Assembly: GCA_003223395.1 (NCBI GenBank)
Contig: QHUZ01000026.1
Span: 1-64,000, forward strand
Direction of reading: 5' to 3'
Length of the DNA: 64,000 nucleotides
Source: Gemmatimonadota bacterium
Lineage (GTDB): Bacteria; Gemmatimonadota; Gemmatimonadetes; Gemmatimonadales; GWC2-71-9
Below the pieces are notes generated by a model. The model was not told the origin of the DNA. It saw nothing but the letters and a program-made list of their open reading frames with translations, and searched no databases. The translations under genes and the position numbers were made by a program. Below, in pieces: positions 1-64,000 of the stretch. The first letter of the stretch is position 1, and the number at the start of each line of letters is the position of its first letter.

Positions 1-627
1 AAGAGCGAAAGCCACATCTATCCCCCGTACATCATCGAGCGCTCGAGCCGTGGTGAGCGCACCTACGACATCTTCAGCCGCCTGCTGATGGACCGCATCG
101 TGTTCCTCGGCACGTCCATCACCGACGATGTCGCCAACATCATCATCGCCCAGTTGCTGTTTCTCGATGCGGACAACCCGGAGCGAGATATTTACCTGTA
201 CGTGAATTCCCCAGGTGGACTGGTGTCGTCCGGTATGGCGATTTACGACACCATGCAGTTCCTGCGCGCTCCGGTGAACACGATCTGCATGGGCATGGCC
301 GCCTCGATGGGCTCGTTCCTACTCACCGCCGGCCGCAAAGGCAAGCGGTCAGCGTTACCCCACGCGCGCATCATGATGCACCAGCCGTCAGGCGGTACCC
401 AGGGTACGGCGTCGGACATCGAGATCCAGGCGCGGGAGATCCTGTTCCTGCGCCGCAAGCTCAACGAGCTGTATGCCAAGCATACCGGCAAAACCGTCGA
501 ATCGATCGAAAAGGACATGGACCGCGACCGCTTCATGTCGGCGGAAGAGGCCAAGGAGTACGGCCTGATCGATCATGTGATCTCGAACTTCGAGGAAATC
601 AAGGAAGACGGGAAGGCAAAGAAGTGA
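1..627 (+). CDS. clpP: ATP-dependent Clp protease proteolytic subunit (5' end outside window)
   Basis: This is the serine peptidase of the Clp system, which forms a tetradecameric chamber in the cytoplasm and degrades proteins fed to it by ClpX. The reading frame is already open at base 1, starting [10 protein letters not shown], so the true start lies upstream; the ATG at 88 is internal. The nucleophile serine is in GMAASMGS and the catalytic histidine in MMHQPSGG, both typical of ClpP, and the frame ends with the usual charged tail. clpX follows after 41 bp, the standard clpP-clpX order, in which trigger factor often precedes clpP. Identification is very secure; only the N-terminus is missing. 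Confidence 0.97.
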
Positions 628-668
628 TCCCTTGCGCCGCTAGAAGCGCCTTCCCATACTAGGATACG

Positions 669-1919
669 ATGTCTCACGACAAGCATCTCCGCTGCTCGTT
701 TTGCGGTAAATCCAAGGATTCAGTCCGGAAATTCATCTCCGGGCCGTCGGTCTACATTTGCAATGAGTGCATCGCGCTCTGCAATGAGATTCTGGCGGAG
801 GACGAAGAGCGCGAAGTCGCCGAAGCCATCACGCAGGTCCCCACGCCCGCGGAAATCAAGGATGTGCTGGACCAATACGTGATCGGGCAGGACCGGGCCA
901 AGAAGACCCTCGCCGTTGCCGTCTACAACCACTACAAGCGCATCAACTCCCATTCGGGCCGCGATAACGAGGTGGAGCTCGACAAGAGCAACATCCTCCT
1001 CATCGGGCCGACGGGCGTCGGCAAGACGCTGCTGGCGCAGACGTTGGCGCGCATTCTCGACGTGCCGTTTACCATTGCCGACGCCACCACGCTCACCGAA
1101 GCCGGCTACGTCGGTGAGGACGTAGAGAACATTCTGGTGCGCCTGCTGCAAGCCGCCGATTTCAACGTTTCCGAGGCCGAGCGGGGCATCGTCTATATCG
1201 ACGAGATCGACAAGATCGCGCGCAAGTCCGAGAACCCCAGCATCACGCGCGACGTCTCGGGCGAGGGTGTGCAGCAGGCGTTGCTCAAGATTCTGGAAGG
1301 CACGGTCGCGAGCGTGCCGCCACAGGGCGGCCGCAAGCATCCGCAGCAAGAATACATCCAGGTCAACACCAAGGACATCCTCTTCATTTGCGGCGGCGCG
1401 TTCGACGGGCTCGAGAAGATCATCGAGTCCCGCACGGGCCGCCGGCAGATCGGCTTTACGAAGGAAGAGGTCGCCGAAGGCGTCGCCGAGAAGCTGAAGA
1501 AGAACCCGTTCGTCGATGTCGAGCCGGACGACTTGCTGCGCTACGGGCTCATCCCCGAGCTGGTCGGCCGCCTGCCGGTCACCGTGCCGCTCGACGCGCT
1601 GGACGAGGAAGCGCTGGTCCGGATCCTCACCGAGCCGAAGAACGCGCTCGCCAAGCAGTATCAGAAACTGTTCGACCTCGAGGACGTGCGGCTGACGCTC
1701 GAGAAGGACGCGCTCAAAGCGATCGCGGCGAAAGCGATGAAGCGCGGCACCGGCGCCAGAGGACTGCGCGCCATCCTCGAAGAGATGATGACCGAGATCA
1801 TGTTCGAGCTGCCGAGCCGCGATGACGTACGCGAGGTGGCCATTACCGCCGAATGCGTCACATCCGGCCGCGCGCCGCTGCTCGTCACCGAGCGTCCCCG
1901 CCAGAAGAAAGAAGCCTGA
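669..1919 (+). CDS. clpX: ATP-dependent Clp protease ATP-binding subunit ClpX
   Basis: AAA+ unfoldase (416 aa) that recognises tagged proteins and threads them into ClpP. The N-terminal C4 zinc finger is visible (CSFCGKS at residues 9-15, then CNEC near residue 31). Walker A is GPTGVGKT, Walker B is YIDEIDK, and the ClpP-contacting IGF-type loop reads IGFTKEE. Length is normal for the family. It lies 41 bp after clpP and is very probably cotranscribed with it. Its stop codon overlaps the 5' region of the engB gene, which suggests translational coupling to the next gene. Confidence 0.97.
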
Positions 1920-2497
1920 CCGACCCCAGATTCATCGGCTCATTTCCCCGGGCCGACACGCAGCTCGATCCCCCACTTCCTGAAGTCGCGTTCGTCGGCC
2001 GATCCAACGTCGGCAAGTCGTCGTTGCTCAATGCGCTGGTGGGGCGACGGATCGCAAAAATCTCCGCCACTCCTGGCAAGACTCGCACCTTGAACGTCTT
2101 CCTGATCGAGGAGTCGCATTACTTTCTCGATTTGCCAGGGTATGGATATGCGCGCGCGGGCAAAGCGCAGCGCACTGCGTTCCGAGCCCTGGTGAAGTAC
2201 GCGTTGCAGCGTGAATGGCTCAGGGGCGTCGTGTGGCTGCTCGACATCCGACACCCCCCGTCCAGCGACGACCGGGCCATGCAGGACGTCTTAGCAGAAC
2301 GGGAGACGCACGTGCTCGCGGCCCTCACCAAGGGCGACAAGCTTTCCACGTCGCAGCGACGCACGCGCGAACGGGAGCTGCGTGAAGAGCTGGAACTGCC
2401 CGAGGATCAAGTAGTCGTCACCAGCGCGAAGACTGGCGAAGGGATCGTAGACTTGAAGGAAGCGATTGCGGGACTGATTTCAGGAGCGACGCAGTGA
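1853..2497 (+). CDS. engB: Ribosome biogenesis GTP-binding protein EngB/YihA
   Basis: TRAFAC-class GTPase needed for large ribosomal subunit assembly. G1 is [10 protein letters not shown]3 is DLPGYGYA and G4 is TKGDK, with [10 protein letters not shown] as switch I, all characteristic of EngB. The only ATG (1853) lies 67 bp inside clpX and adds about 21 basic residues not seen in typical EngB. A CTG at 1916, overlapping the clpX TGA, would give a more usual N-terminus ([10 protein letters not shown]), so the true start is uncertain. The stop TGA overlaps the GTG start of the next gene. Confidence 0.92.
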
Positions 2498-3072
2498 TCT
2501 ACGCGCTGCTGCTGTGTCTGGTCGCGCAGGATACCGTGCCGACAGGCTACGGCACGCTCCGTCGCGACGACGTCGCCGTCCGCCTAGCCACCGGCACGAT
2601 CGAGATCCAGGTGCTGCCGCTGGACGAACAGGTCATCCGGCTGCTCGCGCCCGACACCTATCGCTCCCTCGCCGAGCTCGTGCGCAGTCGCGCGGCCGAG
2701 ATCGCGGATGCCGCGGCGCGGGGTGGGACGGAGAACCCCACGCTCGTGATGGTGACGTTTCTCGGAGTCGTGCCGCAGGCGCGCTTCAATCCGGAGGAGC
2801 TGAACGTCACGAGCCGCGGACGGCTGTTTCGTCCCATCGGGATCGTACCGCTCTCGCCCGCGTGGAGCTCATTTCAGCTCGACGCGCGGCAGCAGGCCGC
2901 GGCGCTCTATCTCTTCGAGCCGGGCATCAGCTTCGCCGAACAGCTCACCGTCAGCTACCAGGGGCTGTCCAGCGACGCCTGGAGCCGCTCGGTGCGCCTG
3001 TTCGAGCAGGAGCGTGCGCGGGTCAAGGCCCGCGCGCAGCTGGAAGCGAAACGCGATTCTGGAGCTCGCTAG
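2494..3072 (+). CDS. Exported protein of unknown function, 192 aa
   Basis: I do not recognise this family. It starts at a GTG overlapping the engB stop codon (GTGA), so it is likely translated with engB. The first 12 residues ([12 protein letters not shown]) look like a short hydrophobic export signal. The rest has alternating short beta-like segments and a basic, alanine- and arginine-rich helical tail (residues about 165-192). There is no cysteine pair and no known catalytic motif. The last 50 bp overlap, in antisense, the 3' end of the ApbE-like gene. It is probably a periplasmic or envelope protein of lineage-restricted distribution. Confidence 0.6.
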   Translation: MIYALLLCLVAQDTVPTGYGTLRRDDVAVRLATGTIEIQVLPLDEQVIRLLAPDTYRSLAELVRSRAAEIADAAARGGTENPTLVMVTFLGVVPQARFNPEELNVTSRGRLFRPIGIVPLSPAWSSFQLDARQQAAALYLFEPGISFAEQLTVSYQGLSSDAWSRSVRLFEQERARVKARAQLEAKRDSGAR

Positions 3073-3751
3073 TCCACCGCACGCCCGCGGAATCGGCACA
3101 CACCACACTCAGTCCCTCGCGGTTCGTCAGGGCACGGTCGCAACCCAGCGCGAGAAACGTCGCGGCCCAGGCGTTCGCCGTCAGCGCGTCGGGAGCCAGC
3201 ACCGTGACCGAGCGCGCGGCGCCGCGCGGCGCGTTGCGCTGCGACTGCGTCCGCACCGACCCACCGTGTAGCTCGACGGACGCCAGCATGCGCAGCGTAT
3301 TGTCGGGATCCGGAATGCCGACCGTGCGATGCGTCGGACGCGCGGCGGCTGCCACCCAGCGATATTGGCCGCCCAGATCCAGCAGCGCGCTGTCCACGTC
3401 GTTGCCGAGCGCCAACGCGGCGCGCTCGAGCGCGTAGCCGGGCGCGATGCTGTCGCCTGCGAGTGCGACTCCGGTGCCGCGACGGATCTCCCGCCGCACG
3501 GAATCGAGTGCGGCGATTCCGACACGACGTTGGACCAACGCATCGATGTGATCCACGGAATCGTGCGCGGCTTCCAGGGCACGGGCAACGCGTGTGCTGT
3601 CCGTTCCCCACGCGGCGGCGGACATCATCGTCCCCATCTCGGGCCATATGCGCGTCACGCTGGGGCGGTGCGCGTCGGCGCCGCACGCCGCGATGGTCAG
3701 GCACAACAGAAGATTGATTCTCAAGATGTATAGTTGAATATAGATGTCCAT
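3023..3751 (-). CDS. Reduced ApbE-like (FAD:protein FMN transferase family) lipoprotein
   Basis: A lipoprotein signal is clear: a hydrophobic stretch ends in the lipobox IAAC. The mature part resembles ApbE in order: EMGTMMS at the start, APGYALERAA followed by SALLDLGGQYRWV (the VDLGG core), GIPDP, then SVTVLAPDALTANAWAAT near the end. ApbE normally transfers FMN to a threonine of partner proteins such as Nqr/Rnf subunits. Here the mature part is only about 220 residues, the central segment is shortened, and the metal-binding Asp of the ADALAT region reads N (ANAWAAT). Catalysis is therefore doubtful. The ATG at 3751 overlaps the divergent kinase start; a TTG at 3724 would leave a gap and a shorter signal. 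Confidence 0.6.
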   Translation of the reverse strand: MDIYIQLYILRINLLLCLTIAACGADAHRPSVTRIWPEMGTMMSAAAWGTDSTRVARALEAAHDSVDHIDALVQRRVGIAALDSVRREIRRGTGVALAGDSIAPGYALERAALALGNDVDSALLDLGGQYRWVAAAARPTHRTVGIPDPDNTLRMLASVELHGGSVRTQSQRNAPRGAARSVTVLAPDALTANAWAATFLALGCDRALTNREGLSVVCADSAGVRWTSELQNRVSLPAARGP

Positions 3752-5888
3752 GGACCAGCTGCGACAACACGCACTCGAGTTCGCGACGATCGCGATCGCG
3801 CTGATTGTCGCCGGCGCGGGTCTCGTGGTGTGGCGGTTCCGGCAGCGGTTGCTGCACTCCGAGCACGAGCGCCGTCGCGCCGCCGAGGAGCTCAATCGCC
3901 GTCTGTCCGAGCTCTTTTCCCTCCAGGAGCTGTCGTACGTCCTCTCGGACTCGCTCGAGCTGGACCGGATCGTCGAGCAGGTGGTGCGCTACGCCGTCCG
4001 CTTTCTCGACGCGCAGGGCGCGCTGCTGGCGCTGCTCGGGGATGCGTCGCACGATCCCCTGCAGGTCGCCGCTGCCGAAGGCACGCTGGCCCCGCTGCGC
4101 GGCCAGAAGATCAAAGGGGACGACGCCGGTCTGGTCGCGCGCTCCACGGGCCGCGAGCACCTCGAGCTGATCCGGAACTCGGGGTCGCAGCCGACCGTGA
4201 TCGTACAAGGCTTCGAGGCCGCCGCCGCCGCCGCAGTGCCGCTGCGGTCGCACGGCATCGTCATCGGCACGCTCATCATCACCGACCCGAAAGAAGGCGT
4301 GTTCGTTCCCGAAGACATCCGGCTGCTGTCCACCCTGGCGACCCACGCCGCGGTCGTCATCGCGAACGCGCGGTTCTTCGAGATGGTGCGGCGCGCCAAG
4401 GAGCAGTGGGAGACGGCCTTTGACGCCTTGAGCGAAGGCATCGCGGTCGTGGACGACGAGGGACGCGTGAAGCGTTCGAATCGCGCGCTCGCCGACCTGC
4501 TCAACACACCGCTGCATAACGTCGTTGGCACGCCGCTCGGCGAGGCGCTGCTGGGCAAGCCGAACGCGCTGCAGGAGCTGCTTACGGCAATCCGCCGTGG
4601 CGAGCGCCCCGCCCCGCTGGTGGCGCGCTCGGAGCGGCTGAAGCGCGCGGTCCGCGTCAACGCTGCCCGCATCCCGGGCGCCGCGACCGAGCAGAGCGTG
4701 GTCGTCATGGTCGAAGACGTCACCGAGCAGCAGGCGCTCGAAACGCAGCTCGTGCAGAGCGAGAAACTCGCCGCCGTGGGTCAGCTCGTCTCCGGCGTCG
4801 CCCACGAGCTCAACAACCCCCTGACGTCGATCGCAGGGCTGTCGGAATTCCTGCTCGAGCAGAAGGAGCTCGGCAAGAAGGATCGCGGCCATCTCCAGGT
4901 GATTCAGGAACAGGCGGAGCGCGCCGGCCGCATCGTGCGCAATCTGCTCACCTTCGCGCGCAAGGGTGCCGCCGAGCGCGTGCCCGTGGACCTCAACGAC
5001 GTGATTCGGCGGACGCTGTCGCTGACGTCGTACGACCTGAAGCTCAAAGACATCCAGGTGGAGCGTGAGCTGAGCGGCGCGCTGCCCGACGTGTTCGGCG
5101 ACCGGCACGGCTTACAGCAGGTCGTGCTCAACCTCGTGACCAACGCGGCGCACGCGGTCGCTGAGAATCCGCGCGAGCGCTCCCGCGAGATCACGGTCTC
5201 GACCTGGTTCGACGGGCAGGTCCATCTGCGCGTCGCGGACACGGGGCCCGGGATTCCCGACGAAATCGCCCAGAGCGTGTTCACGCCGTTCTTCACCACC
5301 AAAGAGCCCGGCAAAGGCACGGGGCTGGGTCTGTCGATCACGTACTCGATCGTCGAAAGTCACGGCGGGCAGATCACACTCGAGCCCCGCGGCACACGCG
5401 GCGGCGCGGCGTTCCGGGTGGACCTGCCTCCGGCGCCGGCGGACGCCGTGCGGCCGGCACTGACGCCCGTGCATGGCACGCCGGCCGTCAACGCCGCATC
5501 GACGGTGAAGCGCACCATTCTGCTCGTGGACGCGGATCCCGCGGTGCAGCGGACGATCAAGGCGCTGTTCGCGCGCGACGGCCATGACGTGGAAGTGGCG
5601 GGCGATCCGCAGCACGCGCTCGATCTGGCACAGCGCGGCGCCTTCGACCTCGTCATCACCGACGCGCGCGCGATGGCGCCGGGGAAACGCGGGACGCTGT
5701 TGGCGGAGGAATTGGTGACGCGGATGCCGGCGCTGCGGGATCGAATCATCGTCGCGACGGGCGACGTGCGCCCGACGACGGAAGAGACGCTCGCGCGTCT
5801 CGGCGTGCGTTACGTGCGCAAGCCTTTCAACCTGCGCGATCTCCGCGTCGAGGCGGCGCGCTTGTGGGAGGCGACGGCGCTGTCGTAG
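3744..5888 (+). CDS. Hybrid sensor histidine kinase (TM-GAF-PAS-HisKA-HATPase-REC)
   Basis: A 714-residue membrane-anchored two-component kinase. Residues about 13-33 form one transmembrane helix, followed by a coiled coil, a GAF domain (about 60-210) and a PAS domain (about 218-325). HisKA carries the phosphoacceptor in VAHELNNPL (His about 354). The ATPase domain has N and G boxes ([24 protein letters not shown]). The C-terminal receiver (about 590-710) keeps the Asp in VITDARAM and the Lys in RKPFN. No separate response regulator is adjacent, so output probably passes through phosphotransfer to a distant partner. An alternative ATG lies at 3750. The last 79 bp overlap the convergent alkyltransferase-like gene. 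Confidence 0.93.
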
Positions 5889-6205
5889 GCTTCCGACGGC
5901 CAGCCATACGTCCCCAGGTTCACCGCCCCCCCTCCACCCGGCGCGAACCGCACGCCTTCACGCAACAACAACGCGCGCTGCAGCACCGCGCTGTGATCCT
6001 GTCCCGAAAAAGAAATACGCCCGGCCGCGTTGATGACGCGCCACCACGGTACGTCGTTGTCTTCGGGGAGTGCGGAGAGTGCCCAGCCGACTGTGCGCGC
6101 GGCGCCGGGCCGACCCGCGAGGCGCGCGATGATACCGTACGTCGCCACCCGTCCCTTGGGGATGTGACGGACCACGCGGTAGATCCGATGATAGAATGGA
6201 TTCAC
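5810..6205 (-). CDS. Alkyltransferase-like (ATL) protein, MGMT family with Trp at the catalytic Cys
   Basis: 131 residues with the MGMT DNA-binding fold: IPKGRVATYG, then GRPGAARTVGWAL and the active-site loop. Where O6-alkylguanine transferases have PCHRV, this reads PWWRV. Replacing the cysteine with tryptophan is the hallmark of ATL proteins, which bind O6-alkylguanine and hand the lesion to nucleotide excision repair without reversing it. The basic tail (RRSRRLKG) extends 79 bp antisense into the sensor-kinase gene. A Nudix hydrolase lies 15 bp upstream on the same strand, suggesting a small genome- or nucleotide-protection operon. The family call is secure; the repair role is inferred from characterised ATLs. 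Confidence 0.88.
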   Translation of the reverse strand: MNPFYHRIYRVVRHIPKGRVATYGIIARLAGRPGAARTVGWALSALPEDNDVPWWRVINAAGRISFSGQDHSAVLQRALLLREGVRFAPGGGGAVNLGTYGWPSEAYDSAVASHKRAASTRRSRRLKGLRT

Positions 6206-6220
6206 AAGGGAGCCTGCGTA

Positions 6221-6688
6221 CTAGCTTACTCGCAGGACGTCTTCGAGCAAGCCCGCGTCCCCACCCCCCACTATTGACAAAATGTCGTCCATTGCTCTCC
6301 GCTCTCGCGGCCAGGCAAACCGCGCCGCCGCGTCTCGGGCCTTCAGCCACTCCGCGCGATCGTGCTCCGCCGAGAGTTTTACGCTCGCGCCGGGCGCGAC
6401 GAAGGCGGCGAACACCGGAATCAGCGCCAGCTCGTCGGTCTTGTGCTGATAAAACGCTTCCGTGCGGCTGAGATTGTAGAATTTTTCCGGCACGAGGCCG
6501 GTTTCTTCGCGCAGCTCACGCAGCGACGCTTGCACCGGCGTCTCGCCGGGCTCGATCGTGCCGTGCACCGTCTCCCACGACCCGATGTTGCGGCCGTGCG
6601 GGCCGCGCCGGAGCGCCAGCACCTGGAGCTGCTCACCGGCACCCCGTAAGGCATATGTATCGACGAACCGAACTCGAATTTCAGTCAC
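6221..6688 (-). CDS. Nudix hydrolase
   Basis: 155-residue pyrophosphohydrolase. The Nudix box is complete, running from GTIEPGET to RELREETGL (about residues 43-65), so the metal-binding glutamates are present. Substrates in this group are nucleoside or dinucleoside diphosphates linked to another moiety, and the exact substrate cannot be read from the sequence. The C-terminal part (FAWPRERRAMDDIL) resembles small NudB/MutT-like enzymes that sanitise dNTP pools. It is 15 bp upstream of the ATL gene on the same strand and probably cotranscribed with it. Confidence 0.9.
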   Translation of the reverse strand: MTEIRVRFVDTYALRGAGEQLQVLALRRGPHGRNIGSWETVHGTIEPGETPVQASLRELREETGLVPEKFYNLSRTEAFYQHKTDELALIPVFAAFVAPGASVKLSAEHDRAEWLKARDAAARFAWPRERRAMDDILSIVGGGDAGLLEDVLRVS

Positions 6689-6715
6689 GAGACTGAGGGG
6701 CTAAGGGCGAAGAGA

Positions 6716-8780
6716 CTATCGGCGGCGGCCGAGCACCGCTTCGAGACGAGCAGAGAGAGCGCGCGCGCGGAATGGCTTGGTGAGAAAGTCGTCGGCGCCG
6801 AGCTCGAAGACGCGCACTTCGTTGTCCTCGTCGCCCTTCGCGGTCAACACGATCACGGGAATGTTCGCGGTGGCCGGACGCGAGCGCAGGTGCGACAGCA
6901 CGCCGTAACCGTCCAGGCCTGGAAGATTCAGATCGAGGACAATGATGTCGGGTCCCACGCGATCGACCTGATCGAGCGCTTGCACGCCGTCTCGGGCCTC
7001 GGTCACGACGTAGCCGTCGCGCTCCAGCAGATCGCGCATCACCTTGCGCAGGCTGTCTTCGTCGTCCACGAGCAGCACTTTCGACGCCGGTTGACCGTGC
7101 GCGCCCGAGCGGCGTGCCGGGGGTGCCTGCTCCTCGAGCAAATCGAAGACGGTGGAGACGGGCGCGGCCGGCTCGGGTGGGACGGTGAACGTTCCCGGTG
7201 CGGGCGTACGCCGCACCCCAGTGCCGCCGCGTGAGGCCCGCGTTTCCGGAGGTGGCGGAGCCTCAGGTTCGTCAGGAATATCCACCACGCGGGTGAGCTC
7301 TTCGAGCGTGGACTCGCCGCGCGTTACGTGGGCCAGCCCCGAATCCCACAGCGATTTCATCCCGCCGCGTTGCGCGGCTTCCGCGATCCGGTCGGCGACT
7401 TCGCCCGCCGCAATCAGCCGCTCGAGCTCGGGTGTCATCGTGAGAATTTCGAGAATGGAGAACCGGCCGCGATAGCCGGTCATCGCGCAATCCGGGCAAC
7501 CCGCGGCGCGATACAGCGGCGTCCCCTTGGGAATCCAGCGCCGCAGGCGCTCGGGCGGCGCTTCTATCCAGACTTCCTTGCACGTGAGGCACAGCTTGCG
7601 CATCAAGCGTTGCGCCACGACGCCCCGCAGCGAGGCCGCGATCTTGTAGGACTCCACGCCGATGTCCACGAGTCGCGTGACCGCGTTGGCGGCATCGTTC
7701 GTGTGCAGCGTGGAGAGCACCAGGTGCCCGGTGAGGGACGCCTGGACGGCGATCTGTGCCGTCTCCTTGTCGCGGATCTCGCCGACCAGGACGACGTTCG
7801 GGTCCTGCCGCAGGATTGACCGCAACGCCGCGGCAAACGTGAGGCCCGCTTTCTCCTGCACCTGCACCTGCACGATCCCCTGCATGCGGTATTCGACCGG
7901 GTCTTCCACGGTGACGATATTGACGCCTTCGCTCTTGATCTGATTGATCGCCGAGTAAAGCGTCGTCGTCTTGCCTGAGCCAGTGGGACCGGTGACGAGG
8001 AGGATGCCCTCGTGGTTCTCGAGCAGCCGCTTGATCGCTTCGGCTTCGCCGGGATGACGACATGATCTTGATGCGGGAGATGAGCGGCAACCCCGCCTGG
8101 CGGGGGATCTTCATGACCTGGCGGAGCACACCGTCGATGCGGTACCGAACCGCGACGCCGCCTTCCTCGGGCTCGACGTGGATATCGCTCGCGCGGGACA
8201 GAATCCCTTCGGAAATGATCATGTCAACCAGACGTACGACCGGCTTCTGGCTGGCGTCGGCCTCGGAGATGTTGAGCTCTTCGGGATGCGGCGCCTCGGC
8301 CAGGGTCATAACCTCTTGATCGCCCATCCCCTCGAGCAGCTTGTCGATCGCCTTGTCCGACCGGTACATCTCGTCCAGCTTCTCGCTGATTTTCGACGGC
8401 GCTACCAGGAACAGCCGGATCTCGCGCGCGGTCGCGAATGCCAGAGCTTTCTCAGCGTCGAGATCGAAGGGATTCGCTGTTCCCAGCTCGAGGTAGGAAT
8501 CGGTGAGCCGAAGCGGGAGCACACGGTAGCGGCGCGCGAGCTGTTCGGGGACGCCGTCACGCGCCGTGACATCGATCTTGGAAGCGTCCCCGACCTTCAG
8601 CCGGAAGCGATGCGACAGCTTATCGATGATTTCGGCATCCGTCGCGATCTTCTGAGCGACCAGGCATTCCCACAGCGTCCGGCCGGACTCCGCCTTCCCC
8701 CGCAGCTCCTGAAGACGCTCGGGCGTCAGGCCCTCGAGAGATTGGGCCAACCACTCGTCTGGGAATGCGGTTACCGGCAT
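6716..8780 (-). pseudogene. pilB: Type IV pilus/type II secretion ATPase (PilB/GspE) fused to a receiver domain, interrupted by deletion and frameshift
   Basis: The N-terminal part (8780 to about 8064) encodes an MshEN-type domain and the start of the ATPase up to SRIKIMS. The C-terminal part, in another frame (about 8056 to 6716), resumes at [12 protein letters not shown] with Walker A GPTGSGKT, Walker B VLVGEIRD, the tetracysteine CLTC...CPDC and the ATPase end. A proline-rich linker and a full REC domain follow (VDDEDSLRK, phospho-Asp in IVLDLNLPG, Lys in LTKPF). About 60 residues that normally lie between these halves (the LDIADRRLPQDGR to ILD region) are absent, and the net indel breaks the frame. 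Either the gene is dead or the assembly dropped about 180 bp. The REC fusion itself is unusual. Confidence 0.85.
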
Positions 8781-8830
8781 GAGGTAGCCTCCAAGCTAGT
8801 CCCGAAGGCCAATCAGTCCAGTATCCGACA

Positions 8831-10846
8831 TCACAAAATGTCCCAAAAATCGCGCGTGACGTCGAAGGCGACGTGTAACTGGCGTGTCTGCACCCCGTAG
8901 CCCGCTTCGAGCCGGAGCAGCCCGAGCCATTCCGCGCCGAGCCCCAGGGTCACCCGCGTCCCGGGCGTCGCCCGCCACGGCGTGAGCGCGATCGCCTGAT
9001 CCGTCCATCCCAACGCCGCGTACGGTGCGAGGGTGATCGTTCCCGGCGTGCGCGCCGGTCCCGCACTCAGACGAATGAACGGAACCGGAGTGCGCCACTC
9101 GAAGTGCACGAGCGCCGCGCGGCGGCCGCCCCACTCCCGGAACTCATCGCCCAACAGCGTCCCCCGGCCCCCGAGGACGAACGCGCGGTGCGGCGGCAGG
9201 TAGCGGGTTGCGACACCGAATTGCACTCGCGTCAACAGCCGGCTCGCCCCCGCGCCGAGCGGCACGAGCCAATGCGCCGCCCCACTGACCCGCGTGTAGC
9301 GTTCGCCGAATTCCAGCGTCGTCTCTCCCGCGACATCGCGACGCACGGCAAAGCCTTCGCTGCGGCGCCGCAGTGTCACCGAAGCGGTGGAATAGTCGCC
9401 ATCGCTGATCGCGGGATTCGGGCGATAGCGTCCGGTTGCCGGAGTCGCGTGCACGGCGAGGGATGCGACATGCTCGCGCGCGGCAGCGAAACGCCACTCG
9501 CCGCGCGCACCGATGCCGGCGCGCACGCTGAGCCGCGCACCCGTCGCGCGGTAATAGTCGCCGTAGTCGTCGCCAAATTCCTGCGACGCAATCGAGTTGA
9601 GCAGCGGTGCGATCACGGGCGTGTCTCCGATGTCTCGCACTTGGGCGTACGCCGTCAGCTCGAGCCCGTCCGCGGACGTGAGGGCGAGGAGGCCTTTCCC
9701 CTCACGGTCGCCAAACCCATAACTCCCCAGGCCGCGAAGCTCGAAGCCATCATCGGACGTACGCCACACGAAGCCGGCCCCCGCCGCCAGACCCTCGACG
9801 CGATTGACGTGGACCAGCTCGCTCAGCGCACGCGCGCCGAGACGATGGCGCTTGAGGCCGGTGAGCGCGCGGCGGCCGGCGATGCGACTGACTTCGGCGC
9901 GGACGTGTTGGAGATCGTTTTCGCGGACCGGTTCGGCGACGTCCTGGATCGCGGCGCTGAGGGGACCAGGCCAGGGGAACGAATCGCGCTGCGCCTTGGG
10001 CAGCGCCGTGATCTCCTCGCCGCGGAAAAAGCTCGTCTCGAGGCCGAGGTTGAACACGTAGCTGTCGATCTCCCAGCGGCCGCGGATGATGCCGCGCGCC
10101 GGGATGTCGAGCCAGGTGGCGCGCCGGCGGATCTCGATCTCCTGACGGTAGGGGAGCCAGAAGCCTTCCCAGAGCGCGTTGTCCAGCACGATGCTGACGT
10201 CTTCGAGCTGCGGATCGAGATAGGCTGTGGGCGTGAAGTTGAACGCCAGGCGCACCAGCTCGGCGGATCCGACGTCCACGAACAGCGTGCCGACGATCGC
10301 GGCGGTGCCGAAGTGCTTGGGCCGCACCCGCAGCGCGACGACGCGCACCGCACGCTGCGACAGCACGATGGCCGTCGTGTCGCCCAACGCGAAGTCGTAC
10401 CGGTCGGTGCCGCCGGGCGCCAACGGGTGCGGGACGTCGCGCACTTCATCACCCTCGCCCAACCGGATGGCGGTTCCGAAGTTGTTCTGCACGATGCCGA
10501 GGTGATCGCGATGGTAGTTGATGTCGGTGGGGAGCTCGGCGCGATCGCGCCAGCCGATGATGCGCTGCTTGCTGAGCTGCGGCGCCTTCCAGTACACTTC
10601 CAGCTCCAGCTGATCCGCCTTGACGAGCCGCGGCGGCTCGGTGAGCCCTTCGCCGAACTGCCCGAGGAAGAAGAGAAACCCGTGAGCTTTGGCCTTGTAG
10701 TCACGCAGCGCTGTATCGACCGCGGTCTGCGCGCGGCGCTCGATGGCGCGCCGCGCGAGCGCCAGGGCGGAATCGCTGTTCCAGGCCTGAGCCGGCGCAC
10801 GGGTGGGCGTTGCAAGGGCGAACAGCAGCACGGCAGACCAGCGCAT
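8831..10846 (-). CDS. Outer-membrane beta-barrel protein (DUF5686/BamA-like)
   Basis: 671 residues with a cleavable signal peptide ending near PTRAPAQA. The N-terminal third (about 30-330) is a soluble region of paired strands with LYFNFTP-type segments such as LAFNFTPTAYLD. The C-terminal half is rich in alternating aromatic/small residues typical of a beta-barrel and carries GGRGTLLGDEFREWGG, like the surface-antigen (D15) barrel loop, before the terminal strand ending DFWDIL. It is probably an outer-membrane protein of the surface-antigen/DUF5686 type, with unknown cargo. Its ATG lies only 18 bp from the divergent trpE start, so its promoter must lie inside trpE or in that tiny gap. Confidence 0.7.
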   Translation of the reverse strand: MRWSAVLLFALATPTRAPAQAWNSDSALALARRAIERRAQTAVDTALRDYKAKAHGFLFFLGQFGEGLTEPPRLVKADQLELEVYWKAPQLSKQRIIGWRDRAELPTDINYHRDHLGIVQNNFGTAIRLGEGDEVRDVPHPLAPGGTDRYDFALGDTTAIVLSQRAVRVVALRVRPKHFGTAAIVGTLFVDVGSAELVRLAFNFTPTAYLDPQLEDVSIVLDNALWEGFWLPYRQEIEIRRRATWLDIPARGIIRGRWEIDSYVFNLGLETSFFRGEEITALPKAQRDSFPWPGPLSAAIQDVAEPVRENDLQHVRAEVSRIAGRRALTGLKRHRLGARALSELVHVNRVEGLAAGAGFVWRTSDDGFELRGLGSYGFGDREGKGLLALTSADGLELTAYAQVRDIGDTPVIAPLLNSIASQEFGDDYGDYYRATGARLSVRAGIGARGEWRFAAAREHVASLAVHATPATGRYRPNPAISDGDYSTASVTLRRRSEGFAVRRDVAGETTLEFGERYTRVSGAAHWLVPLGAGASRLLTRVQFGVATRYLPPHRAFVLGGRGTLLGDEFREWGGRRAALVHFEWRTPVPFIRLSAGPARTPGTITLAPYAALGWTDQAIALTPWRATPGTRVTLGLGAEWLGLLRLEAGYGVQTRQLHVAFDVTRDFWDIL

Positions 10847-10864
10847 GGCGGAGAAATTTAGGCC

Positions 10865-12361
10865 ATGGACCCACGCGACGCATTTCTGGAGCGCGCCAAG
10901 GGCGGCGGGATCGTGCCGGTGATTCGCGAGGTGGTCACCGACGCCGACACGCCCGTGGCTGCTTTCGCGAAGATCGCGCGGCCGCCGTTCGCGTTTCTCC
11001 TCGAATCACTGGTCGGCGGGGAGCGCTGGGCCCGCTACACGTTCCTCGGCACCGAGCCCCGGGAAGCATGGCGTTATCGCGGGCAACAGGTGGACCGGTG
11101 GACGCCGGCGGCGGGGTGGGAAAAGGCGGGCGAGACCGCGGATCCGGTCGCGCACCTCGCTGACCGCATGCGGGCTCTTCCCAGCGTCGCGCTGCCGGGG
11201 TTGCCGCGCTTCATGGGCGGCGCCGTCGGGTTTCTCGGTTACGACGTCGTGCGCAGCATCGAGCGCCTGCCCGCGGGCCCGACCGATACGCTCGGCGTGC
11301 CGGACGCGGTCGTGATGATCGCGGACTCGCTCGTGATTCTCGACAACGTGTTCGGGCGCGCGATCGTCGTGGCAAACGTCGAGCTGCCGGCGAAATCGTC
11401 GCCCGCACAACGGCTGCGGCTGTACGACGTCGCCCAGGAGCGACTCGACACGTTGATTGGGCGCCTCAGCGGGCCGCACCAGCTGGCGCCGCTGGCCCTC
11501 GACGACGACGGTCTGGCGTTGCGGCCGCCGCCGCAATCCAAGTATCCGCGCGCCGCCTTCGAACGCGATGTCGCGAAGATCCGCGAGTACATCGCCGCGG
11601 GCGACGTCTTCCAGGCGGTGCTGTCGCGCCGCCAGGTCGTGCCCGGCGCGGTCGAGCCGCTGCGACTCTACCGGTACCTGCGCGCCCTGAACCCGGCGCC
11701 GTATCTCTTCTATCTCACCCTCGATGATGTGACGCTCCTCGGGAGCTCGCCGGAGGTGTTGGTCCGCGTCGAGGGCAACGAAGTGACGGTGCGGCCGATC
11801 GCCGGCACGCGCCCCCGTGGCGCGAGCCCCGAGGAAGATGAAGCGCTCGCGACGTCGCTGCGCGGCGACGCGAAGGAGCTCGCGGAGCACCGCATGCTCG
11901 TAGATCTGGGACGCAACGATGTCGGACGGGTGGCAGCGTACGGCACGGTGCGCGTGACCGAATCGCTGCAGATCGAGCGCTACTCGCACGTGCAACACCT
12001 CGTGAGCGAAGTACGCGGCCGGCTGAAGGACGGGTACGACGCGCTCGACGTGTTGCGCGCCTGCTTCCCCGCCGGGACGGTCAGCGGTGCGCCCAAGGTG
12101 CGCGCCATGGAGATCATCGACGAGCTGGAGCCGGAACGACGCGGCCCGTATGCGGGGGCGGTGGGCTACGTCGGCTGGGGCGCGACGAGCATGGATACGG
12201 CCATCGCGATTCGCTCCGCGCTCGTGCTCAAGGATCAGGTTGTCGTGCAGGCGGGCGCGGGGATCGTCGCCGACTCCGACCCGGCGCGCGAATTCGCCGA
12301 AACCGAAGCGAAGGCACAGGCTGTGCTACGGGCGCTCGCGCTGGCCAAAGCAGGCGATTAG
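10865..12361 (+). CDS. trpE: Anthranilate synthase component I
   Basis: 498 residues. TrpE converts chorismate and glutamine-derived ammonia to anthranilate, the first committed step of tryptophan synthesis. The LLES motif (FLLESLVGG, about residue 45), which binds feedback tryptophan, is present. The chorismate-binding core shows IAGTRPRGA, EHRMLVDLGRNDVG, CFPAGTVSGAPKVRAME and the terminal QAGAGIVADSDP. These distinguish TrpE from PabB with good but not absolute certainty. No trpG, trpD or other trp gene is adjacent, so the glutamine amidotransferase subunit must be encoded elsewhere. The next gene starts 11 bp downstream. Confidence 0.92.
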   Translation: MDPRDAFLERAKGGGIVPVIREVVTDADTPVAAFAKIARPPFAFLLESLVGGERWARYTFLGTEPREAWRYRGQQVDRWTPAAGWEKAGETADPVAHLADRMRALPSVALPGLPRFMGGAVGFLGYDVVRSIERLPAGPTDTLGVPDAVVMIADSLVILDNVFGRAIVVANVELPAKSSPAQRLRLYDVAQERLDTLIGRLSGPHQLAPLALDDDGLALRPPPQSKYPRAAFERDVAKIREYIAAGDVFQAVLSRRQVVPGAVEPLRLYRYLRALNPAPYLFYLTLDDVTLLGSSPEVLVRVEGNEVTVRPIAGTRPRGASPEEDEALATSLRGDAKELAEHRMLVDLGRNDVGRVAAYGTVRVTESLQIERYSHVQHLVSEVRGRLKDGYDALDVLRACFPAGTVSGAPKVRAMEIIDELEPERRGPYAGAVGYVGWGATSMDTAIAIRSALVLKDQVVVQAGAGIVADSDPAREFAETEAKAQAVLRALALAKAGD

Positions 12362-12372
12362 CTTCGGGGCCT

Positions 12373-13995
12373 GTGTTCAAGCTGCTGAGCACTTCGGGCG
12401 AACAATCGATCGACCTCCAGCTCGGGCGGAAACTCGTGGTGGGGCGCGCGGTCACGAGCGACGTCCCCATCTACGATCCCACGATCTCCCGCCGCCACGC
12501 CGAAGTCGTGCTGACCGAAAGCGGCGTCCGGGTCACCGACCTCGGCTCCTCGAACGGCACGTTCCTGAACGGGGCCAAGATCACCGAGGCGGAGGCTGGG
12601 GCCAACGACGTCGTGACCTTCGGCAAGGTGGCGTTTCGGGTGAAGGAAGTGACGGCGCCGATGCCGCGGCCTCAGGTCGTGGCGCCGCCCGACTTCCCGA
12701 GTCCCAAACCCGGTGCCAAAGGCGGCGCCGGCGGCGGGACGATCGTGCGGCAGCTGCCGGTCAGCGGCGGCGTCCCAGCGATCGTCATCGACCAGCCGCA
12801 AGGCTCCTCCCACCTCAAGGTCCATGCGCAGAGTCAGGAAGAGCGGCGCGAGAAGAAGCTGTCGCTGCTGCTCGAGGTATCGAAGGAGCTGTCGAAGCAG
12901 CAGGAGCTCGACCGCCTGCTCGACAAGGTCGTGGACTTCACGTTCCAGATCATGAACGTGGACCGCGTCTCGATCCTGCTGCTGGACGGCAAGTCGGACG
13001 AGCTGATTCCGCGCATTTCCAAGAGCCGGACGGGCGACGCGAGCGCCGCCAAGCACGTCCCGCAGTCGATCGCCCGGAAAGCCGTGGAGGAGCGCGTCGC
13101 GATCTTGTCGGACAACGCGGCCGCCGACGAGCGCTTCAAGGGAAAATCGATTCTCATCCAGAGTGTCCGGAGCGCCATGTGCACGCCGCTCATGGGCTCG
13201 GACCAGAAGGTCCTGGGCATTCTCTACGTGGACAACCTCACGGCGACGCATTCATTCGCCGATGAGGATCTCGAGTTTCTCATTGCGTTCGGCGGTCTCA
13301 CCGCGATCGCCATCGAGAACTCGCAGCTGTCGGAGCGGATCCGCCGCGAGGCGCTCGTGCGCTCGAACTTCGAGCGCTACTTCTCGCCCAACATCGCGTC
13401 GGTCATTGCCGAGCAGCAGGACGCCGGGAAACTGCCCAGTCAGAAACAGCCGGTGGTCGTGTTCTTCTCGGATATTCGCGGCTTCACCCCGATGTCGGAA
13501 ACGATGAACCCCGACGAGATCGCGGGACTGCTCACCGATTACTTCACCGAGATGGTGGACATCGTGTTCGAGCATTCCGGCACGCTCGACAAGTTCATGG
13601 GCGACGCGATCATGGCGCTGTGGGGCGCGCCGATCGGCCACGCCGACGATGCGGACCGCGCGATGCAATGCGCGCTCGATCAGCTCGACACGCTCGAAAA
13701 AATGAATGCGAAGTGGAAGGAATCGGGGCGCCAGCCGCTCGCCGTCGGCATCGGGATCAACTTCGGCGAAGTCTTCGCCGGGAACGTCGGCTCGAACCGG
13801 CGGCTCGAGTATACGGTCATCGGCGATGCCGTGAACACCGCCAGCCGCCTGTGCTCATCAGCCGGTGGCAACGAGATTCTGATTTCGGAGCCGTTCTACA
13901 AAGCGCTGAAGAAGCCGCCGAAGGTCGAGGCCCTCGAGCCGATTCAGGTCAAGGGAAAGACGAAAAAGGTGCCGGTCTATCGCGTGAAGCGGTAA
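12373..13995 (+). CDS. FHA-GAF class III adenylate cyclase
   Basis: 540 residues starting at GTG. An N-terminal FHA domain (GRAVTSDVPI, SRRHAEV, SSNGTFLNG; about 1-95) binds phosphothreonine partners. A proline-rich linker leads to a GAF domain (about 160-310). The C-terminal cyclase domain (about 340-540) has both metal-binding aspartates (FSDIRGFT and FMGDAIMALWG), the adenine-selecting Lys (LDKFMGD) with Asp (VIGDAVNTASR), and the transition-state Asn/Arg. Those residues favour ATP and cAMP synthesis over cGMP. It lies 11 bp after trpE on the same strand, but no functional link to tryptophan is evident. It overlaps the convergent maf gene by 19 bp. Confidence 0.92.
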   Translation: MFKLLSTSGEQSIDLQLGRKLVVGRAVTSDVPIYDPTISRRHAEVVLTESGVRVTDLGSSNGTFLNGAKITEAEAGANDVVTFGKVAFRVKEVTAPMPRPQVVAPPDFPSPKPGAKGGAGGGTIVRQLPVSGGVPAIVIDQPQGSSHLKVHAQSQEERREKKLSLLLEVSKELSKQQELDRLLDKVVDFTFQIMNVDRVSILLLDGKSDELIPRISKSRTGDASAAKHVPQSIARKAVEERVAILSDNAAADERFKGKSILIQSVRSAMCTPLMGSDQKVLGILYVDNLTATHSFADEDLEFLIAFGGLTAIAIENSQLSERIRREALVRSNFERYFSPNIASVIAEQQDAGKLPSQKQPVVVFFSDIRGFTPMSETMNPDEIAGLLTDYFTEMVDIVFEHSGTLDKFMGDAIMALWGAPIGHADDADRAMQCALDQLDTLEKMNAKWKESGRQPLAVGIGINFGEVFAGNVGSNRRLEYTVIGDAVNTASRLCSSAGGNEILISEPFYKALKKPPKVEALEPIQVKGKTKKVPVYRVKR

Positions 13996-14561
13996 GGCCG
14001 CCCGAACTTCGCCAGCAGGTCCAACGCCAGCCGCAGCGGCAGACCCATCACGCCAAAGAAGTCTCCCTCGACGCGCTCGATCAGCGGCGCGCCGAGTCCC
14101 TGGATCGCGTAGGCACCCGCCTTGTCGAGCGGCTCGCCTGTCGCCACGTATGCCTCGAGCGTCTGCCGATTGTTGGGCCGGAATGTCACGCGCGAGACAT
14201 CGAGCGCCTGCTCCAGCCGCCCGTTCTCGGCGACCGCGATCGCCGTGAGCACTTCGTGGGTCTTGCCCTGGAGCTGCTCCAGCATCTCAACCGCGTTGGC
14301 CGGTGACGTCGGCTTCTCGAAGATCTTGCCGTGGAGCACGACTGTCGTATCCGCGGCGAGGATCACGTCACCCGGAGCCCGCGCGACAACCGCCTCCGCT
14401 TTGGCGCGCGACAGTCTCGTGACATAGGCATCGGGCCTTTCCCCCGGCAACACGTGCTCATCCACGTCGGGCGGGATGACGCGGAAGGGAATACGCAGCA
14501 TTTCGAGGAGCTGCCGGCGGCGCGGGGAGCCGGAGGCGAGGACGATGGGACGGTCATTCAT
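13977..14561 (-). CDS. maf: Maf family nucleotide pyrophosphatase
   Basis: About 194 residues. Maf proteins hydrolyse non-canonical or pyrimidine nucleoside triphosphates (dTTP/UTP or m7GTP types) to monophosphates. The family opening LASGSPRRRQLL, the AADTTV loop and GLGAPLIERVEGDF are all present. I chose the ATG at 14561 (MNDRPIVLASG) over an ATG 21 bp upstream because Maf proteins begin just before the LASxSPRR motif. The 3' end overlaps the convergent cyclase gene by 19 bp. Downstream regulation is not visible. Confidence 0.93.
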   Translation of the reverse strand: MNDRPIVLASGSPRRRQLLEMLRIPFRVIPPDVDEHVLPGERPDAYVTRLSRAKAEAVVARAPGDVILAADTTVVLHGKIFEKPTSPANAVEMLEQLQGKTHEVLTAIAVAENGRLEQALDVSRVTFRPNNRQTLEAYVATGEPLDKAGAYAIQGLGAPLIERVEGDFFGVMGLPLRLALDLLAKFGRPYRFTR

Positions 14562-14587
14562 CGTCCTCACCCCTTGACCCACCTCGG

Positions 14588-15298
14588 TCAGGTGCCGTTG
14601 GGCTCACCCGTGGTGCTGCCGGCGGCCTGTACGCGGTCGATGTGCCACACGCCCTGCTCGTCCACGAGGACCGACAGCTCGACCACGGTCGAGGTCCGCA
14701 TCAGCGTGCAGTCGCCGGATGGGAACGTGTAGCAGAAGTCCGGCGCTGCCGCGCTCGCGGACATGCTCGTCCAATCCGTCGTCGTCTCGCTCACGTGCGC
14801 CGCGCAGCCGTAGAAGGCGACGCCGTCGGCCTGGCCGTCGCCGTTCGTGTCGTAGTACAGGTTGAACCGCGGCGCGCCGGCGCCGCAGTCGCCGTTTACC
14901 GAGAAGCCGATGTTGCCCAGATCGGCGATCGTTATCCCTTCGACCCCGGTCACGATCACCGCCGCGAACGCCATGCACCCGTTCTGTGGGGTTGGCGTGT
15001 AACAGGACGCAAAGTCGACCGACTTCTCCAGCAGCACCGAGAACCTGCCGTCCAGCGCCACCCTGTTCGTCCACCGGGCCTGCGAGTACGGCCCGTTGCC
15101 GGTCTCCTTGGCGAAGTCGGGCGGCGGAAAGTTGCCCGCGGTCGGGTCCAGCTTCAGCGACACGGGATCGGCTGCGACGGGCCTCGCCGCGGAAAGGCGA
15201 GGTCCCGTCCCGGCGGCGGTCGGTTCATTGATGCAGGCACTGACCACGAACGGCAGTGCGACCATTGCGGGCGCGAGCACCGTCCACCGGATCGTCAT
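14588..15298 (-). CDS. Putative lipoprotein with an EF-hand-like loop
   Basis: 236 residues, no family recognised. The signal peptide ends in the lipobox VSAC (Cys at about 22), so the protein is probably anchored to a membrane. The mature part is secreted-like, rich in Thr/Ser/Gly, and contains DTNGDGQADG, a calcium-binding-type loop, plus several cysteines (CYTPTPQNGC, CGAGAP, YGCAAH, DFCYTF, GDCTL) that could form disulfides. The C-terminal sentence VVELSVLVDEQGVWHIDRV resembles a small beta domain. It is separated by 93 bp from the divergent beta-propeller gene. Function unknown. Confidence 0.6.
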   Translation of the reverse strand: MTIRWTVLAPAMVALPFVVSACINEPTAAGTGPRLSAARPVAADPVSLKLDPTAGNFPPPDFAKETGNGPYSQARWTNRVALDGRFSVLLEKSVDFASCYTPTPQNGCMAFAAVIVTGVEGITIADLGNIGFSVNGDCGAGAPRFNLYYDTNGDGQADGVAFYGCAAHVSETTTDWTSMSASAAAPDFCYTFPSGDCTLMRTSTVVELSVLVDEQGVWHIDRVQAAGSTTGEPNGT

Positions 15299-15391
15299 GG
15301 GAACCCCCTCTGTTAGGGTGACGCCCTTGAAGTACCGCGGAGTGGGTCGTTCGGCAAGAACGCCCCCCCTCCCCCCTAGCTCGGGCTAAGT

Positions 15392-16279
15392 TTGGGCGTG
15401 CTCTGGATGGCGCTGTGCATTGTGCAAGCCGCACCTGCCGCTCCCGCAGGGCCGCCTGCGACTGACATCTACCTGGCCGACCTGCGCGTCGCCCAGGGTC
15501 GCGTCAGCGTAGGCGTGCCTGTCAACGTCACCGCCAGGCCGGGGTACGACAACCAGCCGTTTTTTCTGCCGGATGGTGGCGCGTTCCTCTATACGTCGAT
15601 CCGCGAGGACAGTCAGGCGGACATCTACCGGTACGACATCGACACGAAGACGAGCGTCCGGCTCACCGCGACGCGCGAGAGCGAGTATTCGCCCACACCG
15701 CTGCCGGACGGCAGCGGCTTCTCCGTGGTGCGCGTCGAAGCCGATTCGACGCAGCGCCTGTGGGCGTTCGACCTCGCCGGGTCGCCACCACGCCTGGTGC
15801 TCGATTCCATCAAACCGGTGGGCTACCACGCCTGGGGCGACGCCCACACGCTGGTCCTCTTCGTCCTCGGCTCGCCTTCGACATTGCAGATCGCGGATGC
15901 CGGTTTCCCGACCGCCCGCGGCGAGGTGATGGCCAAAGACATCGGTCGTTCATTGCAGCGGATCCCGGGGCGCGCGTCGGTCAGCTTCGTGCAGCGCGAC
16001 TCGGTCGCTGGTAGCACGCTCGAGGAGCTGGACATCCGCAGGCGTCGCGTGAAGGAGCTCGCGAAGATTCCACCGGGCGCTGATTTCTTCGCCTGGACGC
16101 CTGATGGAATCGTGTTGACCGCGAGCGGAACGACCTTGTATCAGTGGGATTCGCGACGCGGCGGAGCCTGGGAGAAGGTGGCGGATCTCGCCGCTGCTGG
16201 TCTGAGCAGCGTGACGCGCCTAGCGGTGAGCCCACGCGGGGACCGCCTGGCGATCGTGGCCGTCCCGGTGACCCGCTAG
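15392..16279 (+). CDS. Exported WD40/TolB-like beta-propeller protein
   Basis: 295 residues, possible starts TTG 15392, GTG 15398 or ATG 15407, the last giving [15 protein letters not shown]. The body contains repeated propeller blades of the TolB/PD40 type: [54 protein letters not shown]. Such proteins are usually periplasmic or secreted scaffolds, sometimes attached to peptidase domains; none is present here. The stop codon TAG shares the palindrome CTAG (16276-16279) with the stop codon of the convergent dtd gene. Confidence 0.7.
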
Positions 16280-16715
16280 CGCTCGAGAATCAGCGTCACC
16301 GGCCCGTCGTTGACCAATTCGACATCCATCATCGCGCCGAACTCGCCGGTCTCGATGGCGATGCCATTGGATTTTTCCCGTAACAACGCAACAAACCGTT
16401 CGTATAAGGGGACTGCGATGTCCGGCTGGGCGGCACCGATGAAACTTGGTCGCCGTCCCTTGCTGGTATCGCCATAGAGTGTGAATTGAGAAACCACGAG
16501 CACGCCGCCGCCCGCCTCGTCGAGGTCCCGGTTCATCTTCCCCTCGGCATCACCAAAAACCCGCAGACCGAGGATCTTCTCGGCCATCCAGGTCAGCTGC
16601 ACGTCCGTATCAGTGGGAGCGAAACCAGCAAGCACAAGAAAGCCGGGCCCGATCTTCCCGGTAACCCGGCCTTCCACGCGAACCTCAGCCCGTTTGACCC
16701 GCTGTAGGACGACTC

Positions 16716-16719
<4 letters not shown>
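16276..16719 (-). CDS. dtd: D-aminoacyl-tRNA deacylase
   Basis: 147 residues, the normal length for Dtd. It hydrolyses D-amino acids (and glycine mischarged on tRNA-Ala) from tRNA in a proofreading role. The two family motifs SQFTLY (about 76-81) and the Gly-cisPro motif NDGPVT (about 138) are intact. The ATG overlaps the glmS stop (ATGA), so it is probably translated from the glmM-glmS transcript. It shares a CTAG stop with the convergent propeller gene. Confidence 0.96.
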
Positions 16720-18529
<1,810 letters not shown>

Positions 18530-18545
<16 letters not shown>

Positions 18546-19918
18546 AACCGCCGCCCTTCTTCTATCAGCCGTTCTGCGTCCGCGCTCGTTGGCGCTTCCG
18601 CGATGAGTCGAATGATCGGCTCGGTGCCCGAAGGCCGCACGTGCAGCCACCGATCCGGCCAGGAGAGCCGTAGTCCATCCTGCCGATCAACGGTTGCATC
18701 ACCGAACCGTTGGCGTAACGCTTCGTAGACCTGCTCGAGCCGCGCCCCACGAGGAACCTTCGCTTTGACGATCGTGTAACGCGGCGCGCGGGCGACCAGT
18801 TCGCTCACCGTCGTGCGCTCGCGCGCGAGCAGTGACAGCACCAACGCCGCAGCCACCGGCGCATCGCGACCGACGTGGAGCGCCGGATACATCACCCCGC
18901 CATTGCCTTCGCCGCCGATCACGGCTCTCAGTTCGATGATCTTGCGCGCGACATGCGCTTCGCCAACCGGAGCGCGCACGACCGTGGCCCCGAACTCTTT
19001 CGCCGCGTCTTCAACAACCAGGCTCGTCGAGAGATTGCAAACGACGGTCTGACGGCCGGACGGCCGGACGGCCCGTATCGCAAAGGCGAGCGTGTAATCT
19101 TCTCCAATCGCTCGACCCTTCTCATCGACAATCGCCAGTCGATCGACGTCCGGATCGACCGCGATCCCGATGTCGGCCTTCTTTCGTCGCACCAGCGCGC
19201 CCAGGGCCTTCAGGTTTTCGGGCACCGGCTCGGGCGGCCGCGGAAACAGTCCGTCGGTCTCCAGGTTTATCGCAGTCACCCGGCAGCCGAGCCGCTCGAG
19301 CAGCTCCGGCATGAGCGCACCGCCCGCGCCACGCACCGTATCGAGCGCGACGCGGAAGCGCCGCCGCCGGATCGCCCGCACAGCGACTCCGCGAAGCGCG
19401 AGCACCGCGGCGAGATGGCGGGAAATCGCGTCCGAATCCGGCTCCACACCGCCGATCGCATTGTAGCTGGCTCGTGGCAGGGGCTCCCCCGCCGCCAAGT
19501 CGCGTACCCGCGTGCCCGCTACACTATCAAGAAAGATGCCATCGGGACCGACGAACTTGAGCGCATTCCATTCGATGGGATTGTGGCTGGCGGTCAGGAT
19601 GATGCCGCCGGCGGCCCGATGATGCTCCACGGCGAGTTGCACGGTGGGCGTGGCAACCAGGCCTACATCGATGACGTCGCAGCCGATGGAGTTCAGGCCG
19701 GCAGTTGCCGCCTGCGCGAACATGGGGCCCGAAGTGCGGGCATCGCGCCCAACGACTACCGACGGTCGGACGGCCCGACGGCCGGACGGCCGATTCCCAT
19801 CCCTTGCCCACGTCCCAAATGCCGCCGCCCAGCGAGCCACCATTTCGGGAGTGAGGTCCGTACCGACGAGACCTCGAATTCCCGACACGCTTACCATCAG
19901 AGTGTCGGAGGGGGACAT
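18530..19918 (-). CDS. glmM: Phosphoglucosamine mutase
   Basis: About 462 residues from the ATG at 19918 (a TTG at 19927 is an alternative). It interconverts glucosamine-6-phosphate and glucosamine-1-phosphate. The phosphoserine loop TASHNP, the metal loop DPDVDRL, the sugar loop GEGNGG and the phosphate loop RPSGTEP are all present. Two GC-rich octanucleotide arrays lie inside the coding sequence, at 19761-19792 and 19043-19074, giving the peptides RPSGRRAVRPS and RAVRPSGR at surface-loop positions. The 3' end overlaps glmS, its pathway successor upstream in biosynthesis. Function should be intact because the motifs are undisturbed. Confidence 0.95.
19043..19074 (+). repeat. GC-rich octanucleotide array (four units), site A inside glmM
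   Basis: Four consecutive 8-bp units of consensus GACGGYCN: GACGGTCT (19043), GACGGCCG (19051), GACGGCCG (19059), GACGGCCC (19067). On the glmM strand they are read as RAVRPSGRQTV, just before the conserved NLSTS region. Same orientation and unit number as site B, 718 bp away. Confidence 0.8.
19761..19792 (+). repeat. GC-rich octanucleotide array (four units), site B inside glmM
   Basis: Four consecutive units: GACGGTCG (19761), GACGGCCC (19769), GACGGCCG (19777), GACGGCCG (19785). On the coding strand they yield NRPSGRRAVRPSV immediately before the conserved VVVGRDARTSG, which looks like an insertion of about nine residues relative to typical GlmM. Confidence 0.82.
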
Positions 19919-19940
19919 GCCCGTCAATCTAATGAATCAA

Positions 19941-21026
19941 TCAGGCGCGACGGGCTTCCATGGCTCGGGTAGGAAGCCGCAGAGGCTGGAGCTGCGGCGT
20001 CGGAATGGGCAGCGACGTTCCCTCGGCAAACGCGCGCAGGAACGCCGTGACGATCTCGGCGTCGAACTGCACGCCCTGCCCTTCCTCGAGCTCCCGCATC
20101 GCGTGTTTCACGGACAGCGACGGGCGGTAGGGCCGCACGCTCGTCATCGCGTCGAACGCGTCGGCGACGCTGACGAGGCGCGCCTCGAACGGGATCTGAT
20201 CGCCTTTCAGGCTGTCGGGGAAGCCGGTGCCGTCGAGCCGCTCGTGATGCGAGCGCACGATCGACAGGGCGCCGGGTGCGTCGCGCATCAGCGGCCCCAG
20301 AATGCGCGCCCCGATCACCGTATGCTCCATGATGTGGCGGTATTCGGCGTCGGACAGCTTTCCCGCCTTGTGCAATACACTCTCGCTGACGCCGATCTTC
20401 CCGACATCATGCAGCTCGGCGCCGAGCGCGATGGTATCGATCAGATCCTTATCGAGGCCGAGGGCACGGGCGATTTCGACGGAGTAGTTGGCCACGCGCA
20501 TCGAGTGACCGCGTGTGTACGCGTCCTTCGCTTCGAGCGCGAACACGAGCGCGTGCACACCCTCGAGAAACAGCTCCTCGATGCGCCGCGCCTGTGCCTC
20601 GACGCGTTCCTCGAGACCCGCCTGATAGTTCCGATTTTCGATGATGAGCCGGCGTTTGTCGAGCGCCTGCGAAACGCGGGCACGCACTTCGTCGAGATGA
20701 AACGGCTTGGCGACGTAATCGAGCGCGCCCATCTGCAGGCAGGCGACGGCGCTCTCCACTTCGGCCACAGCGGTCACCACGATGACGGCCGTTTCCGGCC
20801 AGCGCGTGATGATCTCGCGGAGCAGCGTGACGCCGTCCATTTCCGGCATCCGCAAGTCGGAGATGACGAGCGGTACCGGTCCCTTCGCGAGCTCCTGCAA
20901 CGCCTCGACCCCCGAGCCGGCCTCGGCGCACGCAAAGCCTTCGCCCTCCAGTAGCCGGACGAGCACGCGGCGCAAACGCGGCTCATCGTCAACGACGAGA
21001 CAGCGCATTCCCGAGAAGGGTGGCAT
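19941..21026 (-). CDS. Response regulator with HD-GYP domain (c-di-GMP phosphodiesterase type)
   Basis: 361 residues. The receiver domain (about 7-120) has VVDDEPRLRR, the phospho-Asp in ISDLRMPEMDG and Lys in AKPFH. A helical linker (120-160) leads to an HD-GYP domain (about 165-330) with LHDVGKIG and HHERLDGTGFP, where the usual GYP reads GFP. HD-GYP domains hydrolyse cyclic di-GMP, and the metal-binding His/Asp residues appear intact. A second start (ATG, MRCLVVDDE) lies at 21008. It is divergent from the PLP-enzyme gene with a 57-bp gap. No kinase partner is adjacent. Confidence 0.93.
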   Translation of the reverse strand: MPPFSGMRCLVVDDEPRLRRVLVRLLEGEGFACAEAGSGVEALQELAKGPVPLVISDLRMPEMDGVTLLREIITRWPETAVIVVTAVAEVESAVACLQMGALDYVAKPFHLDEVRARVSQALDKRRLIIENRNYQAGLEERVEAQARRIEELFLEGVHALVFALEAKDAYTRGHSMRVANYSVEIARALGLDKDLIDTIALGAELHDVGKIGVSESVLHKAGKLSDAEYRHIMEHTVIGARILGPLMRDAPGALSIVRSHHERLDGTGFPDSLKGDQIPFEARLVSVADAFDAMTSVRPYRPSLSVKHAMRELEEGQGVQFDAEIVTAFLRAFAEGTSLPIPTPQLQPLRLPTRAMEARRA

Positions 21027-21083
21027 CGCCGCCCAAAGTAAAGGTCGCTTGCCCCGTGGGGAAGCCGCCCTTACGTTCCGGCC

Positions 21084-22253
21084 ATGACGCGAGTCGCCGA
21101 ACGTGACCTAACACACCGAATTGCGACACGCGCCGTGCACGCCGGTTACCTAGGCGATCCCCTCAGTGGGGCCGTCATGGCCCCGATCTACCAGACCTCC
21201 ACCTACATCCAGGAAGGGCTGGGTCGTAACAAGGGCTACGAGTACGCGCGCACCCGCAATCCGACACGCGAGGCGCTCGAACGGAACGTGGCCGCGCTCG
21301 AAGGGGGCCAGCACGGGTTTGCGTTTGGGTCGGGGTTGGCCGCGCTCGATGCGGTCATGAAGCTGCTGTCGGCGGGTGATCACGTGGTGAGCGGCGAGAA
21401 CGTGTACGGCGGCTCGCACCGCCAGATGACGCACATCTGGTCGCGCCTGGGCCTCACATTCACGTTCGTGGACGGCGGCGATACCCCGGCGGTCGCAGCG
21501 GCGGTCATGCCGAATACCAAGATCGTGTACGCCGAGACGCCCACCAATCCGATGATGCGACTGTGCGATCTCAAGGCGACCGGCGAGATCGCACGCAAGG
21601 CCAAAGCGTTGTTCGTCGTCGACAACACGTTTGCGACCCCCTACTTCCAGCAGCCCCTGCAGTTCGGCGCCGACATCGTCCTCCACTCGACCACGAAATA
21701 CTTGAACGGCCACTCCGACATGGTGGGCGGCATGCTCGTCGCGACCCGCGACGATATCGCGGAGCGTATCGGGTTCATTCAGAACTCGTCCGGCGCCGTG
21801 CCGGGGCCGTTCGACTGCTGGTTGGCGCTGCGCGGCACCAAGACGCTGGCGCTGCGGATGGGCCGGCACGACGCGAACGGCCGGCGCATCGCGGAGTTTC
21901 TGGAAAAGCATCCGCGCGTGCAGCGCGTGTATTATCCGGGACTGCACTCGCATCCGCAACACGAGCTCGCCGCGCGGCAGATGCGGGGATACGGCGGGAT
22001 GCTGAGCATCGAGCTGGGTGACACCGCGTTCGCGCGCCGGTTCGTCGAGCGGACCAGGATCTTTGCGCTGGCGGAGTCGCTGGGCGGCGTGGAAAGCCTG
22101 ATCGGACATCCGGCCTCGATGACGCACGCCAGCGTGCCGCCGGAAATGCGGCGCCGCATGGGACTGACCGACAGCCTCATCCGCCTGTCGGTCGGCATTG
22201 AAGATGTTGAGGACCTGATCGGTGATTTGGATCAGGCGTTGGCTGATGATTAG
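21084..22253 (+). CDS. Cys/Met metabolism PLP-dependent enzyme (cystathionine gamma-synthase/lyase type)
   Basis: 389 residues, fold type I PLP enzyme. The PLP lysine is in HSTTKYLNGHSD. Upstream are YARTRNPTR, the SGLAA loop and ETPTNP, and near the end LAESLGGVESLIGHPASMTH, then IRLSVGIED, all family signatures. Members perform gamma-replacement or gamma-elimination on cystathionine, O-acyl-homoserine or methionine. Sequence features alone do not separate MetB, MetC-like lyase and methionine gamma-lyase, so no symbol is given. The next gene begins 62 bp downstream with its own ribosome-binding site. Confidence 0.93.
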   Translation: MTRVAERDLTHRIATRAVHAGYLGDPLSGAVMAPIYQTSTYIQEGLGRNKGYEYARTRNPTREALERNVAALEGGQHGFAFGSGLAALDAVMKLLSAGDHVVSGENVYGGSHRQMTHIWSRLGLTFTFVDGGDTPAVAAAVMPNTKIVYAETPTNPMMRLCDLKATGEIARKAKALFVVDNTFATPYFQQPLQFGADIVLHSTTKYLNGHSDMVGGMLVATRDDIAERIGFIQNSSGAVPGPFDCWLALRGTKTLALRMGRHDANGRRIAEFLEKHPRVQRVYYPGLHSHPQHELAARQMRGYGGMLSIELGDTAFARRFVERTRIFALAESLGGVESLIGHPASMTHASVPPEMRRRMGLTDSLIRLSVGIEDVEDLIGDLDQALADD

Positions 22254-22315
22254 CTACCACGAAACATGCGATTCCCCAGCCCGTACGTGAGGGAATCCAT
22301 TCGCAGGAGTGACGC

Positions 22316-23317
22316 ATGACCGAACCGACCAACACCCTTCCCGCGGCCCGCCCGCGGAAAGTCTTGACCCAGATCGCCCCCGTCTCGTGGGAGCATCCGG
22401 CGGATCGCGCAGCCCTGCAGTCGCTGCGCTCCATCCCCGGATTCGACCAGGTGGTGAAGAAGATCTACGGCTTCATCGGCGAGCGCGGCATCCGGCTGCT
22501 GTTCCAGGCCGACGCGGTCCGCGTGGGGCCGAGGCAGTTCCCACGCCTCAACGAGCTGTACACCGATGTGCTGACGACGATGGATTGGGATCCGCAGCCC
22601 GACTTGTTCGTGTCGCAGACACCGTTCGTCAACGCGGGCGCCTACGGGATGGACCGGCCGTTCATCGTCATCAATTCCGGCGCATTGAAGCTGCTCGATG
22701 ACGACGAGATGCGGACGCTGCTCGGCCACGAGCTCGGCCATGTCATGAGCGGGCACGCGCTCTACGTCACGATTCTGATCCTCATTTTGAACTTCAGTTT
22801 CTCGACGTTGCCGTTCCTGGCAGGCATCGCCCTGCTGCCCATCCGGATTGCGCTGCTCGAGTGGTTCCGGAAGAGCGAACTCTCTTCCGATCGCGCCGGA
22901 CTCCTGGCGACCCAGGACCCCAACGCCGCCATGCGCATGTACCTCAAGATGGCGGGCGGCGGCGACATGAAGCAGATGAACCTCAACGAGTTCCTCGTGC
23001 AGGCCAAGGAATACGAGGAGTCAGGCGGTGCGCTCGATCGGATCTTCCAGATCCTGAACACGCTCGATCGCACGCATCCGTTCAATACGCTGCGCGCCGC
23101 CGAGCTGCAGCGGTGGATCGAGGCCGGTCATTACGAGCGCATTCTGAACGGCGAGTACACGCGCCGTGGCCCCGATGCCGACAACCGGCCGATCGACAAG
23201 GACATCGACGAGGCGCGCGAGCACTATATGAAGGAAGCGAAAGCGGTCGTGAACGACGTGGTCGACTCCGCCAAGCGGGCCGCGCAGGCGTTTACGGACG
23301 CATTCAAGAAGAGGTGA
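22316..23317 (+). CDS. M48 family metalloprotease, membrane associated
   Basis: 333 residues. The zinc motif is GHELGH (HExxH, about residue 142), with a downstream ELSSDRAG providing the third ligand Glu/Asp region, as in M48 peptidases. Two hydrophobic segments follow the motif (about 150-185), suggesting a membrane hairpin rather than a soluble enzyme. The C-terminal part is charged and helical (residues 290-333). AGGAG at 22305 lies 6 nt before the ATG, a clear ribosome-binding site. Its stop overlaps the purD GTG start (GTGA), so purD is translationally coupled to it. Substrate unknown; a role in envelope protein quality control is possible by analogy. Confidence 0.88.
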   Translation: MTEPTNTLPAARPRKVLTQIAPVSWEHPADRAALQSLRSIPGFDQVVKKIYGFIGERGIRLLFQADAVRVGPRQFPRLNELYTDVLTTMDWDPQPDLFVSQTPFVNAGAYGMDRPFIVINSGALKLLDDDEMRTLLGHELGHVMSGHALYVTILILILNFSFSTLPFLAGIALLPIRIALLEWFRKSELSSDRAGLLATQDPNAAMRMYLKMAGGGDMKQMNLNEFLVQAKEYEESGGALDRIFQILNTLDRTHPFNTLRAAELQRWIEAGHYERILNGEYTRRGPDADNRPIDKDIDEAREHYMKEAKAVVNDVVDSAKRAAQAFTDAFKKR

Positions 23318-24624
23318 ACGTACTGGTCGTCGGAGGCGGCGGCCGCGAACATGCCCTCTGCTGGGCACTGCGTCGCGACGCCGCCTCCGCCTTTTCTGAC
23401 GACCTGACGCTGTTCGCGGCCCCGGGCAATCCCGGCACCGCCGCGCTCGCCACCAATCTCCCGATCTCGGCAACGGCCGTAGACGAAGTCGCTGCCGCCG
23501 TCGCTCAACACGATATCGACGTCACGATCATCGGCCCCGAAGCGCCCCTCGCTGCGGGACTCGCCGATCGCCTGCGCGATGCCGGACGCGGCGTGTTCGG
23601 ACCGTCCGCGGCCGCCGCCCGGCTCGAGTCATCCAAGGCGTACGCCAAGGAAGTCATGCGTCGTGCCGGTGTCCCGACGGCCGCCAGCGCCACGTTCGTG
23701 GGTATGGGCCCGGCGCTCGAGTACATCGGCGATCAGGCAGAGCCGCTCGTCGTGAAGGCGTCGGGACTCGCCGCCGGCAAGGGCGCGGTTGTCTGCAAGA
23801 CCCGTGAAGATGCCGTGCGCGTCGCGCGGGAAATGCTGGAAGGCTCGCTCGGCGAAGCCGGGAAGGAAATCGTCATCGAGGAGTTCCTCGACGGCGAAGA
23901 GCTTTCGGTCCTGGCACTGACGGACGGCGAGCGCGTCCTGATCCTGCCGCCGGCGCAGGATCACAAACGACTGGGTGAAGGCGACACTGGACCGAACACG
24001 GGCGGCATGGGCGCGTATTGTCCTGTCGGCATCGCCACGGAGCCGCTCTTCGCGCGGGTCCGCGCGGAAGTCTTCGAACCGGTGCTGCGCGAGGTGGCGG
24101 CGCAGGGGACGCCGTACGAGGGAGTACTGTACGCCGGATTGATGATTCGGCCCGACGGCACGCCGGCGGTGCTCGAATTCAACGCGCGCTTCGGCGATCC
24201 GGAGACGCAGGCGTTATTGCCCGCCCTATTGCCCGGATTCAGCGAGCATCTCGCGGCCATCGCGCAGCGGCGCTGGAATCCCGTCGCGACCCAGCAGGTG
24301 CTGTCGGTCGAGCGGGCCGCGGTCACCACCGTCCTGGCGGCGCGCGGCTATCCCGACAATCCGGAAAAGGGCGTGGCGATCCGGCTTCCCGACGCGGCGG
24401 AGCTCGGTGACGACGTGATCGTCTTTCACGCCGGCACCTACCGCGACAACGAGGGCAGACTGCGGACCTCGGGCGGCCGCGTGCTGAGTGTGACCGGCCT
24501 TGGCGACACCGTGGCGCTCGCGGCGCAGGCGAGTCGCCGCGGGGCCGAGCGAATTTCCTTCGAGGGCAAGACCTGGCGGCGCGACATCGCCTGGCGCGAG
24601 ATCCAGCGTGCCGGAGCTGCCTGA
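23314..24624 (+). CDS. purD: Phosphoribosylamine--glycine ligase
   Basis: 436 residues from a GTG overlapping the M48 stop codon. This start gives VNVLVVGGGGREHALCWAL, the canonical PurD N-terminus; the frame is open further upstream but that part is antisense-like noise over the M48 gene. ATP-grasp features: VKASGLAAGKGAVV, EEFLDGEELSVLALTDG, GPNTGGMGAYCP and EFNARFGDPETQ. It catalyses the second step of de novo purine synthesis. Downstream, mutM starts 17 bp before its stop. Confidence 0.96.
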   Translation: MNVLVVGGGGREHALCWALRRDAASAFSDDLTLFAAPGNPGTAALATNLPISATAVDEVAAAVAQHDIDVTIIGPEAPLAAGLADRLRDAGRGVFGPSAAAARLESSKAYAKEVMRRAGVPTAASATFVGMGPALEYIGDQAEPLVVKASGLAAGKGAVVCKTREDAVRVAREMLEGSLGEAGKEIVIEEFLDGEELSVLALTDGERVLILPPAQDHKRLGEGDTGPNTGGMGAYCPVGIATEPLFARVRAEVFEPVLREVAAQGTPYEGVLYAGLMIRPDGTPAVLEFNARFGDPETQALLPALLPGFSEHLAAIAQRRWNPVATQQVLSVERAAVTTVLAARGYPDNPEKGVAIRLPDAAELGDDVIVFHAGTYRDNEGRLRTSGGRVLSVTGLGDTVALAAQASRRGAERISFEGKTWRRDIAWREIQRAGAA

Positions 24625-25435
24625 AGTCGAAACGATCGTTCGCGAAATCGCCCCGCGCCTGGAGGGCTCTCTCGTCGCGCGCGCCGAGCTCAGGAAATCC
24701 GACGTCCTGCGTGAGGTCTCCAAGCCGCGCCTCATCAACACTCTACGCGGCAATACGATCGAGCAAGTCTACCGGCGAGCCAAGCACGTCGTGTTTCGCC
24801 TCTCGAGCGGCCATCGGATGATCATCCAGCCGCGCATGACGGGATCGGTGATCGTCTACGACCGCCGGCTCACGCGGGATGAGCTGAAATACGCGGTCCT
24901 GATCTGCACGCTCAGCGACGGGCGCAAGTTCGTCTACCGTGATGTCCGTCGCCTCGGCACGATCTGGTTACTCGATGAAAAGGGCTGGATCGCCTACACC
25001 GGACGGATCGGTCCGGAGCCGCTGGAGGAGACGTTCACACCGTTCGTCTTCGCCGACCGGCTCAAGGGGACTCGCACCGCGGTGAAAAAAGCGATCATGG
25101 ATCAGCGGCGGGTCGCGGGCGTCGGGAACATCTACGCCAACGAGGCGCTGTTCGACGCCCGGCTCAATCCAGCGCGCCCCACGAACAGGATGTCGCTCGA
25201 GGAATTCGCGCGCCTGCACGCCGCGATCGTGGACGTCCTACAGCGCGCGCTCGCGTCGTCGGGCACGACCCTGCGGGACTATCGCACCGGCACCGGTGAG
25301 CGGGGTCGGTTTCAGTTCGAGCTTCGAGTCTACAGCAGGGGCGGCGAGAAGTGCGTGAATTGCGGGCGGAAGCTGCTCATGACGCACGAGATCGATAAAA
25401 GGCAGACGGTGTTTTGCCGGAGATGCCAGAAATGA
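24608..25435 (+). CDS. mutM: Formamidopyrimidine-DNA glycosylase
   Basis: 275 residues from a GTG start. The catalytic N-terminus PELPEVE follows the initiator directly, which fixes the start because Pro2 is the nucleophile and Glu3 assists. The helix-two-turn-helix reads GVGNIYANEALFDARLNP and the C-terminal zinc finger is CVNCGRK...CRRCQK. It removes 8-oxoguanine and ring-opened purines by a bifunctional glycosylase/lyase mechanism. Zinc-finger form and PELPEVE favour MutM/Fpg over Nei. The stop codon TGA lies at the first unit of an octanucleotide repeat. Confidence 0.95.
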   Translation: MPELPEVETIVREIAPRLEGSLVARAELRKSDVLREVSKPRLINTLRGNTIEQVYRRAKHVVFRLSSGHRMIIQPRMTGSVIVYDRRLTRDELKYAVLICTLSDGRKFVYRDVRRLGTIWLLDEKGWIAYTGRIGPEPLEETFTPFVFADRLKGTRTAVKKAIMDQRRVAGVGNIYANEALFDARLNPARPTNRMSLEEFARLHAAIVDVLQRALASSGTTLRDYRTGTGERGRFQFELRVYSRGGEKCVNCGRKLLMTHEIDKRQTVFCRRCQK

Positions 25436-25505
25436 TGGAATGATGGAATGATGGAAGGACGGAACGAACAACCATTCCATCATTCCATCATTCCAACGTT
25501 CCGTC
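25434..25505. repeat. AT-rich octanucleotide inverted array between convergent mutM and DUF1854 genes
   Basis: Left arm: four 8-bp units (GATGGAAT at 25434 and 25442, GATGGAAG at 25450, GACGGAAC at 25458). An 8-nt loop follows, then four complementary units (ATTCCATC at 25474 and 25482, ATTCCAAC at 25490, GTTCCGTC at 25498). The arms pair with few mismatches. The array overlaps the mutM TGA at its left end and the stop of the opposing gene at its right end. It would make a hairpin in both transcripts and could act as a bidirectional terminator. Confidence 0.85.
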
Positions 25506-26004
25506 AGTCCACGAACGCCCACAACAGCTCCCGGCTCTCCCGGTCCAACCGCTCCGGCGCAACCAGGTGATACAGATCCCCCGCGAGGTCGCGGATGAGC
25601 AGCCCGCCATGGGGCAGCGTGCGGGGCCAATCATCGAGCCTCGTCTGGAACGTGCGCGGACCCTGCTGCGTCTCCACGCGCCAGCGTCGGATCTCGACCT
25701 CCTCCTCGATCTCGAGCACCTGCGTGACCTCGAAGACGAACCCCGCGACCGCGAGCGCCCGCTCCAAGGCGGCGCGGGAGCGCTGGTCGAGATCCGCCGG
25801 ATCGCGAACAAAGGCGAACTCCTCCTCATCCGTATCTCGCAGCGATAGATGCCGCGCCGGCTCGGTCCACGGGAAGCAACGGCGTACCGATACCGCCCGC
25901 TCCTCCTCCCCCCACATCGCCCACAGCGAGCCGTCGGCCCGCCACTCGAGGCTCAGCGCCCCCCCCCGAGTGGCGGTGGCCGATTTGCCCAAGGTCAGCG
26001 TCAT
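25504..26004 (-). CDS. DUF1854 family protein
   Basis: 166 residues, mostly beta with conserved tryptophans (LWAMWGEEE, RRWRVETQQGP) and ending LLWAFVD. It matches the DUF1854 family, which elsewhere sits beside an ABC transporter and has been tied by annotation to cyanophycin metabolism; no cyanophycin gene is visible here. An unusually perfect ribosome-binding site, AAAGGAGGT (26008-26016), precedes the ATG by 3 nt. The ABC exporter gene ends 12 bp upstream, so the two are one unit. Biochemical role unknown; cotranscription suggests it modifies or regulates the exporter. Confidence 0.8.
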   Translation of the reverse strand: MTLTLGKSATATRGGALSLEWRADGSLWAMWGEEERAVSVRRCFPWTEPARHLSLRDTDEEEFAFVRDPADLDQRSRAALERALAVAGFVFEVTQVLEIEEEVEIRRWRVETQQGPRTFQTRLDDWPRTLPHGGLLIRDLAGDLYHLVAPERLDRESRELLWAFVD

Positions 26005-26007
26005 GGC

Positions 26008-26016
26008 ACCTCCTTT
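26008..26016 (-). promoter_or_regulatory. Strong Shine-Dalgarno sequence of the DUF1854 gene
   Basis: AAAGGAGGT on the minus strand is fully complementary to the 16S rRNA 3' end and stands 3 nt before the ATG at 26004. It is much stronger than most sites in this window and suggests the small protein is made in excess over the exporter encoded upstream. Confidence 0.8.
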
Positions 26017-28284
26017 CTACTGGAGCTGCAGCTGCAGCTCGTACAAATGCCGGTACTGCCCTTCCGGTTTCGCCAGCAATTCGGCGTGCGTCCCGTGCTC
26101 GATCAGCCTGCCGTCCTCGATGACGAACAGCCGCGACGCCTTGCGGAGCGTCGAGAGCCGGTGCGCGATCGCGAACACGGTCCGCCCTGCGACCAACCGC
26201 TCGAGCGCTTGCTGGATCTCGCGCTCGGTTTCCGTATCCACGCTGCTCGTCGCCTCGTCCAGAATGAGGATCCGAGGATCGTGCAGGATCGCCCGCGCAA
26301 TCGACACGCGCTGGCGCTCACCGCCCGACAACGTGTGCCCCCGCTCCCCCACCACCGTGTCGTAGCCGTGCTGCAGCTTGGTGATGAAGTCGTGGGCATT
26401 CGCCGCCTGGGCCGCCGCGACGACCTGGTTCAACGGCGCCTCCTGCGACCCGTAGCGGATGTTCTCCAGCACCGTGCCGTGAAACAGGTACGGATCCTGG
26501 AGCACCATGCCGATCTGCCGGCGATAATGCCCCGTGTCGAGCCGCCGGAGATCGACGCCATCGATTCGGATCGTTCCCCCGCTCACGTCATAGAAGCGCG
26601 CGATGAGGTTCACGATCGTCGTCTTGCCGCCACCCGAAGGGCCAACGAGCCCGATGAGCTCGCCGGGCGTCACGTCGAAACTCACGCCCCGCAGCACTTG
26701 CCGGACGCCGTCGTAGCCGAACGTCACGTGCTCGAACGTGACCCGCCCGTGCACCGGCTCGAGCCGCACCGGCTCCGCCACGTCGCGGATTTCCGGCTCG
26801 GTGTCGAGCACCTCGAACACGCGGTGCGCCGAGGTCGTGGCCCGGTTGATGGTGCGCGCCATCTGCCCGATCACTTCGATCGGAGCACCGAACATCGTGG
26901 TGTAGAGCAGGAACGACACGAACGTTCCCACCGGCAGCTGCGCGCCGCTCCCAAGCAGCCGCGGCACCGCGAACACCCAGACCGCGACCGTCATCATGTG
27001 GACGCCGAGCATCAGCAACGGCCAGAACCTGGTCCACGACGCGTGAATGCGGTTGAACTCCGCCGTCACGTCCTCGTTGCGCTCACCGAAGCGTTCGATC
27101 TCCCGCTGCTCCTGGTTGAACGCCTTGACCACCCGGATGCCCGGGATCGTATCCGACAAGACGTCCGTCACCCGTGACCACTTGCGCCACGCGCGGATGA
27201 ACAGCCGCGTGATCTCTTCGCTGTGCCGGTAGATCAGCCAGCAGAAGACCGGCACCGGCAGGGTCATCACCAACCCCAGCCGCCAGTCGAGCGTCAGTAG
27301 CACGGTGCCCAGCCCCGCGAGCATCACGAGCGACAGCGACACGTCCACCACGCCGAACGCCAGGAAATCCCACAGCCGGTCGGTATCGGCGGACACGCGC
27401 GTGATCAGGCTACCCGTCCGCTTGCGCGAAAAGAACGCCAGGGAGAGCCGTTGGATGTGCTCGTACAGCTCGGAGCGCAGGTCGCGGGCGACCCACTCGC
27501 CAATGATCGACATCAGGCGCAGCCGGACGTGCACCGCAGGCTGACGCACGAGGTAGACGAGCGCCATCGCCGCAACGGCCAGCCATGCGACTTTAGCCGC
27601 CTGCACCAGGGAGAGCGTTCCCGCCTGTGCCGGACGCACCACGCGGTCGATCAGGTGGCCCGCCAGATACGGCGGCACCAGGCTGACCAGCGTGATCACC
27701 GTCGCCGCCGCCATGCCCAGCGTCAGCTGCCGGCGATACGGCTTCAGGTAGCCGAGCAGCCGCCGGATCACTGCGGTTTGCCGGCCGGAGACGAGCGCCT
27801 GCGCATCGCGGATGGGGCGCGCCACGCTCTCGGCGTACAGGCGGTCCGCGTCGCCGTCCACGAGCTCTCGCTCGTGGCCCTGGATCTGCTCCTCGAGGAC
27901 GAACCGGATGTTCTCGAAGGCGCGGCGCTGCCGGTGCGTGTAGCGCAACAGCGCCAGCGCCGGCTCGCCCGATGCGCCGAGGATGGTCAACGTGTTGGCC
28001 GACAATCCTGGCGCTTCCCGGATCGCCTCGATGCGTGACCGTTCGACGCTCCGCACGTGCCAGCCTGTGCTCTCGCGCTGCGCGACGGCGATGTGACGTG
28101 GGCCGAGTGCCAGCCACGCTACGGTCAGCCGCAGGCTCTGGTCGAGATCGGCGAGCGCGTACAGCTGGACGGGCGCGCCCTGCCAGGCGTGCTCGATCTG
28201 CCGGCGCAGCTCCGCAGGGAGCCGAGTCGGCTGGGCTGTGTAGCGCTCGATGATGTGGTCGTCGAGTTGTTGCTGCGTGCTCAT
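26017..28284 (-). CDS. ABC exporter (TMD-NBD) with an extra N-terminal domain
   Basis: 755 residues. Residues about 1-170 form a soluble domain that is not part of standard exporters and resembles a small beta-rich PH-like fold (HIAVAQRESTGWHVRSVERSRIEAI). Six transmembrane helices follow (about 190-480), then a nucleotide-binding domain: Walker A GPSGGGKTT, signature LSGGERQR, Walker B ILILDEATSSVD, switch His in AIAHRLS. It is a full-length half-transporter expected to dimerise. The DUF1854 gene downstream is its partner. Substrate is unknown; exporters of this architecture have been labelled cyanophycin-associated in databases, which cannot be tested from this window. Confidence 0.9.
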   Translation of the reverse strand: MSTQQQLDDHIIERYTAQPTRLPAELRRQIEHAWQGAPVQLYALADLDQSLRLTVAWLALGPRHIAVAQRESTGWHVRSVERSRIEAIREAPGLSANTLTILGASGEPALALLRYTHRQRRAFENIRFVLEEQIQGHERELVDGDADRLYAESVARPIRDAQALVSGRQTAVIRRLLGYLKPYRRQLTLGMAAATVITLVSLVPPYLAGHLIDRVVRPAQAGTLSLVQAAKVAWLAVAAMALVYLVRQPAVHVRLRLMSIIGEWVARDLRSELYEHIQRLSLAFFSRKRTGSLITRVSADTDRLWDFLAFGVVDVSLSLVMLAGLGTVLLTLDWRLGLVMTLPVPVFCWLIYRHSEEITRLFIRAWRKWSRVTDVLSDTIPGIRVVKAFNQEQREIERFGERNEDVTAEFNRIHASWTRFWPLLMLGVHMMTVAVWVFAVPRLLGSGAQLPVGTFVSFLLYTTMFGAPIEVIGQMARTINRATTSAHRVFEVLDTEPEIRDVAEPVRLEPVHGRVTFEHVTFGYDGVRQVLRGVSFDVTPGELIGLVGPSGGGKTTIVNLIARFYDVSGGTIRIDGVDLRRLDTGHYRRQIGMVLQDPYLFHGTVLENIRYGSQEAPLNQVVAAAQAANAHDFITKLQHGYDTVVGERGHTLSGGERQRVSIARAILHDPRILILDEATSSVDTETEREIQQALERLVAGRTVFAIAHRLSTLRKASRLFVIEDGRLIEHGTHAELLAKPEGQYRHLYELQLQLQ

Positions 28285-28593
28285 GTCCGTGATCCTCGAA
28301 TCGTGTGTAACAGAACGGCCTCCCAGGTCCCATGAAGCACCCGGAAGGCCGGATCACGGCGCGAACTCGATCCGATCGACTTCTAGGGTGCTCCTCCACC
28401 TCCACCGGCGCCGGCGATGCCGGACGCAATACGCCCACGCGCGTCGACAATCGGCGCGAACCGGCACAGCAGGCCCGGCCCCGCCCAGAGGCGGCGCAGC
28501 ATTGGCGTAACGGTGGATTGACGAATCATTTCAGTCCGAAACCCTTTCGCATGTGATTCGGGGAGCCACTGCGGTCAAACTAAGACGACGTAC
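28285..28593. other. Non-coding stretch upstream of the ABC exporter
   Basis: About 310 bp between the exporter start and the outer-membrane pseudogene. I see no convincing gene, RNA or repeat; short open frames here have atypical composition. It presumably holds the exporter promoter and the old promoter of the pseudogene. Confidence 0.5.
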
Positions 28594-29568
28594 GTGACCG
28601 GTCAAGCCAAGGATTCACGCGGGTTAGATTTCGGCGTGCGCCGTCGCGCAGCCAAACCTCTGCTCGCCGTCACCATCTGCTGTGCATGCGGCGGGCCCCT
28701 GTTCTGGTTCATTGAGCTCGCGTTAATCCTCGCGGCGACACCAGCGGTGGCGCAGCACGAAGGCCACATGATGGGAGCCATCTATCCGCCATTTGGCTCG
28801 GGAACCTCGTGGCTCCCGGCAGTCGCACCGATGCGTGGCTTTCATTTTGAGGCATCCGACTGGAGTGTGATGGTCCACGGCAGCGTCTTCGGGCAGTTCA
28901 TCCAGGAATTCGGGCCGCGGGGCAACTATCAGCTGGGCAGTATCAACATGGTGACGCGGGCCGGTTATCCGCAGCTGCTGCAGGTCGCGCAGCCCTATCG
29001 CGGCGGCACAGTCACCGATCGCATGCATCCGCACGAGTTGCTGAGCGAAGTCGCTGTCATGTACGATCGCCCCCATCATACGCAAGATATCACGCACGAG
29101 AGCTTCGGCGTCGCGACAATCGGAGTCTTCACGCCCAAGGTTCATCTGGAGGCTTCGGTCTTCAACGGGGCGCATGCGAACGAGGTCCGCACGAACACCA
29201 GCCACTCCACCGCCTGGAGTTTTCGGCGCTGCATGTGGCGGGAGGCTGGTCCTCGTCGTTCGTCTGGGGCGCGAACGTTCCCACGGACACGCGTCGCGTC
29301 CTGAACACCGCGCTGATCGAGACCAACATCGAGCTCGACCAACGCAACACGATATTCGGCCGCGCGGAATACGTGACCCGCACGGCCGAAGAGCTCGCAT
29401 TGGTCGCTCTCCCTGGGTTATGCCAGGCGCGTCGGCAAGATCCATAGCGTCGGGGCGTGGCTCAGCGGACGGGGAAACGTCGACGTTGTGCCGGAGCAGC
29501 TGCGGCTGTTTTACGGCAGCCGCACGCCGGTGGGCGTCACCGTGTACCTGCAGGTCCGCCCGCTCTGA
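28594..29568 (+). pseudogene. Remnant of an outer-membrane protein gene
   Basis: Recognisable coding sequence shifts from frame 1 to frame 3 near 29200-29240 and back to frame 1 near 29400. Frame 1 carries a signal-like segment ending TPAVAQHEGHMMG, then a barrel-like region with GTVTDRMHPHELLSEVAV and HESFGVATIGVF...EASVFNG. Frame 3 carries LHVAGGWSSSFVWGAN and NTIFGRAEYV. The last frame-1 part ends GVTVYLQVRPL. I recognise this as a family of exported proteins whose intact members have a DRQHPHD motif, a GSVFNGREPDE region and a terminal FLRFRP strand. Residues between EVRTNTSHS and the frame-3 part appear deleted. Two shifts plus a deletion indicate decay rather than a single sequencing error. 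Confidence 0.75.
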
Positions 29569-29602
29569 TGATGGAACACTGAGCGAGACAGTCCATCGAT
29601 TG

Positions 29603-31081
29603 TCACTCCCGAATCGGCCCTCCCGCAGCGAAATCGAAGAGCGTGGCACCGCGCAGGCGATAGAGCGCCGCCCAGTATCCGCGCAGCCCCCGGACGTATT
29701 CGACCAGCGCCTGGTCCTTCTCGGCCTGGGCGATGTACAGGTTGTCGATCGTGATGCGGCCGATCACGTAGCGATTGTACGCCACCTCGAACCGTTTGGC
29801 GGCGACGCTGTCCGACTTCGCCACGAGCAGCGCGGTGCGGCGGGCCTGTGCGAGTGCGAGCGCGGCGAAGCGGGCGTCGTGCGCGAGCTGGTCCAGGGTG
29901 GCCGCCGAGAGGTTGGCGACACGCTCGCGGTCGGCCTGCGCCGCCTGCACCCCTTCGTGACGGCCGCCCCACTGCCACAACGGAACCTGTACCGAGAGCG
30001 TGAAGCGCCGAGCCTCGAGCAGGTTCTGATATGCGAGGCTCGCCTCCGGGGCCGTGGCGTTGAATCCGTAACTGGCCTGGACCGTGGCACCGGCGCCCGA
30101 ACGAAGCCGCGCCTCGGCGACGCTCCGCCGGGCCTGGACGTCATCGAGGGCGACGGCCGTCACCGCGGCCCGATTTTTCAAGGCTTCCGCCACGGCCCGA
30201 GCCGTGTCGGCCTCGAACTCGGGGACCTCCCCCGTCACGGCGACCTCGACCGTCGTCCCGGAGGGGAGATCGAGCGCGAGGCGAAGGGCATCGGTCGCGC
30301 GTTCGTGCTCCAGCCGCGCCGACTCGAGGGTCGTGCGGGAGCGAAGCAACGCGAGCTCGCTCTGCAGCAGGTCGTTCTCCCCGATCTTGCCGACCTCAAA
30401 CCGCCCGGTGTTCAGGCGGTACAACGTGTCGTTCACCGCGGCATTCGTCACGGCGTTCTGGAGCGCGACGCGGGCGGCGTACACGTCGAAGAACAGCGCA
30501 GCTGTTTGGAGAGCCACGTCCTCCATCGCTTCGAGGTATGCGCGTTCGTTCAGCTCGGCGCGCACCGCGTCCTCCTGACCGTCCCATGCGGCGGTGTTCG
30601 GACGGAAGATGTCCTGCCGCAATCCCACGGATACCGGCGTCGAGGACCACGACTGGTAGGCTGCCGGGCCGCTCACCCTGAGCCGAGCCAGCGCCGAAGA
30701 CACAAACAGGTCGCCGCCCGTAACCGGGATTTTCTGAGCGAGCGTGACCGTCACGCTGGCGTCGGTCTGCTGCTGGGGTACGAACTCGGTGCTGCCGTCG
30801 TCCCGGAGTACCGAAATGATCGACTTGTTGTACGCTGGCACCGTGCCGCCGAGGGACAGCTGCGGCAGCAGCCCCGAGCGGTAGGCACGGTGGCGGTAGC
30901 GCCCCGATTCACGCGCGGCCCGAGCGGCGCGGGCCTGGTGCCCGCGTTGCTGCGCCAGCGCGATGGCTTCCGACAGCGTGATCGCCTTGGAGGAATCGGG
31001 AGGCGCCGTCTGGGCAGCGAGCGTGCGTGTCACGAACGCGCCCAGGGCGAGGGCCAGGATGATGCACACGCGGTTGTTCAT
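29603..31081 (-). CDS. TolC-like outer-membrane efflux protein
   Basis: About 492 residues from the ATG at 31081 (MNNRVCIILALALGAF), which gives a clean signal peptide ending LAAQ; an upstream extension in the open frame is not protein-like. The body has the two long helical/coiled-coil repeats of the outer-membrane factor family, beginning ITLSEAIALAQQ and repeating RFEVAYNRYVIGRITIDNLYIAQ near the C-terminus. It forms the outer-membrane channel of tripartite efflux. It starts 4 bp after the permease stop, so the three genes MFP-permease-OMF form one operon. Confidence 0.9.
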   Translation of the reverse strand: MNNRVCIILALALGAFVTRTLAAQTAPPDSSKAITLSEAIALAQQRGHQARAARAARESGRYRHRAYRSGLLPQLSLGGTVPAYNKSIISVLRDDGSTEFVPQQQTDASVTVTLAQKIPVTGGDLFVSSALARLRVSGPAAYQSWSSTPVSVGLRQDIFRPNTAAWDGQEDAVRAELNERAYLEAMEDVALQTAALFFDVYAARVALQNAVTNAAVNDTLYRLNTGRFEVGKIGENDLLQSELALLRSRTTLESARLEHERATDALRLALDLPSGTTVEVAVTGEVPEFEADTARAVAEALKNRAAVTAVALDDVQARRSVAEARLRSGAGATVQASYGFNATAPEASLAYQNLLEARRFTLSVQVPLWQWGGRHEGVQAAQADRERVANLSAATLDQLAHDARFAALALAQARRTALLVAKSDSVAAKRFEVAYNRYVIGRITIDNLYIAQAEKDQALVEYVRGLRGYWAALYRLRGATLFDFAAGGPIRE

Positions 31082-31085
31082 GAGA

Positions 31086-32471
31086 TCACTCGTAGCGGAG
31101 GCAGACAACTGGGTCCTGTCGCGCGGCGCGGTAGGCGGGCACGATCCCGAACCCGAGGCCCACGGTGAACGACACCCCAAAGGCGACGAACACCGACAGG
31201 GATGACACGATCGTGGTGATTCCCGCGAACCGCTCGATGCCCATCGACAGGCCGACGCCGACGAGAATACCGGCCACGCCACCGGCCACGCTGATCAGCA
31301 CCGCCTCGCTCAGGAACTGAAAGAGGATGTCCTTCTGGGTGGCGCCCATGGCGCGACGCACCCCGATCTCCCGGATCCGCTCCAGGACCGACGCGAGCAT
31401 GATGTTCATGATCCCGATGCCGCCCACCACGAGCGAAATGGAGGCGATCGCCCCGAGCACGACGTTGAAGATCGTCTTGGTGCGCTGCTCCTGGCGGAGG
31501 AGCAGCTCCGGCACGGTGATTTCGAAGTCCACGACCGTGTTGTGCCGGCGGGCGAGCATGCGTTGCAGGACGTCGGCGACCGACGGCACGTAGCGCGATT
31601 CGGTGACGCGCACAATGATCCGGTCGAGCTGGTTGCGGTTGGTGCGCTCCTCACGTTGCTGCTCGGACTCCGTCGGCGCGTCGCTGGTGGTGGTGACGGT
31701 GACCTCCCGGGCTGCCTGCTCGATATCGCGCTGCGTGAGCTGCGCACGGTTCCGGAAACGGATGAGCACGGTGCGCACCGGGACGTAGACGTCCATGTTG
31801 GCGTCGCGGATGCCGAGGCGCTGCGCGGTTTGCTGGGTAAGGCGACGATCCTGGAGCACGCCGACGACGGTGACCCAGCTCTCGCCGACCTTGAGGGGCC
31901 GGCCAATAGGATCCTCGGTCGTGAAGAAGCGCGTGCGTACGCCATGGCCGATGATCGCGACGGGAAGCCCGCGCTCCACCTGCGGCGGGGTGAACGTCGC
32001 CCCGGTGGCAAGCGCCAGGTTCGTGAGGCGGAAATACGTGGTGTCCACGCCGACCAACTTTCCCGAACGACGCAGTCCCTCCCGCGTGAGCGACGTATTG
32101 AGGACGACTTCCGCGCTCGTCACCTCCACCCCAGGAACCACCCGGGCGATCGCCTGGGCGTCCGCGTAGGTGAGGCCGGGCGAGAACTTCGTCACTTTCT
32201 TGTCGGGTTGGTCGTCGGCGGGGCCCTCACGCTGCTCCACCAGCGGCGTAATCATCACGTTGTTCGAGCCGAGCAGGCGCATCTGCTCGAGGATTTCACG
32301 CTCGGCGCCCTTCCCGATCGCGAGCATCGCAATGACGGAGGCGACGCCAAACAGGATGCCCAGCGAGGTGAGCGAAGCCCGCAGCTTGTTGTGCTGCACG
32401 GCTTCGACCGCCGTGCGCATGCTGAATCCAACGTGCGCGATGAACTGGCGGCGCAGCTCGGCGACGTTCAC
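31086..32471 (-). CDS. ABC transporter permease, MacB/FtsX type (no ATPase domain)
   Basis: 461 residues with one N-terminal transmembrane helix (about 30-55), a large periplasmic domain (about 70-330) of the MacB_PCD type, and three C-terminal helices (FtsX domain, about 335-450) including GIMNIMLASVLERIREIGVRRA. Unlike E. coli MacB there is no fused nucleotide-binding domain, so it needs a separate ATPase. It sits between the periplasmic adaptor and the TolC-like gene, with start/stop overlap to the adaptor (ATGA). Confidence 0.92.
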   Translation of the reverse strand: MNVAELRRQFIAHVGFSMRTAVEAVQHNKLRASLTSLGILFGVASVIAMLAIGKGAEREILEQMRLLGSNNVMITPLVEQREGPADDQPDKKVTKFSPGLTYADAQAIARVVPGVEVTSAEVVLNTSLTREGLRRSGKLVGVDTTYFRLTNLALATGATFTPPQVERGLPVAIIGHGVRTRFFTTEDPIGRPLKVGESWVTVVGVLQDRRLTQQTAQRLGIRDANMDVYVPVRTVLIRFRNRAQLTQRDIEQAAREVTVTTTSDAPTESEQQREERTNRNQLDRIIVRVTESRYVPSVADVLQRMLARRHNTVVDFEITVPELLLRQEQRTKTIFNVVLGAIASISLVVGGIGIMNIMLASVLERIREIGVRRAMGATQKDILFQFLSEAVLISVAGGVAGILVGVGLSMGIERFAGITTIVSSLSVFVAFGVSFTVGLGFGIVPAYRAARQDPVVCLRYE

Positions 32472-33838
32472 CGCACTGGCGGTGGAACCGCGATGCCACC
32501 CCGGGGGGCGGTGTCACCGCCCGCCACCGGCAGGCTGTCGCGCGCGGAGGCCGGGAGACGCGTCAGCGCGATTCGGTCGTGATCCGGTGGAGGCGTCAGC
32601 AGCACTCGGTCGTTCTCCTCGAGGCCACGCACGATCACCACTTCGTCGTCGTTCATCGGTCCGGTGATCACTTCCTGTTTCACGATGCGTCCACCGTCCT
32701 GGCGATACACGAACGGGACGCCGCCCGCGCTGCTCAACGCTTCGAGCGGCACGTACAGCGCCACATTGAGCTTGAGGGTCTCAATCGCGTTCCCCGTCGT
32801 CATCCCGGGACGCAGCGTCGTGTCCGAGCCCTGGACCGTCACCTTCACCTCGAAGACTTTCGCGTCGGCGTTCGGCCGCTGTTCACCGACGTTCGCGACA
32901 CTCGCCACGGCTCCGGTGAGGTGCTTGGTAGGATCGGCATCGAGCGTGAGCGTCACCGGCTGGCCGACGGCAAGCTTGCGCACGTCGATCTCATTGACGT
33001 AGGTGACAGACTCCATCTGCGTGAGGTCCGGCAGCGTGGCGACGCCCGGCTCCCACGCGTTCACCTGCGAGCCGACCGTGCGCTTGCGGCCATTCCATTC
33101 TTTCACGTAGATCACCATCCCGGGCGCTGGCGCGCGGATCGTGAACCCCGCCATCACGTCCTGCACGGCTTTCAGCAGATTTCGCTGCCGCTGGAGATCA
33201 GCGCCGACCTCGCGCATCTTTGCGCGCGCCTGCTCCGTCTTGGTGTCGTAGTCCGATCGCGCCTGGGTCAGCGCGCGGTCCGCCCGTTCGTAGTCGATCG
33301 CGGCCTGGCGCTGCACCGTGGGCGCCTCGTAGACCGCCTGCTCCTTGGCGAGACGTTTCTCCTCCAGCGCTAACTCCATCGTGCGAATGTTCTCGCGTGC
33401 GGTTGACAGGGTGAGGGTGGAGTCGAGCATCGCCTGCTCGTACTGCGCCTCCGCCTTCTGGAGGGCGAGGCGCACCTCGTCGAGCTTGTTCGCCAGGGTC
33501 GAGCGGTCGAGCTCTGCGACCACGTCACCCTGCTTTACGATCGTGCCTTCCGGTACAATGGACTGGATCTTCATCTGCCACGCGCCCGCTTGCTGCGCGC
33601 CGGCGGGGGCGGTGATTTGGACGAACTGCCGCGCCCGCAACTCGCCGGACGTCGTGACCGTGACGGCAAACGGACCGCGCTTGACGCGCGCGACGAGGGA
33701 ATTGTCCGGGCCTGCGGGACCGCGCGCCAGCAGCCAGGCGCTTGGGACGAGAATGGCTATTCCGATCCCGATCAGTTGCCGCCGAGTGGGACGGAACGCC
33801 CGCAGCGTTGCCAGCGAGGGAAGTCGAAGCGCACGCAT
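32468..33838 (-). CDS. Efflux RND/ABC periplasmic adaptor subunit (MacA/HlyD type)
   Basis: 456 residues. One N-terminal membrane anchor (about 20-40), then a split lipoyl/barrel-sandwich domain around a long alpha-hairpin (about 110-230, rich in charged heptads such as KLDEVRLALQKAEAQYEQ). A beta-barrel with LRPGMTTGNAIE follows near the C-terminus. These features are those of MacA-like adaptors linking an inner-membrane permease to TolC. The C-terminus ends in a PxG-rich tail (TAPRGGIAVPPPVR). It is the first gene of the MFP-permease-OMF operon. Confidence 0.92.
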   Translation of the reverse strand: MRALRLPSLATLRAFRPTRRQLIGIGIAILVPSAWLLARGPAGPDNSLVARVKRGPFAVTVTTSGELRARQFVQITAPAGAQQAGAWQMKIQSIVPEGTIVKQGDVVAELDRSTLANKLDEVRLALQKAEAQYEQAMLDSTLTLSTARENIRTMELALEEKRLAKEQAVYEAPTVQRQAAIDYERADRALTQARSDYDTKTEQARAKMREVGADLQRQRNLLKAVQDVMAGFTIRAPAPGMVIYVKEWNGRKRTVGSQVNAWEPGVATLPDLTQMESVTYVNEIDVRKLAVGQPVTLTLDADPTKHLTGAVASVANVGEQRPNADAKVFEVKVTVQGSDTTLRPGMTTGNAIETLKLNVALYVPLEALSSAGGVPFVYRQDGGRIVKQEVITGPMNDDEVVIVRGLEENDRVLLTPPPDHDRIALTRLPASARDSLPVAGGDTAPRGGIAVPPPVR

Positions 33839-33906
33839 GGTATTACCTCACGGGGGAGCCGTAAGTTAGACACAATCCAGCCGTTTTCCGTTCCACGCTA
33901 GATGGC

Positions 33907-34539
33907 CTACGAGCCGCCGAGCCGCTGCGCGACGTCCCGGCTCCATGCCGCCTGCTGGTCCGCCAGGAGCCCATGGTTGGTCTCCTCATCGTACCGGCGT
34001 TGCTCGGCCTTCTCCTCCTGGGTGAGCCGCTGCGCCAGGGCGCTCAGCTCCGCATCGGTCCTTGCGCAGGGGCGGGCCAGATCGCCGAACGCCCGCTGCA
34101 TCCGGCGGGCGTGCACCTCCGCCAAATCGAAATGCGTCTGTTCGTGGCCCAGGACCGTCCGGCGTTGCATGCTGTCGTTCAGGACGACCGCCTTGACCCA
34201 GGACTGCCGCGGCCGGAATCCGGCGATCATCCGAAACTCGAACGCCGCACCTTTGCATTTCCAGCCTGAGTACAGCGTGTAGGAGATCTTCGCCCCCTCC
34301 GAGCCCTCCGAGGGCGGGGACCCCTGGAAGTCGCTCCAGGCGAGCCGCCGCCCTGCGGACCACGGGAACGCGTGGTCGGCGGCCAGATCGCTCCGCAGCA
34401 CATCGTCCAACGCACCAGGTACGGCGGACGGCGACGCACGCCTGGAGGGACTTGGGGCCGGGCCCCGAGCACGAGGAGGGACGGCATGGCTGGCGCACCC
34501 AAGAATCGCGACGAGCAAGACCGCAACGCCGAGTCTCAC
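33907..34539 (-). CDS. DUF922-type putative lipoprotein
   Basis: 210 residues from a GTG start overlapping the stop of the phosphoesterase gene. The signal peptide ends LVAILGC, a lipobox. The central motif LGHEQTHFD is the signature of DUF922 and resembles a zinc-protease HExxH, with a run of charged helices after it. The Trp-rich front (LAWSDFQGSPP) is also typical. Proteolytic activity is suggested by the motif but unproven for the family. It ends a leftward run of genes at 38.7-33.9 kb. Confidence 0.8.
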   Translation of the reverse strand: MRLGVAVLLVAILGCASHAVPPRARGPAPSPSRRASPSAVPGALDDVLRSDLAADHAFPWSAGRRLAWSDFQGSPPSEGSEGAKISYTLYSGWKCKGAAFEFRMIAGFRPRQSWVKAVVLNDSMQRRTVLGHEQTHFDLAEVHARRMQRAFGDLARPCARTDAELSALAQRLTQEEKAEQRRYDEETNHGLLADQQAAWSRDVAQRLGGS

Positions 34540-35012
34540 TGAAGCGCTACAATCCGTCCGCGCGGCGGAATCCCCGCCTCGAGCTCCAGAATCCCGACGC
34601 TCGGCGGAATCCCAAACCGGGGCGCGCCCGCACCACCCGGGTTCATCACCGTCACTGTCTTGTCCACCAGCTCGAGCAGCGGCCGGTGACTATGCCCGAA
34701 GATGATGATCTCGGCATCGGGGAAAGCCTCGTGCAGCTTGGCGGGATTGGGGCTGCCGAACTGATCGCCGTGCGTCACGACGATCGGAAAACCGTCCAGC
34801 TCGATTTCGGCGACCTGCGGAAGCTGCGCCCGCAAATCGAAGCCGTCAGTGTTGCCGTACACCGCCGTCACTGGGGCGAGGGCGCCCAGCTCGACCAAGA
34901 GATCGCTCCGCCCCACGTCGCCGCCGTGCAGGATGTGATCGACTTCCTTGAAGATCTCGAAAACTCTCGGCCGCAGCAGACCGTGCGTATCCGAGATGAC
35001 GCCGAGTCTCAC
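34536..35012 (-). CDS. Calcineurin-like phosphoesterase, YfcE/MJ0936 type
   Basis: About 158 residues from a GTG at 35012 that overlaps the M1 peptidase stop. Dinuclear metal motifs are present in order: GVISDTHG, ILHGGDVG, VYGNTD, VVTHGDQ and FGHSH. This places it with small Mn-dependent phosphodiesterases acting on cyclic or model phosphodiesters; the natural substrate is unknown. The open frame continues upstream over the peptidase gene but is not coding there. Its 3' end overlaps the DUF922 start. Confidence 0.93.
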   Translation of the reverse strand: MRLGVISDTHGLLRPRVFEIFKEVDHILHGGDVGRSDLLVELGALAPVTAVYGNTDGFDLRAQLPQVAEIELDGFPIVVTHGDQFGSPNPAKLHEAFPDAEIIIFGHSHRPLLELVDKTVTVMNPGGAGAPRFGIPPSVGILELEAGIPPRGRIVALQ

Positions 35013-36637
35013 GGCGCTTGCGACGCCGTCACATAGAAGTTCTCGTCCACGCTCAGTTCGCCCGCCTGCGGTGAGGCCTCGAAACTCTGCCACGCTTCGG
35101 TGGGACGGAGTAGCCGAGTCCCCATCCCCGGAATCTGGACGCGCACCGGCATGTCGAACCCCGGAATGACGTTCGTCCAGTGGTACGACAGCGTACTCCC
35201 CTGTAGCCGGTACTCGAACACCGCGATCTTGGTCGTGGTGAGGTACTGCTCGAAGACCCTGCTGAGATCGATCCCCGACTCGCGGCTGATATAGTCCTGT
35301 ACCTGTTTGCCGGTGACGGTCTGGTGATAGAACGTCTTGTTCAGCCCGCGCAAAATGTCGCGCCACTTCACGTCATCGCCGATTACCGCGCGAATCGTGT
35401 GCAACATGTTCCCACCCTTGGGATACATGTCGCCGGAGCCTTGCGCGTTGACGCCGAACGCCGGCACGATCGGCCGGTCGTTCCGGATGCCTGAACGGGC
35501 CCCGATCATGTACGCCGCACCGGCACTCTTGCTCAACCGGCACTCCGTATAGAGCCCCTCCGCATAATTCGCGAAGCTCTCGTGCACCCACATGTCGGCG
35601 TGATCCTGGGCCGAGATGTTGTTGCCCCACCACTCGTGGGCGCTCTCGTGCACGATGATGAAGTCCCACTGCAGGCCGAGTCCTGTGCCCGACAAGTCGC
35701 GGCCCAGGTAGCCGTTGAGATAATGATTGCCGTACGCGACGGCGCTCTGATGCTCCATGCCGAGGTGCGGCGTCTCGACCAGCTTGTAGCCGTCGGCGTA
35801 CCAGGGGTACGGACCGAACCATTTTTCGAAGCACCGCATCATCGGGATCACCTGCCGGAACTGACGCCGCGCGGTGTCGACGTGGTAATCGAGCGGCCAG
35901 AAATCGAGTGACAGCTTTCCCGCTTCGCCGTCGAGCGTGTCACTGACGTGCGAATAGTAGCCCGCGTTGATGGTGACGTTGTAGGTGTTGATCGGGCTCG
36001 TCACGAACCACTCGTACGTGGTGGTGCCGTCGCCATTCTTCGTGGTGCTCCGCAGCCGACCGTTCGATACGTCGATCAGGGGATCGGGCACGGTGATCGC
36101 GATGCGCTGGCTGTCCGGCTCGTCGGCCAGGTAGTCCTTGGTGGGCCACCACACGCTGGCGCCCAAGCCTTCGTTCGCGGTCGCGATCCATGGCCGGCCC
36201 AGGCTGTCCTTGGGGAATGTGAACCCCCCGTCCCACGGCAGGCGCCGCCCGACGCGCGGCTTGCCGTGATACCACACCGTGATCGTCCGCGTCGCCCCGG
36301 CACGTTGTGGTGCCGTCAGCGTCACGAAGAACGCATTGCCGTCCCGCCGGTAATTGAGCTTCCGGCGGTCCTGGACCATGCTGTCAACCACGAGCGGCAT
36401 CTGCAGATCGATCTGCATCTCGCGCGCGGGTTGCAGGACGCGGTACGTGATGCCATTCCAGCCGCTGATGCTCGAATCCTGCGGGTTCACGCGCGTGTGC
36501 AGATCGTAGAACTGCACGTCCCACCACGTGCGTGCGGGCCCGTTGGAGCCGCGCAGCGTGTCGGCGTGGGTGTAGCGCGTCGTATCCTGCGCCGACGCGA
36601 TCGATACCAGCGCGAGGCTGGCGACGAGGAAACTCAT
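35009..36637 (-). CDS. Exported M1 family metallopeptidase
   Basis: 542 residues from the ATG at 36637, which gives the signal peptide MSFLVASLALVSIASAQ. The zinc site is VHESAHEWWGNN with the third ligand in HESFANYAE, the HExxH-x18-E pattern of M1. The substrate-binding motif usually GAMEN reads LGMEHQSAVAYG. The N-terminal beta domain precedes the catalytic domain and no ERAP-like C-terminal domain is present. Secreted or periplasmic aminopeptidase activity is expected. Its ATG overlaps the SnoaL stop (ATGA). Confidence 0.94.
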   Translation of the reverse strand: MSFLVASLALVSIASAQDTTRYTHADTLRGSNGPARTWWDVQFYDLHTRVNPQDSSISGWNGITYRVLQPAREMQIDLQMPLVVDSMVQDRRKLNYRRDGNAFFVTLTAPQRAGATRTITVWYHGKPRVGRRLPWDGGFTFPKDSLGRPWIATANEGLGASVWWPTKDYLADEPDSQRIAITVPDPLIDVSNGRLRSTTKNGDGTTTYEWFVTSPINTYNVTINAGYYSHVSDTLDGEAGKLSLDFWPLDYHVDTARRQFRQVIPMMRCFEKWFGPYPWYADGYKLVETPHLGMEHQSAVAYGNHYLNGYLGRDLSGTGLGLQWDFIIVHESAHEWWGNNISAQDHADMWVHESFANYAEGLYTECRLSKSAGAAYMIGARSGIRNDRPIVPAFGVNAQGSGDMYPKGGNMLHTIRAVIGDDVKWRDILRGLNKTFYHQTVTGKQVQDYISRESGIDLSRVFEQYLTTTKIAVFEYRLQGSTLSYHWTNVIPGFDMPVRVQIPGMGTRLLRPTEAWQSFEASPQAGELSVDENFYVTASQAP

Positions 36638-37059
36638 GGCAGCACGAATACGCGCTCGCCGGCGAACTTGCGTCCTGCGGTGTCCCATGGAAAGAAAATT
36701 ACCACCCGAAAGGTGACGCGCTCGCCCGTCGCCGCGCGCTCGAGCCACTTGCCCCGGTGCGTCCCGGTGACTCGCGCTTCCTCGCACACGCCCTGCGGCC
36801 CGACGACGATGGTCTGCAGATCGAAGTGGATGTCGGGAAAGGCGGCCAGCAATTCCATATAGAAACGTGTTGCCCCGGCATGGCCCTCCCAGCGGCCGCC
36901 GTCGGGGAGGACTTCGTACACACAGTCCGGCGTCAACGTCGCGATGAGCCCGGCGATGTCACGCTTGTCTTCGGCAATCGAGTGGGCTTTCCAGAGCTCG
37001 CGGATCTCGCCATACAGCTCCGGCGTCACCTCGCGCGCCAGCAGCTCCCGGACGTCCAT
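36634..37059 (-). CDS. SnoaL-like/NTF2-fold protein
   Basis: 141 residues with the ester-cyclase/SnoaL-type NTF2 fold: an N-terminal helix pair, then TPDCVYEVLPDGGRWEGHAG and ARVTGTHRGKW, typical of this superfamily. Members range from polyketide cyclases to isomerases and binding proteins, so function is not assignable. It sits 2 bp after ubiX and overlaps the M1 peptidase start, implying cotranslation, but no obvious biochemical link to either. Confidence 0.8.
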   Translation of the reverse strand: MDVRELLAREVTPELYGEIRELWKAHSIAEDKRDIAGLIATLTPDCVYEVLPDGGRWEGHAGATRFYMELLAAFPDIHFDLQTIVVGPQGVCEEARVTGTHRGKWLERAATGERVTFRVVIFFPWDTAGRKFAGERVFVLP

Positions 37060-37061
37060 CG

Positions 37062-37649
37062 TCAGCCTTGCCAGGGCTTGATCAACTTGATCTCGAGCCC
37101 GAGCTGATCGACGATGCGTTGGACGATGAAGTCGACGAGCTCGCCGATATCCTTCGGTCGCTGGTAGAACCCCGGCGCCGCCGGCATGACGACCGCACCC
37201 GCTTCCGCCGCCAGCGCCATGTTGCGCAGGTGCACGAGGGAGAGCGGCGTCTCACGCGGCACAAGCACGAGGTTGCGCCGCTCCTTGAGCGTGACATCTG
37301 CGGCGCGCTCGATCAGCGACCGGCTGGTTCCATGCGCGATCGCGGCGAGTGTGCCCATCGAGCACGGACAGACCACCATCCCCAGCGTCTTCACCGATCC
37401 CGAAGCGGGCTCGGCGCCCCGATCCGCATCGTTGAACAGCCGGACGCAGCCCCAGTCGCCGCCGGTAGCTCGTTTCAGCGCCGCTTCGTCCTTGATCCCG
37501 CACTCCTCGGCGAGCAGCCGCCAGCCGTGCGCGGACACGAGCAGCCAGGTCGTCACGTGGTTCGTGGCGAAAACCTCGAGCAGGCGGGCCGCATAGGGCG
37601 CGCCCGAGGCACCCGTGATTGCGAAGACGACGGGAGGAGAGCTCGCCAC
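37062..37649 (-). CDS. ubiX: Flavin prenyltransferase UbiX/Pad1
   Basis: 195 residues, GTG start. It makes prenylated FMN from FMN and dimethylallyl phosphate, the cofactor of UbiD decarboxylases. Motifs: ITGASGAPYA (FMN loop), VCPCSMGTLAAIAHG, LVPRETPLS and PAAPGFYQRP. Its client, a ubiD gene, lies 4.3 kb away on the same strand (41977-43452), separated by a TPR gene and an opposite-strand peptidase. The pair therefore supports the identity of both. Confidence 0.96.
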   Translation of the reverse strand: MASSPPVVFAITGASGAPYAARLLEVFATNHVTTWLLVSAHGWRLLAEECGIKDEAALKRATGGDWGCVRLFNDADRGAEPASGSVKTLGMVVCPCSMGTLAAIAHGTSRSLIERAADVTLKERRNLVLVPRETPLSLVHLRNMALAAEAGAVVMPAAPGFYQRPKDIGELVDFIVQRIVDQLGLEIKLIKPWQG

Positions 37650-37651
37650 GC

Positions 37652-38740
37652 TCAGTTTCGGGAACCTCTGCGGCCGGTCACGATGATGATCTCCAGGAAG
37701 ACATCCTTCCCCGCGACGGCGGCGGGATATTGCAGGCCGGGCTGGTCGAACCGCGGACCAGACTGACCGACGGCCAGGAGGACGCCCGCGAACGCGCTGG
37801 CGCTTTCGAGCTGGTCAATGAACGCGGAATCGCGCGCGGGCTGCAGCTTGCCGTTGCGGTCAGGACGCAGGTACTGCATTCCTCCTCTTTGGCCCGTGTC
37901 ACCCTGAACGCGAAAGAATCTGAACGCCGGCCAGCGGCGCCGGTAAAACGCTTCCAACTGCTCGAGCGACAGGTCGGTGACCCAGCTGCGACCCGTCTGG
38001 GCGACGAATCGCGGCGGGTTCTCGTCGAGCCCCACCGCAGCGAACGCGGCATGGCCGCCGGGCCACGGCACGGCGCCCTCCGGAATCGGCACCGCGGCGA
38101 GGTCCTGGAAGATCAGCGACAGGAGGTGCTTGCCGCCCTGGACCGGCCGGATCGCCTCGGCAGCCTCCTGGTACCGTCCCATGTTCGACAGCGTGACGGC
38201 GAGAAACTCCCGGTAGCGAACGTTCCGAGCGTCGAGCGCCACGGCGCGTTGCGCGTGAGCCAGGGCCGCACCGGTGTCGATATCGAACGCGAACTCCCCG
38301 TCACGCATCACCGGCCGCCCGTCCGCGAGGAGACGCGCCTTCCAAAAATGCGCCGCCGCGTCGCCTTCTTGTAGACTGATCGCCCGGTCGAACGCGGCGT
38401 TCGCCGATGAGTCGTCATAGGTGCTGTCCACGGCGCATCCATGATCCGGCCCGCAGCTGACGTTTCGCGACCGTCCGAGGATGAACCGCTCGACTCGTCC
38501 CAGCAGCACAAGGGCGGCCGGATCATCCGGTTTGGCCTGCAAATACGATTCGATCTGCCCGCGGTATTGCAGGAGCCGGTCATGGCCGATGCGGAAGAAT
38601 CGCTCGCTCCCAGGCTCCCCAAGCTCGCTGCGCTCCGCACGTGCAACTTGGCGCTCGATGGAGGCCAGCGTTCCCGTCTGAGCCTGGAGAAGGAGGCTCA
38701 GTAAGAGAAATGTCACGGTCCAAACATACCCTCTGGCCAC
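37652..38740 (-). CDS. TPR-repeat exported protein
   Basis: 362 residues with a hydrophobic N-terminus (VTFLLLSLLLQAQ) and several tetratricopeptide-like units (AALVLLGRVERF, AFDRAISLQEGDAAAHFWKARLL, HAQRAVALDARNVRYREFLAVTLSNMGRYQEAAE). The C-terminal third is unlike TPR and has no recognisable motif. It starts at GTG 38740, facing the S9 peptidase across 55 bp, and ends 2 bp before ubiX. Possible role: periplasmic scaffold. Unknown function. Confidence 0.65.
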   Translation of the reverse strand: MARGYVWTVTFLLLSLLLQAQTGTLASIERQVARAERSELGEPGSERFFRIGHDRLLQYRGQIESYLQAKPDDPAALVLLGRVERFILGRSRNVSCGPDHGCAVDSTYDDSSANAAFDRAISLQEGDAAAHFWKARLLADGRPVMRDGEFAFDIDTGAALAHAQRAVALDARNVRYREFLAVTLSNMGRYQEAAEAIRPVQGGKHLLSLIFQDLAAVPIPEGAVPWPGGHAAFAAVGLDENPPRFVAQTGRSWVTDLSLEQLEAFYRRRWPAFRFFRVQGDTGQRGGMQYLRPDRNGKLQPARDSAFIDQLESASAFAGVLLAVGQSGPRFDQPGLQYPAAVAGKDVFLEIIIVTGRRGSRN

Positions 38741-38795
38741 CGGCGTCGCGCGGGCGTTAATTCGACCTATACCTCACTTCTTTGCTGAGGCTCCG

Positions 38796-40937
38796 ATGCT
38801 TGCACGAGTTCGATCGTTCGCTTTGGGCCTCGCGGCCTTTGTCCCTTCGATCGCTGCACAAGCGCCCGCTACCTCGCAGGCGGCGGCGCTCACGCCACCC
38901 ATCGCCGCGGTGCGGCCGCACCGCTTCGACGAGCACGGCAATGTGCGCATCGACCAGTACTACTGGCTCAAAGAACGGAGTAATCCGGAAGTCATCAAAT
39001 ATCTCGAAGACGAAAACGCGTACACTAAGGCCGTCATGGCGCACACCGAGGCGCTGCAGGGACGACTCTACGACGAGCTGAAGGGGCGCGTGTTGCAGAA
39101 TGATCAGTCCGTGCCGTTCCGCGAAGGCAACTACTTCTACTATACGCGGCTCGTGGAAGGGAAGAACTATCCCATCTACGCCCGGAAGCGCGGTTCGGTG
39201 AGCGCCCCGGAAGAGATCATGATCGACGCCAACGCGCTCGCCGAAGGAAAAGCGACGTTCCTGATCCGAGGGTGGGATGTCAGCTCCGGGGAGGATCTGC
39301 TCGCGTTCGCGGTGGACACCACCGGTGGTCGTGTCAGCTCGATTCGGTTCAAGAACCTGCGCACCGGCGAGATGCTGTCCGACGTCATCCCGCGCGCCAT
39401 CGGCGGCATCGCCTGGGCCGAGGACAACCGCACGCTGTTTTACACGAAGCCCGATTCCGTGTCCGTGCGACCCTATCAGGTCTATCGTCACAAACTCGGC
39501 ACACCGGCAGCGACCGATCAGATGGTGTACGAAGACAAGGACGAGACGTATTACGTCGGCGTCTCCAAGACCAAGTCCCGCGCGTACATCATGATTCAGT
39601 CGTCGCAAACGATGGCGACCGAATTCAGCTATATCCGTGCTGACCAGCCCGACGCGCCATTCCGCATCCTGATCCCGCGCGAACGTGGGCATGAGTATTC
39701 CGCCAACCATTTCGGTGACTACTTCTACATCCTGTCCAACGACCACGCGAAGAACTTCCGGCTCATGCGCACGCCGGTCGCGCGCCCTGGGCGGGACAAC
39801 TGGGAAGAAGTCATTCCGCACCGTGCCGACGTGCTGCTCGAGGACTTCGAATTCTTCCGCGACTACCTCGTCTTGACCGAGCGGAAGGATGGGCTGGTGC
39901 AGCTGCGCGTGCGTCCGTGGACCGGTCAGAACGAGTACTACCTCGACTTCGGCGAGCCCGCCTATCTCGCCTACGTCAGCACCAACCTCGAGTTTGACAC
40001 CCCGGTGCTGCGCTACGGATACACGTCCTTGACGACACCGTCGTCGACGTTCGACTACGACATGAAGACGCGGCAGAAGACGCTGCTCAAGCGCGATCAG
40101 ATCCTCGGGGGCTTCGATCCGGCGAACTACGTGACCGAGCGGTTCTACACGATTGCGCGCGACGGCGCGCGGGTGCCGGTCTCGCTCGTGTACCGGAAGG
40201 GGATTGCCCGCCCCGCCCCGTTGCTGCTCACCGGCTACGGGTCGTACGGATCGAGCTCGGATCCGACGTTCTCGTCAGACCGGCTCTCGCTGCTCGATCG
40301 CGGGTTTGTGTTCGCGATTGCGCACATTCGCGGCGGGTCCGAAATGGGACGCGCCTGGTACGAGAACGGCCGGCAACTCCAGAAGAAGAACACGTTCACC
40401 GATTTCATCGACGTCGCCGACGATCTGATCCGGCGCGGCTACACGTCCTCGAATCGCCTGTTTGCGCGTGGGGCGAGCGCCGGCGGGCTCCTGATGGGCG
40501 CGGTCGTCAACATGCGTCCCGAGCTGTTCCGGGGCGTCATCGCGGGCGTGCCCTATGTGGACGTCATCACCACGATGATGGACTCGACCATTCCGTTGAC
40601 AACCGGGGAATACGACGAATGGGGCAACCCGCATGACTCGACGTTCTACCGCTACATGCTGTCGTACTCACCGTATGACAACGTCGAGCGGAAGGCGTAC
40701 CCGAACCTGCTGATCACGGCCGGTCTGTATGACACGCAGGTGCTGTATGTCGAACCGGCGAAGTGGACCGCCCGACTCCGGGCGATGAAGACCGATAACA
40801 ACCGGTTGATCCTGCGGACGAACATGGAAGCGGGGCACGGCGGCGCGTCGGGCCGCTACAAGCGCTGGCACGACGTGGCGTTCGAGTATGCGTTCTTGCT
40901 CGATCTTGCGGGGTTGGGAGATAAGCCGACTCCCTAA
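38796..40937 (+). CDS. Exported S9 family prolyl oligopeptidase
   Basis: 713 residues with a signal peptide ending SIAAQ. The N-terminal seven-bladed propeller (about 60-430) is followed by an alpha/beta hydrolase domain. The nucleophile is in RGASAGGLLMG (Ser about 561), the Asp in AGLYDTQVLYVEPAKW and the His in MEAGHGG, completing the triad. RGGSEMGRAWYE is the typical oligopeptidase segment. It cleaves short peptides after proline or basic residues, by family analogy. Divergent from the TPR gene. The downstream 150 bp before ubiA holds a heptanucleotide inverted repeat. Confidence 0.95.
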   Translation: MLARVRSFALGLAAFVPSIAAQAPATSQAAALTPPIAAVRPHRFDEHGNVRIDQYYWLKERSNPEVIKYLEDENAYTKAVMAHTEALQGRLYDELKGRVLQNDQSVPFREGNYFYYTRLVEGKNYPIYARKRGSVSAPEEIMIDANALAEGKATFLIRGWDVSSGEDLLAFAVDTTGGRVSSIRFKNLRTGEMLSDVIPRAIGGIAWAEDNRTLFYTKPDSVSVRPYQVYRHKLGTPAATDQMVYEDKDETYYVGVSKTKSRAYIMIQSSQTMATEFSYIRADQPDAPFRILIPRERGHEYSANHFGDYFYILSNDHAKNFRLMRTPVARPGRDNWEEVIPHRADVLLEDFEFFRDYLVLTERKDGLVQLRVRPWTGQNEYYLDFGEPAYLAYVSTNLEFDTPVLRYGYTSLTTPSSTFDYDMKTRQKTLLKRDQILGGFDPANYVTERFYTIARDGARVPVSLVYRKGIARPAPLLLTGYGSYGSSSDPTFSSDRLSLLDRGFVFAIAHIRGGSEMGRAWYENGRQLQKKNTFTDFIDVADDLIRRGYTSSNRLFARGASAGGLLMGAVVNMRPELFRGVIAGVPYVDVITTMMDSTIPLTTGEYDEWGNPHDSTFYRYMLSYSPYDNVERKAYPNLLITAGLYDTQVLYVEPAKWTARLRAMKTDNNRLILRTNMEAGHGGASGRYKRWHDVAFEYAFLLDLAGLGDKPTP

Positions 40938-41008
40938 CTCTCTATCGCCCGCGGCGGTTCGGTGTGGGGGAGCGTTTCGGGTGCCGGGGGGGCTGCGGTG
41001 GCGGAGGC

Positions 41009-41082
41009 GTGCGCCGTGAGCCGTGCGCTGTGCGCCGGGAGGCATCGGGTTTCCGGCGCACGGCGGACTGCGCACGGCGCAC
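41009..41082. repeat. Heptanucleotide inverted array
   Basis: Left arm: four 7-bp units (GTGCGCC at 41009, GTGAGCC at 41016, GTGCGCT at 41023, GTGCGCC at 41030). An 18-nt loop follows, then four units of the complement (GGCGCAC at 41055, GGCGGAC at 41062, TGCGCAC at 41069, GGCGCAC at 41076). It lies between the convergent stops of the S9 peptidase and ubiA genes and would fold into a long imperfect hairpin. Confidence 0.8.
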
Positions 41083-41087
41083 GCTGT

Positions 41088-41975
41088 TCATAGCACCCGA
41101 TCTATCAGAGCACCCAGAAACACGACAATACTGACAATCCCATTGGCGGTAAAAAAGGCGGCGTTCAGTCGAGAGAGGTCGCCAGGCCGGACGAGCTGAT
41201 GCTCCCAGGCGATCAACCCTGCCCCGATCCCCACACCGCCGAAGTACGCCACTCCTAACCCCGCGCCATACCCGAAGGCCACGAGCGCGACGATCGCCAT
41301 GCCGTGGAGCAGCTTGGCCGCGAAGATCGCGCGCGCCTGTCCCAACCGCACCACGAGCGAGCGCAACCGCTCGGCGCGATCGAACGCCTCGTCCTGCAAC
41401 GCGTAGAAAATGTCGAACCCGGCGACCCAGCACGTCACGGCCAGCGCGATGACCAGCAGCAGCCACCACGGATCGCTCCAGGCACCCGTGACCGCGACGT
41501 AGCCGCCCACCGGCGCGATGGCGAGTGCGCCACCGAGCCAGAGGTGCGTCCAGTCCGTGAATCGCTTCGTGTAGCTGTAGGTGGCGATCCAGATGAGGGC
41601 GACCGGCGCGAGCGCCGCGCACAACGGATTCAGCGCCCACGCCGCAAAGAGGAACACCACCATCGCGCCGATCACCGCGGCCCACGCCTGGCTGATCGTC
41701 AGACGCCCCGTCGGCAGCTCCCGGCCCTGGGTACGCGGGTTTCTGGCGTCGAGACGGCGGTCCGCGATGCGATTGAATCCCATCGCGACGAAGCGCGCGG
41801 CCGTAAACGCCACGGTCACGAGAATCGCCACGCGCCACGTCACCGGCTGCTTGTACGACGCGACGATCACGCCGAGCAGCGCGAACGGCAGCGCGAAGAC
41901 TGTATGAGGGAGCTTTACGAAGTTGATGTAACGGACCAGAAGGGATTCGCCACCAAACGTCTGGCCTTCGCGCAT
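41088..41975 (-). CDS. ubiA: UbiA family prenyltransferase
   Basis: 295 residues, start ATG at 41975, one nucleotide after the ubiD stop. Multi-pass membrane protein (about eight helices). The two aspartate motifs are NRIADRRLDARNPRT and DIFYALQDEAFDRAERLRSL, which bind prenyl diphosphate via magnesium. It attaches a polyprenyl tail to an aromatic acid in quinone biosynthesis. The cluster ubiE-ubiD-ubiA with a separate ubiX matches the set used in futalosine-type menaquinone synthesis (where this is MqnP) as well as ubiquinone synthesis, and the pathway cannot be decided here. Confidence 0.93.
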   Translation of the reverse strand: MREGQTFGGESLLVRYINFVKLPHTVFALPFALLGVIVASYKQPVTWRVAILVTVAFTAARFVAMGFNRIADRRLDARNPRTQGRELPTGRLTISQAWAAVIGAMVVFLFAAWALNPLCAALAPVALIWIATYSYTKRFTDWTHLWLGGALAIAPVGGYVAVTGAWSDPWWLLLVIALAVTCWVAGFDIFYALQDEAFDRAERLRSLVVRLGQARAIFAAKLLHGMAIVALVAFGYGAGLGVAYFGGVGIGAGLIAWEHQLVRPGDLSRLNAAFFTANGIVSIVVFLGALIDRVL

Positions 41976-41976
41976 C

Positions 41977-43452
41977 TCAGAGCCCAATTCCCAACTCCCT
42001 CCACATCGAGTCGACGCGAGCCTTGGTCTCCGCGTCCATCACGATCTTGTTCGGCCACTCGCGCGTGAAGCCTTCTTCCTTCCATTTCCGCGTCGCGTCG
42101 ATTCCCATTTTCGAGCCGTAGGTGAAGCCGCGACTGGAGTGATCGAGCACGTCGATCGGCCCCATCGTGAAGCGCACGTCGCGCTCGGGATCGATGTGAT
42201 TGAGCGCGACCCACCACGCCTCTTTGGTGTCGCGGACGTTCACGTCCTTGTCCACGACGACGATCACCTTGGCGAGCGACATCAATCCTTGTCCCCAGAG
42301 GCCATTCATCACCTTGTAGGCCTGGCCCGGGTACTGCTTGTCGATGCTCACGAACACCAGGTTGTGAAAAATCCCCTCGGCCGGCATGTGGAGGTCCACG
42401 ATCTCGGGGATCGTGAGCTTGAGCAGCGGGAGAAAAATCCGCTCCGTGGCGTGGCCGAGGTAGAAGTCCTCCATCGGCGGGCGGCCGACGATCGTGTGCG
42501 GCCAGAGAGGATCGTCGCGGAAGGTCACCGCGGTGACGTGCACTTTCGGATAGTAGTCGGCGAGCGAGTAAAACCCCGTGTGATCGCCGAACGGCCCCTC
42601 GAGCACCAGCTCTTCACGCGGATCGATGTAGCCTTCGATCACGATCTCCGCTTCCGCCGGAACTTCGAGATCCGACGTCACCGCCTTGGACAGGCGTACC
42701 GGCTCGCCGCGCAGGAAGCCGGCGAACAGAAACTCGTCGATCGTGGGTGGGAGCGGGGCCGAGGCAGCATAGATACTCGCGGGATCCCCGCCGAGGGCGA
42801 TGGCGACGGGCATCTTCTCGCCGCGCTCCGCCATCACGCGCCAGTGCGCCGCGCCCACCTTATGCCGCTGCCAGTGCATCGCCAACGTGTTCTTGCTCAG
42901 CACTTGCACCCGGTACATCCCCACATTCCTGACTCCGGATTCCGGATTCCTCGTTATGACTCCACCGAGCGTGATGTACGGCCCACCGTCTTCGGGCCAG
43001 CAGATCGGCACCGGAAACTGAGCGAGGTCGACATCCGATTCCTCGATAACGGTACTCTGGCAGGCGGGACGGCCGACCGTCTTGGGTGGGAACTTCGCGA
43101 TCTCGGCGAGGCGCGGCAGCATCGCGAGCTTGCCGAGCAGGCCCTCGGGCACCTTGAGCGCGATCAATTCTGCGATCCGCGCACCCACGTGGTCGAGGCA
43201 CTCGACGCCGAGCGCGAGCGACATGCGTTGTTCGGAGCCGAAGAGATTGACGGCCACCGGATACCTGGACTTCCCACCGGTGCGCAGCGTCGGCTGCGTG
43301 AACAGCAGCGCCGGTCCACCGCCGGGCGACTTCATGCAGCGGTCGGCGACTTCCGTGATCTCCTTGTCCACCGATACGGGGCGCGTCACCCGGGTGAGGT
43401 CGCCGGATTTGTCGATCGCGGCGACGAACTCCCGCAGGTTATCGAGTGCCAT
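41977..43452 (-). CDS. ubiD: UbiD family decarboxylase
   Basis: 491 residues. It decarboxylates the prenylated aromatic acid using prenylated FMN supplied by UbiX. Conserved segments: VGMYRVQVLSKNTLAMHWQRH, EGPFGDHTGFYS, and TIVGRPPMEDFYLG; the E-D-E catalytic set is expected in these. The enzyme could be ubiquinone or menaquinone (MqnL) type. It overlaps ubiE by 14 bp and precedes ubiA by one nucleotide, so the three form an operon for the late ring modifications. Confidence 0.94.
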   Translation of the reverse strand: MALDNLREFVAAIDKSGDLTRVTRPVSVDKEITEVADRCMKSPGGGPALLFTQPTLRTGGKSRYPVAVNLFGSEQRMSLALGVECLDHVGARIAELIALKVPEGLLGKLAMLPRLAEIAKFPPKTVGRPACQSTVIEESDVDLAQFPVPICWPEDGGPYITLGGVITRNPESGVRNVGMYRVQVLSKNTLAMHWQRHKVGAAHWRVMAERGEKMPVAIALGGDPASIYAASAPLPPTIDEFLFAGFLRGEPVRLSKAVTSDLEVPAEAEIVIEGYIDPREELVLEGPFGDHTGFYSLADYYPKVHVTAVTFRDDPLWPHTIVGRPPMEDFYLGHATERIFLPLLKLTIPEIVDLHMPAEGIFHNLVFVSIDKQYPGQAYKVMNGLWGQGLMSLAKVIVVVDKDVNVRDTKEAWWVALNHIDPERDVRFTMGPIDVLDHSSRGFTYGSKMGIDATRKWKEEGFTREWPNKIVMDAETKARVDSMWRELGIGL

Positions 43453-44128
43453 AGTGGACCGCGCAGATGCCGCCCGTCAGGCGCTCGAACCCGACGCGCG
43501 AGAATCCCGCGGCTCCGAGCCGCTCGGACAGTGCCTCCGGCTCCGGAAATGCGAGCACCGACTCTGGCAGGTAGGTATAGGCGTCTCTATGTTTCGACAC
43601 GAGCCGCCCGATGGCGGGCAGAATTCGCCGGAAGTAGCAGAGGTAGATCGCGCGCAGCGGCGCGAACCGGGGCGTGGCGAATTCGAGGATGACGAACCGC
43701 GCGCCGGGTTTCAGGACGCGGGCCGTTTCGCGGAGGCCCCTGTCGAGGTCGGCGAGATTGCGTACGCCAAATCCCACCAGCGCGCCGTCGAACCGCGCCG
43801 CGGGAAAGGGCAGCGCCAGCGCGTCGGCGGCGACCGGAACGGTGCGGGGCGATTTGCCTTTGCCCTGCGCCAGCATCGGAACCACGAAGTCGGCCCCGAT
43901 CACGCGGCCGCGAAAGCCGCCCTGCCGGGCCAGCTCGGCGGCGAGGTCCAGGGTACCGGCACAGAGATCGAGGTAGGTGCCGTCGGGTTTAGCTTCCCAG
44001 CCGAGGCGCGCCACGGCGGTGCGTCGCCAGGACCGATCCACGTTGAGGCTGAGCAGATGGTTGAGGAAATCGTAGCGCGGTGCGATCGCGGTGAACATGT
44101 TGCGCACGTAGGCTGCGGAGCGACCCAT
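43439..44128 (-). CDS. ubiE: UbiE/MenG-type quinone C-methyltransferase
   Basis: 229 residues. SAM-dependent methyltransferase: motif I reads LDLCAGTLDLA, with the UbiE signatures YDFLNHLLSLNVDRSWRR and FGVRNLADLDRGLRE near the middle, and a C-terminal GGICAVHYGTR. It performs the last C-methylation in menaquinone or ubiquinone synthesis. It is divergent from the sigma-factor gene (49 bp between starts) and starts the leftward ubiE-ubiD-ubiA operon. Confidence 0.93.
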   Translation of the reverse strand: MGRSAAYVRNMFTAIAPRYDFLNHLLSLNVDRSWRRTAVARLGWEAKPDGTYLDLCAGTLDLAAELARQGGFRGRVIGADFVVPMLAQGKGKSPRTVPVAADALALPFPAARFDGALVGFGVRNLADLDRGLRETARVLKPGARFVILEFATPRFAPLRAIYLCYFRRILPAIGRLVSKHRDAYTYLPESVLAFPEPEALSERLGAAGFSRVGFERLTGGICAVHYGTR

Positions 44129-44177
44129 AGGCGCGAAAGATAGGCCGGACCACCTGAACGCCGCCAGCGATCAGCAG

Positions 44178-44738
44178 GTGGTGGCGTGGGCAAAGCAGGG
44201 TCACGACGCGGCATTCCGCGAGCTCGTCCGTCGCTACGAGCGTCCGGTGTTTTCGCTGCTCTATCGGATGGTGCGCGATCGCGCGCTCGCCGAGGATCTC
44301 GCGCAGGAAACGTTCATCAAGGTCCTGAACGGCATCAAATCGTACCGGCCGGAATTCAAGTTCTCATCCTGGATTTTCAAGATCGCGAACAACGCCGCGA
44401 TCGATCATCTGCGGCGCAAGAGCATCGACACGCTGTCGCTCGATGGCGCGCCCAGTGCCGAGACGCCCGACCAGGTCCGCGCGACGTCGTTGCAGTTGGG
44501 CGACCGCGCGGAGAGTCCGCTCGACGAAGTGGAGAGCCGCGAGCTTGGGACGGCCATCGAGCGGGCCATCGCCCGGCTGCGGCCCGAGTACCGGTCGTGC
44601 ATTCTGCTACGCCACGTCGAGGGCTATTCCTACGAGGAAATCGCCGAAACGCTGGATCTGCCCCTGGGAACGGTCAAAACCTATATCCATCGGGCCCGTA
44701 ATGAATTGCGTGGTTATCTCGACGATCGCCGGGAGTGA
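44178..44738 (+). CDS. ECF-type RNA polymerase sigma factor
   Basis: 186 residues from GTG; region upstream is open and a CTG at 44154 would add eight residues (LNAASDQQ) that fit a sigma-2 N-terminus better, so the start is uncertain. Region 2 reads DLAQETFIKVLNGIKSY then FSSWIFKIANNAAIDHLRRK. Region 4 reads LRPEYRSCILLRHVEGYSYEEIAETL and LPLGTVKTYIHRARNEL. The linker is long. A tiny zinc-binding protein follows 33 bp downstream as its probable anti-sigma. It resembles the RpoE/SigW group; the stimulus is unknown. Confidence 0.92.
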   Translation: MVAWAKQGHDAAFRELVRRYERPVFSLLYRMVRDRALAEDLAQETFIKVLNGIKSYRPEFKFSSWIFKIANNAAIDHLRRKSIDTLSLDGAPSAETPDQVRATSLQLGDRAESPLDEVESRELGTAIERAIARLRPEYRSCILLRHVEGYSYEEIAETLDLPLGTVKTYIHRARNELRGYLDDRRE

Positions 44739-44771
44739 AACCAGAGCCGAAACCGGGCCGTAGGAGACCCA

Positions 44772-45014
44772 ATGACTGACATCTCCATGCATCTCAATAC
44801 CGATGAAATCGAGCTCTGGGCGCAGGGCCTCCTGCCCGCCGCCCGGGCCATGCATCTCGCCGATTGCTCGCTCTGCCGTGTCGAAGCCGAACGTGAACGG
44901 AAGGTGATTCTCCAGCTGGTCCAGCTTCCGAAGTTTGCGCCGAGCGCTGGGTTTGCTGATCGGGTGATGGCGCAGGTGAAGGTTCACGCGCCATCGGGCG
45001 ACTGGACGGCGTAG
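44772..45014 (+). CDS. Small anti-sigma-like zinc-binding protein
   Basis: 80 residues. The motif HLADCSLC (H-x3-C-x2-C, about residues 27-34) is the ZAS/zf-HC2 signature of anti-sigma factors that bind ECF sigmas. Unlike most relatives it lacks any transmembrane segment and ends shortly after FADRVMAQVKVHAPSGDWTA, so it would be a soluble anti-sigma or a truncated form. Position directly after an ECF sigma and before a strong terminator supports this role. A role in redox or metal sensing through the Cys/His set is an inference. Confidence 0.78.
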   Translation: MTDISMHLNTDEIELWAQGLLPAARAMHLADCSLCRVEAERERKVILQLVQLPKFAPSAGFADRVMAQVKVHAPSGDWTA

Positions 45015-45042
45015 GCCAGCAAGGTGCAGCGAATCGAAAACA

Positions 45043-45081
45043 GTAGGGGCGCAGCGTGCTGCGCCCCTACATGTTTTGTTT
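45043..45081 (+). terminator. Perfect palindromic terminator after the sigma/anti-sigma pair
   Basis: Arms GTAGGGGCGCAGC and GCTGCGCCCCTAC form a perfect 13-bp stem with a 2-nt GT loop (45043-45070), followed by ATGTTTTGTTTT on the plus strand, as in a rho-independent terminator. The same palindrome type recurs in many bacterial genomes, so it may also be a mobile palindrome used as a terminator. The opposing membrane-protein gene ends at 45081. Confidence 0.85.
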
Positions 45082-45968
45082 TACCTACCGCGCCCTCGTT
45101 CGAGCCTCATCGTGCCGTACCGTAGCGTATCCGTTGATACGTTCGCACAATCCGTGGGTCGCGCATGGACCAGCGCACGAGGCTCTGGCACAGGCCAATC
45201 GGCGTCCGAATACGCGATGACCCTCCCACGGAGATCACGGCCCCAACGATAGAGACGCATATTCACTGAGTTGAACACGTCACTCCAGGTCATCGTGATG
45301 CTGCGCGAGCCGGTTGGCACCCAAGACGCCCGTCCCCACCAGGTCGGTGGTCGGATCAACAACCCGCCTTCTGCATATGTCGAATCGAGGCGAATGCGTT
45401 GCGGCACGACCGCGGGAAGTGCTCGGCGGAATTCATCCCCGCCCGGAATCCACCGACCAAAATCAAGCTCATAACACCCAGCGAAATTCTGCGTGTACTG
45501 CGGCTTTGCGACTGGAGCCTCGGAGTCCGCGACGGCCCATACCGACGTAGCAAAGATGGTGAATGATGTCAGGAGGATTGGACCGCCCGTTCGTACCAGC
45601 CACTGCCTCGGCCCCACGTGACCTGACTCGGGAAAAACAGAAAGTGTCCATGCGAAGGTCAGGATGAGCGGAATCGCGCACGCTAGCCCAACAAGGGAGA
45701 CAAAGGCACCTTCGGTATCCAGGTACCACGACCAGTACGGAAAAGGAAGGAGGAGGCTCACAAGACCCAACGGCAGCAGACTGAAGCCCAGGTAGAGCAT
45801 CCACCGCGCGCGAGTCATCCGGTAGGTAATCAGGAACAACGGCGCCGTCAGCACCATCCAGACGCCCAGGACGCGCGTGGCATACGGCGGCCCAAACCAC
45901 CACATCGAGACACCAAACGCGAACAACATCGCGAATGCGATGATCGCCAGCAGCCACCGCCAGCTCAT
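45081..45968 (-). CDS. Membrane protein of unknown function
   Basis: 295 residues, family not recognised. Four to five hydrophobic helices fill the N-terminal 150 residues (MSWRWLLAIIAFAMLFAFG onward), followed by a soluble extracytoplasmic domain (about 160-295) with conserved-looking tryptophans (DFGRWIPGG, RPPTWWGRASW) and two cysteines. The base composition here looks lower in GC than the surrounding genes, which may reflect transfer. It overlaps the SAM-hydrolase gene start (ATGA) as the last gene of the stressosome/MATE unit. Confidence 0.6.
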   Translation of the reverse strand: MSWRWLLAIIAFAMLFAFGVSMWWFGPPYATRVLGVWMVLTAPLFLITYRMTRARWMLYLGFSLLPLGLVSLLLPFPYWSWYLDTEGAFVSLVGLACAIPLILTFAWTLSVFPESGHVGPRQWLVRTGGPILLTSFTIFATSVWAVADSEAPVAKPQYTQNFAGCYELDFGRWIPGGDEFRRALPAVVPQRIRLDSTYAEGGLLIRPPTWWGRASWVPTGSRSITMTWSDVFNSVNMRLYRWGRDLRGRVIAYSDADWPVPEPRALVHARPTDCANVSTDTLRYGTMRLERGRGR

Positions 45969-46705
45969 GCTCGCACCTCCGCCCCCACACTCAGCCCAAG
46001 CGTCCGCATCGCACTCCCGTCCCGCACCGCGATCTCTACGGTACCCCCGGAACCCGTAAACGCTACCAGCTCCCCGGGTGCGACATCCGCAAAGGTCCGT
46101 CGCAGTGGCCCCGCGTCTACTCCGCCCACGTGAATGCTCGCTCCTGGCTTCAGGGCGTTCGGCGTAATGTTCGAGATCAGCGTCCCGAACCGATCGACGT
46201 ACACCACTTCACCCACGACGGCGTCTCGCTCGGTGGTCGGGATCGGCAAGGGCAGCTGGAGCGGATCGGTAATGGCCGTGCCCAGCGACTCGAACGATCC
46301 TCCGTTCGCCAGCACGCCAGCGGCGGGCGCAAAGACGTCGCGGCCATGGAACGTGGGCGCTGCTTCAGGAAGCACGGGGATGGAGATGAACGTGGCATTC
46401 ATGGACAGGAACGAGAGCAGCCCGTTATCCGGTGCCAGAAAGTACCGACCATGTCGCGTTGCCCCGAGCACCCTGCGATCTGTTCCCACCCCGGCGTCGA
46501 CGACGGCGACGTAAATCGTGCCTTCGGGAAAGAACATCCAGGTCCGACTGAGGAGGTATTGAGCGGCGCGCACGTCGCCCGGCGACACGTCATGGGTGAT
46601 ATCGACCAGTGTCGCAGTGGGAGCGTACGTCGAGAGCACGCCCTTCATCTCGGCGATGTAACTGTCGGCTGTGCCGAAGTCGGTGAGCAGCGTAATGATC
46701 GCCAT
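45965..46705 (-). CDS. S-adenosyl-L-methionine hydroxide adenosyltransferase (DUF62 family)
   Basis: 246 residues. The family hallmarks are ITLLTDFGTADSYIAEMKG at the N-terminus, then DITHDVSPGDVRAAQYLL, VDAGVGT, APDNGLLS and YVDRFGTLISNI. Members hydrolyse SAM to adenosine and methionine; some relatives fluorinate or chlorinate SAM but this has the hydrolase-type core. It starts 3 bp after the MATE stop and its own stop overlaps the membrane-protein start. Why a SAM hydrolase lies in the stressosome unit is unknown. Confidence 0.9.
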   Translation of the reverse strand: MAIITLLTDFGTADSYIAEMKGVLSTYAPTATLVDITHDVSPGDVRAAQYLLSRTWMFFPEGTIYVAVVDAGVGTDRRVLGATRHGRYFLAPDNGLLSFLSMNATFISIPVLPEAAPTFHGRDVFAPAAGVLANGGSFESLGTAITDPLQLPLPIPTTERDAVVGEVVYVDRFGTLISNITPNALKPGASIHVGGVDAGPLRRTFADVAPGELVAFTGSGGTVEIAVRDGSAMRTLGLSVGAEVRA

Positions 46706-46708
46706 GGT

Positions 46709-47962
46709 CTAGACCCTGACGGTACGCCACCGCCCGCCTTTCCAGAAGAGGATCATCGCGATGCCGCGTGAGATCGCGGTGACGCTCAAGGCCAGCCAGA
46801 TCCCCAGCAGCCCGAACCGTCGCGACCACCACGCGGCGAGCGGAATGCGCATCGCCGTGAGCGTGGTGCTCACGACCTGCGGCCAGAACGTGTACCCCGC
46901 GCCCGCCAGCGCCCCTTCCAGAATCAGCTCGAAGCTCTGGCCGATCTGGGCGAATGCAATCACCCGCAAATACAGCACACCGTCGGTAATGACCTGGGGA
47001 TCGCGCGTGAACAGCGCCACCAGTTGTCCGGGAATAAGCAGAAAGGCGATGGCCGTCGTCACCGTGACCGCGAGGCAATAACTCACCGTGAGACGCACGG
47101 CCTCCCGCGCCCGGGTCTCCTGCCCCGCGCCGAGGTTCTGGCCGACGAGCGCGCTGGCGGCCAGCGCGAAGCCGCTGATCGCGATGAAGCCGAGCCCTTC
47201 CATTTTATGACCCACGCCGAGCGCGGCGAGCGCCGCGGTGCCAAATCGCGACGTGAACCGCGTGAGCCACATGTAGATCACCGAGAGTAGCACACCCGCA
47301 AGCGACAACGGCGCCCCGATACGAATGATCGTCGGCAGGGCGCGCCAATCGGGCGCGCTGATGCGGAGCAAGCCCCGCCGCAACGCGATGACGAGCCCGA
47401 GCAGGAAGCCGCCGCCGCGCACCATGACGGAGGCGAGGGCGGCTCCTTCGACGCCGAGCCGGGGGAACGGACCAAGGCCCATGATCAGCAGGGGATCGAG
47501 CAGAATCGACACGCCGACCGAGCCCGCGAGCATCAGAAAGGGCGTCCGCGTATCGCCAGCGGCGCGGAACGTGGCCTCGATCGCAAAGAACCCGAATACG
47601 AGCGGGGCGCCGAGCAGCCAGGTCGAGAGGTACGCATGGCCGAGCGTGGCAACGTCGGGCGGCACGCGCATGACGCGAAACATCGGGCCCGCCACCGCCC
47701 ACCCGATGATGCTGACGGCCAGGCCGGCACCGAGCGCATACGCCACCGCGGCCGCCGCGGCTCGTGCGGCGCGATCGGGAAATCCTTCGCCATGACGCCG
47801 CGCCGCGACCGCAATCAATCCGATCTCCACCATCTCGCCGAGACTGAGCGCGACCCAGATGTAGAACCCCGCGGTGGAAACGGCCGCCAGGGCGGCCGGC
47901 CCGATGAGGCGGCCCACCCAGATGCTGTCGATCAGATTGAAGGAGAAGTGGCACGCCATCAT
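46709..47962 (-). CDS. MATE family multidrug/organic cation efflux transporter
   Basis: 417 residues with about 12 helices in two homologous bundles, e.g. LIDSIWVGRLIGPAALAAVST and LGVGHKMEGLGFIAISGF, the MATE-typical paired motifs. The first ATG at 47962 begins inside the first helix. The open frame upstream, SLTTGPLRPVVLGLAAPAVA, matches the N-terminus expected of MATE proteins, so the true start probably lies near 48019 (a CTG) or further. It follows the RsbX-like gene and is thus likely expressed under the stressosome operon. Transport substrate unknown. Confidence 0.88.
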   Translation of the reverse strand: MMACHFSFNLIDSIWVGRLIGPAALAAVSTAGFYIWVALSLGEMVEIGLIAVAARRHGEGFPDRAARAAAAAVAYALGAGLAVSIIGWAVAGPMFRVMRVPPDVATLGHAYLSTWLLGAPLVFGFFAIEATFRAAGDTRTPFLMLAGSVGVSILLDPLLIMGLGPFPRLGVEGAALASVMVRGGGFLLGLVIALRRGLLRISAPDWRALPTIIRIGAPLSLAGVLLSVIYMWLTRFTSRFGTAALAALGVGHKMEGLGFIAISGFALAASALVGQNLGAGQETRAREAVRLTVSYCLAVTVTTAIAFLLIPGQLVALFTRDPQVITDGVLYLRVIAFAQIGQSFELILEGALAGAGYTFWPQVVSTTLTAMRIPLAAWWSRRFGLLGIWLALSVTAISRGIAMILFWKGGRWRTVRV

Positions 47963-48035
47963 CGCGACGGCGGGCGCCGCGAGCCCCAGGACGACCGGCC
48001 GCAGCGGGCCGGTCGTCAGCGAGCCGGCGACCTGC

Positions 48036-48641
48036 TTAGCGGGCGTAGCGTGCTACCAGCACGAGCGCGTCATCGTTGTCCTTTGCGTGCCGGGTCATGA
48101 CGAAGTCGGCGATCTCCTGCGGCGACTTGGAGAGCACGAGGGACTCCGCGAACCCGTCCTTGATGCCGTCGGAGTGCAGAATCACGGTATCGCCCAGGGC
48201 GAGCGGCACGGAGCGCGTCGTGGGATGCGGCTGTTCGGCGCCGATGAATCCTGCGTTCGGGACGAGCGTGATGCGCGACGGGCGGTTGCCGACATCGGCA
48301 CGCAACAGGACGCCGCCGACGTTGCCGACACCGAGCCAGGCCATCGTCGCCGCTTGCGGATCGAGATAGGCCAGGCCGAGGACCACGCCGCGCAACCCGA
48401 CCAGCGCATCGTGGCAGCGGCGCACGAGATCGATGAGCGGCTCGCGCGAGTAGCGGTCCAGTGCGCCCACGGCGGCGTGCGCGGCGGAGGCGGCCTGCTG
48501 GCCGTGCCCCAGCCCGTCCACGACGGCGATGAGCGTCCCCTTACCGACTCGCTTGATGAGGCTGAGATCGCCGGACTCAGACTGCCCCTGGAGCGGCAGC
48601 GTGGCGAACGCCGTTTCGATCTTCAAATGGCCCGCCGCCAC
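48036..48641 (-). CDS. RsbX-like SpoIIE/PP2C phosphatase
   Basis: 201 residues. The PPM-type metal motifs are VVDGLGHGQQAAS, ILHSDGIKDG and NDDALVLVARY. In stressosomes RsbX dephosphorylates RsbR and RsbS to reset the complex. A GTG at 48641 is used here; a TTG at 48626 overlapping the rsbT stop is an alternative. It follows RsbT in the canonical RST-X order. It could instead be an RsbU-like phosphatase, but the lack of a partner-binding N-terminal domain favours RsbX. Confidence 0.88.
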   Translation of the reverse strand: MAAGHLKIETAFATLPLQGQSESGDLSLIKRVGKGTLIAVVDGLGHGQQAASAAHAAVGALDRYSREPLIDLVRRCHDALVGLRGVVLGLAYLDPQAATMAWLGVGNVGGVLLRADVGNRPSRITLVPNAGFIGAEQPHPTTRSVPLALGDTVILHSDGIKDGFAESLVLSKSPQEIADFVMTRHAKDNDDALVLVARYAR

Positions 48642-49030
48642 TTCTTCATCGTGATGGTGGTGCCGTGGCCCACGACCGAATCGACTTCGAACTCGTCCAT
48701 CAACCGCTTGGCGCCGGGGAGCCCGGCGCCCACGCCGTGCGACGTGGAGTAGCCGTACTGCATCGCGCGCTCGATGTCCGGAATGCCGGGGCCCTGATCG
48801 ACGGCGACGATCGAGACGCCCTGGCGGTCGCCGTTCTGGACGAGACTGAGGGTGATCTCGCCCTTCTTGGCGTACATCAGGATGTTGCGGGCGATTTCGG
48901 AAATGGCGGCGGCAATGACAGTCTGTTCGCCGCTGGAGAATCCTGCGACGGCGGCTAATGCGCGGCCTTGCTGTCTTGCTTCAACGACATCAACGTCCGC
49001 GGCAATCGGCAGACGCAGCTCATCACCCAC
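48623..49030 (-). CDS. rsbT: Stressosome kinase RsbT (GHKL serine/threonine kinase)
   Basis: 135 residues. A GHKL ATPase fold is seen in IAAAISEIARNILMYA (N box), VDQGPGIPD (G1) and YGYSTSHGVGAGLPGAKRL (G2). RsbT phosphorylates serine/threonine on RsbR and RsbS and upon release activates a downstream phosphatase or other output. It overlaps RsbS by 8 bp and RsbX by up to 19 bp. Position R-S-T-X is the classical stressosome order. Confidence 0.93.
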   Translation of the reverse strand: MGDELRLPIAADVDVVEARQQGRALAAVAGFSSGEQTVIAAAISEIARNILMYAKKGEITLSLVQNGDRQGVSIVAVDQGPGIPDIERAMQYGYSTSHGVGAGLPGAKRLMDEFEVDSVVGHGTTITMKKWRRAI

Positions 49031-49439
49031 GGGGCGGGCCGCTCGGGGGTCGCCGGGATTTGTCGAACGCGCCTCCCCCCAACCCGCCCTTGGTGCGGCC
49101 GTCGAGGAAGGCGAGGCCTTCCTCGAGGTCGAGCACCGTGGCGACGCCCTTGAGCGTGAGTCCGAGCTGCACCATCGCGAACGCCACGTCGGGCTGGATG
49201 CCGACGATGACCGTTTCTGCGCCGCGTAAGCGCGCCATGTGCGCGATGTCGCGCAGGGTTCGCACCGCGAACGAATCCATCACGTCCAGCGCGGTGACGT
49301 CCACGATGACGCCGCGGCAACGCGACCGCCCGACCTGGGCGATCAGCGCTTCGCGGAGATGGGAGAGATCGGCGTCTGTGAGGGCGGACTGAATCGAGGC
49401 AATGAGATATTGCCCCTGCCGCAGAATCGGTACTTCCAC
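49023..49439 (-). CDS. rsbS: Stressosome scaffold RsbS (STAS domain)
   Basis: 138 residues with one STAS domain (about 1-115). The phosphorylatable serine is in the loop DVTALDVMDSFAVRTL, matching RsbS. A Gly/Arg/Pro-rich tail (about 117-138) is not seen in short RsbS proteins and overlaps the start of rsbT. RsbS with RsbR builds the stressosome core that holds RsbT at rest. Confidence 0.93.
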   Translation of the reverse strand: MEVPILRQGQYLIASIQSALTDADLSHLREALIAQVGRSRCRGVIVDVTALDVMDSFAVRTLRDIAHMARLRGAETVIVGIQPDVAFAMVQLGLTLKGVATVLDLEEGLAFLDGRTKGGLGGGAFDKSRRPPSGPPRG

Positions 49440-49451
49440 GGCGACCTCCGG

Positions 49452-50378
49452 CTAACGCTGGGATTCTGGAGCGATTTCGCGGACCTGCGTCGTCGGCGCA
49501 GCGCGATCGGCGAGCAAGCGCTCCGCCTCTTCGATGCCTCCCTGCAGGTCACCGACCGTGGCCATTTCGCTCAGGTCGACGCCGATCGTCACGAGCGTCT
49601 GCGCGATTTCGGGCGACAGGCCGGTGACGATGACCGTGGCGCCCAACAGGCGCGACGCTTCGACCGTCTGCACCAAGTGGTTCGCGACACCGGAGTCCAT
49701 GGCCGCCACACCGGTCACGTCGATCACGACGACCTTGGCACGGTTCGCGCGAATCGCACGCAACAGCTGTTCGGTCAGCTGCCGGGCGCGCTGCGGATCG
49801 ATGACGCCGATGATGGGCAGAATCAGCAGCCGCTCGCGCACCTGCAGCACCGGCGTGGACAGCTCCCGGATGGCTTCCTGTTGCTGCCGGATGATGCGCT
49901 CGCGCTCCTCTACGAATCCGACGGCCACCGTGTTCGCGATGCGGTTCGCCGCGGGCTCGTAGCTGTCGAGAATCCGGTTCAGTTTTTCGACGTTGTCCTG
50001 GTACTTGGTGAACAATGAGCGGGCGAGCACGTCACGCAGGAGGAGCACGATGCCGACGACTTCGTCTGTTTCGACGCCTCGCGGAATGATGCGCTCCGAC
50101 AGTCGCCGCGAGTACGCCTGCAGGGCCTCGAAGGTCCCTGTCTCGAGCGCTTCCACGTAGTTGTCGTAGACCGCGGTGGCTTCGGCGAAGATTTCCTCTT
50201 CCGTCATCGCCGTCAGCAGCTCCGCGCGTGTGATGCGGCGCGCCCATTCCTCGCGCAGCTGCGTGCGGTTCTGTCGCAGGTGCGCGACGAGCTCGCGCAG
50301 CAACCCGGCCGACGACTCGGACAGCGCTTGGGGATCAGACACCCGGGTCGATACGCTCATGCTTTTCTTGGTATCCAT
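49452..50378 (-). CDS. rsbR: Stressosome sensor RsbR (non-heme globin-like N domain plus STAS)
   Basis: About 308 residues from the ATG at 50378, which has AGGAG just upstream; a GTG at 50402 would add eight residues. The N-terminal about 150 residues are all helical (RsbRD type), likely the sensing turret. The STAS domain (about 175-290) carries the RsbR phosphosite region VIDVTGVAAMDSGVANH. A polar tail ends the protein. The gene follows the GGDEF cyclase, whose TAA stop ends 24 bp upstream, and precedes rsbS by 12 bp. Confidence 0.9.
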   Translation of the reverse strand: MDTKKSMSVSTRVSDPQALSESSAGLLRELVAHLRQNRTQLREEWARRITRAELLTAMTEEEIFAEATAVYDNYVEALETGTFEALQAYSRRLSERIIPRGVETDEVVGIVLLLRDVLARSLFTKYQDNVEKLNRILDSYEPAANRIANTVAVGFVEERERIIRQQQEAIRELSTPVLQVRERLLILPIIGVIDPQRARQLTEQLLRAIRANRAKVVVIDVTGVAAMDSGVANHLVQTVEASRLLGATVIVTGLSPEIAQTLVTIGVDLSEMATVGDLQGGIEEAERLLADRAAPTTQVREIAPESQR

Positions 50379-50402
50379 GGCTCCTAACCTAGTGGTGGCC
50401 AC

Positions 50403-51809
50403 TTAGGGAGCAAGGCCCACAGCCCTGCTCTTGCGGCGTTCCTTGGTCTCGTACAATGCGACATCGGCTGCGTTTAGTAGTGCTTCCACGGTCTCACCGT
50501 GGCCGGGGTAGACGGCCACCCCCACACTGATCGACAGGTTCGGCTTCTCGGCGTCGGTGGCCAGCCGGTCGGCCACCCCGCGCGCCACGTGCCAGGCGGC
50601 CGCCTCCCCGGTCTCGGGGAGCACGAGCGCGAATTCGTCGCCTCCGAACCGGGCTGCCGTATCCGTGGCGCGGCAGGATCCGAGCAGCGCCTCCGCCACG
50701 CGCCGGATCGCCAAGCTGCCGGCGAGGTGTCCGTGGCGGTCGTTGATCTGCTTCAGGCCGTCGAGATCCAGCAACACAACCGCGAGCGGCTGTCCGGTGC
50801 GGCGCGAGCGCCGGATCTCGGACTCGAGGGACTGCGTCAGCTGGCGGTTATTGGCGAGCCCCGTCAGCGGATCGGTGACGGCGAGCTGCTGCCACGTCCC
50901 CTGGATATCGCGCTGCGACGCGACCGCGGCTGCGAGCACGAGACTCGTTACCGCAGTGATGCCGGTCCACACCTGCAGCAGCACCAACGACTCGTTGGTC
51001 GCGTAGACGGAGAACGGGCCGACGCCGGACAACGTCCGCGAAATCGCGATCGCCGACACGATCAGCATCGTGGTCGCGGCCTCGCGGGGGCCAAAGCGAA
51101 ACGCCACCCAGATCATCACCGGCCAGAGCAGGACGGTCAGCGGGTAATGCCGCGTCGGGAACGCGCCGCCGAACAGCGCCAGCGTGACCAGCGCGGCGAC
51201 GACCGCGAGCGCGACTGCCTCGACGACTTTTTGCTCTGTCCACCCCGGGCCGAGTTTGACGCCGATCCAGAGAATCAGCGCCGGTGCGATGACCATGTCG
51301 CCGACTGCGTCACCCAGCCACCACGTCAGCCAGACGCGCGGGGCATCCGTCACCGAGACGAGACCGCCCAGCGCGAGTGACGCGACGCCAATGGACGCCG
51401 CGACCGTGGTGCTGACGATTGCCGCGAGCAGTGTGAACCGGATGATGTCGCGCACGCGGTCGAACACCCGCCCCCCGCGCGCGAAGCGGTTGACCAGGTA
51501 CGCCGCGAGCAACCCTTCCATTGTATTGCCGACCGCGATGCCGATCGACGGGAACACCGCGCCGGTGGTGGTGATATTCGCGAAGAAGGCGCCAGCGAGG
51601 ATCGCGGGCCAGACACCATACCCGAGCAGCACGAACGCGGCGAGCGCGATGCCGGCGGGCGGCCAGATCGTGGTCACCGAGCTGTTGATGTATGCGAATC
51701 GCAGGCCGAGCTTCGCGGCGAAGTAGTAAACCGCGGCCAGCCCGAACAGCAGCGTCACCCGACGGACTGACTGCCTCATCCGGCCTACGCTAAAAGAGCG
51801 ATTCGTCAT
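50403..51809 (-). CDS. Diguanylate cyclase with MASE1 membrane sensor
   Basis: 468 residues. Eight or more N-terminal helices form a MASE1-type sensor (INSSVTTIWPPAGIALAAFVLLG, about 1-290). The GGDEF domain (about 300-460) has DPLTGLANNR, LDLDGLKQINDRHGH and the active site RFGGDEFAL. An RxxD inhibitory site (RATD) stands exactly five residues before GGDEF, so product feedback is expected. It makes cyclic di-GMP in response to an unknown membrane signal. It is the first gene of the unit that includes rsbR-rsbS-rsbT-rsbX, linking cyclic di-GMP to the stressosome. Confidence 0.93.
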   Translation of the reverse strand: MTNRSFSVGRMRQSVRRVTLLFGLAAVYYFAAKLGLRFAYINSSVTTIWPPAGIALAAFVLLGYGVWPAILAGAFFANITTTGAVFPSIGIAVGNTMEGLLAAYLVNRFARGGRVFDRVRDIIRFTLLAAIVSTTVAASIGVASLALGGLVSVTDAPRVWLTWWLGDAVGDMVIAPALILWIGVKLGPGWTEQKVVEAVALAVVAALVTLALFGGAFPTRHYPLTVLLWPVMIWVAFRFGPREAATTMLIVSAIAISRTLSGVGPFSVYATNESLVLLQVWTGITAVTSLVLAAAVASQRDIQGTWQQLAVTDPLTGLANNRQLTQSLESEIRRSRRTGQPLAVVLLDLDGLKQINDRHGHLAGSLAIRRVAEALLGSCRATDTAARFGGDEFALVLPETGEAAAWHVARGVADRLATDAEKPNLSISVGVAVYPGHGETVEALLNAADVALYETKERRKSRAVGLAP

Positions 51810-51859
51810 GAATCACCTAATCCCCCCGATTTATGCCCTAGTTCCCGTCCCGCAATAGA

Positions 51860-52936
51860 TTACGCCCCAAAGGGGGGGGGACCGTGCCCTGGGTCACTCG
51901 CCGTCTGGAGCGTAGGGTCTCGTCCGAGCGTAGGCGCGCCTTGGATAGGCGACGAGGGGTCGCCGTCCGACTGACGCAGCGGGAGCAGGAGATCAGGGAG
52001 CTGATCTCGGCGGGACTCGGCAACAAGGACATTGCGCGGCGGCTGCGCATCTCGACGAATACGGTGAAGAGCCATGTGCACAACATGCTCGGCAAGCTCG
52101 CGGCGCTTACTCCGCCCGATCGGCGGCGGTCCGGAAACCGCCGCGGTCGCGGCGTGAGTCGGCGCTCCGCTCAGTTCAGCGGCTGAGGTCCTGGCGGGCA
52201 CTTCCCGCAGGAAGCGTTGAAACACCGGATTGCGAGGATAGCGCGCGGCGAGTCCTTCGACATAGCCGCGCGCTTCCCGCTCCAGGACGTCGCGCCCGGC
52301 GGCATCGCGCGCGGCCTCACGCAGCAACGCCGCGGCCAGCACCCATGTGCTCTCGACGCGCGCCAGATCGCCGTCATGCGCCGCACGGCGCATGTAGCGA
52401 ATCCCACGTTCCGCGTTGCCGCCGCCCAAACCGATGAGGCGGGCAAGAAAGCGGGCAAACGCGCCCGCGCGCGCCAGCCCGTAGTCGTAGACGCCCAATC
52501 CCAGATAGCAATCCGTGCACGAAGAATCCGCCGCGAGCAGCCGCCGATAGATGTCGCGCATCGCCTTCGCGTCCTTCGCCGCGCTGAAGCCGTGCCCATG
52601 CTCCTCGCGCTGGCGCGCCCGATAGCCGAGCGCCGTGGCCAGCCAGAAATCCGCGCCGGCGCCCGACGCGCGCGCGCGCGCGATCGCCACGCCGAGGAGC
52701 GAGTCGATGCGCTGCAGCGCAAAGTCGGCGGAGTCCAACGCGGATGCCCACCAGATGTAGGCGCCCGCCTGGAAGACGACCGGCGCGGGATCGGCGGGTT
52801 CGTGGGCGGCCAATGCCGCGAAGTAGCTCGCCGCGCGTTCGAAATCTCCGCCATACAGCGTGTCGAGACCGCTGCGCAGGGCTGGGCGTGGCGTGCCCTG
52901 GAGCGCCAGCAACGCGATCGCGACGAGCGCCGGCAC
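51860..52936 (-). CDS. TPR-like exported protein of unknown function
   Basis: About 358 residues from a GTG at 52936, just after the mrp stop. A hydrophobic N-terminus (VPALVAIALLALQG) precedes helical repeats of TPR type: GDFERAASYFAALAAHEP, YRARQREEHGHG, DCYLGLGVYDYGLARAGAF and ALLREAARDAAGRDVLE. The last about 110 residues, from APTHAATAAV onward, run antisense through the LuxR-type gene and are Arg/Pro-rich, so the natural end may lie near 52190, with the stop lost or the tail being artefact. The family is not recognised. Confidence 0.55.
   Translation of the reverse strand: MPALVAIALLALQGTPRPALRSGLDTLYGGDFERAASYFAALAAHEPADPAPVVFQAGAYIWWASALDSADFALQRIDSLLGVAIARARASGAGADFWLATALGYRARQREEHGHGFSAAKDAKAMRDIYRRLLAADSSCTDCYLGLGVYDYGLARAGAFARFLARLIGLGGGNAERGIRYMRRAAHDGDLARVESTWVLAAALLREAARDAAGRDVLEREARGYVEGLAARYPRNPVFQRFLREVPARTSAAELSGAPTHAATAAVSGPPPIGRSKRRELAEHVVHMALHRIRRDAQPPRNVLVAESRRDQLPDLLLPLRQSDGDPSSPIQGAPTLGRDPTLQTASDPGHGPPPFGA
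51884..52186 (+). CDS. Stand-alone LuxR-type DNA-binding protein
   Basis: 100 residues. The GerE/LuxR helix-turn-helix is complete: LTQREQEIRELISAGLGNKD then IARRLRISTNTVKSHV with HNMLGKLAA. The N-terminus is an Arg-rich stretch (about 1-28), not a receiver domain. Start GTG 51884 is preceded by a nine-G tract (51872-51880), which overlaps the ribosome-binding region and could vary in length. It is divergent from the GGDEF-stressosome operon with a 74-bp gap and may regulate it. Confidence 0.82.
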   Translation: MPWVTRRLERRVSSERRRALDRRRGVAVRLTQREQEIRELISAGLGNKDIARRLRISTNTVKSHVHNMLGKLAALTPPDRRRSGNRRGRGVSRRSAQFSG

Positions 52937-52937
52937 G

Positions 52938-54050
52938 TCAGCGCGGCGCCGTGATCGGAATGGCGGGAGCGAGCCCTGCCGTGCGTGTAATGACCGTCCG
53001 GGCCAGCTCGCGCAGCGCCACACCGGCCGGCGACTCCGGCTGGCTCACGACAATCGGCTCGCCGCGATCGGCGAGCTCCGCCATGCCGGCCTGTAAGGGA
53101 ATCTGTCCCAGCAGCGGCACGCCCAGCTCGGCGGCCAGGCGGCTGCCGCCGCCCGCCAGGAAGATATTGGACCGCGCGTGGCAATCGGGGCACACGAAGT
53201 AGCTCATGTTCTCGACGATGCCGACGACGCCGACGCCGACACGCTCGAACATCTTGGCGCCGCGCAGCGAATCGCCCACGGCCATCTCCTGCGGCGTCGT
53301 CACGATCAGCGCGCCATGCAACCGGACGATCTGGGTAAGCGAGAGCTGGGCGTCGCCGGTGCCCGGCGGCAGGTCGACGAGAAAGTAATCCAGTTCGCCC
53401 CACGCCACGTCGTGCATGAACTGCGTGATGATCTTCATGATGATCGGGCCGCGCCAGATCGCGGGCGCGTCGCGCTCCACGATGAAGCCGAGCGACATCA
53501 GCTTCACGCCGTGCGCCTCGAGCGGCTGGATCTTCCCGCCCTGGACTTCCGGCTTACCGCTGAGGCCGAACATGCGGGGGATGTTGGGCCCGTAGATGTC
53601 CGCGTCCATCAGGCCGACCCGGTGGCCGTCGCGCGCCAGCGCCGCGGCGAGGTTCGCCGACACGGTCGACTTCCCGACGCCCCCTTTGCCGCTCGAGATC
53701 GCGAGAACCTTGCCGAGTGACGGCAGTTCGTCCGGCGTCGGTGGGGCTGGAGGAGCGGCGGCCGGACGGACCGACGGCCGGGCGGCCGGTTGGGAACCGC
53801 CATCGGCGGAATCCACCACGTTCATCTTCACACCCGTCACGCCCGGAACACCCTCGACCGCTTTGCGCGCCTGGCGCGCCAGCGAGCCGGGATCTTCGCG
53901 GGTGAGCACGAAGGTGAATGTGACCGTGCCGGCGGAGTCGACGACGATTTCCTTCACCATGCCGGCCGCGACGATATCACGGCCGTGACGCGGATTGATG
54001 ATGCCGCCCAGCGCCTGCTCGACGTCGGTTTTGATCTTCTCTGCACTCAC
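52938..54050 (-). CDS. mrp: Mrp/NBP35 family iron-sulfur cluster carrier ATPase
   Basis: About 370 residues from a GTG overlapping the DHH gene stop. An N-terminal MIP18/DUF59 domain (GGIINPRHGRDIVAAGMV) is followed by a proline-rich linker that contains an octanucleotide array (53757-53788, peptide QPAARPSVRPAA). The deviant P-loop SSGKGGVGKST, the switch LMDADIYGPNIP, the DLPPGTGD motif and the cluster-binding CPDC follow. It delivers Fe-S clusters to apoproteins. The open frame upstream of 54050 is not coding. Confidence 0.94.
   Translation of the reverse strand: MSAEKIKTDVEQALGGIINPRHGRDIVAAGMVKEIVVDSAGTVTFTFVLTREDPGSLARQARKAVEGVPGVTGVKMNVVDSADGGSQPAARPSVRPAAAPPAPPTPDELPSLGKVLAISSGKGGVGKSTVSANLAAALARDGHRVGLMDADIYGPNIPRMFGLSGKPEVQGGKIQPLEAHGVKLMSLGFIVERDAPAIWRGPIIMKIITQFMHDVAWGELDYFLVDLPPGTGDAQLSLTQIVRLHGALIVTTPQEMAVGDSLRGAKMFERVGVGVVGIVENMSYFVCPDCHARSNIFLAGGGSRLAAELGVPLLGQIPLQAGMAELADRGEPIVVSQPESPAGVALRELARTVITRTAGLAPAIPITAPR
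53757..53788 (+). repeat. GC-rich octanucleotide array (four units) inside mrp
   Basis: Units GGCGGCCG (53757), GACGGACC (53765), GACGGCCG (53773), GGCGGCCG (53781). Read on the mrp strand it codes QPAARPSVRPAA in the linker between the MIP18-like and P-loop domains, where length is tolerated. Same family and unit count as the two arrays in glmM. Confidence 0.75.
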
Positions 54051-55078
54051 ACGGACCTGCCGTTGGCGAGGAACGCTCGTGCCGCGCTCAGCACTTTCTC
54101 CTCCACCTCCGCCATGGTGCCCGGCAAGGAGGCGCCCGCCGCCCGGTGATGGCCGCCGCCACCGAATTGATGGGCGAGCGCCGCGACGTCTACTTCGCCC
54201 ATCGACCGGAACGAGACCTTGATGCGACCATTGCCGATGTGCCGGAACAAGAGCGCCATGCGGACGCCGGCAATCGAGCGCGGAAATTCGACGATCCCAT
54301 CGAGGTCGTCGGCGGTCACCTCGTGGCGACGGAGCGCGTCCGGGGGTACGCTGACCCACGCCAACCCGACCTCCGGCTCCACGACCAGCGTCTGCAGCAC
54401 TTCCGCGAGCAGTCGCACGCGGCCTTCGGGCGCGCTGGCGTAGACCGAAGCATAGATGGCTTCGGGATCGACGCCCTGCTCGAGCAGCGCCGCCGCGACG
54501 CGCAGCGCGCGGGCCGTGGTGTTGGAGAAGCGGAATCCTCCCGTGTCGGTCAGCAAACCGACGTACAGCGCCTGCGCCACCTCCGGCGTGAGCGGCCAGC
54601 CGGCCACGCTGGCAAGATCGAACACGAGCTCGGCCGTCGCAGTCGCCTCCGGCGCGATGAGGGAGGGGCCGGGGGGCAGCTTCACCGGACCGACATGGTG
54701 ATCGATGCAGACGAGGGGTGGGGGCGGCTGTCGCTTGTTGATCACAGCCGCCAGGTTGCCCAGCCTGCTGAGGTCTCCGATGTCCAGCGACGCGACCATA
54801 TCGGCGCGCTCGATCTCACGCACCGCGCGGTCGCTCGCATCGGCGCCATCGGGAATCATGAAGTGGAAGCGCTCGGGGATCTCGGTGGGATTGGCGATCG
54901 TCACCGACACGCCGCGTCCGCGCAGCAGATGCCACAACCCGATCTCGCTGCCCACGCCGTCGCCATCGGCGTTGACGTGCGTCGTCAAAACGACATGGCT
55001 GGCACTGGTGAGCGCCTTCGCCACGTCGCGCGCCGCCTGGGCACGATCCGGCGGAACGGGAACGCCGTTCGGGTTCAT
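54047..55078 (-). CDS. nrnA: DHH/DHHA1 phosphoesterase, NrnA-like
   Basis: 343 residues. The N-terminal DHH domain has THVNADGDGVGSE and CIDHHVGP metal motifs, and DHHA1 carries HQFGGGGHHRAAG. The domain order and length suit NrnA, which degrades short RNA (nanoRNA) and pAp; cyclic dinucleotide activity is possible in relatives. Symbol is by family resemblance, not tested. Upstream is 85 bp to the permease gene end; downstream its stop overlaps the mrp start. Confidence 0.88.
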   Translation of the reverse strand: MNPNGVPVPPDRAQAARDVAKALTSASHVVLTTHVNADGDGVGSEIGLWHLLRGRGVSVTIANPTEIPERFHFMIPDGADASDRAVREIERADMVASLDIGDLSRLGNLAAVINKRQPPPPLVCIDHHVGPVKLPPGPSLIAPEATATAELVFDLASVAGWPLTPEVAQALYVGLLTDTGGFRFSNTTARALRVAAALLEQGVDPEAIYASVYASAPEGRVRLLAEVLQTLVVEPEVGLAWVSVPPDALRRHEVTADDLDGIVEFPRSIAGVRMALLFRHIGNGRIKVSFRSMGEVDVAALAHQFGGGGHHRAAGASLPGTMAEVEEKVLSAARAFLANGRSV

Positions 55079-55163
55079 TGCGGGGAAGATAATCGCCTCG
55101 TATCCGGCGCCGATCTAGCTCCTTTGGTCGTGTTTTCGCTCGGCGCCGGTGCTGCTCAGGGTG

Positions 55164-56753
55164 TTACCGGCGCGGCGGCTGGCCTCGCGGCCCACCCCCC
55201 CCACCACCACCCATGCTCGGCGGGGGCCCGCCCGCACCACCCGCCAGCTCGCGCTGGAGGCGGCTGTGCTTGCGGCTGTATCCAAAGTAGATGGTGAATC
55301 CGATCAGCAGCCAGACGATCAGCCGGATCCACGTATCGGCCGGCAGCGTCGCCATCAGCCCCAGGCAGCAGACCACGCCGGCGATCGGCACGAACGGCAC
55401 CCACGGGGTCCGGAACGGCCGATCGAGATCGGGACGCTTCTTACGGAGAATCCACACGCCGGCGCAGACGAGGACGAAAGCGAGCAACGTGCCGATGTTC
55501 ACGAGCTGGCCAAGCAGCTGCAGCGGCAGGAGCCCGGTCGCGAGCCCCACCGCGATGCCTGTGTAGATCGTCGACAAATATGGAGTGCGGAACTTGGGAT
55601 GCACCCTTCCCGCCCAGCCGCCGAGCAGGCCGTCGCGCGACATCGAGTAGAACACCCGCGACTGGCCGAGCAACATCACGAGGATCACCGAGCCGAGACC
55701 CAGCACGGCGCCGACGTCCACGGAGATCCGAACCCATTCCGGCGCGCCGACGTGCTTCATCGCGTACGCCATCGGGGCGGCGTAGTCGGGCGGCGAGGAA
55801 GTCTGCAGGGCGAGGAGTTCTTTGTAGTTGACCATGCCGGTGAGCAGCGCCGACACGATGACGTACAGCAATGTGCAGACGAAGAGCGAGCCGAGAATGC
55901 CGATCGGCATATCCTTTTGCGGATTCCGCGCCTCCTGCGCCGCCGTCGAGACGGCGTCGAATCCGATGTAGGCGAAGAACACCAGCCCCGCGCCGCGCAG
56001 GATACCGGAGATCCCGTAGGTGCCCCACTCGCCGGTGTTCGGCGGGATGAGCGGCTTCCAGTTGGCGCTGGTGATGTGAGTCAAGCCCACCGCGACGATC
56101 AAAAAGATGATGGTGAGTTTGAGCAGCACGATGAAATTGTTGACCTTTGCCGATTCCTTGATGCCGATCACCAGGATCGTGGACATCACTGCCACGACGA
56201 ACACTGCGGGCAGGTTGATGATGGCGCCCGTGAGGTTGAGTCCGGTGTGCGCGCATCCCGCGATGGCAGCCTGGACGTTCGCGGCCGTGCACCACGTGGT
56301 CGGCGCGGCCGTGAGCCCCGCCGGAAGCTTGAGACCGAAATTGCCCAGCAGGCTCACGAAGTGGCCCGACCAACCTACCCCCACAGTTGCGGCACCGGCG
56401 GCGTACTCGAGCACGAGATCCCAGCCGATGATCCAGGCGACCAGCTCACCCATGGTCGCGTACGAGTATGTGTACGCGCTGCCCGCGACGGGCACGGCGC
56501 TCGCCATCTCGGCATAACACAGGCCCGCGAAGGCGCAGGCGATGCCGACCAGGATCATGGAGATCCACACGGCGGGTCCCGCGTACTGCGCCGCCGCCTG
56601 GCCGGTGAGCACGAAGATGCCGGCGCCGATGATCGCGCCGATGCCGAGCGTGATCAGGTTGAGCGGCGTGAGCGCCCGTTTCAGCTGGTGCTCGCCCGCC
56701 TGGTCAGCCTCGGCGCGCAGGGTCGCGATGGATTTGGTAGCCCACAAATTCAT
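55164..56753 (-). CDS. APC family amino acid permease
   Basis: 529 residues with twelve or more helices. The first helix motif GIGAIIGAGIFVLTG is the APC substrate-binding signature. EAERNP-type EARNPQKDMPIGI follows helix six, and RKKRPDLDRPFRTPWVPFVPI marks the C-terminal half. The YfnA/CAT-like group carries cationic or branched amino acids in exchange for other ions; substrate undetermined. A long Gly/Pro-rich tail (GGAGGPPPSMGGGGGGG) ends the protein and is not part of the transport fold. Confidence 0.93.
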   Translation of the reverse strand: MNLWATKSIATLRAEADQAGEHQLKRALTPLNLITLGIGAIIGAGIFVLTGQAAAQYAGPAVWISMILVGIACAFAGLCYAEMASAVPVAGSAYTYSYATMGELVAWIIGWDLVLEYAAGAATVGVGWSGHFVSLLGNFGLKLPAGLTAAPTTWCTAANVQAAIAGCAHTGLNLTGAIINLPAVFVVAVMSTILVIGIKESAKVNNFIVLLKLTIIFLIVAVGLTHITSANWKPLIPPNTGEWGTYGISGILRGAGLVFFAYIGFDAVSTAAQEARNPQKDMPIGILGSLFVCTLLYVIVSALLTGMVNYKELLALQTSSPPDYAAPMAYAMKHVGAPEWVRISVDVGAVLGLGSVILVMLLGQSRVFYSMSRDGLLGGWAGRVHPKFRTPYLSTIYTGIAVGLATGLLPLQLLGQLVNIGTLLAFVLVCAGVWILRKKRPDLDRPFRTPWVPFVPIAGVVCCLGLMATLPADTWIRLIVWLLIGFTIYFGYSRKHSRLQRELAGGAGGPPPSMGGGGGGGPRGQPPRR

Positions 56754-56861
56754 GCCGGACTCCGTTCAGGGGGGTGACGAATCGACGGCACGGACCGACC
56801 CAAGGTTCGCCCGTGCCGGCGATCTGTCAATAGAGACGAAGGTTAGACCAGAGTCACCGGG

Positions 56862-59333
56862 CTAGAACGCGAGCCGAACACCGAGCGACCATGACCGCGG
56901 GAGCGGGACCGTTCCCGCATCGGAGATGTCTGGTGATAGACCGAGTGAGTCGAACGCTTTCGCGTAACCGCCGGCCTCGGGGTCGCCGCCGGAGTAGCGC
57001 GTCCAGGTTGCGAGGTTGCGCCCGGCGAGCGTGATCGATGCCGCACGAGCTCCGATCAGCGCCGCGGCGGTCGGCGGCACGTCGAACGCCACGGCGATCT
57101 CACGCAGCTTGAGGTAGTCAGCATCTTCGTAATACTGGAGCACAGGATCTCCCATGCCCGCGACCGCGATTGCTTGCTGCTCGAGCGGCGTGGATCTGTC
57201 GTACCGTTGCCGGCAAACCGGCAAACCGGCGCACCGCCACCAGCCGATTGCATTGAACAGGCTCTGTCCGGCGCGATAATCGAGGGTCAACGACGCATGC
57301 CAGCGCGTGCCGACGCGCCATGAGGACGTGAGCGCCGCGCCTTGTGTCGGAAACGGAGTGCCTGCCCACTTCAACGATGAGCTGATGGCAACTTCACTGC
57401 GCACGATGATCCCGTCACCATTCAAATCCGTCCAGCCGTCGAGGGAGCGCCCCCAATAGCCGCCCGCCGGGTATTGTGGCATGGTTGAGAGAGCGGGTGA
57501 GCCGCTGGTGACACGATTGCGGTTGCCCCAAACCGAAAGCTGCGCCGTCCAGCCAAAGCCTGGGCGCTCAAACACCGACCCGGCGAACGACGCCGCGATG
57601 CCGCGATTACTGAGCTTAGTATCTGGAATGTAAGCGGCGGCTGGGCCAGGAAAACCATAGTACGCATAGCGATTTGCGGTCGAGCGCGAGTCATACACGC
57701 TCACCTGACCATTCACACGACCGCCGAATAACGCCGATGCTGCCCCCAGCTCGAAACCGGTGGTCCGCTCAGGCGGCATCACCCATGAGAAGACGTCCGA
57801 GGACTCGTGCGCCGGAGCCGGCAGGCCGAGCGCCGAGCCGTACGCCGCTCGAAGCTGCAAGCGGCCAACAGCGCCATGCTCGGACGTTCGCGCGAGCCAG
57901 CTAACGGCCACGCCTCCAGACGTGTTGTGCAAGACGAGATTCGAGTAGTCGTCATGCCGCACGTTCGCGGACGCATTGAAGCGCTCCCCCAGTGCCATGT
58001 CTTCGGCGAGATACCACGCCGTCAAGGTGCGCCATCTCGCTGATGTGGACGACTCACAGGGTCTGTTCACGCCGCAGTAGATGACCTCATCCAAGTCCAG
58101 ACGGTAGCCGAGCCGCTCCGTGCCCACCGTCGTGGTGAATCGCGCCTTTGGCCAGGGTTGGGCGACAGCTGAGACACTCAGTTGCGTGGTGCGCTGCCGA
58201 ATGTGCCGGGTGCCGACGGCAAGCTGACTGGGCAACGAGGACGCTTCGGCATCGCTCGTCACGGCATCAGTCGCCCGCTGACCTTGCAGGTGCAGCCAGG
58301 GGAGCGGATCGGCGCGAAAACTGAGCGCCCACACCGTACGCCTAGTCTTCTGTGTACGCGGCCTTCGTTCGTATAGCGTGCCCAGCGAATCCCAGGAGAA
58401 CGCCGCGCCGTCGCTCGGGCCGAGGAGAGCGTCACGTATGGGTTCATAGAGCGGGAGACCCAACGTGCTCCGGACGCGGTCGGCCATCGCCCCGATCTCG
58501 AGGAACGAGACAGGCCGTACGGTGGCGCTGCCGCGCAGGTTGGCGGCTGAGTAGTCGTTCGCATTCATCGGGAGCACCGGCATGGCATACGCACTGCCAT
58601 CGCCGTCGAGATCTCCCGCCAGATGGACCGCGCCCCACGGACGCCCACCACTCGCGCTCAAGCCGGCGCGACGGTGGAACGGTGTCGCAAACGGACTGCG
58701 GGCTGCGAGCGGATTGAAGGACTGCGCGTAGTCCTGAACACACTCACCGGCGGCTTGATTGGTAAGGGCACAATAGCCGCCACGCATCTGCGGATTGGTA
58801 TTGTTCGTATCTACCGCGCCGTAATTCGTTGGCCAGCGGCCAGTGGGTGACGACACAGTCGCGCGTCCGTACGCCTCCCAGTGCAACGGGCCGGCTGTAG
58901 CACGCTTCATCTGAATGAGAATGACACCCGCCGCCGCGCCTGGACCGAACAAGGCGACCGATGTCGGGGCGCGCAGCACCTCGATGGACTCGACGTCTTC
59001 GACATTGATGTCGTCAAGCCGCAGGGGGCCCGGCCCGTCGACGGGCAACGCCGTCGCATCCTCGGCAGCATCGATGCGAATACCATCGAGGAGAACGAGC
59101 GGCGCGGCGCTACCGAGCACGGTGTGCCGGGCAGCGAACCGGATCTGCGAACCGGCACCCGTCAGCCCAGAACCGGGAATGACCAGCAAACCGGCTACTC
59201 GGCTGGCGAGCACTTCGGTGATCGACTGGGTGCCGTGCTCGCGAACGATGCCGGCGACGTCAATCACGGTGCGATCGGCTGTGGCTGGTGGTTGTACGCT
59301 CAGCGTCTGGAGCAGCAGCGGCAGAAAAAACAT
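56862..59333 (-). CDS. SusC/RagA-like TonB-dependent outer-membrane receptor, without SusD partner
   Basis: 823 residues. A signal peptide (LLLQTLSVQPPATA) precedes the plug domain with VLASRVAGLLVI, LVLLDGIRID and DINVEDVESIEVLRAPTSVALFG, typical of SusC plugs. The barrel ends with YLKLREIAVAFDVPP and ASITLAGRNLATWTRYSGGD, the SusC signature, and a terminal F (GVRLAF). The N-terminal carboxypeptidase-like domain common to SusC proteins is absent, and no SusD or TonB gene is adjacent. It probably imports a large substrate such as a siderophore, peptide or glycan; which one cannot be told. This gene is less GC-rich than its neighbours. Confidence 0.88.
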   Translation of the reverse strand: MFFLPLLLQTLSVQPPATADRTVIDVAGIVREHGTQSITEVLASRVAGLLVIPGSGLTGAGSQIRFAARHTVLGSAAPLVLLDGIRIDAAEDATALPVDGPGPLRLDDINVEDVESIEVLRAPTSVALFGPGAAAGVILIQMKRATAGPLHWEAYGRATVSSPTGRWPTNYGAVDTNNTNPQMRGGYCALTNQAAGECVQDYAQSFNPLAARSPFATPFHRRAGLSASGGRPWGAVHLAGDLDGDGSAYAMPVLPMNANDYSAANLRGSATVRPVSFLEIGAMADRVRSTLGLPLYEPIRDALLGPSDGAAFSWDSLGTLYERRPRTQKTRRTVWALSFRADPLPWLHLQGQRATDAVTSDAEASSLPSQLAVGTRHIRQRTTQLSVSAVAQPWPKARFTTTVGTERLGYRLDLDEVIYCGVNRPCESSTSARWRTLTAWYLAEDMALGERFNASANVRHDDYSNLVLHNTSGGVAVSWLARTSEHGAVGRLQLRAAYGSALGLPAPAHESSDVFSWVMPPERTTGFELGAASALFGGRVNGQVSVYDSRSTANRYAYYGFPGPAAAYIPDTKLSNRGIAASFAGSVFERPGFGWTAQLSVWGNRNRVTSGSPALSTMPQYPAGGYWGRSLDGWTDLNGDGIIVRSEVAISSSLKWAGTPFPTQGAALTSSWRVGTRWHASLTLDYRAGQSLFNAIGWWRCAGLPVCRQRYDRSTPLEQQAIAVAGMGDPVLQYYEDADYLKLREIAVAFDVPPTAAALIGARAASITLAGRNLATWTRYSGGDPEAGGYAKAFDSLGLSPDISDAGTVPLPRSWSLGVRLAF

Positions 59334-59358
59334 CGAGCCTCCGTCGGCACGGAGCAGA

Positions 59359-60816
<1,458 letters not shown>

Positions 60817-60824
60817 CTCGGAAG

Positions 60825-61169
60825 TTACTGGGGGGGCTTCGTTTCCTCAACCTGTTTTTCAGGAGTGGGCGTCGCGCCTTGCTTCTTCGCCTCTTCCACC
60901 GCGGCTTTCCCGGCCGCGGCCAGGCCCTCGAAGAACCGGCCTGCCTTTCCGACCGCGTCCATCGTCCCCCGAATGATGGTGATTGGGACCCGTCCGGCAC
61001 GCATCGTGTCTTCCAGCGTCTCCGCGACCTTCTGGAACGCGGGAGCCCCGGCGGCCCGTTGCGAGTACTTCGACTCGAGGAATTCGATGTAGTCGAGCAC
61101 CTGATACGCCTGCTCGTCCGGCATGACATCGAGCTTCCGGCGGATGCGCTCGTTCAACAGGTCGTTCAC
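60825..61169 (-). CDS. Small DUF2281-like protein
   Basis: 114 residues from a GTG overlapping the SH3-like gene stop. The N-terminal segment [20 protein letters not shown] resembles DUF2281, small helical proteins often seen near toxin genes; no toxin is visible here. The rest is helical and charged with a polar tail rich in Lys/Glu. It lies 8 bp upstream of guaB and may be cotranscribed. Function unknown. Confidence 0.7.
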
Positions 61170-62230
61170 GGGGTTACGCCTCCCTCCAGCGAAATCAGGT
61201 CCACGATCGGATTGCCGAGATAGCGGCTGCGGCCGTTTCGCACCCGCGCCGTGATCGTCATCGTGACGAGCGGCGTGAGCGCGCGGAACGCGGGCAGTCT
61301 GGCATCCGGCACCACCACATAGACGAATCCCCGTTCGGGCAGCGGTCCGCGCGCCAGCACGTATGAAGAACCGGGGGGAATGTCGGGTCGCAACTCGTCG
61401 GCTTTTTGGATGGCAATGAACTCGAGATTCCAGCGCAGCACCTGCCCCGCGTAGCGCTGGGGCTCGGTGCGCAACTCCGCCGCGGTGACGCCCACCAGTA
61501 CACCGGCCGGCGCGACCTGCAGATCGCCGCCCTTGACCCAGCCTTCGAACTGCACGCGTGTCCATTCGCCGTTGCGGCTCAGGACGCGGAGCGGCGTGTC
61601 GGTCGCCACCGTGCCGGCCTCCGGGCCGTCCGGCACGCGGTAGAGAGTGGTCATGCGCATTGGTTGGGCGCGCGTGCTGTCGACACGCGTCGTGTCCCCG
61701 GGGGCGCCGGGGCGTGGCCCCGGCGTTAGCCCACCCTGGTGGGCTGTGGTGTCCGAGGTGGTGTCCGCGGTGCGCGTCGCGACGATGTCGGCTATGGGCG
61801 CCAGCGCGCTGCGCTGCACCCAGCCGATACGTGTCACGTGCACCCACCGGCCGCTGCTGTCGGGCGAGGAGCGCTTGAGTCCGAATCCCTGCGAGAGCTC
61901 GGCGACCAACGGTCCCGCCGGGGCGGCGCGGAGGTTTTCGTTGGGCGAGCGGGTCACCAGCAGGTCGAAGTCGGGCCGATCGCTCGGGCCGACGGACGTG
62001 GAGAAGATCCAGCCCTCCAGCAAGACCTGCATCCAGTCGTTGCGAGTTGAGCCCCCGGGCAGGATGGCGCCACGCGCGAGTCGCGCGATGCGCCGGCCCG
62101 CAACGTCCTGATAAAACCACGCATTGTCGACGTTGACGCGATACCGGTTGCCGCCCTGGGACGCCGCGACCGGCGGCGGCGCGAGGCTCAGAAGCGCTAG
62201 TAGCACGGGAATGATCTGGCTAACTTGCAT
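61166..62230 (-). CDS. Exported SH3-like domain protein
   Basis: About 354 residues from ATG 62230, giving the signal peptide QIIPVLLALLSLAPPPVAAS. Two beta-barrel SH3-like regions are suggested by NAWFYQDVAGRRIARLARGAIL and RVLSRNGEWTRVQFEGWVKGG. Between them is a disordered Thr/Asp/Pro segment (about 170-215). The C-terminal half (LEFIAIQKADELRPDIPPG) has no recognised domain. Such proteins often bind cell-wall peptides. It is divergent from gpmI with about 10 bp between starts. The function is unknown. Confidence 0.75.
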   Translation of the reverse strand: MQVSQIIPVLLALLSLAPPPVAASQGGNRYRVNVDNAWFYQDVAGRRIARLARGAILPGGSTRNDWMQVLLEGWIFSTSVGPSDRPDFDLLVTRSPNENLRAAPAGPLVAELSQGFGLKRSSPDSSGRWVHVTRIGWVQRSALAPIADIVATRTADTTSDTTAHQGGLTPGPRPGAPGDTTRVDSTRAQPMRMTTLYRVPDGPEAGTVATDTPLRVLSRNGEWTRVQFEGWVKGGDLQVAPAGVLVGVTAAELRTEPQRYAGQVLRWNLEFIAIQKADELRPDIPPGSSYVLARGPLPERGFVYVVVPDARLPAFRALTPLVTMTITARVRNGRSRYLGNPIVDLISLEGGVTP

Positions 62231-62240
62231 CCCCTTCAAT

Positions 62241-63794
62241 ATGACAACGACCCGCAGCATGCGCGCCCCCCCTCCGGTGGTCCTCGTCGTGCTCGACGGG
62301 TGGGGTTTCCGACCGGGTCGCGAGGGCAACGCCATTGAGCTCGGCCAGACGCCGGTGTGGCACACGCTGTGGGACGGCGCATCGCGCACACTGCTCGAAG
62401 CGTCCGGTCTCGCCGTCGGTCTTCCCGACGAACAAATCGGCAATAGCGAAGTGGGTCACCTGAATCTCGGCGCCGGCCGCGTCGTGCCTCAAGACCTCGT
62501 CCGGATATCCCACTCGATCGAGAGCGGCGAGTTCTTCAAGATTCCGGCGCTCGTCGAGCTATGCGAGCAGACACGTCGGCACGACGGCACGTTGCACGTG
62601 ATGGGACTGATTGGTACGGGCGGTGTGCACGCGTTCGACAAGCATCTGCTTGCGGCGGTCGAGCTCGGCCGGCGCGCTGGTCTGAAGATCGCGATCCACG
62701 CATGGCTCGACGGCCGCGACACGCCGCCGAAGTCTGGCCTGGGGTTCATGGAAGATTTGACGGCGGCGGTCAAAAGCAACGGCGGCGGTCGGGCGGTCGT
62801 GTCGACAGTGACCGGGCGCTACTACGCGATGGACCGCGACAAGCGGTGGGAGCGCACCAAGCTCGCGTACGACGCGATGGTGAAAGGCGTCGGGGTTCAG
62901 GTCCCCGATCCCATTACGGCGATCAAGCAGGCGTACGCCGCGGGCGAGACGGACGAGTTCGTCAAGCCGCGCGTCATCGCGGGTGCTCCGCTGATTCGCG
63001 ACCGCGATGGGATCTTCTGCTTCAATTACCGCGCCGACCGCATGCGCCAGATCGTACGCGCTCTGGCCGCCCCGGATTTCGATGGCTTCGCCGTGACCGG
63101 CCGGCCCAAGGTGCGCCTCGTGACGATGACGCGCTACGACGAAAAGGTCCCCTTCCCCGCCGCGTTCGAGCCCATCGTGCTGTCGCGCATCATGGCGGAG
63201 GTGCTGTCCGAGCGCGGTATGACGCAGTTCCGCACGGCGGAAACGGAGAAGTACGCGCACGTTACTTACTTCTTTAATGGCGGCTATGAGCCACCCTACA
63301 AGGGCGAAGAGCGGCTGCTCGTTCCTTCCCAGAAAGTCGCCACCTACGACTTGATGCCCGAGATGAGCGCCCCCGGCGTGACCGATGTGTTGTGCACGGC
63401 AATCGCCGGGAAGCAACACGATTTCATTCTGTGTAACTACGCCAATGGCGACATGGTCGGGCACTCGGGAGTCCTGGCGGCGGCCGTGAAGGCGGTCGAG
63501 ACCGTCGATCAGTGTCTCGCGCGAGTGCTGGCCACGGCCGACACGGCCGGCGCCACGGTCCTGGTGACTGCGGACCACGGCAACTGCGAGCTGATGATCG
63601 ATCCGGCCACCGGCGGCCCGCACACGGCGCACACCACGAATCCGGTTCCATTCGTCATCGTGGGGGAAGGCGCCCCCAAGTGGCATTTGCGGACTGGTGG
63701 CTCGCTTCGCGACGTCGGGCCTACGATCTTACGTCTGCTCGACATCGAACCACCCAAAGAAATGACGGGACGAGACCTCCGAGAGGCGGACTGA
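62241..63794 (+). CDS. gpmI: 2,3-bisphosphoglycerate-independent phosphoglycerate mutase
   Basis: 517 residues from ATG 62241 (an ATG at 62259 is possible). The Mn sites and nucleophile are intact: VVLDGWGF, GNSEVGHLNLGAGR with the phosphorylated serine, HAWLDGRDTPP, FNYRADRMRQI, GDMVGHSG and VTADHGNCE. It interconverts 3- and 2-phosphoglycerate in glycolysis. The stop TGA overlaps the ATG of the next exported protein (TGATG), so these two are coupled, and the start of the octanucleotide array coincides with this stop. Confidence 0.97.
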   Translation: MTTTRSMRAPPPVVLVVLDGWGFRPGREGNAIELGQTPVWHTLWDGASRTLLEASGLAVGLPDEQIGNSEVGHLNLGAGRVVPQDLVRISHSIESGEFFKIPALVELCEQTRRHDGTLHVMGLIGTGGVHAFDKHLLAAVELGRRAGLKIAIHAWLDGRDTPPKSGLGFMEDLTAAVKSNGGGRAVVSTVTGRYYAMDRDKRWERTKLAYDAMVKGVGVQVPDPITAIKQAYAAGETDEFVKPRVIAGAPLIRDRDGIFCFNYRADRMRQIVRALAAPDFDGFAVTGRPKVRLVTMTRYDEKVPFPAAFEPIVLSRIMAEVLSERGMTQFRTAETEKYAHVTYFFNGGYEPPYKGEERLLVPSQKVATYDLMPEMSAPGVTDVLCTAIAGKQHDFILCNYANGDMVGHSGVLAAAVKAVETVDQCLARVLATADTAGATVLVTADHGNCELMIDPATGGPHTAHTTNPVPFVIVGEGAPKWHLRTGGSLRDVGPTILRLLDIEPPKEMTGRDLREAD

Positions 63795-63899
63795 TGGAAC
63801 GATGGAATGATGGAATGATGAAGAACGGGAATGACGGAAGGTGGAGAACGAAGCTCGCGTGCGCGCTCGTCCTACTTTCCATCATTCCATCGTTCCATC
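63793..63899. repeat. Second AT-rich octanucleotide inverted array, in the 5' coding end of the next gene
   Basis: Left arm: GATGGAAC (63793), GATGGAAT (63801), GATGGAAT (63809). Right arm: TTTCCATC (63876), ATTCCATC (63884), GTTCCATC (63892). The arms pair over 24 bp with one mismatch around a loop of about 59 bp. The array begins at the gpmI stop codon, as the first copy begins at the mutM stop. Confidence 0.85.
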
Positions 63900-64000
63900 T
63901 TTCCGCGCAGGTCGGCCACGACCCCGCGCATTCCCCCTTCCGCGACATTCTGCTCCACCCGGGCCCGGTGTTCGTGGTGGGCCACCTGGGGGCGGACCGC
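63794..64000 (+). CDS. Exported protein, N-terminal part (3' end outside window)
   Basis: The frame is open from ATG 63794 (also ATG at 63815 and 63818) to the window edge, 69 codons. The N-terminus is an n-region of Lys/Arg (KNGNDGRWRTK) and a hydrophobic core LACALVLLSIIPSFHLSAQ, a good signal peptide. The mature start reads VGHDPAHSPFRDILLHPGPV. The segment LLSIIPSFHLS is encoded by the right arm of an octanucleotide inverted repeat. It is probably an outer-membrane or secreted protein, but the family cannot be judged from this part. Confidence 0.75.
   Translation, partial: MERWNDGMMKNGNDGRWRTKLACALVLLSIIPSFHLSAQVGHDPAHSPFRDILLHPGPVFVVGHLGADR

Follow-up and report, generated by a model that had tools for sequence, protein, structure and literature searches.

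Probable insertion of a stressosome core between a diguanylate cyclase gene and its older neighbours in one genus of Gemmatimonadota

The RsbRSTX stressosome genes of one Gemmatimonadota genus (g1) were very probably inserted, in the ancestor of that genus, into an older chromosomal block, at the joint of its GGDEF and MATE genes. There they stand without the output pair that usually accompanies such genes, and the partner of the RsbT kinase is, on this reading, unlikely to be encoded by the MATE and SAM hydrolase genes, which follow at most as co-transcribed passengers. This interpretation draws on direct observations of the genes present, their preserved catalytic and phosphosite residues, an empty site in relatives, a genus-wide arrangement and the missing usual output.

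The window, by which we mean the whole 64,000-nucleotide stretch analysed here, is a portion of contig C28 of a 3.41-Mb genome (97.6% complete) that is most closely related, among named genomes, to soil MAGs of Gemmatimonadetes. On its minus strand, from 51809 to 45965, genes for MASE1-GGDEF, RsbR, RsbS, RsbT, RsbX, MATE and SAM hydrolase lie in close succession (Table 1). All seven genes that the initial annotation had placed in this order are present, with the domains it named recovered by Pfam: MASE1 (168 bits) and GGDEF (134) in the cyclase, STAS and a weak RsbRD_N in RsbR, STAS in RsbS, HATPase_c/HATPase_c_2 in RsbT, a SpoIIE-type PP2C in RsbX, MatE in the exporter, and SAM_HAT_N plus SAM_HAT_C in the SAM hydrolase. 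Its upper limit of 24 bp for the gaps before MATE also holds, as the largest (GGDEF to RsbR) is 24 bp, RsbR to RsbS measures 12 bp, and the RsbS/RsbT and RsbT/RsbX pairs overlap by 8 and 19 bp. The first MATE ATG lies 73 bp after RsbX (72 bp in that annotation), and MATE is separated from the SAM hydrolase gene by 3 bp.

At its 3′ side, an eighth open reading frame of 295 aa (45968-45081) shares 4 bp with the stop end of the SAM hydrolase gene, and a hairpin at 45070-45043 is the probable end of the unit. The slot 3′ of the SAM hydrolase gene is variable, as G003 and G007 carry an unrelated insert of about 920 bp there (94% identical). At the other side, the divergent LuxR-type HTH protein is a possible regulator of the unit. 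A promoter scan returned no site, although such scans are little informative in Gemmatimonadota.

Table 1. Coordinates of the unit, its flanks and related loci (positions refer to the window unless a locus is named)
Feature	Position	Strand	Remark
MASE1-GGDEF diguanylate cyclase, 468 aa, I-site present	50403..51809	-	orthologue precedes MATE without stressosome in sister genera
RsbR, RsbRD_N-like N-terminus and STAS	49452..50378	-	ATG 50378 preceded by AGGAG; GTG 50402 a possible alternative start
RsbS, single STAS, conserved phospho-Ser	49023..49439	-	
RsbT switch kinase, ATP-binding motifs intact	48623..49030	-	
RsbX, single-domain PP2C feedback phosphatase	48036..48641	-	best solved relatives 3zt9 and Bacillus RsbX 3w40
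MATE exporter, inherited neighbour	46709..48037	-	first ATG 47962 would cut first membrane helix
SAM hydrolase / SAM hydroxide adenosyltransferase, inherited neighbour	45965..46705	-	
295-aa membrane ORF, no assigned function	45081..45968	-	only in this genome; slot is variable
Terminator-like hairpin, 12 pairs, T-runs both sides	45043..45070		
LuxR-type HTH protein, 100 aa, divergent from unit	51884..52186	+	at this place only in genus g1
Ancestral flank, convergent with unit: UbiE (-), ECF sigma factor (+), short ECF partner (+)	43439..45014		
Ancestral flank: TPR-like protein, Mrp, NrnA	52171..55078	-	
Insert of about 920 bp in slot after SAM hydrolase	L051 10300-11260; L054 6130-7090		
Activator and TPR genes after stressosome, examples	L060 6318-8959; L061 5726-8349		
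RsbV-RsbW-GAF/PP2C	L016 (contig C72) 3093-5355		between housekeeping genes

Judged by its genes, this RsbRSTX set is a genuine stressosome core. Alignment with Listeria stressosome chains places a phosphorylatable Ser in RsbS (mDSf) and shows both known phosphosites of RsbR to be occupied, one by Ser and the other by Thr, so both STAS proteins retain the residues expected of a stressosome. RsbT, with its ATP-binding motifs, is encoded directly 3′ of rsbS, and the feedback PP2C RsbX resembles solved phosphatases of the RsbX type. Relative-rate counts gave no excess change in RsbS, RsbT or RsbX of genus g1, and a non-significant excess in RsbR (15 versus 6, p=0.08); a switch of RsbT target visible as faster evolution was rejected, given that these counts hold no RsbT excess. 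No stressosome was found on viral contigs. Elsewhere in the phylum, a second stressosome type has two or three RsbT-like genes around RsbX (L063, L226, L228-L245); in L063, the last RsbT-like gene is fused to a histidine kinase.

The unit's gene order recurs in the other members of the genus and is therefore far beyond chance. RsbT is present in all ten g1 genomes, and GGDEF-RsbR adjacency in 9/9 of those where the joint is visible (it was read via contig C33, L276, in G006; G009 was left out, as its contig begins within RsbR). The initial annotation is borne out in that all of RsbRSTX shares a tight unit with a GGDEF gene and that no RsbT target of the RsbU type adjoins it. MATE directly follows RsbX in nine genomes and is lost in G004. 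The SAM hydrolase gene, also found in nine, is lost in G008 and truncated in G006 (short by about 50 residues). RsbRSTX persists in the members that lost MATE or SAM hydrolase. The GGDEF-RSTX-MATE arrangement occurs only in g1, where 10/10 genomes carry the RsbRSTX insertion. The initial annotation had named a gene order unique to this genome as an argument against its view; checked across the phylum, the order turns out to be conserved in the genus and confined to it, leaving that argument half in force.

Relatives reveal what preceded the insertion. In families f1, f2 and f3, the order APC-NrnA-Mrp-TPR-MATE-SAMhyd-(asf)-ECF-UbiE-UbiD is found, whole or mostly and with MATE, SAMhyd or both, without a stressosome. 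Genera g16 and g37 include 11 genomes with an empty site, Mrp-TPR-MASE1GGDEF-MATE-SAMhyd without stressosome; the cyclase orthologue precedes MATE in all of these and is directly adjacent to it in seven. RsbRSTX is encoded at another place in 7/11 empty-site genomes (G024, G136, G133, G174, G273, G280 and G292). Since the block exists without a stressosome in relatives, the window order is derived, with RsbRSTX having entered an existing GGDEF-MATE joint. By this comparison of gene orders, MATE and SAM hydrolase, like Mrp, ECF and UbiE/UbiD, are part of a block that predates the stressosome insertion. In a tree of the flanking proteins, g1 is sister to g11 and next to g12/g16/g37. An RsbRST tree places g1 inside the family clade and groups it with g16/g33/g37/g38/g47 at a support of 0.94, in a topology of mixed supports with some weak nodes.

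The start of the MATE gene differs between occupied and empty sites. Relatives at the empty site have a MATE ATG nine codons before a conserved SLT (MTTVGRTPGSLTVG). Before the ATGATG at 47962, the nine g1 MATE genes contain no upstream in-frame ATG or GTG, and no TTG common to all (region 47962-48040). The first membrane helix starts within the codons upstream of this ATGATG, and the 21 codons preceding it hold 27 synonymous versus 5 amino-acid variants among the nine g1 genomes, indicating purifying selection. In all nine of these g1 genomes, MATE is read in frame +1 relative to the RsbX stop, and the spacer of 6 to 15 codons contains no stop. To go by these reading frames, insertion of RsbRSTX apparently removed the MATE start, and MATE may depend on rsbX translation or begin at a non-standard codon.

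The usual output of this type of stressosome was found in sister genera. In 15 genomes from eight of these (g11, g16, g29, g31, g33, g37, g38 and g47), RsbRSTX is followed by an activator gene (Sigma54_activat, AAA lid and Fis HTH domains) and a TPR gene; the same pair follows RsbRSTX at L118, L130 and L134. The N-terminal ~140 residues of the activator matched no Pfam family. Their AlphaFold2 model (mean pLDDT 76) has five strands alternating with five helices and, among PDB structures, matches receiver domains best. Because the f1 sequences have a Gly where an acidic residue is expected at the end of strand 3 (Asp in L130), we infer a pseudo-receiver in f1. No sigma-54 activator downstream of RSTX features among the eleven types of PMC9237108 or in literature searches conducted mostly outside subscription papers, and the activator-TPR pair appears to be undescribed.

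Neither partner of this pair was found in the window genome: the TPR protein is absent, and the candidates for an activator orthologue proved to be other activators. Within the genus, the TPR gene is absent in 8/10 genomes. An additional RsbT with an activator-TPR set is encoded in G004 and in G008; these sets were considered as remnants of the original output and rejected, as trees group them with those of L130/L134, a separate lineage. In two genus members, the orphan second RsbT with its own activator and TPR genes, and no RsbR, RsbS or RsbX beside it, lies at L062 (550-3971) and L064 (9237-12526).

We propose that the RsbRSTX core landed in the GGDEF-MATE joint and that the sigma-54 activator, with its receiver-like domain, and the TPR protein would have been left behind. 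RsbR and RsbS would hold RsbT. Upon stress, RsbT would phosphorylate both and then leave, while RsbX would reset the RsbR/RsbS system. The released RsbT would act on another partner, most likely the product of a gene outside the unit. Locally, the membrane cyclase alone is a plausible candidate; a target encoded elsewhere is at least as likely as the cyclase.

Binding of freed RsbT to the MASE1-GGDEF protein, altering cyclic di-GMP synthesis in a Moorella-like manner without an RsbU_N dock, is conceivable, if rather unlikely. The GGDEF-RsbR adjacency is tight and genus-wide, the cyclase retains its active and inhibitory sites (RATD-5-GGDEF), and most known RSTX downstream proteins likewise lack RsbU_N (PMC9237108). 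However, the initial annotation's parallel with the Moorella type fails on the very domain that defines it: RsbU_N mediates RsbT control in Moorella MtG (PMC12143880), whereas a Pfam domain search that matched all positive controls (B. subtilis, L147 and L131) found it neither in the cyclase nor anywhere in the 10 g1 genomes. Furthermore, sister genera have orthologous cyclases unlinked to the stressosome and another output after RsbX, and RsbT itself lacks the excess change noted above. Cyclase orthologues do occur in 22/24 stressosome genomes, and the genera that have them almost coincide with those that have this type of stressosome, but this co-occurrence follows a single clade, is not independent and was rejected as functional proof. 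In two other lineages, a GGDEF gene lies 3′ of the RsbRSTX-activator-TPR set (L130 9286-10110, L134 14185-15108). Because of these genes after the TPR gene and the genus-wide GGDEF-RsbR adjacency, we retain a cyclic di-GMP link as a possibility. That landing in a cyclase operon rewired the stressosome of one genus, replacing a sigma-54 activator/TPR output by an RsbT-controlled membrane diguanylate cyclase without an RsbU_N dock, is a more doubtful proposition still.

A tentative alternative, which we also regard as improbable, involves partner switching: RsbT would activate a GAF-PP2C phosphatase, RsbV would be dephosphorylated and RsbW would release a sigma factor. Genes for RsbV, RsbW and such a phosphatase indeed lie in a row on contig C72 of the window genome, where no sigma factor gene was recognised beside them. 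The initial annotation was right that no RsbU, RsbV or RsbW is encoded near the unit, but this module on C72 of the same genome qualifies it, and its own caveat, that rsbU/V/W might lie elsewhere and be coexpressed, is half borne out by the location of rsbV, rsbW and a PP2C gene. Against a role downstream of RsbT, the module is unlinked to the stressosome, and its phosphatase carries GAF instead of the RsbU_N of the sigma-B pathway phosphatase that acts on RsbV/RsbW.

Finally, that exporter and SAM hydrolase serve as stressosome effectors, the extended output originally suggested from their shared strand and short gaps, is very improbable and refuted as a conserved unit, as both are older neighbours found in the same order without a stressosome in relatives, do not track it across relatives, and are lost or truncated in g1 members that keep RsbRSTX. 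Being older and dispensable to the stressosome, they do not support an extended output; RsbT is unlikely to act on either, and gene neighbourhoods make them at most co-transcribed passengers, inherited neighbours rather than demonstrated outputs. The SAM hydrolase family itself is widespread, and its function is still debated, with clean-up of the (R,S)-SAM epimer discussed as a possibility (PMC12120602).

Insertion into an older block, our preferred reading, makes this unit a clear case of misleading operon membership, in which relatives show the stressosome to be the newcomer and the other genes its old neighbours. The genus of the window provides a natural experiment, a stressosome with its usual output gone, and the activator-TPR pair of the eight sister genera makes an RsbT role without RsbU testable.

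Among known systems, the closest RsbRSTX sets outside Gemmatimonadota come from MAGs labelled Acidobacteria, Nitrospirae, Ignavibacteria and others. These blocks precede proteins that start with an RsbU_N-like region. Most are histidine kinases, frequently accompanied by a NarL-type regulator, and Pfam verified the RsbU_N domain at two such loci (L147 and L131). The output there carries RsbU_N, while genus g1 has none. Vibrio-type RSTX modules, for which eleven architectures have been described downstream (Heinz 2022, PMC9237108), share the RSTX block, and their downstream partners often lack RsbU_N and in some cases contain GGDEF (PMC9237108). However, their RsbR is of the globin type, and neither a sigma-54 activator nor MATE or SAM hydrolase appears among the domains listed (PMC9237108). 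The Bacillus/Listeria stressosome has the same four proteins, phosphosites and R-S-T order, and the RsbR and RsbS studied here match Listeria chains. Here, in contrast, RsbX directly follows RsbT, the RsbR N-terminus is of the RsbRD_N type, and neither an RsbU_N phosphatase nor an attached sigma-B operon is present. The Moorella thermoacetica stressosome with MtG likewise combines RSTX with a diguanylate cyclase gene, and the best solved relative of the window RsbX is the SpoIIE-type phosphatase 3zt9. In MtG, RsbT uses an RsbU_N domain (PMC12143880), whereas in genus g1 a MASE1-GGDEF cyclase without this domain is encoded upstream of rsbR.
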